Shown here in pieces: positions 1 through 53,690 of a stretch of DNA of 53,690 nucleotides (its first letter is position 1; each line of letters begins with the position of its first letter). The position numbers and the translations under genes were made by a program. The notes under the pieces are model-generated. The model had not been told where the DNA came from. It ran no database searches and worked only from the letters and a program-made list of their open reading frames with translations. Source of the stretch: Enterococcus sp. ZJ1622 (GTDB taxonomy: Bacteria; Bacillota; Bacilli; Lactobacillales; Enterococcaceae); the NCBI RefSeq assembly GCF_011038845.1, contig NZ_JAAKDW010000016.1, forward strand, positions 1 through 53,690, written 5' to 3'.

Positions 1-1
1 T

Positions 2-219
2 TCTAAACCAGGTTATCCGTGGGATAACGCTGTTACCGAAGCTTTTTTTAATATATGAAAAAAGAAGAATTAAACCGCCGTTCATTTCATTCAATCGAAG
101 AAGTACAGTTAGCTTGTTTCACTTACATTGAAGGATTCTATAACACCAAACGTCCTCATGGAACATTAGATATGCTTACACCAAATGAAAAGGAGGCTTT
201 TTACTTTGAAAGTCTTTAA
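2..219 (+). pseudogene. IS3-family (IS150-group-like) transposase OrfB, 3' end, frameshifted
   Basis: This is the C-terminal end of an rve/DDE integrase-type transposase. Frame 2 reads SKPGYPWDNAVTEAFF, the block around the last catalytic Glu. The frame is then broken near position 51, where a homopolymer run appears to lack one A. The next frame continues with YMKKEELNRR and the typical ending FYNTKRPHGTLDMLTPNEKE, stopping at 217-219. The window begins inside the gene, so the 5' part is unseen. The family call rests on these hallmark motifs. The frameshift could be genuine decay or a homopolymer sequencing error. Confidence 0.8.
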
Positions 220-231
220 GTATCTTCTCTT

Positions 232-262
232 TTTGTGTCTACTTTATTGACATCTATCCACT
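232..262 (+). repeat. Probable right terminal inverted repeat of the IS3-family element
   Basis: Just after the transposase stop, the sequence TGTCTACTTTATTGACA (about 237-253) looks like the terminal repeat of an IS150-group element. The exact end and any target duplication cannot be fixed because the left end lies outside the window. Confidence 0.45.
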
Positions 263-457
263 ACCTAGGAACACTTGTTCTAAAATTTTCAAATTTGCTT
301 TCATATGTTCACCACCATATTTTTCAAGTGAATGAGATAATTTCTTCCTCAAGCTTATCAGCATCTACGTAGATTTTAATTTCGCCACCTCTGCTATCTC
401 CCAAAATGGTTTCAATTTATAGAATTTCCGTACTTCACGACTCATGGAACGAACCAT
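262..457 (-). pseudogene. Decayed small gene interrupted by frameshifts next to the IS
   Basis: An ATG at 457 follows a good ribosome-binding site (AGGTGGG) and overlaps the end of the upstream 159-aa gene by 16 bases. The frame gives MVRSMSREVRKFYKLKPFW and soon stops. A second frame continues with GGEIKIYVDADKLEEE, and a third with SLEKYGGEHMKANLKILEQVF, running up to the IS end. Read together, these look like one protein of about 65 residues with two frameshifts, truncated by the IS. I do not recognise the family. The alternative is a real 30-codon ORF followed by chance coding. Confidence 0.35.
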
Positions 458-921
458 ACTTTCCCACCTTCTAAAACTTTGAATGTACTTTTTCGTTCCT
501 CTCTTAATGCTTCATTGACTTCTTCTTGACTCCAAGGAACAATCAATCGAACAGAATAGTCAACAATTAAATCAACAAATTCATAACGAAATCTGTTAAT
601 AGACACTACTTCATATGCTATCCCTTCCTTAAAAATGATAATTTCTCCTGTTTTGATTATTCGCTTATCATCTTTTGATTGGGTATAACGATCAGTTAAA
701 ACAGCTTCTTTTTTGTAATTACGATAATTACTTGGTTCTCCAACATTTTGAACTAAAACTTTTACCGTTAAACTTATAGACTTACTACCCCAAAGTTTCT
801 TAACTTCAAGAATGCGAATAACAATATACTTAGCACCCATATATTCAATGGATTCACCAATACTTACTTTTTCATTGAATCCCTCTTTATAAAGTTCCAT
901 AATCGCTAATAAACGATCCAT
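442..921 (-). CDS. Hypothetical protein, 159 aa, downstream of the Hfq-like gene
   Basis: I do not recognise this protein. The start at 921 (MDRLLAIMELYKEGFNEK) is chosen because AAAAAGGAG lies 8 bases upstream; the longer frame to 960 has no such site. The product looks soluble, rich in beta-strand-forming stretches (YIVIRILEV, SLTVKVLVQ, EIIIFKEGIAYEVVSI), with no signal peptide or membrane segment. It lies about 54 bases after the Hfq-like gene on the same strand, so the two probably share a transcript, and its end overlaps the start of a decayed third gene. Neighbouring RepE makes a plasmid-maintenance or accessory role plausible, but nothing in the sequence names one. Confidence 0.6.
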   Translation of the reverse strand: MDRLLAIMELYKEGFNEKVSIGESIEYMGAKYIVIRILEVKKLWGSKSISLTVKVLVQNVGEPSNYRNYKKEAVLTDRYTQSKDDKRIIKTGEIIIFKEGIAYEVVSINRFRYEFVDLIVDYSVRLIVPWSQEEVNEALREERKSTFKVLEGGKVWFVP

Positions 922-975
922 TTTTCCCACTCCTTTTTTACACAAAATCAAGAATTTCAATGCAAAAAAACATAC

Positions 976-1281
976 TTACTCAGAATCAAGATCTTCACAA
1001 CGGACATATTTCAATGCATGTTTAAAAAATGTCATATAATTCCCTGTTCGTTGATTACTTTTGTCTATTTGCTTTATCATGATATCGTACGTAGAAATAA
1101 AAGCTAAAATACCTTCTATTCGCTTGTTATCCATAGTCACAATTATTACTTTTTTATTTAAGAAAAAGTTTAATCCTGAAGGAGTTCGCTTCAGTCGTCG
1201 CTCATCCGTTTGCGTGTTTAATGGACCTTTGCTTTTCATTTTTAGTCGTTGCTCCTTGTTCGTTAACTTTTTATTTGTCAT
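976..1281 (-). CDS. Hfq/LSm-like small RNA-binding protein (candidate), 101 aa
   Basis: Residues 38-93 look like an Sm fold of the bacterial Hfq type. FFLN (39-42) leads into an Sm1-like stretch VIIVTMDNKRIEGILAF (45-61), followed by YDIMIK. The Sm2-like block FFKHALKYV (85-93) matches the Hfq signature (Y/F)KHA(I/L). Known Hfq proteins are about 70-100 aa hexamers that chaperone sRNAs. Here a basic tail of about 37 residues (rich in K and R) precedes the fold, and an insertion (IDKSNQRTGNYM) sits between Sm1 and Sm2. The start follows AAAGG with 10 bases of spacing. The gene lies downstream of an Inc18-type rep gene whose relatives are controlled by antisense RNA, so an RNA-chaperone role is attractive but unproven. 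The assignment is by eye. Confidence 0.6.
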   Translation of the reverse strand: MTNKKLTNKEQRLKMKSKGPLNTQTDERRLKRTPSGLNFFLNKKVIIVTMDNKRIEGILAFISTYDIMIKQIDKSNQRTGNYMTFFKHALKYVRCEDLDSE

Positions 1282-1826
1282 TTAGTCAATTCCTTTCTTT
1301 CCATCACGTTCCCGCTTGTAACTTCCTAGCCTTTTTTCGTTTGCTAGTTTGTCTTTTTTACTTGTGTTAACAGAAAAACAAAATGTCTGGCTTCGCAAGG
1401 TTTCTAGCGTTCGCAACCTCAAACTCGTAGAAAGAAAGAATCGCTCCCTTGAAAACGAGCGGACGATTGCTCGTCATCTTTTGTTTTCGTGCTAGCTGAG
1501 TCTTCGCAACTCTCCTTCCTAGTGTGTGCCTCACCCATCCAAACGCACCGCTTCTTCTAGCCGTACTATTTTAGGCGTTTTATCCTTCCTAAGCCCCGAA
1601 TAGGCACGCTGATCAGCTTAGAAAGTTCTGTTTGTATTCAATTGTCAAGGATCTGGAAAAATTATCAAAACCAGTTTACGTGTATTGCTTCAGTTCAACT
1701 CTAGTTCAAGAGATCCCTTCCACCCACAAATAATTACTATCTGCTTCGTGTCCGTGTGCTGCTTTCAATAGCTTTTCCTTTGCTAGTTTCACTAAACTAA
1801 CAAACGAAAAAAGGCTAGTTTTCGGG
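1282..1826. other. 545-bp non-coding stretch with inverted-repeat borders, possible control or origin-linked region
   Basis: I see no convincing gene here on either strand. It holds a 26-bp imperfect inverted repeat at its two ends (1326-1351 and 1793-1818), a hairpin ACGAGC...GCTCGT at 1455-1474, a palindrome GCTGATCAGC at 1608-1617, and several short TTCGCAA copies (near 1392, 1424 and 1503). Base composition is richer in G+C in the middle than in the flanking genes. Its position downstream of rep and the 96-aa gene suggests regulatory RNA, a partition or transfer site, or remnants. None of these is demonstrated. Confidence 0.5.
1326..1818. repeat. 26-bp inverted repeat pair flanking a non-coding segment
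   Basis: The left arm 1326-1343 reads CTAGCCTTTTTTCGTTTG. The right arm 1801-1818 is its exact reverse complement over 18 bases. Extending inward to 1351 and 1793 gives about 24 matches in 26. The arms are about 440 bp apart. Possible meanings are ends of a small non-autonomous element, paired terminators, or a plasmid structural site. Confidence 0.7.
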
Positions 1827-2117
1827 TCAATGAGTTTCTTTTATTCTTGCGTAATGCTCTCGTAAAATCATCAAGGGTTGTTGCGGACAACCACGATAAG
1901 CCACAATCTTTCCATTCAGAAAAATCGACTTAATTTGTGTGAAAAATAATTCTGCATCTTCATTAATTCCTAGCTCTCTTGTAACAATTACTTGCTTCTT
2001 TCCTGAATTATCCACAATAATCCGCTGAAGCTTCCGTTGAGAGACCCTCCATCGCTGGCGATTGAATAAAGTCACTTCACAACAAATTCTTTCTAAATAT
2101 AAAGGCGTTAATTCCAT
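1827..2117 (-). CDS. Small basic protein encoded just after repE, possibly PrgN-like
   Basis: This 96-aa protein begins MELTPLYLERICCEVTLFN. The ATG at 2117 is preceded by AAGGAGGGGGGG, so the longer frame to 2138 is rejected because its first codons overlap the ribosome-binding site. The protein is soluble and basic (QRWRVSQRKLQRIIVDN) with no membrane segment. It follows the replication gene by 57 bases on the same strand. Small proteins annotated as replication-control protein PrgN occur next to Inc18-type rep genes on enterococcal plasmids. I suspect this is one, but I recognise it by position rather than by a diagnostic motif. Confidence 0.5.
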   Translation of the reverse strand: MELTPLYLERICCEVTLFNRQRWRVSQRKLQRIIVDNSGKKQVIVTRELGINEDAELFFTQIKSIFLNGKIVAYRGCPQQPLMILREHYARIKETH

Positions 2118-2174
2118 CAAGCCCCCCCTCCTTATCATAGATATACTGTAAAAGGCAATTGGCGCATTTTACTT
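2118..2174 (-). other. Possible replication origin of the Inc18-type replicon
   Basis: In the Inc18/pAMbeta1 family the origin used by RepE lies immediately downstream of the rep stop codon. The equivalent position here is this 57-bp gap. It contains the ribosome-binding site of the next gene and the short AT-rich stretch TACAGTATATCTATGATA. I cannot see a conserved origin sequence with certainty, so this call rests on family position only. Confidence 0.3.
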
Positions 2175-3656
2175 TTAACCTGTATCAGCTTCAAATAAGT
2201 TCAATTGTTTGCTTCTACGATACGTTGCTAAAAAAGGTACTATCGTCGCTTCTAGTTCTTCATTTGTTAACAAGAACAATTGCTTCAAACGAGAAAGATA
2301 AACCTGTTGTTTCTCACGTGTACGTTGCAAACACTGCTTCACAAATGATCGTACAGACATCAATAGAATTCCTCCTCCTTTACCACGCTTACTTCGATAA
2401 AATACCTTATTTTCTTTTTTTAAGTCTTTCAAGAGTCGATCAAGGCTACGAGTAGGGATTCCAATTTTCTCCTGTAGTTCTTTTCTTGTACTCTCTATGT
2501 ATCCTTGTCCTTGAGCTTCTACTTGATTTAAGTAGTTCATGAGATCCGTTTTCCATTCTTGTTGGTGATTATATTTCCGTTGATCTCTTGACTTTTTGAA
2601 TTTCCACCATCCACGACGTTGAATGAATAACTCTTTCTCTTGGATATCTGGAGCAATCCATTCCTGGCACAATTCCAAGATAAAATCTCGTCGAGCTGCT
2701 CGATAATCACCGGAATAAGCACTCTTTATAATCGTTTCAACTTCTTTTTCAGCTAATGGCTCTTTCAAGCGTTCGTTAAATTCAAACATGTTGTACTCGC
2801 AAGTTTCTTGCCCATAACCAGAAGAAAAATAGGCAAGAGAAAGGGTGAAAATCACATTGTTTCTTCCTAAGCGACCTTCTCCTCCGATAATGTCGGCTTT
2901 TCGTAGTAACAAATCAAACCATGGTTCATCCACTTGGCGATATACTTTCTTCTCAGGAAAAACAATTAATTTCGCGTTTCTTTCTGCTTCACATCTGTGG
3001 TTAGAGGCTATTTTCATCGACCAATTGATCCACTCCGAAAATGAATACTGATTCTCTGATTCGTAAAATACAATATTTCTTTTATTCGGAAATCGAGCAA
3101 TACCAAAATGATTACACCCAATATCTACACCTACTAACTGTTTTGCCAGCTGTGATCGAATAGTCATAGAAATTCGCTTGGCTACTTCGATCACTTTAAA
3201 ATTGCTTTTGCGTGTGACATAAGCAGGTATACTTAATACAAAATAGACCTGATATCCAAAATCTGATTCTAAAATTAACGTTGGCATATAGCCTAGTTGA
3301 TCGATACACGCAAGAATGATTTCTCCTTGGTGATTTTCTTTTGAATCGATATCAACGACAAACGTATTGATTTGGCGTAAATTTTTTTCAAAATGTCCTT
3401 TAACAACTAAACGTTTCTCATCTGTGTATTCTCCATATCGATAGACATTTGGTGTCCAATGTGTAATTGTATCTGCTTGTTCTTCAATGGCTTCTATAGA
3501 AGTAATCACGACTCCTCTTGAAACAGATAAGGCTTCTTTAGAATAATAAATAAAAATCGAGCCTTTCTTTTCTTCTTCAACAAAGCCTACCGGCTTTAGT
3601 CGACTATTTTTAAACTTGTAAGTACGTAATCCATTCTTCAAAAAAAGATTAAGCAT
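2175..3656 (-). CDS. repE: Inc18-family replication initiator protein RepE/RepS/RepR
   Basis: This 493-aa protein initiates theta replication of Inc18 plasmids (pAMbeta1, pIP501 and pSM19035 relatives, about 497 aa), opening the origin and priming a PolI-dependent start. The family pattern is clear along its length: YKFKNSRLKP near the N-terminus, THWTPNVYRYGEY, NLRQINTFVVDID (archaeo-eukaryotic primase-like acidic motif), CNHFGIARFPN, the primase C-terminal region VDEPWFDLLL...GRNNVIFTLSLAYFSSGY and ETCEYNMFEFN. A winged-helix-like C-terminus ends in LNLFEADTG. The length suggests an intact protein. It is divergent from the textbook members, so a separate rep subtype is possible. The ribosome-binding site AAAGGAGAG lies just before ATG. 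A leader attenuator lies upstream. It adjoins chromosomal genes, which is unusual for a plasmid initiator. Confidence 0.92.
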   Translation of the reverse strand: MLNLFLKNGLRTYKFKNSRLKPVGFVEEEKKGSIFIYYSKEALSVSRGVVITSIEAIEEQADTITHWTPNVYRYGEYTDEKRLVVKGHFEKNLRQINTFVVDIDSKENHQGEIILACIDQLGYMPTLILESDFGYQVYFVLSIPAYVTRKSNFKVIEVAKRISMTIRSQLAKQLVGVDIGCNHFGIARFPNKRNIVFYESENQYSFSEWINWSMKIASNHRCEAERNAKLIVFPEKKVYRQVDEPWFDLLLRKADIIGGEGRLGRNNVIFTLSLAYFSSGYGQETCEYNMFEFNERLKEPLAEKEVETIIKSAYSGDYRAARRDFILELCQEWIAPDIQEKELFIQRRGWWKFKKSRDQRKYNHQQEWKTDLMNYLNQVEAQGQGYIESTRKELQEKIGIPTRSLDRLLKDLKKENKVFYRSKRGKGGGILLMSVRSFVKQCLQRTREKQQVYLSRLKQLFLLTNEELEATIVPFLATYRRSKQLNLFEADTG

Positions 3657-3689
3657 TTTTTCTCTCCTTTCTGTTTTGAAAATTTAGCA

Positions 3690-3732
3690 AACAAAAAAAC
3701 TCTGTATAAAGTTGCTTACACAGAGTTTTTAA
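3690..3732 (-). promoter_or_regulatory. Transcriptional attenuator hairpin in the rep leader
   Basis: Arms AAAAACTCTGT (3695-3705) and ACAGAGTTTTT (3720-3730) form a perfect 11-bp stem, which extends inward with TAA/TTA pairs. On the minus strand it is followed by seven T, some 35 bases before the rep start codon. Inc18 replicons (repR, repE) limit Rep synthesis by antisense-RNA-induced termination at just such a leader terminator. The antisense RNA itself is not identified here. Confidence 0.65.
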
Positions 3733-3768
3733 TCATTGTTATTTAATTTTTTCGAGAGAACTACATCC

Positions 3769-3784
3769 ATTAGAAAATTCTAAT
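3769..3784. promoter_or_regulatory. Small dyad in the rep upstream region, possible operator
   Basis: ATTAGAA and TTCTAAT form a 7-bp dyad separated by two bases, about 115 bases upstream of the rep start. Inc18 relatives use a CopR/CopF repressor at the rep promoter. No cop gene is visible here, so an operator role is a guess. Confidence 0.3.
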
Positions 3785-3874
3785 TTTAAAATTGACGCTC
3801 GGGCAAAAACTAGACACTTACTTTATTTTTTTATTCAACTGTTATCTGTAAGTCCATATATTCCTTTGTTCAGC

Positions 3875-4519
3875 TTAAGGCTGATTGTTATTTGCAGATT
3901 CAGTTTCCGTGTTTTGAGGCAAGCTGCTGGCTGTTTCACCCGACAACTCCGATTCGAGTTTCTTGATATTGGCTAAAGGCAGACGGTTCAGTTCTGGGAT
4001 CAATTCATCCGAAAGATTTTTCACCGTTCCTTTTCCGGCGACGATCCGGTTTGCTTCTTTTCCTTTATCAAAGAAAACAAACGTTACCTGGTCTTTGGCA
4101 ATCTGATATTTCTTTTCTAACCGAGAAACATCTGATACGATCGGATAATAATAGATCGGACGATTCAACTCACTCATTTTCTTCGGATCATCGAAAATCG
4201 AAAGTACTTCTTGATACGTTTCCCCTTTTGGCACACTGAACATCACGGAGATCGCTTTGCTTTCGGTAATCGTCTGATCTGCTTTGCTGTAATCGAACGG
4301 GCGGAGCCGATCGGAAGTGATCGTAGAATACACGAGACTCTCGACTTGTTCTTCTTTGATTTTTTCTGGCAGGAAAAACATCGCAGCTGCTAAGATCCCT
4401 GATAAAAAAAGAAAGAAGAATACCCGCCTGAAATATTTTTTTGGATCCGCATCAAACGCCGACAAAAACCGGTCATACGCTCCTTGAATTTTGAATTTGA
4501 ATTCTTCCCAGATAGCCAA
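3875..4519 (-). CDS. Membrane-anchored protein of unknown function
   Basis: This 214-aa product (from TTG 4519) has a short cytoplasmic N-terminus (FKIQGAYDRFLSAFDADPKKYFRR), one membrane segment (VFFFLFLSGILAAAMFFL), and an extracytoplasmic domain of about 150 residues (SVMFSVPKGETYQEVLSIFDDPKKM, QVTFVFFDKGKEANRIV). It ends in a low-complexity E/S/N/Q tail. The TTG start is preferred because AAAGGAAAGAGG lies directly upstream and an extended -10 promoter sits at 4551-4556, inside the longer ATG frame (to 4600). That outer frame would place the promoter within coding sequence. It is transcribed divergently from rqcH. I do not recognise the family. The outer domain could adopt a thioredoxin-like or ligand-binding fold, but no CxxC is present. 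Confidence 0.7.
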   Translation of the reverse strand: MAIWEEFKFKIQGAYDRFLSAFDADPKKYFRRVFFFLFLSGILAAAMFFLPEKIKEEQVESLVYSTITSDRLRPFDYSKADQTITESKAISVMFSVPKGETYQEVLSIFDDPKKMSELNRPIYYYPIVSDVSRLEKKYQIAKDQVTFVFFDKGKEANRIVAGKGTVKNLSDELIPELNRLPLANIKKLESELSGETASSLPQNTETESANNNQP

Positions 4520-4550
4520 CAGCCTCTTTCCTTTCTCTCTTATTTTCTCT

Positions 4551-4580
4551 ATTATACCAAAAAACACACGCACGACGAAA
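4551..4580 (-). promoter_or_regulatory. Extended -10 promoter for the membrane-anchored protein
   Basis: On the minus strand TGGTATAAT gives a TGn-extended -10 at 4551-4559, with a weak -35 (TTTCGT at 4575-4580). It lies about 30 bases upstream of the TTG start. Confidence 0.6.
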
Positions 4581-4664
4581 AAAACTGTCATTTTATTCAT
4601 TTTGATCCATTTTCTTTTCCATAAGGGTATTATAGGGTGGATACATGGACTAGATTGGCGGAGA

Positions 4665-4694
4665 TTGGTCTTTCTGCTGTTTTTTCGTTATAAT
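4665..4694 (+). promoter_or_regulatory. Promoter of rqcH
   Basis: TTGGTC (4665-4670), an 18-base spacer and TATAAT (4689-4694) precede the rqcH start by about 35 bases. The ribosome-binding site GAGG lies between. Confidence 0.65.
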
Positions 4695-4728
4695 GAATAT
4701 AATTATGAAAAGAAATGAGGAATGAATC

Positions 4729-6432
4729 ATGTCCTTTGATGGTGTATTTACTCATGCAATGGTCAATGAATTGCGTGATACTCTATTATCCGGCCGAATC
4801 TCAAAAATCCACCAGCCTTATGAAAATGAAGTTGTTCTGGTGATCCGTTCTCGGGGAACGAATCATCGTTTATTACTATCCGCACATCCTAGCTATGCTC
4901 GTGTGCAAATCACACAGATCGAGTATCAAAATCCGGATAACCCGCCAAATTTCGTCATGATGCTGCGCAAGTATCTTGATGGCGCGATCTTAGAAGAAAT
5001 CGAACAGATGAATAATGACCGAGTGATCCATTTTCACTTCGCCAAACGAGATGAACTAGGAGACTTGCAAAATATCATTTTGATTGTTGAGCTGATGGGA
5101 CGCCATAGTACGATCGTATTAGTCAATCGCAAGACCGGAAAGATCCTAGATGCGATCAAGCATATCGGCAGTTCCCAAAATACGTATCGTTCACTGCTTC
5201 CCGGCGTCGAATATATCGAGCCGCCTAAGCAAGAACAACTCAACCCATTCAGTACAGACAAAGAAAAAGTCTTCCAGCGTTTATCACAAACAGAGCTGAC
5301 ACCAAAAACACTTCAGCAGCAATTCCAAGGACTTGGTTTTGATACCGCTCAAGAACTCGTTGACCGTTTAACAAAACAGCCGAATGAAAAAATGTTGGTT
5401 TGGCAAGAATTCTTCTCTGCGGTAGCGACTTCGCCAACTCCTTCATATTATGAGCTGGAAAAGAAAGAATACTTTACACCGATTCCCTATCCGTTTTTTG
5501 CACAAGAAGCTGTAGACACACAAACCTATCCAACGCTTAGCGCATTGCTCGATGCTTATTATCATGAAAAAGCAGAAAAAGACCGAGCAAAACAACAAGG
5601 CGGCGAACTGATCCGAAAAATCGAGAACGAGCTGAAGCGTAACCGAACCAAACTCGAAAAACGCGAACAAACCTTGAAAGAATCTGAAAATGCCGAGGAT
5701 TACCGAAGAGACGGAGAATTACTGACTACTTTCATGACACAAGTCCCTCGTGGTGCATCAGAAGTGACATTACCGAATTATTATGAAGAAGACCGTCCGC
5801 TGACCATCAAGCTTGATCCTGCATTATCACCTAATCAAAATGCCCAGAAATATTTCCATCGCTATCAGAAACTGAAAAATGCGGTGAAACTGGTCGGAAA
5901 ACAGATCCAAGAAGCAAAGGATGAGATCCAGTATCTCGAATCTGTTCTTTCTCAGCTGGAGATCGCCGGACCAATGGATATCGAAGTGATCAAGGAAGAA
6001 CTGACTGCTGAGGGCTATCTGAAAAAGAAGACACAGAAAAAACAAAAGAAAAAGAAACCTTCGCAGCCCGATCAATACCTTTCTTCTGATGGTACAGTGA
6101 TCTTGGTCGGAAAAAACAATCTGCAAAATGATCAGTTAACGATGAAAACAGCCAAAAAAACAGATTATTGGCTTCATGCAAAGAATATCCCTGGTTCGCA
6201 TGTCATCATCAAAAGTGAACAGCCTTCAGATGAAACGATCACTGAAGCTGCAGAACTAGCGGCTTACTTTTCAAAATACCGATACTCTGCACAGGTACCA
6301 GTCGATTTGGTCCAAGTCAGACATATCCGCAAGCCAAATGGTGCAAAACCTGGTTACGTTATCTACGAAAATCAGAAAACAATCATCGTGACACCCGTAG
6401 AAGAAAAGATCCAATCAATGAAAAAAGAATGA
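4729..6432 (+). CDS. rqcH: RqcH/NFACT protein (PavA/Fnm fibronectin-binding homologue)
   Basis: This 567-aa NFACT-family protein is the bacterial Rqc2 homologue. It binds stalled 50S-peptidyl-tRNA complexes and recruits tRNA-Ala to add C-terminal alanine degrons. The same protein is called PavA in pneumococcus and Fnm in E. faecium for fibronectin binding. The NFACT-N domain covers about residues 4-300 and contains the Asp97-Arg98 pair (NNDRV) needed for tRNA recognition in B. subtilis RqcH. Helical coiled coils follow (about 285-440), then a lysine-rich hinge (KKKTQKKQKKKK) and the C-terminal NFACT-R domain with DYWLHAKNIPGSHVII (about 478-493). There is no signal peptide or LPxTG, so surface display would be non-classical. 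It is monocistronic, between its own promoter and a terminator. Confidence 0.93.
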   Translation: MSFDGVFTHAMVNELRDTLLSGRISKIHQPYENEVVLVIRSRGTNHRLLLSAHPSYARVQITQIEYQNPDNPPNFVMMLRKYLDGAILEEIEQMNNDRVIHFHFAKRDELGDLQNIILIVELMGRHSTIVLVNRKTGKILDAIKHIGSSQNTYRSLLPGVEYIEPPKQEQLNPFSTDKEKVFQRLSQTELTPKTLQQQFQGLGFDTAQELVDRLTKQPNEKMLVWQEFFSAVATSPTPSYYELEKKEYFTPIPYPFFAQEAVDTQTYPTLSALLDAYYHEKAEKDRAKQQGGELIRKIENELKRNRTKLEKREQTLKESENAEDYRRDGELLTTFMTQVPRGASEVTLPNYYEEDRPLTIKLDPALSPNQNAQKYFHRYQKLKNAVKLVGKQIQEAKDEIQYLESVLSQLEIAGPMDIEVIKEELTAEGYLKKKTQKKQKKKKPSQPDQYLSSDGTVILVGKNNLQNDQLTMKTAKKTDYWLHAKNIPGSHVIIKSEQPSDETITEAAELAAYFSKYRYSAQVPVDLVQVRHIRKPNGAKPGYVIYENQKTIIVTPVEEKIQSMKKE

Positions 6433-6450
6433 TTTTTCTTTAGTAAACAG

Positions 6451-6502
6451 AAAAACGGTCGTCAAGAAGTAAAAGAAACATTACTTCTGGCGATCGTTTT
6501 TT
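6451..6502. terminator. Bidirectional terminator between rqcH and the LysR gene
   Basis: CGGTCGTCAAGAAGTAA and TTACTTCTGGCGATCG form a long imperfect stem with TTTTTT on the right side and A-rich sequence on the left. It can end both converging transcripts. Confidence 0.75.
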
Positions 6503-6549
6503 GTATTCATACAGATAAGCTGCTGGATATTTCAGTCAAACGCACATAT

Positions 6550-7452
6550 TTACTTCATTTGTTTCATCACATGTTGCAAACTCAGGATGAATTGCTTTGC
6601 GATCTCACTCAATGGCTGTTTGGCAGAATAAATGACGTAAAGTTCATTCATCGGACCATCAGCCAAAGGAATCAATCGCAAGTATTCCTTGATTTCTCCG
6701 ATAACGATCCCTGAACCAGAGGCGTAAGCATTGGTTTCCAAGACAATATTCATCAGCGTACCGCGATCACTTGTATAGATCACGGATTCTTGCTCTGGGA
6801 TCTCAATCAGATCTTCATAAAAATAAGGAAAATTGCTGCCGTCTTGCGTAAAACGAACCTGCGGGAAAGCGGCGAGTTCTTCTTTTTTTATTTCTTGCCG
6901 CTGTGCGAGCGGATGGCCTTGTCTGAGAAAAATATGTGTTTTGAACGTCCCTAGAGACTGGGCAACTAATTCGCCTTGTTCTAAGTATCGCTTGATGCCT
7001 GCACGGTTATGGTCGTTCATATAGAGAATCCCCAATTCACTCTGCTGCTGCTTCACTTCTTCGATGACCGTCGCAGTTGTCGTTTCCATGATGCGGAACT
7101 GTTTGACTTCTGCTTTAAACGTTTCGATCAGCTTAGCCGTCAGCGGGCCTAAAAAATCATAGTGCTGAGAAGCGATCGAAAAGCTTTCTCGTTTCTCACT
7201 TGTGAGGTAATAGCTTTCTAAGGCATCCAGCTGCACTAAAATCCGCTCGGCACGTTTCAAAAAGGCTTGTCCTTCTTCTGTTAGATAAGCGCCCCGATTC
7301 GTGCGAGTGAATATCGTGATACCCAATTCCGTCTCCAGTTCTCTGATTCCGGCTGACAGGCTTGGCTGAGAAACATATAATTTTTTTGCGGCTTCTCTGA
7401 AACTCCCATTGTTCGCTACAGCGATCACATACTTCATTTGCTGGATATTCAC
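6550..7452 (-). CDS. LysR-family transcriptional regulator
   Basis: This 300-aa protein starts with the LysR winged helix-turn-helix (MKYVIAVANNGSFREAAKKL, SQPSLSAGIRELETELG). A substrate-binding domain follows (about 90-295). The start ATG overlaps the stop of the carbonic anhydrase gene by four bases (ATGA), so the two are co-translated. LysR regulators usually sense a metabolite and control a nearby gene. Co-expression with a carbonic anhydrase suggests a link to CO2/bicarbonate or a pathway needing it, such as carbamoyl phosphate synthesis; that is inference. No separate LysR target box could be assigned. Confidence 0.85.
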   Translation of the reverse strand: MNIQQMKYVIAVANNGSFREAAKKLYVSQPSLSAGIRELETELGITIFTRTNRGAYLTEEGQAFLKRAERILVQLDALESYYLTSEKRESFSIASQHYDFLGPLTAKLIETFKAEVKQFRIMETTTATVIEEVKQQQSELGILYMNDHNRAGIKRYLEQGELVAQSLGTFKTHIFLRQGHPLAQRQEIKKEELAAFPQVRFTQDGSNFPYFYEDLIEIPEQESVIYTSDRGTLMNIVLETNAYASGSGIVIGEIKEYLRLIPLADGPMNELYVIYSAKQPLSEIAKQFILSLQHVMKQMK

Positions 7453-8153
7453 TGGCTGATCCCCTCGAAATAATCGATTTTTCTTCCATTCAATGGCTGC
7501 AACGGCCGGTTGTTCGGCTGTGCATATTGTCCCTTGAACGGAAGGAGAAACTCTTTATTCAATTTCCCGACCTGATCCATCACGAACCACTGGATCGGGC
7601 CGCTTGTCGGTGGTGTCGTCAATGAACCAACATAATGGAAGTGACTCCTTTTTTTCGGAAAGAAAATCTCAGGATTCGTCCAGTGTTCGTGCTGTTCCAG
7701 GTTCCAGCTATCGCCATTGTCACGATCATACAGCCAGCCTTCATTTTCTGCCAGCTGATACATCGCCCCGACAACGAGGTTCTCTTTCTGGGCATTCATA
7801 TGGACAAAATGGAACTCGATATCTTCTTGCCGGCCGTTGATAAGATGCTCAGACGGAAGATGGAAATGGATGTCCGTCAAATAGTATCGTTGATTCTTGA
7901 ATTCAACATAACTTAATTGGTCAAACGGAACCAAATGGATCGTATTTTTGAATTCTTTATCTGTAAATCGCTGTTTCTGATAATGAAAAGACAATGTTTC
8001 TTTTGGATCACTAGATGGACTGCTTGATACTAAATGAATCGGCGACTGTAATGGAAACTCCGCACCTTTTGCAAACCAGTCACAAAGCTCGGCCCAGTGT
8101 TCGGGTCCTCTCTCACCAGAATAGCTCCATTCGACATCCATGTTCTTTTTCAA
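7449..8153 (-). CDS. Alpha-class carbonic anhydrase without a signal peptide
   Basis: This 234-aa enzyme interconverts CO2 and bicarbonate. The family is recognised by IHFHLPSEH (two zinc His), EFHFVH (third zinc His) and the active-site loop GSLTTPPTSGPIQW. Bacterial alpha-carbonic anhydrases are usually exported and usually have Cys after TTPP; here Thr replaces Cys and the N-terminus (MKKNMDVEWSYSGERG) has no hydrophobic leader, so a cytoplasmic enzyme is predicted. The start is TTG at 8153, placed 7 bases after AGGGGG; the ATG at 8141 is too far from that site. It lies between the YfbR-like gene (29-base gap) and the LysR gene (4-base overlap). Confidence 0.88.
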   Translation of the reverse strand: MKKNMDVEWSYSGERGPEHWAELCDWFAKGAEFPLQSPIHLVSSSPSSDPKETLSFHYQKQRFTDKEFKNTIHLVPFDQLSYVEFKNQRYYLTDIHFHLPSEHLINGRQEDIEFHFVHMNAQKENLVVGAMYQLAENEGWLYDRDNGDSWNLEQHEHWTNPEIFFPKKRSHFHYVGSLTTPPTSGPIQWFVMDQVGKLNKEFLLPFKGQYAQPNNRPLQPLNGRKIDYFEGISQ

Positions 8154-8182
8154 CTATATTCCCCCTGCATCTCATGCTGAAT

Positions 8183-8824
8183 TTATTCTTCTGTTTTTTT
8201 CACAATCGTTGAGACCGTTTCGAGAAACGCCTCTTTTCCATAAAATTCCTGATTCAATAGTTCTGGAAATATTTCCTTAAAGAAGTACTGAACAGAAGGA
8301 CGATGTTCAAAACTTTTGATGGTTGTTACTGCTTCGATGAACATCTCCTTATATACTTTTTCCGGGTTATTTTTGACGATTTCGTCGAAGGATTCATAAA
8401 GAAGATCGACTTTATCAGAAATAGCTAACAGCTCCCCTTCAACCGTATCATCTTTCCCTTCAAAAAGGCGTCGGCGATAGACTTCCTGGAATTCTTCCGG
8501 GATCTCCTGATTGATAAATTCATCCGTCATTTTTTCTTCAACTGTCTGAAGCATTCCCCGCAATTCTTTGCTAGCGTATTTTACTGGCGTTTTGATATCA
8601 CCGATAAAACGTTCGGTATAATCATGATTCAATGATTTTTCATAAAGGAGCTTCCAATCGATCGGCTGTCCATTCACTTCTTCGATATCACCAAGCACTT
8701 GCGCAATGGATGCAACACGATAGGAATGTGCTGCGACTGTATGCTCCGTATACTTGAAAAAGCCGGGTGCTCTCGTGATTGTCTCCAAATTATTCAGACC
8801 TAAAATAAATTCGTTCAATCCCAT
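8183..8824 (-). CDS. YfbR-like HD-domain 5'-nucleotidase
   Basis: This 213-aa HD hydrolase begins with FILGLNNLETITRAPGF, followed by the metal-binding HD pattern: HTVAAHSYRVA, then LNHDYTERFIGD and later AISDKVDLLYESF. This order is typical of YfbR-like 5'-deoxynucleotidases that dephosphorylate dNMPs or NMPs. Substrate choice cannot be read from sequence. A ribosome-binding site GGGAGGG precedes the ATG, with a promoter at about 8861-8890. It is the first gene of the three-gene unit with the carbonic anhydrase and LysR genes. Confidence 0.8.
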   Translation of the reverse strand: MGLNEFILGLNNLETITRAPGFFKYTEHTVAAHSYRVASIAQVLGDIEEVNGQPIDWKLLYEKSLNHDYTERFIGDIKTPVKYASKELRGMLQTVEEKMTDEFINQEIPEEFQEVYRRRLFEGKDDTVEGELLAISDKVDLLYESFDEIVKNNPEKVYKEMFIEAVTTIKSFEHRPSVQYFFKEIFPELLNQEFYGKEAFLETVSTIVKKTEE

Positions 8825-8860
8825 AAAGGTTCCCTCCCAGTGAGATTTCTTTTTCCGAAT

Positions 8861-8890
8861 ATCATATCATTAAATAAATAACTTTGACAA
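8861..8890 (-). promoter_or_regulatory. Promoter of the YfbR-carbonic anhydrase-LysR unit
   Basis: On the minus strand TTGTCA (8885-8890), an 18-base spacer and TATGAT (8861-8866), with a TGn extension, precede the YfbR-like gene by about 36 bases. Confidence 0.65.
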
Positions 8891-8969
8891 TCGTTGTGCT
8901 TTGCTTGTTCGATGTTTCTGTTCTTTCTTCTAGATTGTTTTTCTAGGGAATGCACCAAATTTATTAAAC

Positions 8970-8995
8970 AAAAAAGCGGGAAATCTCTACCCGCC
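8970..8995 (-). terminator. Terminator of the pyr operon
   Basis: GCGGG and CCCGC arms (8976-8980, 8990-8994) are followed on the minus strand by TTTTTTG. It lies about 50 bases after the pyrF/pyrE stop. Confidence 0.8.
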
Positions 8996-9044
8996 TTCTT
9001 GTTGATATTTAAAAGGATCGCTAACGAACAGTTGACACGATTTT

Positions 9045-12090
<3,046 letters not shown>

Positions 12091-12140
12091 TGTTTCCTCT
12101 CCTTCCATCACTTTTACAGCTTTTTTCAGATACTATAAGG

Positions 12141-12177
12141 GAAGGAGCCGTGACCGTCTGACGGACGCTGCTCCTTC
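12141..12177 (+). terminator. Intercistronic hairpin between carB and pyrK, T-tract on the opposite strand
   Basis: GAAGGAGC and GCTCCTTC form an 8-bp stem around an inner CCGTC/GACGG hairpin. The T-run (TTCTTTTT) follows only when read on the plus strand, i.e. antisense to the operon. On the sense strand it is a hairpin without a T-tract and may act in mRNA processing or stability. Confidence 0.55.
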
Positions 12178-12199
12178 TTTTTACTTGTTACTCGAAAAA

Positions 12200-15100
12200 T
12201 CAAATCGCCTTCGTTGAGAATGCTCTGGATTCCATCACCCGTAAGATCGCATCTGCGGTATCTAAAGAAGTGAACAATGGCGTACCATGTTCTACCGCTT
12301 CTCGTCGTATGATAAAACCGTCTTTAGAGGCATTTCCGCGATCTTTGTCGATCGTATTGACGACTACTTGCGCTTTTCCTTCCCGGATCAGTTCAACGAC
12401 ATTTTTTTCTGCAGCATTTTCAGAGATTTTCGCAACTGTTGTAACGACTAAGCCATGCTCCTTGAAGTAAGTGGCGGTGTTTTTCGTTCCCAGTAAGCTA
12501 TAGCCGATTTCAGCAAAGCGTCTTGCTAAGGCCAAGGCTTCTTCTTTCGTCTCATCTGCAATCGTAAACAGAACTGCTCCATACTCAGGAAGACGCAGAC
12601 CAGATGCTTCGAATGCTTTGTATAATGCTTTATCCAGATTGTGATCCGAACCCATGACTTCACCAGTAGATTTCATTTCAGGACCTAAGTAGGTGTCGAC
12701 CTTCTGTAATTTCGTGAAAGAAAATACCGGTGCTTTGACATGGACACCTTGAGCTTCAGGATACAGGTCATTTACATAACCTAGGTCTTCCAGCTTTTCA
12801 CCCAAGATTGCTTTTGTCGCAATCTGTGCCATTGGAATTCCTGTCACTTTACTTAAGAAAGGAACCGTTCGGCTAGCGCGGGGATTGACTTCGATCACAT
12901 ACACTTCATTTTCATGGATAACGAATTGGATATTCATCATTCCTACACAGTTCAATCCTAATGCTAACCGGATCGTGTAGTCTTCGATCGTTTTCTTGAG
13001 TTGTTCGGAAAGTGCCTGTGGAGGATAGACTGCCATCGAATCTCCGGAATGGACGCCTGCACGTTCGATATGTTCCATGATCCCAGGTATCAGTACAGTC
13101 TCTCCGTCACAGATCGCATCTACTTCGCATTCACTTCCGATCAGATAACGATCGATTAATACAGGATGTTCTGGAGATGCTTTAACTGCATTTTCCATAT
13201 AATCTTCCAAATCTCGCTGGTTCTCAACGATTTCCATCGCGCGACCGCCTAAAACATAGCTTGGTCGTACAAGGACCGGATAACCGATTCTTGCAGCGAT
13301 ACTCACTGCCTCTTCCTTACTCGTAGCTGTATCACCTAATGGTTGAGGCACCTGCAGTTTTTGCAATGCCTGTTCGAATAAATCGCGGTTTTCCGCGCGA
13401 TCCAAGTCTTCGATCGAGGTTCCCAGGATTTTTACCCCGGCTTTTGCTAATGGTTCTGCCAGATTGATCGCTGTTTGTCCGCCGAATTGCACGATCACAC
13501 CGATCGGCTGCTCTAATTCGATCACATTCATGACATCTTCAAAAGTCAGCGGCTCGAAATATAATTTATCTGAGATCGAAAAATCAGTTGACACCGTTTC
13601 TGGATTGCTGTTCATGATGATTGCTTCATATCCTGCTTGTTGGATCGCTTTCACGGAGTGCACTGTCGCATAATCGAATTCCACCCCTTGTCCTATGCGG
13701 ATCGGACCCGATCCTAGTACTAAAACTGAAGGCTTCTCTGAACGACTGCTTTCATTTTCGTGTTCATAGGAACTGTAATAATAAGGCGTATTGGATTCAA
13801 ATTCTGCGGCACAGGTATCGACCATCTTGTATACTGGTTTGATTTTGTTCGCTTCCCTGATTTCACGGATCTTCTGCACGGTTGTATGCCACAAAGAGGC
13901 GATTTTTTGATCTGTAAAGCCGTTTTGTTTGGCTTCTTTCAACAGACCAGAATCTTGTGGGGCTTGTTTTAATGCCTGTTCTAATTCAACGATATGCAAA
14001 ATCTTATCTAGGAAAAACAAATCGATCTTCGTCAATTCAGCTAATTCTTCGATCGAATAACCTCTACGGATCGCTTCTGCTAGATAAAAGAGCCGGTCAT
14101 CTTGCGCTCGGACTGTTTTTTCAATCAATTCTTCGTCGCTGGCTTTTTCTAATTCCGGTAACTCGATATGGAACGTACCGATTTCTAAGGAACGAACAGC
14201 TTTCAGCAACGATTCCTCGATCGTCCGCCCGATAGCCATGACTTCTCCAGTCGCCTTCATTTGCGTTCCTAACAAGCGTTCCCCGTGTTCGAATTTATCG
14301 AATGGCCAACGCGGTATTTTAGCTACCACATAGTCCAAGGCAGGTTCGAACTCCGCAAAAGTCGTACCAGTTACCGGGTTTTTCATTTCATCAAGCGTCA
14401 AGCCCAACGCGATTTTTGCCGCTAGCTTCGCGATCGGATAGCCAGTTGCTTTGCTTGCTAATGCGGAAGAGCGGGAAACACGAGGATTTACTTCAATGAC
14501 GTAATAGTTGAAACTGTGAGGATCTAATGCCAGCTGAACATTGCAGCCGCCTTCGATTTTCAAGGCGCGGATGATCGAAAGCGACGCATCTCGCAGCATT
14601 TGATATTCGTGATCTGATAATGTCTGGCTTGGTGCGAAAACGATCGAATCACCGGTATGGATACCCACTGGATCGAAATTCTCCATATTACACACAACGA
14701 TTGCATTGTCTGCAGAATCTCTCATCACTTCGTATTCGATTTCTTTAAAACCTGCAATGCTTCGCTCGATCAAACATTGAGTAGCTGGTGACAAGCTCAA
14801 GCCGTTTTCTGCAACTACTCGCAGCTCTTCTTCGTTTTCACACATTCCTCCGCCGGTTCCGCCAAGTGTGAATGCGGGACGTACGATGACTGGATAGCCG
14901 ATAGTATTAGCAAAGGCTACCGCTTCTTCTACTGTGTTGACGATTTCTGATTCAGGGATAGGCTGGTTCAGCTCTTCCATCAGTTTTTTAAATAGATCCC
15001 GATCTTCTGCCTGATCAATCGCTGATAGCTTGGTCCCCAGAAGTTCGATATCCAGTTCCTCTAAGATCCCTGATTCAGCGAGTTCCATTGCCATGTTCAA

Positions 15101-15385
15101 TCCAGTTTGTCCTCCCAAAGTAGGAAGCAAGGCATCTGGGCGCTCTTTTCGTAAGATCCGGGAAACAAATTCCAGCGTGATTGGTTCGATGTAGACTTGA
15201 TCTGCAATTTCTTTATCTGTCATGATCGTTGCAGGATTGGAGTTTACCAGTACGACTTCGTACCCTTCTTCTTTCAAGGCAAGACAAGCTTGTGTCCCAG
15301 CATAATCGAACTCTGCTGCTTGTCCGATAATGATCGGACCAGATCCAATCACCATGATTTTTTTGATATCTGTACGTTTTGGCAT
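12200..15385 (-). CDS. carB: Carbamoyl phosphate synthase, large subunit
   Basis: This 1061-aa protein uses ammonia from CarA, bicarbonate and two ATP to form carbamoyl phosphate. The internal duplication is visible. [22 protein letters not shown] near residue 10 is mirrored by [21 protein letters not shown] near 555. Each half carries ATP-grasp signatures ([63 protein letters not shown]). A C-terminal MGS-like allosteric domain is expected from about 930. The start at 15385 (MPKRTDIKK) follows AAAGGAG by 7 bases. One base separates it from the carA stop. Confidence 0.97.
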
Positions 15386-15386
15386 G

Positions 15387-16463
15387 TTACTGCTCCTTTC
15401 CTGCATCCATCATTTCCATAAATTCATCAAACAAGTGCAAGGCATCGTGCGGTCCTGGCGCAGCGTCCGGATGGAACTGAACGCTGAAAGCTGGGTAATT
15501 CCGGTGCCGGATACCTTCCACTGTTCCGTCATTGACTTCCACATGGGTGACCATCAGTTTCTCTGGATCGATCGTCTGCTCATCGACAGCGTATCCGTGA
15601 TTCTGAGATGTGAAATCGATCCTTCCAGTAGCGATTTCTCGCACAGGATGGTTCAATCCGCGATGGCCGAATTTCATTTTGTACGTATCTGCGTCATTTG
15701 CCAGAGCAAACAGCTGATGACCGAGACAAATACCGAAGATCGGCACTTTCCCTTGGATCTTTCGGATCATTTCGATCGCTTCTGGAACATCTTTTGGATC
15801 GCCTGGTCCATTTGTCAGCATCACCCCATCTGGCGATAATGACAAGATCGTTTCTGCATCAGTATTATAAGGAAGTACCGTCAAACTGCAATTTCGTTTG
15901 CTCAATTCGCGTAAGATGCTGTGTTTCAGACCGAAGTCAACAACAGCGACCTTTCTTCCTGTTCCAGGACTCGGATAAGGTTTGTTGGTAGAAACTTGCT
16001 GTACTTGGTTTGTCGGCAGCACCGTCGCTTTCAATTGGTCGAATGCGTGCTCAAACGAATCACCAGCGTCGATGATGCTTGCTTTCATCGTACCGGCTTT
16101 ACGAATCTTCCGAGTCAGTGCACGTGTATCGATTCCTGAGATTCCCGGTATCCCTTTTTGTTTCAAAAATGTATCAAGAGTCATCTGGTTCCGCCAATTC
16201 GAAGCCACTCTTGCGTGTTCTTTCACAACCACGCCTTTACAGGTCGGCGAGATCGATTCATAATCATCTCTGTTCACGCCGTAATTGCCGACCATCGGAT
16301 AAGTAAAAGTGATGATCTGTCCATTAAAGCTTTGATCGGTGATCGTTTCTTGATATCCTGTCATACTTGTCGTAAAAACGATTTCACCAAAGACATTCGC
16401 GTCTGCGCCAAATGCTGTTCCTTCAAAGACTGTTCCGTCTTCTAAAATCAATAAGCGTTCCAT
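15387..16463 (-). CDS. carA: Carbamoyl phosphate synthase, small (glutaminase) subunit
   Basis: This 358-aa class-I glutamine amidotransferase supplies ammonia to CarB. The N-terminal domain includes [17 protein letters not shown] and [16 protein letters not shown]. The triad is visible: nucleophile Cys in [14 protein letters not shown], and His and Glu in the Cys-His-Glu arrangement near [12 protein letters not shown]. The Asp in the usual PEAxPGP is also recognisable as PDAAPGP. The start at 16463 follows GGGG with good spacing; the outer ATG at 16505 would overlap the end of pyrC. It sits between pyrC and carB in the pyr operon. Confidence 0.96.
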
Positions 16464-16467
16464 CCTG

Positions 16468-17748
16468 TTATTCCCCTTTCTGCCAAGCAAGTGTTCCGTC
16501 GACAAAAGTCATCAAGGTTTCCCCTTTGACTTTCCATCCGACAAATGGTGTGTTCTCACCTTTTGACAAAAAGTCTTTTTTATCGATCGTACTGGTGTGT
16601 TCGATGTCAAAAACTGCAAGATCTGCCGGTGCACCAATCGTTAGCGTCCCTGCATTAAGCTCAAAGATCTCAGCCGGTTTGACTGCCATCCAATCGATCA
16701 CTTGTTCCAGAGTAAATCTACCTGTCTCTACGAAATGGGTGTAGATCAACTGGAAAGCCGTTTCGCTTCCTACGATCCCGAATGGTGACTCTAAAAAGCT
16801 TTTGCTCTTTTCTTCTAGTCCGTGAGGTGCATGGTCTGTTGCGATACAGTCGATCGTCCCATCAAGTAGCCCTTCGATCAACGCTTCACGATCTTCTTTT
16901 TCTCTCAATGGCGGATTCATTTTCCAAAAACCGAAATCTTCTGGGATGTCTTCATCAATAAGGATCAGATGATGTGGAGAAACTTCTGCTGTTACGTGGA
17001 TTCCTGCTTTTTTTGCGTCTCTGATCACGCGGACACTCTCTTTTGTCGATACGTGGCAGACATGATAATGTACACCAGTTGCTTCTGCTAAAAGCAGATC
17101 GCGGGCGATTTGCGAAGATTCGGTGATACTGAGGATTCCCGGCAAACCAAGTTCATCCGCTCTTTTTCCGGCGTGCATGACTCCTCCGAACAATAGGGAT
17201 TCATCTTCCGTGTGCGCTACGAGCGCTTTGTTGTTTTTAGCCGCTTCTTTCATAGCCAGATACATCGTACCGGCTGTCTGGACACCAACACCGTCATTAG
17301 TGAAGGCAAACGCACCTTCTTTGATCAGTGCTTCTTGATCCACTAAAACTTCACTTCTCAGATTTTCAGTGATTGGCGCATATTGGAGAACTTTGATTGC
17401 TGCATCTTTTTGGATGATTTCATATACTTGTTTCAGTTTTTCTGCCGTGTCAGGCACGGGATTCAAGTTAGGCATTGCACATACAGTCGTAAAGCCACCG
17501 CGTGCTGCTGCTTTTGTTCCAGCCTCGATCGTCTCCTTATATGTAAATCCAGGCTCTCTCAAGTGTACGTGGACATCTACTAGTCCAGGTGTGATCAGCT
17601 GACCCTTCGCATCAAACACTTCATCAAATTCGGTCTCGATAAATCCAGTGCCGATTGCTTTGATCTTTCCTTCTTCGATCCAAATTTCTGCGGGTGCCGT
17701 TTCATTTTTTCTGATACTGATTTGACCGTTTTTAATGAGTGTTTTCAT
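16468..17748 (-). CDS. pyrC: Dihydroorotase
   Basis: This 426-aa zinc amidohydrolase cyclises carbamoyl aspartate. The metal motif [16 protein letters not shown], the second His cluster (CHVSTKESV) and [16 protein letters not shown] mark class I dihydroorotase. The length matches the Gram-positive enzyme. It follows pyrB by 18 bases. The carA start is four bases beyond its stop. Confidence 0.96.
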
Positions 17749-17766
17749 GTTTTCTTCCTCCTGTAC

Positions 17767-18693
17767 TTACGCTTTTCCATTTAATACGGCTTCTAAAATA
17801 GCCATTCTGACGAATACCCCATTGCTCATCTGCTGAACGATCCGTGACTGCAGTCCTTCTACCAGCGAATCTGCCAATTCCACGTCTCTGTTGACAGGTG
17901 CCGGATGCATGATGATAGCATGTTTTTGCAGTTTTTTCGCACGTTCGACTGTCAAGCCGTATTCTTGGTGATAGCGCTCTTTTGAAAAACTTTCTTTACC
18001 ATCGTGACGTTCATGCTGGACGCGAAGCATCATCATCACGTCTACTTGGTCTAACAATTCATCCAGTGGAACATAGTGCCCGTAAACTTCAAATTCATCA
18101 TCATACCATTCACGCGGACCGGAGAAGAATACTTGAGCGCCTAGTCGCTTCAGCATCTGCATGTTGGATTTAGCTACACGCGAGTGAGTGATATCTCCAA
18201 CGATGGCAACCTTCAATCCGTCAAAATGTCCGAATTCTTCATAAATAGTCATCAAATCAAGCAAACATTGTGTAGGATGCTGTCCGCTCCCGTCTCCGCC
18301 ATTGATGATGGAGCATTGGATCGTTTTGCTTTGGATCAGTTCATCATAGTAGTTTTCATCTCCGTGTCGGATGACCGCCACATCCACGCCCAAAGCTGAC
18401 ATGGTCAAAACTGTATCATATAAAGTTTCTCCCTTTTGGACCGAGCTGGTACTTGCCTCAAATTCGATGACTTCCAATCCCAGTTTCTTTTCCGCAACAT
18501 CGAAGCTTTTGTGTGTTCTCGTACTGTTTTCAAAAAACAGGTTTGTAGCAAAATACTGACGCTTTTGCGGTGTCCAGTTTGCGCCTTGCTTGAACTCTTG
18601 TCCTCTGCGGATCAACCCCATTACTTCTTGGTCTGTCAATGCTTCTACCGTCAATAAATGTTTTAAACTGATACGTTCTGATTTGATGATCAT
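17767..18693 (-). CDS. pyrB: Aspartate carbamoyltransferase catalytic chain
   Basis: This 308-aa enzyme condenses carbamoyl phosphate with aspartate, the committed step. The carbamoyl-phosphate motif [12 protein letters not shown] and the [11 protein letters not shown] loop are intact, as are [14 protein letters not shown] and [11 protein letters not shown]. No pyrI regulatory chain is present, as usual in Bacillus-type operons. A ribosome-binding site AAGGAGG precedes the ATG. Confidence 0.96.
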
Positions 18694-18705
18694 GATGATT
18701 CCTCC

Positions 18706-19989
18706 TTAGTTTTCTTCGCTACGTGAAGTTTCTGGTAAGATGAGATTTAAGATGATACCAAGTACAGTTGCTAATGCCATTGCAGATAATGTGAATGTCC
18801 CTACTTCGAATACAAGTCCGCCGATACCGACAACAAGGATTACTGATGCGATCAGCAGGTTTTTCTTTTTGTCAAAATCGATCTTGTTCTCGATGAGGAT
18901 CTTCATCCCGCTTGCTGCAATCACTCCGAACAAGATGAAGCTGATCCCTGAGATGACCGGACCTGGGATACTTAGAATCAGTGCGCTCAATTTCCCTACA
19001 AATCCTAAGATGACTGCGAAAACTGCTGCACCACCTATCACGAATACGCTGTGTACACGAGTGATCGCCAAGACGCCGATATTTTCACCGTAGCTTGTTA
19101 CAGGAGGACCTCCTACGAATGCAGCAACGATCTGAGCGAGTCCGTCCCCAGCCAGCGTCTTATGCAAGCCTGGTTCTTCAAAGAAATTTCTTTTTGTCAG
19201 CTTGTTCAGTACCATCAAATGTCCGATATGTTCTGTCATCGTAACAAACGCGATAGGAGCCATCGTTGTGATTGCACCAAGGTATAATTTCGGTTCGTAT
19301 TGTACGAAAGGTATTTCGAAGTTTGGCAATGCGAACCATGCTGCGTCAACGATCGGCTTTGTATCGACGATCCCAAATAGCAGAGCGACAAGGTAGCCGC
19401 AGATGATTCCTAATAAGATCGGAATCAGACCAAGAAAGCCTTTCAGCCACATATTGAAGAAAATCGTCAGCCCTAAAGTGATCAATGCAACGGCGATATA
19501 TTTGAAATCATATTCCCCTTGGTTATACATTGCATTTGTCGCAGCATTTGCAGCAAGTCCTAGCCCGATAACCATGATGACTGGACCAACAACGATTGGC
19601 GGTAAAATTTTGTCTAACCATGCTGCACCGATTTTCTTGATGATCAAAGCCACGATCAGATAAACCAAACCAGTAGTCACTGCGCCTTGTGCAATCGCAG
19701 GGTAGCCGTCTGTTTTCATCAGCATCTGCATTGCCGCGATAAAGGCGAAGCTGCTTCCTAGATAAGCAGGGATTTTTCCTTTTGTAGTGAATAAGTAAAC
19801 GAGTGTACCTAAACCTGAGCTGACCAAGGCGATCCCCGGGTCGATCCCTACTAATATCGGTACAAGGACGGTAGCGCCGAACATCGTGAACAGATGCTGC
19901 AGGCTTAGTCCTACCCAATGTCCTGGTGTCGGACGGTCGTGAATATCCAACACTACACTATCGTTATGGAATTTTTTCTTTTCTGACAT
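18706..19989 (-). CDS. pyrP: Uracil permease (NCS2 family)
   Basis: This 427-aa integral membrane protein imports uracil with protons. It has about 12-14 hydrophobic segments, the conserved start GLSLQHLFTMFGATVLVPILVG, and the NCS2 signatures MTEHIGHLMVLNKLT (substrate Glu) and GGPPVTSYGENIGVLAITRV. It is the second gene in the operon, 13 bases after pyrR, so uracil uptake is under the same PyrR attenuation as synthesis. Confidence 0.94.
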   Translation of the reverse strand: MSEKKKFHNDSVVLDIHDRPTPGHWVGLSLQHLFTMFGATVLVPILVGIDPGIALVSSGLGTLVYLFTTKGKIPAYLGSSFAFIAAMQMLMKTDGYPAIAQGAVTTGLVYLIVALIIKKIGAAWLDKILPPIVVGPVIMVIGLGLAANAATNAMYNQGEYDFKYIAVALITLGLTIFFNMWLKGFLGLIPILLGIICGYLVALLFGIVDTKPIVDAAWFALPNFEIPFVQYEPKLYLGAITTMAPIAFVTMTEHIGHLMVLNKLTKRNFFEEPGLHKTLAGDGLAQIVAAFVGGPPVTSYGENIGVLAITRVHSVFVIGGAAVFAVILGFVGKLSALILSIPGPVISGISFILFGVIAASGMKILIENKIDFDKKKNLLIASVILVVGIGGLVFEVGTFTLSAMALATVLGIILNLILPETSRSEEN

Positions 19990-20002
19990 ACTGCTCTCTC
20001 CT

Positions 20003-20773
<771 letters not shown>

Positions 20774-20802
20774 ACTATACATTTATCTAAATTAAAATGC
20801 AA
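20774..20802 (-). promoter_or_regulatory. Promoter of the pyr operon
   Basis: TTGCAT (20797-20802), a 17-base spacer and TATAGT (20774-20779) on the minus strand. The -35 element overlaps the last codons of the upstream rluD-like gene. Confidence 0.7.
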
Positions 20803-21703
20803 TGTTTTTTCTCAATTTTTCTAAAGTTTTTTCAAAAAGCTCAGGAAGTGGTGCTTCGAATACCATTTCTTCATTTGTCACAGGGTGCTTGAAACCAAGC
20901 ATCTGTGCGTGAAGAAACTGCCCATTCCCCTTCAAGGTTTTCTTTGGTCCATAAACCGGATCGCCAGCTAACGGATACCCAATATATTTCATATGGACAC
21001 GGATTTGGTGTGTACGACCTGTTTCTAATTTTAACTCAACCAGAGTGAAACCATCGAAACGTTCCAAGACAGTAAAATGAGTGACAGCCGGTTTTCCGTC
21101 TTCTCTGATCGCTTGCATTTTCCGATTCACTTTCGACCGTCCGATCGGCGCATTGATGGTCCCTTTTTCGTGAGGGATTTCTCCATGGACTAATGCAACA
21201 TATTTTCTCAGAGATGTTTTGTCTTTCAGCTGTTTTGCCAAAGATTCATGTGCTTCATCATTTTTTGCGACCATCAATAACCCTGATGTGTCTTTATCGA
21301 TCCGATGAACGATTCCAGGACGAATCACGCCATTGATCGAGGAAAGATCCTTGATATGATACATCAGCGCGTTGACCATGGTGCCATGTGTGTGCCCTGC
21401 GGAAGGATGGACTACCATTCCTTGCGGTTTATTGATCACCGCCACAGATTCATCTTCATACACTATCTCTAGAGGAATGTCTTCTGCTATTACGTCAAGA
21501 GGCTCCGGCTCGGGAATCTCTACTAGAATCTTATCCTCAGCTTTTACTTTATAGTTTGCTTTTACGGCTTTCCCATTCACAAAAACAGCGCCTTCTTTCA
21601 GCCAAAGCTGAACTTGGGAACGGCTGTAATCGGAAAATAAGCTCGTTAACACTTTATCGATCCGTCCAGTCTCCTGATGGATTGTTGCATTCAATTCTGT
21701 CAT
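20792..21703 (-). CDS. rluD: RluD-family pseudouridine synthase
   Basis: This 303-aa enzyme isomerises uridines in RNA, in RluD mainly in helix 69 of 23S rRNA. It has an N-terminal S4 domain (DKVLTSLFSDYSRSQVQLWLKEGAVFVNGK) and the catalytic-Asp motif GIVHRIDKDTSGLLMVAKN, followed by LETGRTHQIRVHM and HAQMLGFKHP. The specific site cannot be read; it is the YlyB-type gene that follows lspA in many Firmicutes. Its start overlaps lspA by four bases. Confidence 0.9.
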   Translation of the reverse strand: MTELNATIHQETGRIDKVLTSLFSDYSRSQVQLWLKEGAVFVNGKAVKANYKVKAEDKILVEIPEPEPLDVIAEDIPLEIVYEDESVAVINKPQGMVVHPSAGHTHGTMVNALMYHIKDLSSINGVIRPGIVHRIDKDTSGLLMVAKNDEAHESLAKQLKDKTSLRKYVALVHGEIPHEKGTINAPIGRSKVNRKMQAIREDGKPAVTHFTVLERFDGFTLVELKLETGRTHQIRVHMKYIGYPLAGDPVYGPKKTLKGNGQFLHAQMLGFKHPVTNEEMVFEAPLPELFEKTLEKLRKNIAF

Positions 21704-22164
21704 TTCTTCACGTGTTCCTTTTCATCTAAAATAATATAAATCAATATGCAGATCACGCCGCAAACCAGCGAAATATCTGCGACATTAAAAATCGGGAAAT
21801 TCATAAAGTCTGTCTGGAACATATCCACAACATACCCCAGACGGATTCGATCGATGAAATTACCGATCGCGCCTGCTAAAATCAAGCTCAAACCAATCAT
21901 GAACCAACGATTCCCGTTCGTTCGGTTTCTGATCATCAAAGTGATAACCACGACTACGGCAACGATCGTCACCACAGTGAAAAACCACATTTTTCCTTCG
22001 AGCATACTCCAGGCAGCACCTGTATTTCGTATATGATTCAATGATAGTACACCCGGGATGACTGATCTCGTTTCTCCGAGAGCCAGTTGCCCAGTAATCC
22101 ACCATTTCACCCATTGATCGATCCCAATCAGTATCCCGCTGAAAATCCAATAAATAATTAACAA
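21700..22164 (-). CDS. lspA: Lipoprotein signal peptidase (signal peptidase II)
   Basis: This 154-aa membrane protease removes signal peptides from prolipoproteins. It has four membrane segments, an N-terminal GIDQWVKWWI, the NHIRNTGAAWSML motif, and the two catalytic aspartates in GNFIDRIRLGYVVDMF and FNVADISLVCG. The lspA-rluD pair overlaps by four bases and follows the HEPN-like/CBS gene by four. Confidence 0.95.
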   Translation of the reverse strand: MLIIYWIFSGILIGIDQWVKWWITGQLALGETRSVIPGVLSLNHIRNTGAAWSMLEGKMWFFTVVTIVAVVVVITLMIRNRTNGNRWFMIGLSLILAGAIGNFIDRIRLGYVVDMFQTDFMNFPIFNVADISLVCGVICILIYIILDEKEHVKK

Positions 22165-22168
22165 AAAA

Positions 22169-22867
22169 TCAATCCTTTTCTACTTGATGATAAATATCTC
22201 TAGGACGTATGATTCCCAAAAGATTGCCATTTGGATCGCCGTCTCTTGTAATCAGGACAGCTTCCAATGTTCCTTGCTCCCGAAACATCGCCTCGACCTC
22301 GTAGACATGCATAGATGCTGGAACAAACCGGTAATTGGTATATTTGCCGTTTTCGACAATCAAATCTGCTGCTTTTTTATTTTTCAAGTCGATGACCCCG
22401 TTTTGACTTTCTTTCGCTAACCAAAAACCGATCATCCGCAATGTGATCAACGCTTCGAATTTCCCTCTGCTGTATAACGGGAATTGTGAATAACGTTTTT
22501 CTGCCGCTGTTTTCAGCAAATCTAGCAATGGAAGGTCTCGTTCAAACCCAGTCACATGCTTTGCAAACCGTGGTAAAACAGTCTCGGGCCGAATCAGTTC
22601 TCGTTCAATCGTCTGGATTCTGTGGACGGCCCATTCATTCGGTTCTGCGATCACAAAATCTGCTGCGATCCGGTCATGGACGATGGCATTTCTCAACTGC
22701 GCCATCTGTAAAAGATCATCTTCATATTTCCGGACCATCAACTGCTTTTTCTGCGCTAAACGCCGTACCAGTTCTGTGAAACCCATACTGCGCACGTTGC
22801 CCATCTCATCACGCATCCATTTTTCGATTCGGTTAAAACTGCTCAAAAACACATCAGAATTTGCCAT
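22169..22867 (-). CDS. HEPN-like domain plus CBS domain pair protein
   Basis: This 232-aa soluble protein has an N-terminal all-helical part (1-90) containing LRNAIVHDR. Arg59 and His64 there fit the R-x4-H motif of HEPN domains, many of which are ribonucleases. Residues about 100-232 form two CBS-like repeats, seen in FPLYSRGKFEALITLRMIGFWL and VEAMFREQGTLEAVLITRDGDPNGNLLGIIRPRDIY. CBS pairs usually bind adenine nucleotides. The start at 22867 follows AAGGAGG, and the gene overlaps the end of the two-TM gene by 14 bases. A nucleotide-gated RNase is possible but the HEPN call is by motif only. Confidence 0.7.
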   Translation of the reverse strand: MANSDVFLSSFNRIEKWMRDEMGNVRSMGFTELVRRLAQKKQLMVRKYEDDLLQMAQLRNAIVHDRIAADFVIAEPNEWAVHRIQTIERELIRPETVLPRFAKHVTGFERDLPLLDLLKTAAEKRYSQFPLYSRGKFEALITLRMIGFWLAKESQNGVIDLKNKKAADLIVENGKYTNYRFVPASMHVYEVEAMFREQGTLEAVLITRDGDPNGNLLGIIRPRDIYHQVEKD

Positions 22868-23240
22868 GACGTTCCTCCTTGATCGCATATGTCCGATTCT
22901 TTATGTAAAAGAAGAATCCTATCAGTAAAACGGCTGCTGCCAAACTGTAGAGCCAATTTTGCCAATAAAACATCCCGATAGCTGTCCCTAAAAACAAAAA
23001 CGGATAGATCTGTAAGACAAGAAGATTCATCGTGATGACGTACGCTTCTTTCGGATCAGTCACCGTATAAACAGGACTCTTGAGCCAGTAAAAAACGATT
23101 TGCATCGTAAAAGGCGCCTGTGCTTCTATCTGTACGGATTGGTCGTGATTCAAAGAAACATGGTTTTGATCATTTATCCGAAGCTGAATCGGGCTACCCA
23201 TCCCATAAAAACCTGTTTTTCTCGTGAATGTTATTTTCAT
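22854..23240 (-). CDS. Small two-TM membrane protein
   Basis: This 128-aa protein has a soluble N-terminus of about 70 residues predicted as beta-strands (MKITFTRKTGFYGMGSPIQLRIN, VQIEAQAPFTMQIVFYW), then two hydrophobic segments (MNLLVLQIYPFLFLGTAIGMFYW and LYSLAAAVLLIGFFFYI) and a basic tail. I do not recognise a named family. AGGAGGGG precedes the ATG, and a -10-like TATACT lies about 35 bases upstream. It overlaps the start of the CBS gene by 14 bases, so the pair is translationally coupled. Confidence 0.75.
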   Translation of the reverse strand: MKITFTRKTGFYGMGSPIQLRINDQNHVSLNHDQSVQIEAQAPFTMQIVFYWLKSPVYTVTDPKEAYVITMNLLVLQIYPFLFLGTAIGMFYWQNWLYSLAAAVLLIGFFFYIKNRTYAIKEERHGKF

Positions 23241-23442
23241 CGTGCCCCTCCTATTATGCTTTAGTATAGCTTAAAATACAATAAGGAAAAAGAAATAGCC
23301 TTTCAGATGAAAAGCGATTATGAAAAAACTGCTATGCATCAATCAGGGGGGACGACCAGATAAAGACAGCTCCCCATATTTTCAATCTGATCGTGCATAG
23401 TACTGATGACCTGATCTAGCACTGGAACACTCTTTATGTAGA

Positions 23443-23480
23443 AAAAGAGGGTATGACAATTATCCCTTCACACCCTCTTG
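23443..23480 (-). terminator. Terminator of fhs
   Basis: AAGAGGGT and ACCCTCTT arms with inner GTGA/TCAT pairing, followed on the minus strand by TTTTTC. Confidence 0.7.
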
Positions 23481-23497
23481 CTATTATTTTCCAATGG

Positions 23498-25168
23498 TTA
23501 AAACAAACCGATAACTTCTCCTTCGTTCGTGACGTCCATATTCAATGCAGCTGGTTTCTTTGGTAATCCCGGCATCGTCATTACATCTCCTGTGAGCGCC
23601 ACTAGAAAACCAGCACCTAATTTAGGGATGAACTCACGAATCGTAATAGTGAACGCTTCAGGCGCACCAAGAAGCTGTGGGTCATCTGAAAAGGAATATT
23701 GTGTTTTTGCCATGCAGATCGGCAGCTTGTCCCACCCATTTGCAGTAAATTCATGGATCTGTTTTTGCGCTTTCTTACTGAAAGATACGCCATTTCCACC
23801 ATAGATTTTCTGGACGATGGTTTCGACCTTTTCTTGGATAGAAGCATCTTGCGGATATAAAGGACGGTAATCTGCTTCTTTTCGGTCGATGAGACGTACC
23901 ACAGCTTCCGCTAATTCGATTCCGCCTTCTGCACCATGCTCCCACACACTTGCCCGTTTTGCGATCACTCCTTGATTCTCACATAACTGTTCAAGTAAAG
24001 AGAGTTCTTCCTCTGTGTCTGAAACAAATTCATTGATTGCAACGATGACAGGCAGATGATAGCTCTCCATGTTCTTGATATGCCGTTTCAAGTTGCTGAA
24101 TCCGGCTTTCAAAGCTTCAAGGTTTTCCGTTTGCAGCTCCTCTTTTTTCAGACCGCCATGCATTTTCAATGCTCGGATCGTTGCAACGATCACCACTGCA
24201 TCTGGTGCTTTCTTCAGATTAGGCACTTTGATATCTAAGAATTTTTCGCCGCCAAGGTCTGCACCGAAACCTGCTTCAGTGACCACGTAATCCCCAAGCT
24301 TCAATGCCGTCTTCGTAGCAAGGATACTATTGCATCCATGCGCGATGTTGGCAAATGGTCCGCCATGGATAAACGCAGGAGTACCATAAATCGTCTGTAC
24401 TAAGTTAGGTTTGATCGCATCCTTTAACAATAAAGCAAGTGCACCTTCTACTTTCAGGTCCCCGGCAGTCACTGGTTTCCGGTCAAAAGTATAACCGACG
24501 ACGATTCGCGCTAAACGTGATTTCAGATCATTGATATCTGCCGCTAGACATAAAATAGCCATGATTTCACTCGCAACAGTGATATCAAATCCATCTTCTC
24601 TAGGAACTCCTTGAATCGGGCCGCCAAGACCTACGATGACTTGTCGAAGCTCACGGTCATTCAAATCGACTACACGTTTCCAAATCACTCGTCTGGCATC
24701 GATTTTCAGTTCATTCCCTTGATGAATGTGATTATCTAAAAGAGCTGATAACGCATTATTAGCAGTCGTTATCGCATGCATATCCCCTGTAAAATGCAAG
24801 TTGATATCTTCCATCGGCAACACTTGTGCGTATCCGCCGCCTGCTGCTCCGCCTTTGATACCCATCACAGGACCTAAAGAAGGCTCGCGCAAGGCAATAA
24901 CAGCTTTTTTGTCCAACCGGTTCAGCGCATCTCCAAGTCCTACCGTTATAGTGGACTTCCCTTCCCCTGCAGGAGTAGGATTGATCGAGGTCACTAGAAT
25001 CAAGTGGCCATCCTGTTTTTCTTTTAAATTTTCCAATGCAGAAAAATTGATCTTTGCTTTATACGACCCGTACAATTCCAGATCCTTTTCGCTGAGATTT
25101 ATTTGCTCAGCTACTTCAACTATCGGTTTTAGCTTGGTTTCTTGTGAGATTTGCAGATCACTTTTCAT
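23498..25168 (-). CDS. fhs: Formate-tetrahydrofolate ligase
   Basis: This 556-aa enzyme makes 10-formyl-THF from formate, THF and ATP for purine and fMet-tRNA synthesis. The P-loop [14 protein letters not shown] and the family stretches [21 protein letters not shown] (in part), [16 protein letters not shown] and [14 protein letters not shown] are present. The length matches the monofunctional enzyme. The start at 25168 (MKSDLQISQ) follows AGGGG by about 9 bases. It is monocistronic, with its own promoter and terminator. Confidence 0.96.
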
Positions 25169-25229
25169 CAAAACGCCCCTTTTCACGAACTTTAAACTAA
25201 AATAAACTTCTTTTCGTTAAGATATAACT

Positions 25230-25255
25230 ATTATACTCGCTTTTATTCGAAAAAA
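25230..25255 (-). promoter_or_regulatory. Probable fhs promoter
   Basis: TATAAT (25230-25235, minus strand) lies about 62 bases before the fhs start. The upstream T-rich run (TTGTTTTTTTTT) supplies only a weak -35. Confidence 0.5.
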
Positions 25256-25341
25256 AAACAAGTTTTTAATTTATTTGACGTACCTATAATTACTCTTTAT
25301 AATATAAGCTATGATCAGACTTTAGAAAGGTCGTGAGTGAT

Positions 25342-25560
25342 TTGACCACAGGAATTGTAAAATGGTTTGACAACAAAAAAGGGTATGGATTTATCAGTTA
25401 CGATGAGACAGAAGAAATCTTTGTCCATTTTACCGCAATTGAGGAAGAAGGATTCAAGTCGTTAGAAGAAAACCAAGTGGTCGAATTTGAGATCATCGAA
25501 GGAAATCGAGGAACACAAGCGGCTCATGTAAAGAAAGTCAGCAATTCGCTGACTGAATAA
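25342..25560 (+). CDS. csp: Cold-shock domain protein
   Basis: This 72-aa single-strand nucleic-acid-binding beta-barrel protein shows GIVKWFDNKKGYGFI (RNP1 KGYGFI) and EIFVHFTAI (RNP2 VHF). The frame can start at GTG 25333 or TTG 25342. TTG is preferred because AAAGG lies 11 bases upstream and the product MTTGIVKWF matches the usual CspA start; the GTG is only two bases from the site. The C-terminus (HVKKVSNSLTE) is slightly longer than in common Csp proteins and the protein is acidic. It may act as an RNA chaperone or transcription antiterminator. Confidence 0.88.
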   Translation: MTTGIVKWFDNKKGYGFISYDETEEIFVHFTAIEEEGFKSLEENQVVEFEIIEGNRGTQAAHVKKVSNSLTE

Positions 25561-25592
25561 AAAAGCAGTACTTAAACAATTACGCAAATTAA

Positions 25593-25641
25593 GAGTGCGA
25601 AGACATCAGAACTCCTGGTATCTTCGCACTCCTTCTTTTTT
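25593..25641 (+). terminator. Terminator of the cold-shock gene
   Basis: A perfect 11-bp stem GAGTGCGAAGA (25593-25603) with TCTTCGCACTC (25621-25631) is followed by CTTCTTTTTT. Confidence 0.85.
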
Positions 25642-25713
25642 CAGTAAACTTCTGCCTCACACATTCTACTACTGATTTGCCGCGAGAGTTTAAAAAAATG
25701 GTTCTAATAGACG

Positions 25714-26124
25714 CTATTTCTTCGTATACAGACCTTTTCCCTGTTCGTTTCCCGCGATATGGTTGCAAAAAGAAAGTCGTGTACGTTTTTTCATGATATA
25801 AACGGCTGGTTCTTCTTCATCTGTCAGCTTCATCTTTACCCCCAGATCGATCGGTGTGACCGAATCGATCTTTTGATAGGAAACTTCTTTGTCTTTCCAG
25901 AATGCCGCATACCTTATCTTGATCGAATTGGCTTTCAGGACAAAGGAGCGTCGAAATCCCAGTACCACAAAAACCAGAAATATGCCTAAGACTAAATTAC
26001 TTTTCCAATAAGGCCTTGTATTTTCCAGTGACAAGATCAGACTGAAAAATAAAACGATTAACGTCAATGACCAATAGATGATCGTCTGCGCCAGTTCAGG
26101 CTGCCAGCGAATAATTTTTTTCAT
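25714..26124 (-). CDS. ebsA: EbsA-family membrane protein
   Basis: This 136-aa protein has two closely spaced membrane segments (TIIYWSLTLIVLFFSLILSL and NLVLGIFLVFVVLGF), then a PH-like cytoplasmic part (FVLKANSIKIRYAAFWKDKEVSYQKIDSVTP). It resembles EbsA, described in E. faecalis as affecting surface expression of aggregation substance and annotated as a pore-forming protein. Its biochemical role is not established. It is transcribed divergently from the RNase HI gene, with the two promoters in a 78-bp gap. Confidence 0.65.
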   Translation of the reverse strand: MKKIIRWQPELAQTIIYWSLTLIVLFFSLILSLENTRPYWKSNLVLGIFLVFVVLGFRRSFVLKANSIKIRYAAFWKDKEVSYQKIDSVTPIDLGVKMKLTDEEEPAVYIMKKRTRLSFCNHIAGNEQGKGLYTKK

Positions 26125-26153
26125 TGTTTAACCTCGCACCTATCTAGTAATGG

Positions 26154-26159
26154 TATAAT
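26154..26159 (+). promoter_or_regulatory. Extended -10 promoter of the RNase HI gene
   Basis: TGGTATAAT gives a TGn-extended -10 (TATAAT at 26154-26159), about 45 bases upstream of the start. An overlapping minus-strand TATGAT probably serves ebsA. Confidence 0.5.
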
Positions 26160-26202
26160 CATATCATAACATTATTTCAAATAAAAAGGAGATCTCCTGT
26201 AT

Positions 26203-26625
26203 ATGATAAAAGTATACATTGACGCCTCCACAAAAGGCAACCCTGGTCCTAGTGGCGGCGGCCTGCTGATTGTTTACGAAAACAGGCAGGAACAGTTGAC
26301 AGTACCGCTTTCCAACGGTTCAAACCATCAGGCGGAATTCGAAGTCTTTTTAAAAACTTTAGAAATTTTAAAGAAAAAAAAGCTGACACAAGAGACGATA
26401 CTCTGTTATTCAGATAGTAAAACGATGGTTTCAGTCATCGACAAAAATTTTACAAGCAATCCCTCGTTCACTGCTTATTTGGCAGAGATCCAGCAGTTGC
26501 TCTCTGAATTTTCTCTGTTGATCCTTCAATGGATACCTGAGTCCCAAAACAAAGGTGCAGATAATCTTGCCAGACAAGCCCTGCAGCAGCAAATAAAAAA
26601 AGAAAAAAAGACTTCTAAAAGATGA
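26203..26625 (+). CDS. RNase HI-family protein
   Basis: This 140-aa protein has the RNase H fold with all four acidic positions: Asp7 (VYIDASTKGNPGP), Glu45 (NHQAEFEVF), Asp71 (CYSDSKTM) and Asp120 (GADNLARQA). It should cut RNA in RNA-DNA hybrids. It is of the short reverse-transcriptase-like type with a lysine-rich end, not the double-strand-binding RnhA. The start follows AAGGAG with somewhat long spacing (11). Its stop codon lies inside the left arm of the downstream terminator stem. Confidence 0.85.
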   Translation: MIKVYIDASTKGNPGPSGGGLLIVYENRQEQLTVPLSNGSNHQAEFEVFLKTLEILKKKKLTQETILCYSDSKTMVSVIDKNFTSNPSFTAYLAEIQQLLSEFSLLILQWIPESQNKGADNLARQALQQQIKKEKKTSKR

Positions 26626-26648
26626 TGCACCGATCTTTTAGAAGTCTT
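26608..26648. terminator. Bidirectional terminator shared by RNase HI and CDF genes
   Basis: A perfect 16-bp stem AAGACTTCTAAAAGAT (26608-26623) with ATCTTTTAGAAGTCTT (26633-26648) has T-rich sequence on both sides. The RNase HI stop codon is at 26623-26625, overlapping the end of the left arm. Confidence 0.88.
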
Positions 26649-26658
26649 TTAAAAGTTT

Positions 26659-27798
26659 TTAATATAAAAGATAATTATGATCGAATGTGATCTCTAACTG
26701 ATAAACACCGATTCTCTGTTCCACTTGGATACGTATCAAGCGCTCGATCTCTTCATCTGACAATCGGAATTTTTCAGGTACTACTACATCGAACTGCAGA
26801 ACCTTCCCTTGGCGGATGATCCTCAGATCGTGAAGGTTCAAGCCTTCTCCTGCTGATTGGATGATTCCTTTCAGCTTTCGAAGGATCTCCCGGTATTTTT
26901 CGTTATTGACAGGTACGGGATCCAGATGACAGACCAGATCGACAGATAAAGACTTTTTAAAGTCTTTTTCGATCGAATCAATGATTTTATGTGCTTGGTT
27001 CAAATCCAAGCTCTCATCCACCTCAATATGGACAGATGCGAAACGTTTACTCGGACCATAAGTATGAACGAGTAAATCATGATAGCCTAAGATGTCATCA
27101 CAGGAATTCAGATGCTGTTCCATTTCAGTAATTTCCTTTTGGGTAGGACGGCTTCCCAACAATTCATAGACGAAATCTCGAAGCATCATCACCCCACTAT
27201 AAAGAATATAAGCCGCCAGTGCAAATCCGATATATCCATCGATCCGCCAGCCTGTCAGCCATTCGACTCCCGCTGAAACAAGGACAGCTAGTGTCGTGAA
27301 TACGTCATTATAACTATCTTTCGCCGTCGCTCGCAGTGTTTCTGAATCAATGGAATGTGCAATCGTCTGATACATTTTTCCTTGTCCGAACTTCAATAAG
27401 ATCGAAACGATCAATACCAGAAAAACGATCGGCGAAAGAGCGACATTTTCCGGACGGACGATTTTTTCGATCGACGACTCCAAAAACTGGAACCCTACAT
27501 AGGTGATGATGATAGAAACGAACAGCCCACTGATGTATTCGAAACGCTCATGACCATAAGGATGCTCCTGGTCTGCCGGTTTGGCTGCGATTTTGAATCC
27601 GACTAAAGTCAGCACGGAAGACGCAGTATCTGATAGACTATTGATCGCATCCGCCATGATTGAGACACTTCCAGAAAAAAGTCCGATCATGAATTTAGAT
27701 ACAAACAAAATGATATTTGAACCTAACCCCAAAATCCCAGCCAGTATCCCTTTTTTCGTCCTTTGCTGTGCTGTTAATTGCTTTTGTTCCTTCGTCAC
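26659..27798 (-). CDS. Cation diffusion facilitator (CDF) metal exporter
   Basis: This 379-aa protein exports divalent metal ions (Zn, Mn, Co or Fe) in exchange for protons. It has about six membrane segments, the TM2 metal site MADAINSLSDTASS (Asp-x3-Asp type), HPYGHERFEYISGLF before TM3, and a cytoplasmic ferredoxin-like C-terminal domain (HDLLVHTYGPSKRFASVHIEVD) extended by a second, unusual 90-residue segment. The GTG at 27798 is preferred: AAGGAG lies 8 bases upstream, and a terminator hairpin at 27840-27864 lies within the longer ATG frame (to 27879). That longer N-terminus (MSTCCKSCS) has no ribosome-binding site. The metal cannot be told from sequence. Confidence 0.85.
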   Translation of the reverse strand: MTKEQKQLTAQQRTKKGILAGILGLGSNIILFVSKFMIGLFSGSVSIMADAINSLSDTASSVLTLVGFKIAAKPADQEHPYGHERFEYISGLFVSIIITYVGFQFLESSIEKIVRPENVALSPIVFLVLIVSILLKFGQGKMYQTIAHSIDSETLRATAKDSYNDVFTTLAVLVSAGVEWLTGWRIDGYIGFALAAYILYSGVMMLRDFVYELLGSRPTQKEITEMEQHLNSCDDILGYHDLLVHTYGPSKRFASVHIEVDESLDLNQAHKIIDSIEKDFKKSLSVDLVCHLDPVPVNNEKYREILRKLKGIIQSAGEGLNLHDLRIIRQGKVLQFDVVVPEKFRLSDEEIERLIRIQVEQRIGVYQLEITFDHNYLLY

Positions 27799-27839
27799 TT
27801 TTACTACTCCTTCTGCTTTTCTCTGATCCATCTGCTGAT

Positions 27840-27864
27840 AAAAAGCTGTGAGTGAGCAGCTTTT
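27840..27864 (-). terminator. Terminator after the ECF S-component gene
   Basis: On the minus strand AAAAGCTG-CTCACTCA-CAGCTTTTT forms an 8-bp stem with a five-T tail, upstream of the preferred GTG start of the CDF gene. Some read-through would be needed for that gene unless it has its own promoter. Confidence 0.55.
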
Positions 27865-27918
27865 GCAACATGTCGACATTTTTGATTATTCTTTACCAGC
27901 GACAAATGACTTTTTTGT

Positions 27919-28515
27919 TTATTCTGGTTTGAGCGGTGTAACAGCAAACAATGCTTTTGCAAGTAATGGTGTGATCACTCCGGCTCCGATTGCTTCCGGG
28001 ATACCATTGATAGCAGCAATCCCAGCTAATGTTTTGAATAAAAGCGAAGCGTCCACGCCGTAAGCATCAGCTGTCGCTCCAGTATAAAACAACCCCATGA
28101 AGCCTAATACCAAGACCGTATTGACTAGAGAACCTGCAACTCCTGCAATTGCTGAACTTACTACCACAGACCGATATCGTTTGTAGATCCAGTGAAATAC
28201 CAGACCAGCTATTAGCCCAACTAACACTCTCGGCACAACAGAGATGATTGGATTAGTGAAGACTAATGTGTCAAACGGCGTCGTTGGCATAGCATATGCT
28301 CGAATGATCGTTGCAATCCCCCAAAACAAGCCGATGACCATCCCGTCTTTTGGTCCTAAGACAACTGCGGCAATGATCACTGTGATATGAATGATCGTTA
28401 AGCTGATGAACCCTAACGGAATAAAGCCGAGCCACGGAACCATTGCCTGTACGATGATAATAGCTAATAAAATAGAGCGAAGCACCAGCCGAAAGGTTTT
28501 GTTTCTGCTATTCAT
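27919..28515 (-). CDS. ECF transporter substrate-binding (S) component
   Basis: This 198-aa membrane protein has six hydrophobic segments and an Arg/Lys-rich N-terminus ahead of TM1 (LVLRSILLAIIIVQAMVPWLGF). The motif ISLTIIHITVIIAAVVLGPKDGM is typical of ECF S-components, which capture a vitamin and pair with a shared EcfAA'T module encoded elsewhere. The stretch PLGFISLTIIH recalls the pantothenate/folate-type proteins, but the ligand is not decided. The start at 28515 follows AGGTGGGAG. A TTGACG-N18-TATTAT promoter precedes it, and no riboswitch is visible in the short leader. Confidence 0.8.
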   Translation of the reverse strand: MNSRNKTFRLVLRSILLAIIIVQAMVPWLGFIPLGFISLTIIHITVIIAAVVLGPKDGMVIGLFWGIATIIRAYAMPTTPFDTLVFTNPIISVVPRVLVGLIAGLVFHWIYKRYRSVVVSSAIAGVAGSLVNTVLVLGFMGLFYTGATADAYGVDASLLFKTLAGIAAINGIPEAIGAGVITPLLAKALFAVTPLKPE

Positions 28516-28546
28516 TTTTTCTCCCACCTTCTTGTTTATTCTAATA

Positions 28547-28576
28547 ATAATAAAAAATTTCTTTCTTTTTCGTCAA
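28547..28576 (-). promoter_or_regulatory. Promoter of the ECF S-component gene
   Basis: TTGACG (28571-28576), an 18-base spacer and TATTAT (28547-28552) on the minus strand. Confidence 0.5.
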
Positions 28577-28611
28577 CTATATTCCCTTTCTGCAATTATA
28601 CACGTAATTAA

Positions 28612-28650
28612 AAAGAAAGATAAGAGAGCAAGACTGATTCCTCCAGTCTG
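28612..28650 (-). terminator. Terminator of alaS
   Basis: GAGCAGACTG and CAGTCTTGCTC pair with one bulge around GAGGAAT, followed on the minus strand by TCTTATCTTTCTTTTT. Confidence 0.7.
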
Positions 28651-28692
28651 CTCCCTTCCCTTAATGTATAGAAATGAAAATACTTCCGTTGG

Positions 28693-31335
28693 TTACTGGT
28701 TTTTCAGCCAAGTTTTTGCTTCAGCTAACGCATCCGGGATACCTGCAGGATTTTTCCCTCCAGCTTGAGCCATATCTGGGCGTCCACCTCCGCCTCCGCC
28801 GACTCTCGGAGCGATCGCCTTGATCAAGTCGCCGGCTTTCAATCCAGCTTCGTTGGCTTCTTTGGTCATAGCAGCTAATAGACTGACTTTTCCTTCTTGT
28901 TCATTTGCCAGAACAAGAATATCGGAGACTGCTTTTTGTTTCCATTGATCCGCTAGTTGGCGAAGCTGATTCATATCTTTGACTTTTACTTGTGCAGTAA
29001 TGATCGTCTTCCCGTTCACTTCTTCCGGATTTTTGAAAATATCTCCTGCTTGCTGGTTCGCTAGTTTGCTTGCTAATTGTTCATTTTCTTTTTGCAACTC
29101 TCTTAATTGCTGTTGAAGCTGTTCTGTTTTTGAAACAACTTCTTTTAGCTGTGGTGACTTAACGATTGCAGCAACTTCTTTCAATTGTTTTTCTTCTGCT
29201 TCAAGAAGTTCATAGGCTTCTTTGCTCGTCACAGCCTCGATCCGGCGAACACCAGCACCGATACCTGATTCGGAAACGATTTTGAAGATACCGATGTCTT
29301 CTGTGTTTGCTACGTGAGTCCCCCCACAAAGCTCGATCGACCAGCCACCTACATTGACTACTCGTACGTCATGTCCGTATTTTTCACCGAACAAGGCCAT
29401 CGCACCCATATTTTTTGCTGTATCAATATCTGTTTCAATCGTTTCAACTGGAATAGCTTCCCAGATTTTTTCGTTGACGATCTGCTCCATTTTCACTAAT
29501 TCATCTGCTGTGATCTGACCAAAGTGAGTGAAATCAAAACGCAGATGTCCTGGAGCGACTAAAGAGCCTGCTTGGTTCGCATGTTCTCCTAAGACTTCTT
29601 TCAGTGCTTTATGCAGTAGGTGAGTCGCTGTATGGTTCTTGATGATCCGGTTACGCATCTTTTGGTCGATCAGAAGATGGTAAGTCTGACCTTCTTTCAA
29701 TGCGGTCACGACATTTGCAGTATGCAAGAATTGTCCATTCGGTGCTTTTTGAACATCAGTAACTGTCGCAACGATTTCTCCTGTCTCATTCATGATCCAG
29801 CCTTGGTCAGCGACCTGTCCGCCCATCTCAGCGTAAAACGGTGTCTGGTCAAAAATCAGTTGTGCTTCGCCTTGAGCGATTTCACTGATGATCTCTTCTT
29901 CTTTAACGATCACTAACAATTGACTATCTGCTTCCATTTCAGTGTAGCCGATAAATTTGCTTTCTACTTTGATATCTGTCAATAAAGCAGATTGCACGCC
30001 CATCGATTTTTCGGTGCTTCGAGCAGCGCGGGCACGTTCTCTTTGGGCTTCCATTTCTTGTTCGAATCCTGCATGATCCACTTTCAAGCCTTCGTCCTCA
30101 GCTACTTCTTCTGTCAGTTCAACTGGGAATCCATAAGTGTCATACAGTTTGAAGATGTCTTTTCCTGCAAGTGTCGTTCCTTGTTCTTTTTTCACTTCAA
30201 GGATCACTTGGTTCAAGATTTCCAGACCTTCATTGATCGTTTCGTTAAAGCGTTCTTCTTCTGTACGTACGACTTTTTCAATAAATTCTTTTTGTTGCAG
30301 CACTTCAGGGTAATAGCTGACCATGATTTCTCCGACAACAGGGACCAGATTGTATAAGAAAGCTTGTTCGATCCCTAACTTCTTGCCATGCATCACTGCC
30401 CGACGCAATAAGCGGCGTAAAACATAGCCACGACCTTCATTTGACGGAAGCGCGCCGTCACCGATAGCAAAAGATAACGCACGGATGTGGTCAGCAATGA
30501 CTTTGTAGGAGATATCTGTGACTGGGTCTTCTCCGTATTTCACTTGCTTGCTCAATTTTTCTACGGCATGGATGATTGGCATGAACAAATCAGTTTCAAA
30601 GTTCGTTGGAGCATCCTGAACGATCGAAACCATGCGTTCCAGTCCCATACCGGTATCAATATTTTTATGAGGCAGTGGTTCAAATGTGTCATCTGGTTTG
30701 TGGTTGAATTCAGAAAATACTAAGTTCCAGATTTCTAGATAACGTTCATTTTCCCCACCAGGATAATTTTCAGGATCATCTTCGGCCAAATCGTTGTAAG
30801 CTTCTCCACGATCATAGAAAATCTCTGTGTCCGGGCCACATGGTCCTGCACCGATATCCCAGAAGTTGTCTTCTACATCGATGATATGATCCATTGGCAA
30901 GCCCACTTCTTCATGCCAGATCCGTTTTGCTTCAGTATCTTTTGGATAAACCGTCACATATAATTTTTCTGGATCGAAAGCCATCCATTCTGGGCCTGTT
31001 AAAAATTCCCATGCCCAATGGATTGCTTCTTCTTTGAAGTAGTCACCAATCGAAAAATTCCCGAGCATTTCAAACATCGTGTGGTGACGGGCGGTTTTCC
31101 CTACGTTTTCGATATCGTTTGTACGAATGGATTTTTGTGCATTGGTGATCCTTGGATTTTCTGGTACGACAGAACCATCGAAATATTTTTTCAATGTTGC
31201 AACACCAGAGTTGATCCATAGCAAAGTAGGATCATTTACAGGTACTAATGAGGCACTAGGTTCGATCGTGTGTCCTTTTGACTGGAAGAAATCCAAAAAC
31301 ATTTGTCGGACTTGTGCGCTACTTAATTGTTTCAT
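28693..31335 (-). CDS. alaS: Alanyl-tRNA synthetase
   Basis: This 880-aa enzyme charges tRNA-Ala and edits Ser/Gly. The class II core shows [30 protein letters not shown] and [31 protein letters not shown] (shown here in part). The editing domain has [11 protein letters not shown] with zinc His residues and [12 protein letters not shown] coiled C-terminal region ends with [16 protein letters not shown]. The start at 31335 ([11 protein letters not shown]) follows AGAAGG; the outer ATG at 31410 lies inside the T-box terminator. Expression is under a T-box leader. Confidence 0.97.
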
Positions 31336-31363
31336 TTTTTTACCTTCTTTCTCGATTTTGAAC

Positions 31364-31581
31364 TGCAAAAAAACACCATTACAGTCAAGGACGAAAACTC
31401 GCGGTACCACCTTGATTGCAATGATGTTCGATCATTACCTCTTTGAACTCGATAACGCTGAGTGGCGTTGATATTTCTATCAAATAAAAAAGGGAGCGAT
31501 TTGGTTAGTGACTATTCTTTTTTCAGCCAGGAAAGAATTTTCTGTGAGTCTTAAAAAAACAAACCATGTCCTTTTTTGTAC
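31364..31581 (-). ncRNA. T-box leader of alaS
   Basis: The minus strand carries the conserved T-box sequence AAGGTGGTACCGCG (about 31401-31414). This is followed by a long terminator: CATTGCAATCAAGG (31410-31423) pairs with CCTTGACTGTAATG (31377-31390), then GTGTTTTTTT. Uncharged tRNA-Ala should favour the competing antiterminator. The Ala assignment comes from the downstream gene; I could not fix the specifier codon with confidence (a GCT occurs near 31494-31496 on the minus strand). Confidence 0.88.
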
Positions 31582-31587
31582 TATATC

Positions 31588-31616
31588 AGTATACGTATTC
31601 TTCGGGATTCTGTCAA
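31588..31616 (-). promoter_or_regulatory. Strong alaS promoter
   Basis: TTGACA (31611-31616), a 17-base spacer and TATACT (31588-31593) on the minus strand, close to the consensus for the housekeeping sigma factor. Confidence 0.88.
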
Positions 31617-31643
31617 CAAGACTTCCATGATTTTCTCTTTGCA

Positions 31644-31672
31644 TTGTCGCTATATCCTCTTTTTGTTATGAT
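31644..31672 (+). promoter_or_regulatory. Promoter of the GNAT gene
   Basis: TTGTCG (31644-31649), a 17-base spacer and TATGAT (31667-31672), back to back with the alaS promoter. Confidence 0.6.
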
Positions 31673-31720
31673 AGAAGCAAAACCTATTACCAATTTTCTT
31701 ATCCTTTAAGGAGGGCATCC

Positions 31721-32152
31721 ATGAAAGAGATTTTTGGACATGAAGAATGGATTCGTGCTGCAAGCTGCTACCTTCGATACGATGTGTTCGTCTTGGAACA
31801 AAAGATCCCAGCTGAGATGGAGTTCGACGGCAAAGATCTGCCTGGACAAGAGTACTTTTTGATCCTTGACCAGAATAAACCAGTAGCTACCCTTCGCTAT
31901 CAGAAAAAAAACACTGAATGTATCCAACCTGAACGTTTTTGTGTCGCTAAAGACTATAGAGGCCGCGGATTGGGTCGGCGACTATTGAATGCGGCGGAGA
32001 AAAAAGCAGTCGAAAACGGCTTTTCTTCCAGTTATCTAGTGGCAGAAATGACTGCTGTCCCGTTTTATATCAAGCAAGGCTACCAAAGCTGTTCTGAACC
32101 TTTTATCGAAGACGAGGTTTTATGTATAGGAATGGAGAAAGCACTGATTTAA
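31721..32152 (+). CDS. GNAT-family N-acetyltransferase
   Basis: This 143-aa acetyltransferase transfers acetyl from acetyl-CoA. The acetyl-CoA-binding motif A is RFCVAKDYRGRGLGRRLL (about residues 67-84), and motif B is near VPFYIKQGYQSC. The N-terminal YLRYDVFVLEQKIPAEMEFD is like that of ElaA/YjcF-type members. The substrate is unknown. A strong ribosome-binding site AAGGAGGG precedes the ATG. It is monocistronic and divergent from alaS. Confidence 0.85.
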   Translation: MKEIFGHEEWIRAASCYLRYDVFVLEQKIPAEMEFDGKDLPGQEYFLILDQNKPVATLRYQKKNTECIQPERFCVAKDYRGRGLGRRLLNAAEKKAVENGFSSSYLVAEMTAVPFYIKQGYQSCSEPFIEDEVLCIGMEKALI

Positions 32153-32176
32153 GATGCGCCTAGCAGCAAAATTTAA

Positions 32177-32219
32177 AACATCCCTTTAAAATCAGTTTCG
32201 ATGATTTTAAGGGGATGTT
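32177..32219. terminator. Bidirectional terminator between the GNAT gene and cshB
   Basis: AACATCCCTTTAAAATCA (32177-32194) pairs with TGATTTTAAGGGGATGTT (32202-32219), an 18-bp stem with one G-T pair. T-rich sequence follows in both directions. Confidence 0.8.
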
Positions 32220-32260
32220 CTTTATTCTTCGATGAAACACAGTCAATACTGTTGTGATCT

Positions 32261-33616
32261 CTAGTTATACTTGTTCGAATTCTTTTTGTTCTTCTTTGCG
32301 GTCCTAGTCTGTTGTCTCCGCTCGATTTTACGATCTTTTTTATTTTTCTCTGCGATCGCCCAGTCGATTTTTTTCTTGTAGCCAGGTTTGATTTTCTTCT
32401 TCTTCTTTTTCACCAGTCCAATAAGTGTTGGATCCAATGTATCTTTTGATTTTTCGCGTTTTGTACGACGATTCCGATCGTAAGTCGGAACGATTTCATT
32501 ATTCTTGATTTCCATTGGTTCAAAGGAAACACCGATTTTTTCGATAGCATCGATCATTTGTTCATCACTAGGCGCATACAAAGTGATTGCTATGCCTTTC
32601 AAGCCGTTTCGCCCAGTACGTCCTACTCGGTGGATAAAGAAATCCAGATCTTCTGGTATCTCTGCATTGATGACATGAGATACTCCTTCGATATCGATTC
32701 CCCGAGCAGCTAAATCAGTGGCGACCACGTATTGGAATTCCAAGTTCTGCACTTGGCGCATGACGCGCTTTCGTTCTCTTGGCGTGATGTCTCCATGGAT
32801 CTTAGCTACCTTCAGCCCTTGATTTTTTAAATAGTCCGCAATTTCATCTACATGCTGTTTCGTATTTGCAAATACGATAGCCAGATAAGGATGTCCTACT
32901 GTCAGTAACTGATAGATCAGTCGATTCGTATCTTTTCCTTTTGTCGAGATCAGCCAATTCTCGATATCTTCTGAGATGACTGCTTTTGGCTTGATTTCTT
33001 CGATGATTGGGTTAGCCATATATTTGCGAAGAAACGGACGAAGTTTTTCCGGGATCGTAGCTGAGAAAACTAAAAATTGCAGTTTTTCAGGCAGACGACT
33101 CGCGATCTGATCCACTTCATTCAAAAAGCCCATGTCCAACGTCATGTCTGCTTCATCTACGACAAATGCAAATGCGGTGTGGATCTTCAACGCCTGTTCA
33201 TTCATCATGTCCAAGATTCTTCCCGGTGTGCCTACGACGACATGTGGTTGCTGATGGTGCAAACGATTGAGCTGACGTTGCTTATCGGTTCCGCCGACAA
33301 AGTTCGACACACGGATCTCTGGTTTAGAAAATTTTGCGATCTGGCTTGCAGCTTCATAGATCTGCGCAGCTAATTCCCGACTAGGTGCGGTGATCACTAC
33401 TTGTACTTCTTCTTTTTCTGCATTGATTTTTTCAAATAACGGCAGCAAAAACGTATGTGTTTTCCCTGTTCCCGTTTGTGACTGTCCAATAATATTTTTT
33501 CCTTTAGCAATCAACGGTATCAAACGTTCTTGAACTTCCGTAGGCTGCTGGAAACCTTTTTCAGCTAAAGCTTCATTGATAAATGGTTTAAAATGGAATT
33601 GTTCAAAATTATTCAT
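32261..33616 (-). CDS. cshB: DEAD-box RNA helicase, CshB-like
   Basis: This 451-aa helicase unwinds RNA with ATP. All core motifs are visible: motif I SQTGTGKT, Ia APSRELA, Ib TPGRI, II DEAD in VVDEADMTLD, III SAT in VFSATIPE, V TDLAARGID and VI HRVGRTGRNG. The Q motif region is LAEKGFQQPTEVQERLIP. The C-terminal tail of about 70 residues is highly basic (KKKKKKIKPGYKKKIDW), as in CshB proteins involved in cold growth and ribosome assembly. An extended -10 promoter lies at 33655-33660. Confidence 0.92.
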   Translation of the reverse strand: MNNFEQFHFKPFINEALAEKGFQQPTEVQERLIPLIAKGKNIIGQSQTGTGKTHTFLLPLFEKINAEKEEVQVVITAPSRELAAQIYEAASQIAKFSKPEIRVSNFVGGTDKQRQLNRLHHQQPHVVVGTPGRILDMMNEQALKIHTAFAFVVDEADMTLDMGFLNEVDQIASRLPEKLQFLVFSATIPEKLRPFLRKYMANPIIEEIKPKAVISEDIENWLISTKGKDTNRLIYQLLTVGHPYLAIVFANTKQHVDEIADYLKNQGLKVAKIHGDITPRERKRVMRQVQNLEFQYVVATDLAARGIDIEGVSHVINAEIPEDLDFFIHRVGRTGRNGLKGIAITLYAPSDEQMIDAIEKIGVSFEPMEIKNNEIVPTYDRNRRTKREKSKDTLDPTLIGLVKKKKKKIKPGYKKKIDWAIAEKNKKDRKIERRQQTRTAKKNKKNSNKYN

Positions 33617-33654
33617 TCGTGCACCTCTTCTCTTTAATTTCTCACGACTTTGGC

Positions 33655-33660
33655 ATTATA
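33655..33660 (-). promoter_or_regulatory. Extended -10 promoter of cshB
   Basis: TGTTATAAT on the minus strand provides TGn plus TATAAT, about 40 bases before the start. The -35 is weak. Confidence 0.55.
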
Positions 33661-33726
33661 ACACAGACACTCACTTTTTGCTTGCTCTTTTCTTGTTCGA
33701 ACCTTTTATGAGAAGGAAAAGCAGCG

Positions 33727-34866
33727 CTATTTTTGCTCTATCGTACTTATCGTGTGCGTATGGCTGGCTTTTTCATAGAATAAGATTCTTCTTTTGCGTA
33801 TAAAAGACAAAAGAATATTCAATACAAATACTCCTTGCGCAAGCAACACGCCCAAATAGATAAATAACGCGCTCATCTGCAAGACAGTGTTATGCTGATT
33901 CATCACCTGTTGCAGGATCTGTCCGAACCAGCTCAAGCCGTAAAACAGAAAGTAAAGATACCCGTAACGAATGATCAGTGCTTTCAAAGAGATTTTTTCC
34001 CGGTCATCCTCGACTAAACGAATCCGAACGACCTTTTTCCCAAGAGTACGGCCATTTGTCAAATAAGGAACGATCATGAAATAGACCATCACTTCTAACA
34101 TCATCCACCAGATATGCGCAGTGATATCCTGGAAATCGAATGTCACTCGTAGGAATATACCTACCGCAAGATTGACGACAGACAAGAAAGCCCAGTCGAT
34201 CAAATAAGCAACGAGACGACGCGTCAATGAGACAGTTCGCCCCTTCTCGTAAGATAATTCATCCATTCTGGCTCGCGTAGGAAGCATAAACGTAAAGATC
34301 GGTGAACAGATGAACCCGATCGCGCCTCCTAATGTATTCGTCAGCAGATCATTGACATCGAATAACCGATAAGGTCTAGGATAAATGAAATAAAGTCCGC
34401 TCAGCTGAGTCAGTTCGAAAAACAATGAAAGGAAAAAACTTGCTATCAGCGTTTTGAGAAAAGAAAAACGGAAATAATATCGCAAGTAGATTCCAAATGG
34501 CACAAGCAATAAAACATTGAACGCTGGTTCTAAGAATACACTTTGTTTCATCGCAGGCAGATACGTGCTCGGCTCTGATAACACTAAAACCGTATTTTCT
34601 CTAAAATGATACCAGGAAGCAAATAACCTCAATTCCATTTTCGGACCCGTCATCTGTGCCACCGCCTCCTTGGACGGTAATGGTAAGATCACTAAAAAGT
34701 ATGCACACAATAAATAAAAAACAAATGAATATAAAACGACCGCTCGCGCAATAATGAAAGTTCCGTATTTCCGGTATTCGTAAATAAAAAATATCGAAGA
34801 GATCGCTAGTGCTAAAAAGGGAAACACGATCAATGCAAAGCGGATAGGCTCGATATAACTTGCCAT
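33727..34866 (-). CDS. VanZ-RDD fusion membrane protein
   Basis: This 379-aa integral membrane protein joins two families. The first 210 residues are VanZ-like, with five or so membrane segments and the motifs ENTVLVLSEPSTYL, NVLLLVPFGIYL, FFELTQLSGLYF and DVNDLLTNTLGGAIGF. From about 225 an RDD domain follows (SLTRRLVAYLIDWAFLSVVN, TNGRTLGKKVVRIRLV). VanZ proteins confer low-level teicoplanin resistance in one context; RDD proteins are linked to transport. No van genes are near, so resistance should not be inferred. The start at 34866 follows AAGGAGG; an extended -10 (TGATATAAT) lies at 34900-34905. Confidence 0.82.
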   Translation of the reverse strand: MASYIEPIRFALIVFPFLALAISSIFFIYEYRKYGTFIIARAVVLYSFVFYLLCAYFLVILPLPSKEAVAQMTGPKMELRLFASWYHFRENTVLVLSEPSTYLPAMKQSVFLEPAFNVLLLVPFGIYLRYYFRFSFLKTLIASFFLSLFFELTQLSGLYFIYPRPYRLFDVNDLLTNTLGGAIGFICSPIFTFMLPTRARMDELSYEKGRTVSLTRRLVAYLIDWAFLSVVNLAVGIFLRVTFDFQDITAHIWWMMLEVMVYFMIVPYLTNGRTLGKKVVRIRLVEDDREKISLKALIIRYGYLYFLFYGLSWFGQILQQVMNQHNTVLQMSALFIYLGVLLAQGVFVLNILLSFIRKRRILFYEKASHTHTISTIEQK

Positions 34867-34899
34867 ATTCTCTGTTACCTCCTTCATCCATATTTTAGG

Positions 34900-34905
34900 A
34901 TTATA
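34900..34905 (-). promoter_or_regulatory. Extended -10 promoter of the VanZ-RDD gene
   Basis: TGATATAAT on the minus strand, about 34 bases before the preferred start. No good -35. Confidence 0.5.
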
Positions 34906-34979
34906 TCATTTATCTTATCAGCCAGCAGTAAAAACGGGCAAGTAACGGCTTTATATTTTTCAATTCTGCGCAATTGAAG

Positions 34980-34985
34980 TATGAT
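34980..34985 (+). promoter_or_regulatory. Promoter of the 110-aa membrane protein
   Basis: TATGAT at 34980-34985 with TTTTCA 17 bases upstream, directly before the ribosome-binding site AAAGGAGG. Confidence 0.4.
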
Positions 34986-35005
34986 AAACAAAAGGAGGTG
35001 GCAAC

Positions 35006-35338
35006 ATGCTGAATATTTATTTTGTCTTTGGAGTTCCCCTGTTTTTGATCATTCTTTATCTGGTTTTTGCGTATGTACGCAAACATTCCAACATTCATTA
35101 TTTAGGTTTTATTCTACTGATCATTTCCGGTTTCATGCTGGTTTTCACTCTTCAGACATGGCAGCAAGCATTAGCTGAAATGGATACCTATACTTCTCAG
35201 GCTGTCTCTCGACAAATCGGTTACCCTGTCTTTCTTATTTGGCTCCCCATCTCGATCTCCGGCTGTTTAGTGTTATTGAACCTTTACCGCGGTTGGCGCC
35301 GATTACAAACATTTCGAAAAAAGAATAACGCGGGATGA
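35006..35338 (+). CDS. Small three-TM membrane protein of unknown function
   Basis: This 110-aa protein contains three hydrophobic segments: IYFVFGVPLFLIILYLVFAYV, YLGFILLIISGFMLVFTL, and YPVFLIWLPISISGCLVLLNL. A short outward or inward loop between the second and third carries QALAEMDTYTSQAV. The C-terminus is basic (RGWRRLQTFRKKN). I do not recognise the family. AAAGGAGG precedes the ATG and a strong terminator follows, so it is a real single gene. It is divergent from the VanZ-RDD gene. Confidence 0.75.
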   Translation: MLNIYFVFGVPLFLIILYLVFAYVRKHSNIHYLGFILLIISGFMLVFTLQTWQQALAEMDTYTSQAVSRQIGYPVFLIWLPISISGCLVLLNLYRGWRRLQTFRKKNNAG

Positions 35339-35368
35339 AGGCAATATGCTTCGTCCCGCATTTTTTTA
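35329..35368 (+). terminator. Terminator of the 110-aa membrane protein gene
   Basis: GCGGGATGAAG and CTTCGTCCCGC form an 11-bp stem (one mismatch pair) around GCAATATG, followed by ATTTTTTTATT. Confidence 0.85.
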
Positions 35369-35412
35369 TTCTTTTAAATTCACCTCATACCTGAAGCTCA
35401 AAAACAAACTCC

Positions 35413-36768
35413 TTAACCATATTTGCGATTCAAATAAATATAAACAGGTATCCCCGCCAAGGTCAGCAGAATGCCCATAGAAGCAAGCATCGTTTGAGTC
35501 ATCAATGTGCTTATCACAATAAAGATCCCGCCAAGTATCGCCGCTAAAGGGATGATAGGATACAGCGGCACTTTGTAAGGCCGTACGAGATTCGGCTCTT
35601 TCTTACGTAAAATGAGTACCCCAATAAATACCATCGTGTAAAAAATCCAGATGACAAACACTAGCATATCCGTCAATGTGTCGAATCCTCCAACCATCAT
35701 CATTCCGATTGCCAGCACTAGTTCCAAAATACCTGCCACTAACGGTACTTTGGTTTTTTTCGTCAATTTTGCCAAACCATCACTGAAAGGGAGCTGCTTC
35801 TCCTTCGCCATGACATACGGCAGACGCATCCCTGTCAATGTATACCCATTGATAGTACCGTACACTGAGACTAATATCCCGATGGTCACCAGTCTTCCAC
35901 CTACTCCGCCAAAAATCATCTTCGCTACATCACTGGCAGCATTATTATTCCCGATAATGCCATCGATTGAAGCAGTTCTTAGAAAGACCGCATTCACTAA
36001 CAAATAAACGATCATGATCCCGATAATCCCGAAAGAAATCGCTCTTGGCAGATCCTTCGCAGGTTTCTTCAACTCACCCGCGATATTCCCTACATGGATC
36101 CAGCCGTCATAAGCAAACATCGTTGCTAATAACCCCGCTCCTAACGCAGAGAAAAATGAAAGATTCTCCCCAGCTTGAATAGGGAAAAGCTGAAATTCGA
36201 CGCCTTCTGAGCGAAAGAGTCCAAATAAAACAATCAAAAAAAGCGGAATCAGTTTACAAACCAATGTCACTGACTGAAAGGCTCCGCCTATTTTAGATCC
36301 CAAGAAATTGATCAGCATGATAGACGTCGCAGCTACAACGGCGATCGGAAGAATCATCTCTTGCGAAAGAGCGAAGAGATTCACGAACTGCGTCCCAAAA
36401 ATGATAGATAGTGCAGCGACATTGGCAGGAAAATAAATAATGACTTGCGCCCAGCCGAGCAAAAAAGCAGCTGTTTCCCCGTAAATCCGTTCTATATATT
36501 TGATCATTCCTCCTGTTTCCGGGATCGCCGCTGCTAATTCAGCCCCTGTAAGTCCAGCACACACCGAGATGACCCCACCAAGGAACCATGAGAACATATG
36601 TAAGCTGACTGAACCGGTGACCTCTGCGACACTCGCTGCTTTGAAAAATACGCCAGCTCCGATGACTGTGCCCATTACCGTAGACAAAGCTGGGAAAAAG
36701 CCCATCGTTCGTTTCAATTCACTATCAGAGCTGTGTACTTTCATTCCTAAAGCTTGATTGTTTTCCAT
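35413..36768 (-). CDS. APC-superfamily amino acid permease (SteT/LAT-like)
   Basis: This 451-aa transporter has 12 membrane segments. The APC signature TVMGTVIGAGVFFKAASVAEVTG covers TM1, and ELAAAIPETGGMIKYI and ATMFAYDGWIHVGNIAGELKKP follow. It resembles the Bacillus serine/threonine exchanger SteT and other LAT-family members. It is the last gene after kbl and tdh, so threonine or serine/glycine exchange is the likely substrate class. That link comes from context. Confidence 0.85.
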   Translation of the reverse strand: MENNQALGMKVHSSDSELKRTMGFFPALSTVMGTVIGAGVFFKAASVAEVTGSVSLHMFSWFLGGVISVCAGLTGAELAAAIPETGGMIKYIERIYGETAAFLLGWAQVIIYFPANVAALSIIFGTQFVNLFALSQEMILPIAVVAATSIMLINFLGSKIGGAFQSVTLVCKLIPLFLIVLFGLFRSEGVEFQLFPIQAGENLSFFSALGAGLLATMFAYDGWIHVGNIAGELKKPAKDLPRAISFGIIGIMIVYLLVNAVFLRTASIDGIIGNNNAASDVAKMIFGGVGGRLVTIGILVSVYGTINGYTLTGMRLPYVMAKEKQLPFSDGLAKLTKKTKVPLVAGILELVLAIGMMMVGGFDTLTDMLVFVIWIFYTMVFIGVLILRKKEPNLVRPYKVPLYPIIPLAAILGGIFIVISTLMTQTMLASMGILLTLAGIPVYIYLNRKYG

Positions 36769-36867
36769 AAATACCTCCTTTATTCAAAAGGGCAAGACAT
36801 CTACCGCCTCGCCCTTCGTTTTTACCTTATGCATTAACCGCTTTGCCAAACGATCAGCCGTTAATAT

Positions 36868-37821
36868 TCAGACTTTTTCTGTCAACTTTTCTTGAAGTTT
36901 TACCAGCATGTCTTTTGTCATGTCGTCAAGATCGTATTTAGGCGAAAATCCCCATTCTTCTTGTGCGCATGTGGTGTCTAACGAATTCGACCAGGAATTA
37001 GCGATTCCTTGGCGTACAGGATCTACCTCATAGTCCATTTCGAATTCCGGCATGACTTTTTGGATGGATTGCTTGATTTCTTCCGGATCGAATGACATTG
37101 CAGAGATATTGAAGGCATTACGGTGTACCAAACGATTGGGATCTGCATTCATCAGCTGGACGATCGCATCGATCGCATCCGGCATATACATCATGTCCAT
37201 CGCAGTCCCGCGGTCGATAAAGCAAGTGTACTTGCCTTCTTTGATTGCAGAATAATAGATGTCTACGGCATAATCAGTGGTTCCTCCGCCCGGCAGCGTC
37301 GTATAAGAAATCAGCCCCGGGAAACGTACGCCACGAGTATCTACACCGTATTTAGTATGATAGTAATCACACAATAGTTCTCCAGCTACCTTTGTTACAC
37401 CATACATCGTTGTGGGACGCTGAATCGTGTCTTGTGACGTGTTGTCTTTGGGTGTATCCGGTCCAAATGCCCCAATCGAACTTGGCGTGAAAAATTTCAA
37501 GTCGAACTCTCTTGCCACTTCCAATGCGTTGACTAACCCTGTCATATTCAGATTCCATGCCATCTGCGGTTTTTCTTCAGCTACTGCAGATAAAAGCGCA
37601 GCTAGATGGATCAACGTGTCTACCTGATATTTTTCTGCTAAACGACGCATCTTATCAAGATCCATGACATCCAGTATCTCGAATATCTCGTTTTCTTTCA
37701 CTACTTGCGGCATGCGGATATCTGTAGCGACAACATTGCTGTTTCCTAAGTCTTTGCGCAACCGATCTACTAACTCTGATCCAATCTGTCCCAAACATCC
37801 TGTTACTAATACTCGTTTCAT
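36868..37821 (-). CDS. tdh: L-threonine 3-dehydrogenase, short-chain (epimerase-like) type
   Basis: This 317-aa NAD-dependent enzyme oxidises threonine to 2-amino-3-oxobutyrate. It belongs to the UDP-galactose-epimerase-like SDR branch, not the zinc MDR Tdh of E. coli. The NAD motif is VLVTGCLGQIGSEL, the active-site residues are Ser in FFTPSSIGAFGP and Tyr-Lys in MYGVTKVAGE, and TTLPGGGTTDYAVDIYYSAI is typical of this threonine dehydrogenase type. It lies between kbl and the permease; kbl provides the next step to glycine. Confidence 0.92.
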   Translation of the reverse strand: MKRVLVTGCLGQIGSELVDRLRKDLGNSNVVATDIRMPQVVKENEIFEILDVMDLDKMRRLAEKYQVDTLIHLAALLSAVAEEKPQMAWNLNMTGLVNALEVAREFDLKFFTPSSIGAFGPDTPKDNTSQDTIQRPTTMYGVTKVAGELLCDYYHTKYGVDTRGVRFPGLISYTTLPGGGTTDYAVDIYYSAIKEGKYTCFIDRGTAMDMMYMPDAIDAIVQLMNADPNRLVHRNAFNISAMSFDPEEIKQSIQKVMPEFEMDYEVDPVRQGIANSWSNSLDTTCAQEEWGFSPKYDLDDMTKDMLVKLQEKLTEKV

Positions 37822-37944
37822 GTACTTCCTCCTCTACTTGCTTGTTTTGATTAATCGTGTCATGCGAATAAGCAGCTGTATAATGAACAATCAGTGAGTA
37901 AAAAGGTTCTCTTTATTTAATTACGCTGAATGGATCTTTCTGTT

Positions 37945-39135
37945 TTAGATAAGATCCATTTCTTTTCCGACTTTTTGGTAGACAGTAACTGCCTTATCCA
38001 GCATCTCTTTCGTATGTTCTGCTGTTGGCATGTTTCTGACACGTCCTGTCCCAAGTGGAACCGTCGGGTAAACGATTGGCTTGGCATAGATCCCATTTTC
38101 GATCAGTTTTTTCGAGAAAATCTGCGTAGTATTCTCGTCACCTAGGATCACAGGAGTAATCGGTGTTTCCGACACACCGATGTCATAACCGATACGTGAC
38201 AATTCTGCTTTGAAATAATTAGCATTTTCCCAAACTTTTTCGACCAGTTCCGGATGTTGCTGCATCAAAGAAATGGAAGCCAAGGCTGCTCCTGCTGCTC
38301 CTGGTGTGAGGGAAGTCGAAAACAGGAATGGACGACTACGAGATTTCAGCCAATCAATCAGTATTTTTGATCCGGCAACATATCCGCCGACCACACCGAC
38401 TGCTTTGGACAAAGTTCCCATCTGCAGATCGATTTTTTTGTTCAGTCCGAACTGTTTGACCGTTCCGGCACCTTTGCCGGTAACGCCGGAACCATGCGCA
38501 TCATCAACATACGTGATAAGTCCATACTTCTCTGCAATTGGAACGATTTCCGGCAGATTTGCGATATCGCCATCCATCGAAAACACACCATCTGTGATAT
38601 ACATGATCTTTTTATATTTTTTGCTTTCTACCGCTTCTTTTGCTTTTTCTTCAAGATCTTTCATGTCCTGATGTTTCACTCGTATCACTTTCGCACCCGA
38701 CAAACGACACCCGTCAATAATCGAGGCATGGTTCAGTTCATCCGATAAAATCGCGTCTTCTTTCGACATCACTGCTGATATGGCCCCCATGTTGCAATTG
38801 AAACCAGACTGAAAAGCAATGGCCGCTTCTGTTCCTTTGAATTCCGCAATCTTGTTCTCCAATTCCAGATGGATCCGCAACGAACCGTTGATCGTGCGTA
38901 CTGCACCAGCCCCCACGCCGTATTTATCAGTCGCCTGGATACACGCTTCTTTTAATTCCGGCCTGTTAGCAAACCCTAGGTAATTGTTCGAAGCTAAATT
39001 GATCATCTTCTTTCCATCGATGTCGATCACTGCCGAATTGGCCCCTTCAAGAATATCGATCGTGTTGTATAGTCCCTTTTCCTTTAACAAAGCTAGCTCT
39101 TGCTCTAAATAATCATTTAACGCATTTGAAGACAA
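37945..39135 (-). CDS. kbl: 2-amino-3-ketobutyrate CoA ligase (glycine C-acetyltransferase)
   Basis: This 396-aa PLP enzyme converts 2-amino-3-oxobutyrate and CoA to glycine and acetyl-CoA. The alpha-oxoamine synthase pattern is seen in [38 protein letters not shown] and the PLP-lysine motif [17 protein letters not shown]. The start is a TTG at 39135, eight bases after GGAGG; the GTG at 39144 is inside that site. It is the first gene of the threonine-degradation unit and has a perfect cre box upstream. Confidence 0.93.
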
Positions 39136-39229
39136 TAAACACACCTCCGTAGTTGATTTTTATGCGGAACAGACAAACCTTTTTACTCTTATTGTGATTT
39201 CCATTCACAGATTAAGTATGACATATTAT

Positions 39230-39243
39230 TGATAGCGCTTACA
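39230..39243. promoter_or_regulatory. CcpA cre box upstream of kbl-tdh-permease
   Basis: On the minus strand TGTAAGCGCTATCA fits the cre consensus TGWAANCGNTNWCA at every position. It lies about 95 bases before the kbl start, just ahead of a possible -10 CATACT (39209-39225 region), so it should mediate glucose repression of threonine breakdown. Confidence 0.75.
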
Positions 39244-39260
39244 CTGATTATGAGAGTTAT

Positions 39261-39413
39261 TTAACTACATTTTTTTACCATAACATTTTCATCTCTCGAT
39301 TCTTGCTTATACTCTTCTTTTTTATTTTTTAAATCATCGAATTCTCTAGTAAAAAACAAACTGTTTTTAGAAGAAGACCAATAACCACGCTCTTTCATTA
39401 AAATCCAATACAT
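39261..39413 (-). CDS. Doubtful 50-aa ORF
   Basis: An ATG at 39413 opens a 50-codon frame (MYWILMKERGYWSSSKNS..., rich in K and E, ending MVKKCS). No ribosome-binding site is visible and a stop codon lies just upstream in frame. It could be a small gene, a remnant, or chance. It ends next to the cre box. Confidence 0.2.
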   Translation of the reverse strand: MYWILMKERGYWSSSKNSLFFTREFDDLKNKKEEYKQESRDENVMVKKCS

Positions 39414-39514
39414 TCTGAATATTCCAACTTATTCGTCGTATAGACCAATAGAGATAGGGAATAGAAAACTAGCTTTTTTAATCATTTTCTAATCATCGTG
39501 TCTCATCGCGCATC

Positions 39515-39603
39515 AAAAAAGAGAGACCCGCTTGGTGTTCGGTCAAAATCAGATTTTTAGTCCAACTTTTAGTACGCATCACCTGCTCATTCTCTCTTTT
39601 TTT
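39515..39603. terminator. Large inverted repeat, probable terminator with nested hairpins
   Basis: AAAAAAGAGAGA (39515-39526) and TCTCTCTTTTTT (39591-39602) are exact reverse complements. Inside are GACC/GGTC and AAAAT/ATTTT mini-stems. It lies just after the HD gene stop (minus strand), and the T-run works in both directions. Confidence 0.6.
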
Positions 39604-39654
39604 AGTTGCTTTTTTGTTTACATAATAAAAATATGGTTGATCGGCATCAGTCAT

Positions 39655-40344
39655 TCAATCTCTTGTTTCATTCATCCACTGATCCGGTGTAAATCCCTGA
39701 TCTGCCACTGACCATTCTTTAAAAAATTCTTCTAGAAACCCACGCATGAATTCCTCTCTGCGTTTTGCTTCTTGTTTGCCATAAGCTGTATTCATTTTTT
39801 CTGTAAGCAAGAAAAGTTTTTCGTAAAAATGATTGATCACGGTGGAGCCTTTTCGATAGTCTGCTTTATTCGTATAATTTTGAGGACGAATATCTGGATC
39901 GAAAATCGGATGGCCATGTCCTCCGCCGAAATAAGCCGTGCGCATGATTCCGATAGCGCCTAATGCATCGATGCGATCAGCATCTTGGACGATTTTTCCC
40001 TCGATTGGCAATACAGGTGTCTTTTCTGTGGAGAGCTCCTTGGAAAAAGACATATTTTCGATAATGAAAAAAATAGTTTCGATCTGCTGCTGTTCTACTC
40101 GGATTTCTTGAAGAAATTCATGTAGCTGTTTTTTGGCCGCTGCTTCATCTTTGACCACTTTGTCATCGATCGTATCATGCAGATAAGCCGCTGCCAGTGT
40201 GATCAGCGGATCGGCGTCAGGTTCCGTCGCTAGAATTTCTTCTGCTATTTTGACAGCTCTTCTCGTGTGGTCCGTCCCATGACCTGTTCGATCACTGGCT
40301 AATTGCTTCATGCTGTACTCTGCGATTGCATTTAATTTATCCAT
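39655..40344 (-). CDS. HD-domain phosphohydrolase (YedJ-like)
   Basis: This 229-aa protein has a complete HD pattern: HGTDHTRRAVKIAEEI, AAAYLHDTIDD (HD) and IVQDADRIDALGAIGIMRTAYFGG. These are typical of YedJ/YpgQ-type metal-dependent phosphohydrolases acting on nucleotides. The substrate is unknown. The C-terminal helices end in QWMNETRD. It is separated from the M32 gene by a terminator and probably has its own transcript. Confidence 0.85.
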   Translation of the reverse strand: MDKLNAIAEYSMKQLASDRTGHGTDHTRRAVKIAEEILATEPDADPLITLAAAYLHDTIDDKVVKDEAAAKKQLHEFLQEIRVEQQQIETIFFIIENMSFSKELSTEKTPVLPIEGKIVQDADRIDALGAIGIMRTAYFGGGHGHPIFDPDIRPQNYTNKADYRKGSTVINHFYEKLFLLTEKMNTAYGKQEAKRREEFMRGFLEEFFKEWSVADQGFTPDQWMNETRD

Positions 40345-40365
40345 TTTTCGACTTCTTTCTCAAGA

Positions 40366-40406
40366 TAAAAAGCTGAAAGCTGCTATATGAAAGCAGCGCT
40401 CCAGCT
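40366..40406 (-). terminator. Terminator of the M32 carboxypeptidase gene
   Basis: AGCTGAAAGCTGCT and AGCAGC...CAGCT form a stem with a small internal loop; on the minus strand it ends in CAGCTTTTTATC. Confidence 0.65.
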
Positions 40407-40431
40407 ATTATCTTAGTTTTTTTATTGCTTT

Positions 40432-41928
40432 TTATTGAACTTTATATACCATAAAATACAACTCTTTCATATAGTCGATCAAATATTCAGGATTCAATGG
40501 TTCATTCGTTGCATCTTGGATCAGTTGGTTTGGTTTCCTTGATGCGCCATATTGATGGATATGTTCTTTCATCCAGTTTTTGATTGGGGAATAATCATCT
40601 GATGCTAAAATCGAATCAAGTGACTGTTCTTTTTCCATTGCGTGAAGTAGCTGTGCTGCATACATATAGCCTAACGCGTAAGAAGGGAAATAACCGAAAC
40701 TTGCTCCGGACCAATGCACATCTTGCAAAATGCCTTCTAGATCATTCTCTGGACGGATGCCTAAATATTCTTCGTATTTCTGATTCCAGATTTCTGGCAG
40801 ATCTGTGACTTCTACTTCTTCATTGAAGATCATTTTTTCTATCTCATAACGAATGATGATGTGTAATGGATAGGTCAGGCTATCTGCTTCGATTCGAATC
40901 AGACTGGGCTGAGTGAACTTCAGCGAACGATAAAAATCATCAAAAGCAATATCATCGAAGGTCCCTTCCGCGCATTCCTTGAAGAACGGATACTGTTTCT
41001 CCCAGAAACTGCGGTTGCTCCCAATGATGATCTCATTGAATAAAGACTGAGATTCATGGATACCCATTGATGTTCCTTGGTAAATCGGCGTGTATGCATA
41101 CTTTTCATCAATGTCTTGTTCATACATACCGTGTCCTGCTTCGTGGATCACGCCAAATACAGCCATTTTGAAGTCTTTTTCGTTCCAGCGAGTCGTGATT
41201 CTTGAATCTTCTGGATTGATTCCCGTCATAAATGGATGGATGGTATCATCCAAACGTCCTCGGCTAAAGTCGAAGCCTAATTGTTCGATTACACCTGTGA
41301 CGAATTTTTTCTGTTGCTCTTTTGTCATTGTTCGCGTAAGAAAATCTGTTTTCGGCGCTGTTCCTTTTTCTGCCAACGTTTGGCGTATGGAAAGGATGCC
41401 TTCTTTCAGACGATCGAATACCTTATCAAGAACATCGACGGTCATTCCCGGCTCGTACTGATTCAACAAAACATCATAATCAGTTTCTTCGTCTTTGCGC
41501 CAGTACGGGATCAGTTTCTTCGTCAATTCTATGTTTCGACGCAGCGCTTCTTGGAAATCCGTGAATCGTTCAGTTTCTCTGGCTTTTTGCCATTGTCCAT
41601 GAGCAGAAGAAACTGCTGCTGTGTATTCTTTCATCAATTCTTGAGGCACTCGATGCTCAAGCTCAAAATCTTCTTTTACTTTTTGAAAAACCGCTGTTCC
41701 CGTTTCTGACAATTCATCTGGATGTTCAGAAAAATAATGGATTGCTTCTTCGATTTTCGGTCCGATTTTTTTCGAAAAATAAATACTGTGAAGATAGCTG
41801 TCTACTTCACTTCGATAATCGCTTGCTTTTTCTGGCATACCGGTTTGTGTATCCCAGTCTAGGATCCCTAAAGCTTGCTGCAGTAAATTAATTTCTTTTA
41901 CTTCTTGCAAAAATTCTTTTTCGTTCAT
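40432..41928 (-). CDS. M32-family metallocarboxypeptidase (carboxypeptidase Taq type)
   Basis: This 498-aa cytoplasmic enzyme removes C-terminal residues from peptides. The zinc motif HEAGH is at residues 262-266, and the other M32 motifs are in order: HPFMTGINPEDSRITTR, GIHESQSLFNE, LIRIEADSLTYPLHIIIRYE and GILQDVHWSGASFGYFPSYALG. Length is typical. It follows ypsC on the same strand by 27 bases. Confidence 0.95.
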   Translation of the reverse strand: MNEKEFLQEVKEINLLQQALGILDWDTQTGMPEKASDYRSEVDSYLHSIYFSKKIGPKIEEAIHYFSEHPDELSETGTAVFQKVKEDFELEHRVPQELMKEYTAAVSSAHGQWQKARETERFTDFQEALRRNIELTKKLIPYWRKDEETDYDVLLNQYEPGMTVDVLDKVFDRLKEGILSIRQTLAEKGTAPKTDFLTRTMTKEQQKKFVTGVIEQLGFDFSRGRLDDTIHPFMTGINPEDSRITTRWNEKDFKMAVFGVIHEAGHGMYEQDIDEKYAYTPIYQGTSMGIHESQSLFNEIIIGSNRSFWEKQYPFFKECAEGTFDDIAFDDFYRSLKFTQPSLIRIEADSLTYPLHIIIRYEIEKMIFNEEVEVTDLPEIWNQKYEEYLGIRPENDLEGILQDVHWSGASFGYFPSYALGYMYAAQLLHAMEKEQSLDSILASDDYSPIKNWMKEHIHQYGASRKPNQLIQDATNEPLNPEYLIDYMKELYFMVYKVQ

Positions 41929-41955
41929 TCCTTATTCCTCCAAACATCCATCATT

Positions 41956-43122
41956 TTATTCTTGTGGTTTGCCGGGTTTAGGAGGGCGTGTCCCCCAATA
42001 CTGGAAGAGATCCGTCCGCAAAGCCCCGTTGTACAGCTTCCGTTTCTTGGTTGCCTTTTGTCCATAGTGATCTTCAAAGGTCAAATCACTTGTTAAGATA
42101 TACTTGCTCCATGTTTTTAAAGGACGGAAAACATCGCCCATTTCCTCATATAACCGACGGACGGATTCTTCTTCGCCTAGTCGTTCACCATATGGCGGGT
42201 TCGCTACGATCACGCCATAGTCCTTCTCTGTTTTGAAATCTTTGACTGCCTGCTGTTTAAATGTGATCGATGAACCTAGACCGATCTCTTCCGCATTTGC
42301 TTTAGCGATCTCGATCATCCGTCCGTTGATATCTGAGCCAGTGATGTCTAATTCTATATCGTAGTCCGCTTTTTCTTCTGCAGCTGCGCGTACAGCTTCC
42401 ATGGTTTCTTTGCTGAACCAGTCCCATGACTCACAGGCAAATTCACGATTGAATCCGGGGGCGATATTATGACCGATCAGTGCAGCTTCGATACAGATCG
42501 TCCCTGAGCCGCAGACAGGATCATAAAAAGGACGGTCCTTGCGCCAGTTCGTCAGCATGACTAGTGCTGCAGCCATGTTTTCTTTCAATGGTGCACCACC
42601 TTTTTCCAGACGATAACCGCGTTTGAACAAACTTGGTCCAGTAGTATCTAGTGTCACCATCACATGGTCTTTCAAAAGTGCGACTTCTAATTGGAAGTGT
42701 GCGCCTGTTTCAGTCAGCGGAACAGAAGCAGGGCGATGATAATACGTACGTAATCGTTCGATAATCGCTTTTTTCGTGATCGCTTGACAATCTGGCGTAC
42801 TGTACAATTTTGACTTGATCGATTTTCCTGCTACCGGAAATTCTGCGTCTAATGGCAGGAAATCTTCCCAAGGTAATGCTTTGACTTTTTCGAACAGTTC
42901 ATCGAATGTATACGCATCAAATTCACCCACAACGATTTTGACGCGATCTGCTGTACGAAGCCACAGATTGGCTGTAGCGATCGTTTCCATCGTCCCTTCA
43001 AAGCGGGCACGACCGTTCTCGACTTGACATTCGATTCCTAAATCCCGCAGTTCTTTTCCGACAAGTGCTTCTAATCCGCTTGCGGCAGTTGCTACAAGGT
43101 TAAATTTTCTTTTATTATCCAT
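41956..43122 (-). CDS. ypsC: THUMP-domain class I RNA methyltransferase (YpsC/RlmL-type)
   Basis: This 388-aa enzyme methylates guanine-N2 in 23S rRNA by family analogy (RlmL N-terminal half; G2445). The N-terminal THUMP region runs through about residue 160. The SAM-binding part has FYDPVCGSGTICIEAALIG, DINGRMIEIAKANAEEIG and the catalytic NPPYGERLG. It is encoded immediately after rnpB, as in B. subtilis (gpsB-rnpB-ypsC). The rnpB terminator lies just upstream. Confidence 0.9.
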   Translation of the reverse strand: MDNKRKFNLVATAASGLEALVGKELRDLGIECQVENGRARFEGTMETIATANLWLRTADRVKIVVGEFDAYTFDELFEKVKALPWEDFLPLDAEFPVAGKSIKSKLYSTPDCQAITKKAIIERLRTYYHRPASVPLTETGAHFQLEVALLKDHVMVTLDTTGPSLFKRGYRLEKGGAPLKENMAAALVMLTNWRKDRPFYDPVCGSGTICIEAALIGHNIAPGFNREFACESWDWFSKETMEAVRAAAEEKADYDIELDITGSDINGRMIEIAKANAEEIGLGSSITFKQQAVKDFKTEKDYGVIVANPPYGERLGEEESVRRLYEEMGDVFRPLKTWSKYILTSDLTFEDHYGQKATKKRKLYNGALRTDLFQYWGTRPPKPGKPQE

Positions 43123-43141
43123 ACTATTCTCCTTAATTTAT

Positions 43142-43165
43142 AAAAAAAACCTTCACAACAAGGTT
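43142..43165 (-). terminator. Terminator of rnpB
   Basis: On the minus strand AACCTT-GTTGTG-AAGGTT is followed by eight T bases (TTTTTTTT). Confidence 0.75.
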
Positions 43166-43182
43166 GGAAGGTATTCCCTGAT

Positions 43183-43567
43183 TATTGCGGTTTTCTGTAA
43201 GCCATGTTTTGTGCTCTGTTTTTCCAGGGAGAAAAAACAGAGTGGTAACCATCTATCTGCAGTTAACCTGCCCTTTTGCCTCGTTCTTATTCCCAGCAAA
43301 AAGCGCCCCTACCATTGTTTGGGTTGCTCGCTCGAGGGGTTTACCGCGTTCCACCGGATACGTTTCCCTATCCGCTTCGTCACTGTGGCACTTTCAAGGA
43401 TACTTAAACATAGCCGAAGCCTTAGTTTGTTTTCCTGCCGTTACTCCTAAGAGTACCTTAGCTTATTTTTTCGCTAAGCACGAACACTACAGGCATCACA
43501 GCCTGTGCGAGCATGGACTTTCCTCAGCCTGGTCAAGCCAGACCGCGATTACCCGAAAACCGCAAAG
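43183..43567 (-). ncRNA. rnpB: RNase P RNA (type B)
   Basis: On the minus strand the universal core GAGGAAAGTCCATGCTCGC is present near the 5' side, with GCGGTTTTCGGGTAATCGC before it. The 3' side contains GGTTACCACTCTG... and AACATGGCTTACAGAAAACCGC, whose end pairs with the 5' GCGGTTTTC (helix P1). It is the catalytic RNA that matures tRNA 5' ends. Exact ends are set from the P1 pairing and may be a few bases off. Location between gpsB and ypsC matches Bacillus. Confidence 0.93.
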
Positions 43568-43571
43568 AGTT

Positions 43572-43590
43572 GTCAGTCATTAAAACTGAC
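43572..43590. other. Hairpin between gpsB and rnpB
   Basis: GTCAGT (43572-43577) pairs with ACTGAC (43585-43590), spanning the gpsB stop codon. On the minus strand no T-run follows, so gpsB transcripts probably read into rnpB. Confidence 0.5.
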
Positions 43591-43999
43591 GTGTTTTTTC
43601 ATTGTCATCATCACTTGTATCTACGTTCGTATAATTGTTTGGGTTAGGCTGTGGAGTCGGATGCGCATTTGCTTGCTGATCCAGCTTCTTGCCGAATACT
43701 TCCCGTTCAAGATTTGACAAACGTTTCAAGATATCGAAATTGGTCACAGCTACGCTCTTAGGTGCTTCAGCTTGCTGCACTCGTGTTTGAGCAGCTCCTT
43801 GTGTTTTTGACAACTGAGCGACTTTTGCACTCAACTTATCGTTTTCTTCTTGTAAAGCAAGGAGTTCTTTGCTGTAAGTTTCATAATCTTTGATGATGTT
43901 GTCTAAGAATTCATCAACTTCGATGGGGTCATATCCGCGCATCTTTGTTTTGAATTCTTGCTGTAAAATGTCTTTAGGACTATAAACCAAATTCGCCAT
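43580..43999 (-). CDS. gpsB: Cell division regulator GpsB
   Basis: This 139-aa DivIVA-like protein coordinates septal and peripheral wall synthesis and interacts with class A PBPs. The membrane-targeting N-terminus MANLVYSPKDILQQEFKT and RGYDPIEVDEFLDNIIKDYE are followed by a coiled coil (ALQEENDKLSAKVAQL). A linker leads to the C-terminal trimerising helix ILKRLSNLEREVFG. The end is N/T/D-rich. The start at 43999 follows AGAGGTG; the outer ATG at 44020 is rejected. ponA, encoding a likely partner, lies 1.3 kb away. Confidence 0.93.
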   Translation of the reverse strand: MANLVYSPKDILQQEFKTKMRGYDPIEVDEFLDNIIKDYETYSKELLALQEENDKLSAKVAQLSKTQGAAQTRVQQAEAPKSVAVTNFDILKRLSNLEREVFGKKLDQQANAHPTPQPNPNNYTNVDTSDDDNEKTRQF

Positions 44000-44088
44000 A
44001 TCTACACCTCTAGTTCTCATTTACGTAATAACATTTCTACCTTTTTCATTGTATCGGAAAAACGTTGATAAATCAAACACAATCTCAT

Positions 44089-44628
44089 TTATTCACTAAA
44101 ATTTTGAAGATCGTCCATACTGATTGAACGGATCTCATAAGGATGATCCAGCTGATATTTCTGTGCATCTTGGAAGAAAAATTGTGATTTACCAGGGTAT
44201 TCAGGGTCATAGATCATCAGACATCCTTCCGTATGTTCAAGTAAAAAATGCGTGTGATTTCTTAACTGTCCTGGTGAACGATAAGGCTGATGGCTCACTG
44301 ACTCGACGTAGTCTGCAACCTGCTCTGCTAAGCGTTTCTTCTCCTGATTGTTTTCGTTCCAGCCGCTTCCGAAATCAGCAAAAGGATAGATGATCCCGAG
44401 CTTTAATTCTGGGTAGTCTTCCTTTAACTCTGCCGCTATCTCAGTTGTCCACGTCTCTACGCCTAAGTTGCCGCTAGTAAGTACCCATTCCAGTCCTTCT
44501 TCAGCGAATTGCTGCAACTCTTTTTTTAAGACTTTTTTAATAACTTTGATTTTAGGATCGTCGTCCTTAAAAACACCGAGCTCAAAACTGCGATATCCTG
44601 AAACATAGATTACTTTTATACTGTCCAT
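44089..44628 (-). CDS. ypsA: YpsA (DUF1273, SLOG-like) protein
   Basis: This 179-aa Rossmann-like protein begins IKVIYVSGYRSFELGVF and has VLTSGNLGVETWTTEIAAEL, LGIIYPFADFG and CLMIYDPEYPGKSQFF, the YpsA/DUF1273 pattern related to nucleotide- or ADP-ribose-binding SLOG proteins. In B. subtilis and S. aureus YpsA affects cell division and lies beside gpsB, as here. Its biochemical function is unresolved. It is transcribed divergently from recU. Confidence 0.9.
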   Translation of the reverse strand: MDSIKVIYVSGYRSFELGVFKDDDPKIKVIKKVLKKELQQFAEEGLEWVLTSGNLGVETWTTEIAAELKEDYPELKLGIIYPFADFGSGWNENNQEKKRLAEQVADYVESVSHQPYRSPGQLRNHTHFLLEHTEGCLMIYDPEYPGKSQFFFQDAQKYQLDHPYEIRSISMDDLQNFSE

Positions 44629-44691
44629 CTCAGATTCCTTTTCTTTCTTTACGCTTTTTTGCTATAATGTGGCCTAGGAGTGTGATTAAAG

Positions 44692-45339
44692 ATGGTATTA
44701 CGCTATCCAAACGGCCAACCTTATTATAAGGATGCCTCGCCAAACAAAAAAATTCAAGGAAAAAGACAACCCTCAGTTGAATTCGGCAATCGAGGCATGT
44801 GCTTTGAAGAAGCAATCAACGAAAGCAACGAGTACTATCTTTCCCGGGGCATGGCTGTGATCCATAAAAAACCGACCCCTATCCAAATCGTGAAAGTAGA
44901 CTACCCCAGACGTAGTGCAGCTGTCATAAAAGAAGCCTACTTCACTCAGGCATCCACTACCGATTACAATGGGGTTTATCAGGGTTTTTATTTAGATTTC
45001 GAGGCAAAAGAAACAAAGAACAAAACCTCTTTTCCTTTTAAGAATTTTCACGCACATCAGATTACTCACATGGAAGCTTGTCTCCAGCAAAACGGGATCT
45101 GTTTTGTTTTGCTGTGGTTTTCTACTCTGAAGCGCTGTTTTTATTTGGATAGTAAGTATTTGATCAAGTATTGGCACGCTCAAAAGGAACAAGGACGGAA
45201 ATCACTCCCTCTCGCTCTGATCGAAGAGATCGGGATCGAGATCGAAACAGGTTACTCCCCTCGTATTCCTTATCTGGATGCCGTTGATCGTCACATATTA
45301 ACATTATCTATTGAAGGAGAAAGAAAGAATGGCAAATGA
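44692..45339 (+). CDS. recU: Holliday junction resolvase RecU
   Basis: This 215-aa nuclease cuts four-way junctions in recombination and chromosome segregation. It has the characteristic [70 protein letters not shown] (in part, with the Asp/Glu/Lys active site) and [22 protein letters not shown] lies 11 bases before the ATG. Its 3' end overlaps the ponA start by 11 bases, the classical recU-ponA pair. Confidence 0.95.
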
Positions 45340-47716
45340 ACAAACGAGGACTTCTAGGCGCCAAACGAACCCAGCTGTTAAAAAAAGAAGCAGCAGTGGT
45401 TCTAAAAGAGGCTCTGGAAAACCATCCGGAAAGAACAAAAAAGGACTTTTCATCCGTATCTTATTGGGGATCCTTTCTTTTATTTGTATCCTGTTTCTAG
45501 CTGGTGTGGGTCTCTTCTGGTATTACGCAAAAGATGCTCCTGATTTAACGGACAAAAAGCTGGATGCAACGGTCTCATCAAAACTCTATACCCAAGATGG
45601 TGAGCTTTTTGAAGATCTCGGCGCAGAAAAAAGAGAAAAAATCTCAGCGAATGAACTTCCTCAAACGCTAGAAGATGCGATCGTATCAGTCGAAGATCGC
45701 CGTTTTTATAAACATATCGGTGTCGATCCGATCCGTATCATTGGTTCAGCTCTGTCGAATTTCACATCTGGCGGTCTGCAAGGCGGAAGTACGCTGACGC
45801 AGCAACTGATCAAACTCTCTTTCTTCTCAACAAGTACAGAGGACCAGACGCTGAAACGTAAAGCACAGGAAGCTTGGATGGCTGTCAAACTAGAGCAGCG
45901 AAAATCAAAACAAGAAATCTTGACATATTACGTGAATAAAGTCTATATGTCCAATGGGCTTTACGGAATGGAAACTGCATCAGAAACCTATTTCGGCAAA
46001 AAACTGTCAGAGTTGTCACTTCCGCAAACAGCTCTTTTAGCAGGAATGCCGCAAGCCCCTTCCGCTTATGATCCTTATGCTTATCCAGAACAAGCAAAGA
46101 AACGGCGGGATACAGTTTTGTATACGATGCTGCAAAATGAAAAGATCACCCAGTCAGATTACGATACTGCGGTGAATACACCAGTCACAGACGGGCTTCA
46201 AGAAATAAAACAAGGAGACGACAATACAAAGATCGTCGATAATTACGTCAAAGAAGTGATCAATGAAGTACAGGAAAAAACAGACAAAAATGTCTTCACT
46301 GATGGACTTGACATTTACACTAACCTTGACCTCGATGCACAAAAACAACTTTATAATATTGTCAATACAGATGAATACGTCACTTATCCTGATGATGAAA
46401 TGCAAGTTGCCTCTACACTGATCGATGTCAATACAGGCGAAGTCAAAGCCCAAATCGGCGGACGGCATATCGCTGATGATGTCACACTAGGTAACAACTT
46501 GGCAGTCAACACTTCCCGAGATTTCGGGTCGACGATGAAGCCTGTCACTGATTATGGTCCAGCCTTCGAATATCTGAAATATTCTACAGGAAAAACGATT
46601 ACGGACGCCCCTTACAATTATGAAGGGACTTCCACACCTGTCGGAAACTGGGACAACCAGTACATGGGGACGATCACTTTACGTCAGGCGCTCTACTTGT
46701 CACGTAACGTACCAGCTGTCAAACTCTTCAACGAAGTCGGAGCGGACAAAGCTGCTTCTTTCTTGAACGGATTAGGTATCGAATACAGTACCATCCATCA
46801 GTCAAATGCGATTTCAAGCAATACCGAGAAGCAAGACGGGACAAAATACGGTGCTTCATCCTTGAAAATGGCTGCAGCATATGCCGCGTTTGCAAATGGC
46901 GGAACGTATTACAAACCGCAGTATGTCAACCGGATCGTTTTCCAAGACGGCACCGAAGAAACCTATGAAGCAGATGGAAAAAAAGCGATGTCTCCAGAAA
47001 CAGCTTATATGGTCACAGATATTCTGAAAGATACGATCTCGAGAGGTACTGGTTCAAATGCTCAGATCTCTGGTCTTTATCAAGCCGGGAAAACAGGGAC
47101 ATCGAATTATACAGACGATGAGTACGCAAAATTAGGTATCTCCTCCGGTGTATATCCTGATATTCTATTTGCCGGATATACGCCGAACTACTCGATCTCT
47201 GTATGGACTGGGTATAACAACAAGATGACGCCGGTCACGTCAGAATCCTCTCATGTTGCTTCTGATGTTTACCGGGAGCTGATGCAGTACGTTTCGGCAA
47301 ATGTGCCAAATACCGATTGGGAAATGCCAAGCGGACTGGTTCGTTCAGGTAGAGAACTTTATTTCAAAGATCAATACAGTCGGAGAACTGCCAACTCTTA
47401 CTCCTCGGTCCCAGTCACTCCATCATCTAGCTCTGCAGAAACTCCTGCAAGCTCTGAGACAGTGAACTCCGTACCGGAAAGCTCGGTCAGCGTCCCTGAA
47501 TCGACCACATCGAGTTCATCTGAAAGCAGTACATCGGTAAGCAGCGAGGAACCGCCAGCTTCTTCAAGCGTTCCTTCTTCGACCGCCGAAAGCTCAGCGC
47601 CTGCTTCATCTGCACCAGCTGATTCGTCTGCTCCGCCAGCTTCTTCTGAAGAAACACCAGCAAACAACGCTGGAAGTGATGCGCCAGCAAGCAACTCAAC
47701 GGCTGGCAGCAGGTAA
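45329..47716 (+). CDS. ponA: Class A penicillin-binding protein PBP1A
   Basis: This 795-aa bifunctional enzyme polymerises and crosslinks peptidoglycan at the membrane surface. It has a basic cytoplasmic N-terminus, a membrane helix at about 41-66, a GT51 glycosyltransferase domain (catalytic Glu in [10 protein letters not shown] near 122; [12 protein letters not shown]) and a transpeptidase with SxxK in [11 protein letters not shown] in [10 protein letters not shown] and KTGTSNYT. The last 95 residues are a Ser/Ala/Pro/Glu-rich disordered tail. The start at 45329 follows GAAGGAG and overlaps recU. Confidence 0.96.
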
Positions 47717-47758
47717 ACGTTTATTTATCAAACAACAGTTAACAACGTCAAAAAAAAC

Positions 47759-47797
47759 GCCCAAACTACTTCTCACAAGTAGTTCGGGCATTTTTTA
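47759..47797. terminator. Bidirectional terminator after ponA
   Basis: GCCCAAACTACTT (47759-47771) and AAGTAGTTCGGGC (47777-47789) form a near-perfect stem with T-runs on both strands, ending ponA and the converging surface-protein gene. Confidence 0.88.
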
Positions 47798-47823
47798 GTT
47801 TACCTAGTCAATAAGATTCACTT

Positions 47824-49554
47824 TCAACCATAGATCAATTCAACTAAAATCAATGTGATATCCTGAGAACCTTTTTTGTAAGTGCCATCGTAATCGTCTG
47901 GATAGATGATGCCCGGTCCATAAGAATCATTTCCTGTATAGTCGGATAAAAGGTACTCATTTTTGTCGAATACCGATTCGGGACGCGGAATCGGATTTTC
48001 GCCATTCCATGTATCATCTTTGTCCCAGAAAATGTAATGCCAAACAAATTCTTTGGGATCAAACCCATTGTAGCGGTCAATCAGCTGATCCAGTTCTTCG
48101 ACAGGTGCGCCTTTTTCCCCAATAAAGGAAACGCCGTTTTTGATCATGTCAGTGATTTCTGCTTCCACGACTTCTGCTTCTCTCGATCCTTCCATATCCA
48201 GTCTTACTGGATAGTATCTTCCCACTGGATCAATAATCTGATAAGGTGCGGGACGCGCAGAACTTCGCCAGTCAATGATCCGTTGTTTGAAACGGATATT
48301 GACGGTTCCTAATGCTCTATACTGAAAAACGATTTCTTGAGGGGTTTCTGTGAAATAGCCGATTGAATCGCCTGTCGTTTGCTTCCATACATATTGGTCA
48401 ATTTCCAGAGCATCGATCTTGAAAGACTCATTTATTTTTCCTTCTACAAGATTATCTTCTGCGACCTGCTCACCCGTATCGATATCTATATGCTTTACCA
48501 AAACTGTTCCTTTTTTATAGCGGTAGTGGTAAGTCACTATTTGGGCTGCTTCGGAGAAAGTCCCCGTGCTTTCTCCAGAGACATCTGCTAGTTCATAGTT
48601 CTCTATAACGATAGGTTCAGTCGTATACTCGCTGCCTACCGGTCCTTGGATGATGACTGATGACGCAAGTTCTTTACCTTCCTCATCTTCGTGATAGACT
48701 GTAACGTGCCCATTTTTTACTGCTATTGATTTTTTATAGAGATAAATAACTGATTGTGGCTCATTCGTGTACTTCCCTTTAGCCATCCCCTTGACTGTCA
48801 CCAACTCATAGCCTTCAAACTGTTTTTCTTCGGTTTCATATGATTCGCCTAGCTTACCCGTCATCATGATCGGGTCTGACAACGGCTGTTCATTTTCATC
48901 GATGTAAGAAACATGGACTTCCCCTTTTTCTTGTACTACTGCGCCAGCTGCTTCCGATTCTTTGACTGTATGAAGATAACCTAGATACTGATAGCCTTCG
49001 ATCGTTTTTGGTCGATACGTCAATCCTTCACTGATAGCCAGTACCTCTTGAACGTTTTCTGCTAAAGTGCTTATATCAGTCGCACGAGCCGTTTTTGGTA
49101 ACGATGTCATTAAAACAGGAATAAGAATGATCACCGAAAAGAATGATCGATGGCGTTTATTCTTTGCCAAAACAAGAATTGAACTAATCACTAAAAGTGT
49201 CCCAAAAATATAGAATCGCGAATTCGGCACTTTCTCATTTGTCTTCGGAAGATTGCGAGGTTGTTCATCCGGATCTTTTCTTACTTCAGATGAGGGAGAA
49301 ATGAAAGTGCTTTTTTCACTTTCCGCTAACATTTCTTCATAAACTAACGTATACGTATGGTCTTTCCCGTCAGCTATCCCGATCGGTGGTCCTTCGATGA
49401 TTTTCGAACGATCCTCAAGTGAGAGATTCTGGACATCGACATGTTCATACGTAATAGTACTGCTTTCTTTTTCTTCTTGAGCAAAAACTGATTCAGAGCC
49501 TACAAACAACCAGCTAAATGCCATGACAGTCACTAACTGCAACGCTTTTTTCAT
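47824..49554 (-). CDS. Surface protein with internal sortase signal, second signal-like segment and MucBP-like repeats
   Basis: This 576-aa protein starts with a signal peptide (1-25, cleavage near VFA-QEE). A 75-residue domain follows, then an LPKTN sortase motif (102-106), a membrane helix (114-130) and a basic KNKRHR stop, which together form a complete cell-wall sorting signal, yet the frame continues. Residues 131-158 look like a second signal peptide (SFFSVIILIPVLM... ARA-TD). The rest is extracellular-type: three MucBP-like repeats (about 215-280, 284-348 and 349-412, with GEVHVSYIDENEQPL, GHVTVYHEDEEGKEL and GTVLVKHIDIDTGEQ) and a C-terminal unknown domain rich in D, N, Y and W. It looks like an LPxTG protein fused to a secreted adhesin. 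It breaks the usual ponA-nth/dnaD neighbourhood. The ribosome-binding site AAAGGAAGGG precedes the start. Confidence 0.8.
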   Translation of the reverse strand: MKKALQLVTVMAFSWLFVGSESVFAQEEKESSTITYEHVDVQNLSLEDRSKIIEGPPIGIADGKDHTYTLVYEEMLAESEKSTFISPSSEVRKDPDEQPRNLPKTNEKVPNSRFYIFGTLLVISSILVLAKNKRHRSFFSVIILIPVLMTSLPKTARATDISTLAENVQEVLAISEGLTYRPKTIEGYQYLGYLHTVKESEAAGAVVQEKGEVHVSYIDENEQPLSDPIMMTGKLGESYETEEKQFEGYELVTVKGMAKGKYTNEPQSVIYLYKKSIAVKNGHVTVYHEDEEGKELASSVIIQGPVGSEYTTEPIVIENYELADVSGESTGTFSEAAQIVTYHYRYKKGTVLVKHIDIDTGEQVAEDNLVEGKINESFKIDALEIDQYVWKQTTGDSIGYFTETPQEIVFQYRALGTVNIRFKQRIIDWRSSARPAPYQIIDPVGRYYPVRLDMEGSREAEVVEAEITDMIKNGVSFIGEKGAPVEELDQLIDRYNGFDPKEFVWHYIFWDKDDTWNGENPIPRPESVFDKNEYLLSDYTGNDSYGPGIIYPDDYDGTYKKGSQDITLILVELIYG

Positions 49555-49595
49555 CTTGCAACACCCTTCCTTTATTATTAAATTACATGTATTAT

Positions 49596-49624
49596 TTTAT
49601 CATAATCCGTACATCAAAATGCAA
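49596..49624 (-). promoter_or_regulatory. Possible promoter of the surface-protein gene
   Basis: TTGCAT (49619-49624), a 17-base spacer and GATAAA (49596-49601) on the minus strand; alternatives shifted by a few bases are possible. Confidence 0.4.
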
Positions 49625-49693
49625 TCTCATTCTAATTCTAATCAAATTATTAGAAGATTTAGCAATTCTTGATACGATTATTTTGCAAAAAAC

Positions 49694-49742
49694 GCAAAAA
49701 ACACGTAAGTGAAAAAGAGTCCTCTTCCACCTACGTGTTTAC
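49694..49742 (-). terminator. Terminator of dnaD-nth
   Basis: AAACACGTA.GTG and CAC.TACGTGTTT pair around a GAAGAG/CTCTTTTTC inner stem. The minus strand then reads TTTTTTGCG. Confidence 0.7.
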
Positions 49743-49805
49743 CTGCCTATTTATTTTTAGAACATTTACCGAAAAGATCCAAACGACACTATACTATTTA
49801 AACCA

Positions 49806-50462
49806 CTACAGTACTTTCTTTTGACGCATGCGGTTTTTCCCATCTTGGCACATAGACAATAACGGACAAGCTTCACAGTTCGGATTTCTTGCTGTGCAGT
49901 GATATCTGCCGAAAAAAATCAGTGTATGATGTGTCTTTACCCAAAGAGATTCGGGAATCTTGCGCATCAATGTCTCTTCTACTTCTAGTACTGAAGCATC
50001 CAATTTACAGATCCTGAGTCTTTTCGATACCCGCTCTACGTGTGTATCGACGGCGATTGCCGGAATACCAAATGCATCCCCCAGTACGACATTTGCTGTT
50101 TTACGTCCTACTCCGGGAAGACTCATCAGTTCTTCTCTTGTTTGCGGTACCAGTCCATCGAATCGCTCGATCAGCTGATGTGCACAGGCATTGATATTTT
50201 TTGCTTTGTTCCGATATAGGCCGATCGTTTTGATTTTTGGAATGATCTCTTCGACCGAAGCGTTCGCTAATGCTTCTGGCGTAGGAAAAGCAGCAAATAA
50301 CGCCGGTGTCGCTTTATTGACAGATACATCCGTTGCCTGGGCACTCAGGATCACTGCAATCAGCAGTTCAAAGGGATTGTTGTGCTGAAGCTCGCCATGT
50401 GCTTCAGGAAACATGTCATACATCGTTTCGATAGCTTCCATCGTTTTTTGTTTGCTTAACAT
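49806..50462 (-). CDS. nth: Endonuclease III
   Basis: This 218-aa DNA glycosylase/AP lyase removes oxidised pyrimidines. The helix-hairpin-helix with catalytic Lys is LMSLPGVGRKTANVVL and the catalytic Asp is in AIAVDTHVERVS. A 4Fe-4S cluster is bound by the series C-x6-C-x2-C-x5-C in CTARNPNCEACPLLSMC. It follows dnaD by 7 bases, the arrangement known from Bacillus. Confidence 0.95.
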   Translation of the reverse strand: MLSKQKTMEAIETMYDMFPEAHGELQHNNPFELLIAVILSAQATDVSVNKATPALFAAFPTPEALANASVEEIIPKIKTIGLYRNKAKNINACAHQLIERFDGLVPQTREELMSLPGVGRKTANVVLGDAFGIPAIAVDTHVERVSKRLRICKLDASVLEVEETLMRKIPESLWVKTHHTLIFFGRYHCTARNPNCEACPLLSMCQDGKNRMRQKKVL

Positions 50463-50469
50463 AATACTC

Positions 50470-51168
50470 CTATTCTTCCAGCCAGTTTTTCAAGGAAACT
50501 TTTGGCAATTCTTCCTGCTGTGCTGGCTGGTCGATTTCTTTTTGAAGTAATTGCTGTTTTCTTCGTTTCTGGTCTTCTTCTACCTGCTGCTTGGTTTTTA
50601 AATTTTTCCGCTCCCAGGACAGCAGAATGCGATCAACATAATTGAAACTATACGCCTGGTTCAAAACTGCTTCTCGCAAAGCCAGTTTCAGAATCTCCGG
50701 CTGATAATGATCTTCTTCTAACCATTGGCCGATTCGCTGGAATTCAATCGAAGACAATGGACGTCCAAATTCCTGCTCAAACAACTGATAAACCGACTGG
50801 ATTTCTTTTTCTTGGCTTTTTTCTTCTTGCTTTTGGTTTTTACTGGATAGATACTGATCCAAATGATCATAGATCGGAAACAAATCATAACGATCTGCCT
50901 TCTGTCCATTGACCGTTGTCGTTTCTATCCTGATGAAGCCGCTGCTCACTAGCCGATTCAGTATCTGATATAAATGATCTGGTTTGATCCCCATATTCAT
51001 CGCGATCATCTGCAGATCAGGAAATACATCTCCTTCCAGCTGTGCCATATGCAGTTGAAGCACAAACAGAAATTCATCTGACTGTAACCCGATATGATGA
51101 TAATTCTTAAGTAAAAGATTGGATATGACCGTTTGGCCGGAACGTAAATAATTTTCTAAATTCAACAT
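50470..51168 (-). CDS. dnaD: DNA replication protein DnaD
   Basis: This 232-aa primosome protein helps DnaB and DnaI load the helicase. The winged-helix N-terminal DDBH1 domain covers about 1-110 (LRSGQTVISNLLLKNYHHIGL, LYQILNRLVSSGFI). The C-terminal DDBH2 domain (about 128-200) ends with FNYVDRILLSWERKNLKT, the conserved YxxxIxxxW-type motif. A TTGCTT-N17-TATACT promoter precedes it. Confidence 0.94.
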   Translation of the reverse strand: MLNLENYLRSGQTVISNLLLKNYHHIGLQSDEFLFVLQLHMAQLEGDVFPDLQMIAMNMGIKPDHLYQILNRLVSSGFIRIETTTVNGQKADRYDLFPIYDHLDQYLSSKNQKQEEKSQEKEIQSVYQLFEQEFGRPLSSIEFQRIGQWLEEDHYQPEILKLALREAVLNQAYSFNYVDRILLSWERKNLKTKQQVEEDQKRRKQQLLQKEIDQPAQQEELPKVSLKNWLEE

Positions 51169-51191
51169 CGTTTTTCCCCCGCTTCAAAATC

Positions 51192-51220
51192 AGTATACGT
51201 AAAATTCTGTGGGGAAGCAA
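51192..51220 (-). promoter_or_regulatory. Promoter of dnaD-nth
   Basis: TTGCTT (51215-51220), 17 bases, TATACT (51192-51197) on the minus strand, about 24 bases before the start codon. Confidence 0.7.
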
Positions 51221-51341
51221 GGTCAGGTTTTCTTGTAATTGTTAGCAAAAAGCTAGAATTGCGTTCACCCTATGCCTTTTCTTTGATTACTGTTTCTTTA
51301 ATTTTTTTATTGGCACCTTTTCACTTTTCGGAATAAATAAA

Positions 51342-51385
51342 CAAAAAAGCGTCAAGGTCATTTCACTGACTCTGACACTCTTTTG
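51342..51385 (-). terminator. Terminator of the small acidic protein gene
   Basis: AGCGTCAAGGTCA and TGACTCTGACACT pair imperfectly around TTTCAC; on the minus strand it ends GCTTTTTTG. Confidence 0.65.
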
Positions 51386-51420
51386 TCTTTATAAGTCCAT
51401 CTGGCGACAAAAAATCACCT

Positions 51421-51708
51421 TTAGAATTCGTCCTCAGTTTCTAGGACATACGGCTGTCCTTCGTAAGTGTATTCGGTGTTCAGTGTTCCATCATTCTCAT
51501 CAGAATAGATACGTCTGCTGAAAGGAAAACGATGAGCCGCTCCATCTTCTGCGACTTCTGCTGGCATCGTGTAGTAATCCTCTTGTGTTTCATTGAGCTG
51601 GGAGATCACTTGATCCGCCAACGTGTCAATATCTGGATTCGCTTCCTTTGCGACCTTTTCATAGTCTTCTAAAAACGCATCTTGTTGGACAAAGTATTCT
51701 TTATTCAT
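51421..51708 (-). CDS. Small acidic protein of unknown function
   Basis: This 95-aa protein begins MNKEYFVQQDAFLEDYEKVA and is strongly acidic (YSDENDGTLNTEY, ending LETEDEF). It has no membrane segment or signal peptide. The start at 51708 follows GGTGAG by 7 bases; the GTG at 51720 lies in that site. The gene has its own terminator and stands alone between dnaD and nox. I do not recognise a family. Confidence 0.65.
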   Translation of the reverse strand: MNKEYFVQQDAFLEDYEKVAKEANPDIDTLADQVISQLNETQEDYYTMPAEVAEDGAAHRFPFSRRIYSDENDGTLNTEYTYEGQPYVLETEDEF

Positions 51709-51831
51709 CTTCTTTCTCACCTTTCATTTCGAGATCAAGCAAAACTGTCTGGTTGTTCTTTTATGTAACAGCTTTGACTTTGTACTTATTGTGACAAAAA
51801 AACGGAAGAAAAACAATTAATTGTACTTTCC

Positions 51832-51879
51832 ACAAAAAAAGACGGAAGAGGTATGACAACAGACTTGTCACACCTCTCC
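51832..51879 (-). terminator. Terminator of nox
   Basis: AGAGGTATGACA (51847-51858) pairs with TGTCACACCTCT (51866-51877); on the minus strand it is followed by TCCGTCTTTTTTTG. Confidence 0.8.
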
Positions 51880-51965
51880 TTTTTTCGAATGAATATTATT
51901 CCAGAAGCTGCGGCTTCGAAAAATAAGCTGACTACTTCTGTCCCAATCTCTTTCGTCTGTCTTTC

Positions 51966-53318
51966 TTATTGGGCTGTTTCGATTTCTCCTAATGCTGCTT
52001 GTGCAAGTAGGTTCAAGTAGTTCCAAGGACGGTCGAAATGCGGCTGGAAGAAGAAATCTGAAAGAGCAAGATCTTCTACAGTCATTTTATTTTGTACAGC
52101 AAGTGACAATGTATTCGCTGATTGCGTAATGTCATATTTAGACATGAATTGTGCACCAACGATACGATTCGTTCCTTTTTCATACACCAGTTCCATGATG
52201 ACTTTTTCATTTGTCGGCATGAACTCAGGACGATAGTTATCAATAAATAAAGTTGCCTGGACATCCAAATCATTCAAAGGTGCACTTTCTTTTGTCACAC
52301 CAGTTGATCCGATCGTCCAGCCGAATAGGTACAGACCAGACGTTCCTTGCGTGCCGCGATAGGCCATTTTGTGTTCTGTCAGATTGTTTCCGACTAAAAG
52401 CCCTTGGCGTACAGCGTTGGTTGCTAATGGGATATAATTTTGCGTACCGCTTGGATTGTAGATAACTACAGCAGAGTCTCCAGCTGCAAAAATATCAGGG
52501 TCACTTGTTTGCATATATTCGTTCACTTTGATCGCACCGTTTGGCAATGTATCTACTTTGCCTTCGATCAGTGTCGTATTTGGTCTGAATCCGACACATA
52601 AAATCACCATATCCGCGTCAAAAGTCTCTGTCGGTGTAGCGACTTGTTTGACTTTTCCATCTTCACCAGGGATAAATTCAGTCACATTTTCACCTAGAGC
52701 TAAGGTTACTCCGCGATCAGTCAATTCTTTTTCAAGGATATCTGTGAATGGTTTATCTAAATATTTGTTCAAGATCCGGTCTAATCCGTCGATCAGCGTC
52801 ACTTGTTTGCCAGATTCTACAAATGCTTCGACTAATTCGATCCCAATATAACCGCCGCCAACGATCACTACTCGTTTGGCATCTTTTGCCTGAGCGATGA
52901 TTTCATTTGCTTGATTGTAGTTTTTACATAGAAGCACGTTTTCTGATTCGATTCCTTTAACAGGCGGAATGATTGGCCATGAACCAGTTGTCATTACTAA
53001 TTTGTCATAAGAAACAGTTTCAATGTCTCCAGATTTCAGATCTTTTGCTGTAATTGTCTTGTTTTCCGTGTCGACATTCGTCACATCATGTTCCATTTTT
53101 ACAGTTGCGCCTAAGGCAGATAATTCTTCTGGATTTGAATAGAACAAGCCAGCCGGGTCTTTGACTACGCCTCCGACATATAATGCGATACCACAAGATA
53201 GGAATGAAATATTGTCATTTCTTTCGTATACGGTCACTTCCGCTTCTGGATGATTTTTTAAGATGCTTTTTACAGCTGCAGTTCCTGCATGCGTACAGCC
53301 AATTACTACTACTTTCAT
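51966..53318 (-). CDS. nox: H2O-forming NADH oxidase
   Basis: This 450-aa FAD enzyme reduces O2 to water with two NADH, using a redox-active cysteine. The start MKVVVIGCTHAGTAAV gives His10 and Cys42 (FLSCGIALYVGG), both conserved in enterococcal Nox. FAD and NAD folds are seen in VVIVGGGYIGIELVEAF and IFAAGDSAVV. The C-terminal FFFQPHFDRPWNYLNLLAQAAL is typical. The start at 53318 follows GGAGGG; the longer frame to 53363 begins upstream of the nox promoter's own start site and is rejected. It regenerates NAD during aerobic fermentation. Confidence 0.95.
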   Translation of the reverse strand: MKVVVIGCTHAGTAAVKSILKNHPEAEVTVYERNDNISFLSCGIALYVGGVVKDPAGLFYSNPEELSALGATVKMEHDVTNVDTENKTITAKDLKSGDIETVSYDKLVMTTGSWPIIPPVKGIESENVLLCKNYNQANEIIAQAKDAKRVVIVGGGYIGIELVEAFVESGKQVTLIDGLDRILNKYLDKPFTDILEKELTDRGVTLALGENVTEFIPGEDGKVKQVATPTETFDADMVILCVGFRPNTTLIEGKVDTLPNGAIKVNEYMQTSDPDIFAAGDSAVVIYNPSGTQNYIPLATNAVRQGLLVGNNLTEHKMAYRGTQGTSGLYLFGWTIGSTGVTKESAPLNDLDVQATLFIDNYRPEFMPTNEKVIMELVYEKGTNRIVGAQFMSKYDITQSANTLSLAVQNKMTVEDLALSDFFFQPHFDRPWNYLNLLAQAALGEIETAQ

Positions 53319-53342
53319 ATGTGGATCCCTCCGATTAGCAAT

Positions 53343-53356
53343 TTGTCTTTTGACAA
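53343..53356 (-). other. Hairpin in the nox 5' leader
   Basis: TTGTC-AAAA-GACAA on the minus strand forms a 5-bp stem with a four-base loop, directly upstream of the nox ribosome-binding site. Confidence 0.4.
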
Positions 53357-53361
53357 GACCC

Positions 53362-53371
53362 ACTATAACAA
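53362..53371 (-). promoter_or_regulatory. Extended -10 promoter of nox
   Basis: TGTTATAGT on the minus strand (TATAGT at 53362-53367) with no good -35, which suggests dependence on an activator or on the extended element. Confidence 0.5.
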
Positions 53372-53399
53372 AAATAAAACGTATACAACAGTTTTATGC

Positions 53400-53413
53400 T
53401 TGTGAATTCACAA
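53400..53413. promoter_or_regulatory. Palindrome TTGTGAATTCACAA upstream of nox, possible Rex-type or other redox operator
   Basis: A perfect 14-bp palindrome lies just upstream of the nox -35 region. Its half-sites TTGTGAA/TTCACAA equal those of Rex operators (TTGTGAA-N4-TTCACAA), but the four-base spacer is missing. Further TTGTGAA copies occur at about 53475 and 53504. Confidence 0.5.
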
Positions 53414-53526
53414 AGAACATTTTGTAAATTTTTCCTTTTTCTCAGTCAGTAATGTTGATTTAAAAGCTATTACCTTGTGAAAAAAAGCACTTTTGCGAAT
53501 CATTTGTGAAAAAAAGACAAAAAAAT

Positions 53527-53565
53527 AAAAAAAGTTAGTGATTGTTCAAGCAACTAACTTTTTTT
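53527..53565. terminator. Bidirectional terminator-like hairpin upstream of nox
   Basis: AAAAAAAGTTAGT (53527-53539) and ACTAACTTTTTTT (53553-53565) are exact reverse complements with a 13-base loop, giving T-runs on both strands. Confidence 0.65.
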
Positions 53566-53577
53566 GGCTCTATAATT

Positions 53578-53618
53578 TCTAGGACTGATAGAATTTTCTG
53601 TCGGTCCTAGATTTTTTT
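53578..53618 (+). terminator. Strong rightward terminator
   Basis: TCTAGGACTGATAGA (53578-53592) pairs with TCTGTCGGTCCTAGA (53597-53611) over a four-base loop and is followed by seven T. No plus-strand gene precedes it within the window's last 5 kb except an undetected small RNA. Confidence 0.75.
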
Positions 53619-53690
53619 GTAAAAAAACAAACAGACATACAAAAATTCCGATAGAATAGAGTCGTCTAAAACATCAATCTGAAAGGAAGT

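Follow-up and report, generated by a model that had tools for sequence, protein, structure and literature searches.

What does a small open reading frame (ORF) beside a plasmid-type replication gene contribute to an enterococcal genome? The window analyzed here, a stretch of 53,690 nucleotides from Enterococcus sp. ZJ1622 (contig NZ_JAAKDW010000016.1), harbors such an ORF, and a preliminary description had proposed that it encodes an Hfq-like Sm protein of a mobile element, which tunes plasmid copy number or reaches host small RNAs. On following up this proposal, we found the ORF to be preceded by a PrgR homolog and a conserved structured RNA. This PrgR–RNA unit beside the 101-aa ORF is our main finding; that the ORF encodes an Hfq protein is unproved.

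A small gene at the end of a conserved cassette

The complete 101-aa ORF lies on the minus strand; the plus-strand reading from position 976 is interrupted by stops. As first described, the predicted protein carries FFKHALKYV at residues 85–93 and is basic over its N-terminal ~35 residues (by eye). A search of genome contigs with the single protein returned no relatives, and one with a three-row alignment returned one (E. gallinarum NBRC 100675, NZ_BCQE01000018.1). The relatives that we accepted number two only, namely this E. gallinarum protein (genome G019; about 65–66% identical) and a paralog elsewhere in the window's own genome (about 72–74% identical). Since both relatives keep the frame, the indels in the coding part of the three copies are whole codons, and F86-K87-H88-A89, with the KHA block on which the Hfq proposal had built, is invariant in three of three, the frame is, judged from its sequence, coding and not a chance one.

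No relatives were found in plasmids, phages or viral contigs. Genome searches at E up to 0.1 gave matches in 12 of 196 and 27 of 395 genomes, with matches below 1e-30 in two genomes only (the window's own and G019); the remaining ones (E 2e-4 to 0.1, many with internal stops) were set aside as chance matches. Likewise, phrog_1865 (E=0.0026) was discarded as a family for the ORF, with matches in 0 of 21 genomes and 0 of 14 controls.

The ORF closes a cassette of ~2.8 kb that consists of an attenuator-like leader, an Inc18-type rep, a prgR homolog, a noncoding element of ~495 nt and the ORF itself (Table 1). When the three cassette loci—the window, the paralogous locus and that of E. gallinarum—were aligned, conservation extended from ~163 bp before rep, where it sets in abruptly at AAGTGTCTAG, through the end of the 101-aa ORF, and the flanks were unrelated. 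The adjoining replicon had been recognized correctly from the outset: its Rep, which we take to be an Inc18 initiator of the RepE/RepR/RepS type, matches 1445 plasmid records, of which 822 are from Enterococcus, and the homologs of the 101-aa ORF also stand beside rep genes, with rep preceding prgR at all three cassette loci. The cassette resembles Inc18 replicons in its Rep, which shares up to 67.9% identity with those of plasmids, and in the attenuator-like terminator of its leader, but differs from them in that rep is joined to a PrgR–RNA unit. All three loci sit in large chromosomal-looking contigs. The suggested mobile-element origin of the ORF is supported, and the cassette may well be plasmid-derived and now resident in enterococcal chromosomal contigs, with the 101-aa ORF as an interchangeable third gene.

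Table 1 Features of the cassette and the next gene downstream, in window coordinates
Feature	Position	Strand	Basis or remark
172-aa protein, phrog_12394 (E=4.3e-47)	442..960	-	next gene downstream of the 101-aa ORF, beyond the conserved cassette
101-aa basic protein ORF with FFKHALKYV; third-slot accessory gene of the cassette	976..1281	-	ORF list, relatives
496-nt conserved structured noncoding RNA element, 20-pair closing stem	1325..1820	-	conservation, covariation
PrgR homolog, 96 aa; 40–42% to PrgR of pCF10 / E. faecium plasmid	1827..2117	-	plasmid search, blast
Inc18-type replication protein, PriCT_1, 493 aa	2175..3656	-	PriCT_1 E=1.9e-18
Conserved cassette leader upstream of rep	3657..3819	-	three-locus conservation begins abruptly at AAGTGTCTAG
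Attenuator-like intrinsic terminator in the rep leader, 16-pair stem and T run	3695..3730	-	conserved at 3/3 loci

Three minor observations concern the surroundings. The best Rfam match in window positions 900–4700, PyrG_leader on the rep leader, scored 35.9 bits, below the gathering score of 65, and was rejected. A third Inc18-type rep of the same genome (G000:C21:2633-4096) is 67% identical, and our RNA model finds no copy there. Near the contig end, the window holds what remains of an IS3-type transposase, a C-terminal part with rve domains (positions 55–219, plus strand).

Sm- and Hfq-like similarity of the 101-aa protein

If the 101-aa protein were a diverged Hfq/LSm ring protein, its ligands might be U-rich segments, either in the neighboring RNA or in host RNAs. 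Several profile similarities point in this direction, every score being under cut-off. When the E. gallinarum relative was compared with 24736 Pfam models, the top two were Gemin6 Sm-like (E=0.028) and Hfq (E=0.029; 14.4 bits, below the cut-off of 27), followed by VirE2 (0.081), and the sole Pfam match of the paralog was the C-terminal SH3 domain of RimP (E=0.075). The window protein, however, had no Pfam or NCBIfam match over cut-off and no Hfq match, its single Pfam match being ribosomal L34e (E=0.11). With an Hfq profile built from 30 Bacilli Hfq proteins, the score of the E. gallinarum relative (7.9 bits) was equaled or bettered by 0 of 1000 shuffles, that of the paralog (3.3 bits) by 12 of 1000 and that of the window protein (1.4 bits) by 62 of 1000; an hhalign comparison of the 101-aa family with the Hfq profile was equaled by 12 of 200 column shuffles. 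Among PDB sequences, searched at E up to 10, the window protein matched LSm1 alone (E=1.1), but with a three-row profile the 40S ribosomal protein S30 (0.91) ranked above LSm1 (1.1).

Structure prediction did not yield an Sm fold. AlphaFold2 was run with two-row alignments on the whole window protein (pLDDT 57.3, pTM 0.36) and on a 66-residue domain of the E. gallinarum relative (pLDDT 71.6, pTM 0.47), this relative leading the second alignment because of its better Hfq score. Neither model, of low to middling confidence, contained an Sm barrel, and the core in both was strand, long helix, helix, strand. Of the two outcomes that the preliminary description had named as refuting its proposal, a predicted structure lacking the Sm fold was obtained at this confidence, and loss of the KHA block among homologs was not seen. 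A Foldseek search of the PDB with the E. gallinarum domain model gave no match with E < 6 and none that was credible. What the family has in common with Hfq and LSm proteins is thus the (F/Y)KHA block and sub-threshold profile similarity, whereas the two predictions without a barrel, the missing over-cut-off Pfam match and the Asp/Asn positions of Sm1, by eye not preserved, set it apart. The Sm/Hfq fold read from the sequence in the preliminary description is therefore not established; we regard such a fold as doubtful, and an Hfq/LSm-type ring protein as an equally tentative reading.

A further premise, the lack of Hfq, held for the window's own genome, in which no Hfq was found (best Pfam Hfq score 11.7 bits against a cut-off of 27); Hfq was present in 73 of the 81 class members sampled, and the window's genome is among the eight without. 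Were the third protein of the cassette an Sm protein, it would represent an Hfq-like factor in a genome in which no Hfq was found.

A structured RNA next to prgR

The noncoding element between prgR and the 101-aa ORF has no conserved frame across the three cassette loci. With segment limits set by hand, identity among these loci was 92.6–93.9% in the RNA core and 88.3–92.3% over the whole element, compared with 81.5–85.8% for prgR and 71.8–80.8% for the 101-aa ORF. The element also matches unannotated DNA in 14 Enterococcus plasmid records at up to 76% identity, a value reached over 297 nt with E. faecium plasmids (E=1e-47). It had no phage match, an 18-base core pattern occurred in no viral contig, and the Rfam scan of window positions 900–4700 at E up to 10 gave no match overlapping 1325–1820.

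Ten loci were aligned, eight of which entered the structure work: the window, the paralog, E. gallinarum, E. faecium, G009 and three near-identical E. faecalis plasmids. RNAalifold predicted 77 pairs, 20 of them with changes on both sides. Paired cells amounted to 96.9%, as compared with 42–56% when the partners were slid, a control biased toward structure because the structure was derived from that same alignment. Both-sided cells numbered 61 against a shuffled mean of 25.8, and the covariation score was 0.353 against 0.202, with 0 of 500 shuffles as high in either case; less clear measures were the pairs with a both-sided change (20 vs 16.1 shuffled; 10 of 500) and the further pair types (48 vs 46.8; 196 of 500).

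The PrgR homolog of the window matches 255 plasmid records, all from Enterococcus, and several of those listed are annotated as PrgR; in a nine-protein comparison it was 40% identical to PrgR of pCF10 (E=5e-22). No PrgR relatives were found in viral contigs, and a PrgR profile had matches in 5 of 105 genomes of the family. By sequence comparison, we show that the RNA has a conserved structure and that PrgR and the RNA have homologs in the prgQ–prgA interval of pheromone plasmids. The RNA context envisaged for the 101-aa protein has proved strong, the structured RNA lying directly upstream of its gene, and the link between the two is positional only, because there are only two accepted relatives.

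On pCF10, the RNA element corresponds to positions 9142–9562 and contains a 73-aa ORF (9176–9397), left unnamed in the record, which we take to be prgS from the gene order. Inside the element, the frame at this place is open for 84 codons in the three E. faecalis plasmid rows, 37 in both the window and the paralog, 26 in E. faecium, 16 in G009 and 15 in E. gallinarum. The cassette resembles prgR–prgS–prgT of pCF10 in that a PrgR homolog is followed by the same structured RNA, a small protein gene and surface-protein genes. It differs in its location in large chromosomal-looking contigs and in its third gene, which lacks PrgT similarity (no blastp match at E up to 1). It differs, too, in that its Inc18-type rep directly precedes prgR, with no prgX or prgQ between; the pheromone control genes (prgX, prgQ, prgY and prgZ) are absent upstream at all three cassette loci. 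In the excerpts of PMC8265641 that we cite, PrgR and PrgS are treated as proteins. Among the publications listed by our literature searches, none dealt with an RNA at prgS or with prgR-linked antitermination, and the novelty of the PrgR–RNA unit is not proved, because the 2021 conAn study may already treat pheromone plasmids.

An RNA model (R1) identified seven loci in 6 of 295 related genomes, each following a PrgR-like gene. Four of these loci are training rows and a fifth, in G071, duplicates the E. faecium row, such that only the weak matches in G059 (E 0.0035) and G095 (E 0.007) are new. The PrgR-like ORF is 36% identical to pCF10 PrgR in G059 (BLAST, E=5e-6) and was recognized by eye in G095; the other five loci are matches of the PrgR profile. 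As a side observation, the two new loci look like diverged PrgR–RNA units near the detection limit (L094:869-2523 in G059, also with a PrgT-like gene, and L095:1501-2050 in G095). G033 has a PrgR-like ORF (E 0.005), and the R1 match there is below threshold (15.4 bits).

The third slot of the unit varies. It is filled by the 101-aa ORF at three loci, by a PrgT-like HTH protein in E. faecalis and G059 (43% to PrgT), by a 58-aa protein in E. faecium, by a 73-aa protein in G009 and by an IS3-type transposase on pBEE99. Of ten loci read in the downstream direction, nine lead to surface-protein or sortase genes, as seen from annotation or by eye: sortase and pilin genes at the paralogous locus, LysM and LPXTG or pilin proteins at the E. 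gallinarum and E. faecium loci, and, at further loci, an LPXTG-type protein after a nuclease-like one, a sortase-like protein, and prgA or prgB. The tenth is the window itself, where a 172-aa protein is followed by the IS3-type remnant and the downstream region ends with the contig. On the E. faecium plasmid, two small opposite-strand ORFs separate the RNA from the genes for surface proteins.

These surroundings bear on the proposed role in plasmid copy-number control, for which we found no evidence. A replication or copy-number module, in which the RNA would belong to an Inc18-like origin or antisense control and the ORF would aid replication, would accord with the conservation of rep, its attenuator-like leader and the short post-rep stretch along with the RNA, and with the presence of an upstream replication gene at several further sites, which on the E. 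faecium plasmid is no more than 0.9 kb from prgR. However, these upstream replication genes are of unrelated kinds: that of the cassette is Inc18-type, whereas the E. faecium plasmid and pCF10 have a 'replication initiator protein A'. On pCF10 prgR lies 4.7 kb from the replication gene, with traC, traB and prgX between. Moreover, the genes downstream encode surface proteins, two of the three cassette sites running into such genes, and the RNA and PrgR of the cassette are common to the prgQ–prgA interval of pheromone plasmids. We therefore consider a replication module improbable.

Read-through in cis as a candidate function

How the prgR–prgS region of pCF10 activates far-downstream genes is an old question in enterococcal conjugation, and older work described cis-acting, long-range control by this region. 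We propose, with a probability of roughly 0.5, that PrgR and the RNA form a cis-acting read-through device akin to processive antitermination, with the 101-aa protein as an interchangeable accessory. By analogy, the nascent RNA together with PrgR would modify the transcribing RNA polymerase in cis, and the modified polymerase would read through terminators into long downstream operons for surface proteins, pili or conjugation. The 101-aa protein, whose gene takes the place that HTH-like PrgT has on E. faecalis plasmids, may serve as an accessory nucleic-acid-binding factor of the PrgR–RNA complex. Against this read-through model stand the lack of detected similarity to conAn or a Tn916-type element, the two small opposite-strand ORFs of the E. 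faecium plasmid, the two less clear shuffle measures, the truncation of the window's downstream region by the contig end, the treatment of PrgR and PrgS as proteins in PMC8265641 and the merely positional link of the 101-aa protein to the RNA.

As for known antiterminator RNAs, the Tn916-type element on pCF10 presumably carries canT, and a search of this element with the RNA model found nothing below E=0.01 (best 18.2 bits, E=0.011). canT of Tn916, EAR and put are large cis-acting antiterminator RNAs, for which the cited excerpts of PMC11658703 describe no dedicated protein. The enterococcal element would be like them in being such an RNA, but it differs in the company of PrgR and in lacking a match below E=0.01 to the Tn916-type element.

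A closer parallel in layout is offered by conAn of pLS20, where, in the portions of PMC8955417 drawn on here, the RNA antiterminates and ConAn1 adds processivity. Taking the first gene of the pLS20 operon to be ConAn1, from gene order and the cited part of PMC11730352, we found that the gap after it is closed by a long inverted repeat. In layout only, both systems thus begin a long operon with a gene for a small protein, and an extended inverted repeat closes the stretch behind that gene. According to the same excerpts, a constitutive promoter lies early in the pLS20 operon (PMC8955417) and, at the 5′ end of prgT, early in that of pCF10 (PMC8265641). In contrast, neither the proteins nor the RNAs show detectable similarity: PrgR had none to ConAn1 in the nine-protein comparison, and covariance models found nothing between conAn2 and the enterococcal RNA. 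Homology to conAn2 by eye, from a shared GCTACAAAC near the 3′ end, was rejected after 59 to 760 of 1000 shuffles equaled it across the eight enterococcal rows. As our searches detected homology to neither conAn nor canT, the relation of the PrgR–RNA unit to conAn is one of analogy and not of membership. Separately, the motif order AGAGTT...GCTACAAAC...CGAT is shared by pLS20 (L089:3083-3465) and the enterococcal RNA, in the latter within its 3′ part; the resemblance is not significant by shuffles.

Genetic data on pCF10 are available for PrgR. In the excerpts of PMC8265641 considered here, deletion of prgR (prgRdelta271) in a prgU-less pCF10 derivative prevented pheromone-dependent induction, and what the prgR mutation blocks is the induction of transcription from PQ, which is located upstream of the RNA. 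We count the failure of induction as another parallel in favor of the read-through model, but the loss of PQ transcription in the deletion does not favor action downstream of prgR.

Alternatively, RNA polymerase might not be the target: the RNA could act in trans or at the level of translation, for instance by interacting with ribosomes to regulate the mRNA of surface proteins. At the loci read, the likely targets follow the element on the same strand, an arrangement that suits a role in cis, and QL, according to the cited part of PMC8265641, is another pCF10 segment, located between prgQ and prgR. We thus consider action in trans or on translation unlikely, though less so than a replication module.

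The evidence for a conserved structured RNA at the place of prgS, associated with PrgR both on plasmids and in genomes, offers a concrete hypothesis and connects the way pili and adhesins are controlled with the way conjugative plasmids are. More speculatively, this RNA family, for which our scan gave no Rfam match, could form with PrgR an enterococcal processive-antitermination complex. Plasmid replicons would have brought this unit to pilus and adhesin loci of chromosomes, and there it would have gained a third, possibly Sm/Hfq-like, RNA-binding subunit; this extended scenario we hold as a possibility somewhat short of even. Among such loci, the paralogous one also encodes, between its sortase genes, a 361-aa protein with a C-terminal part that by eye is TIR-like (L016:10881-11966).
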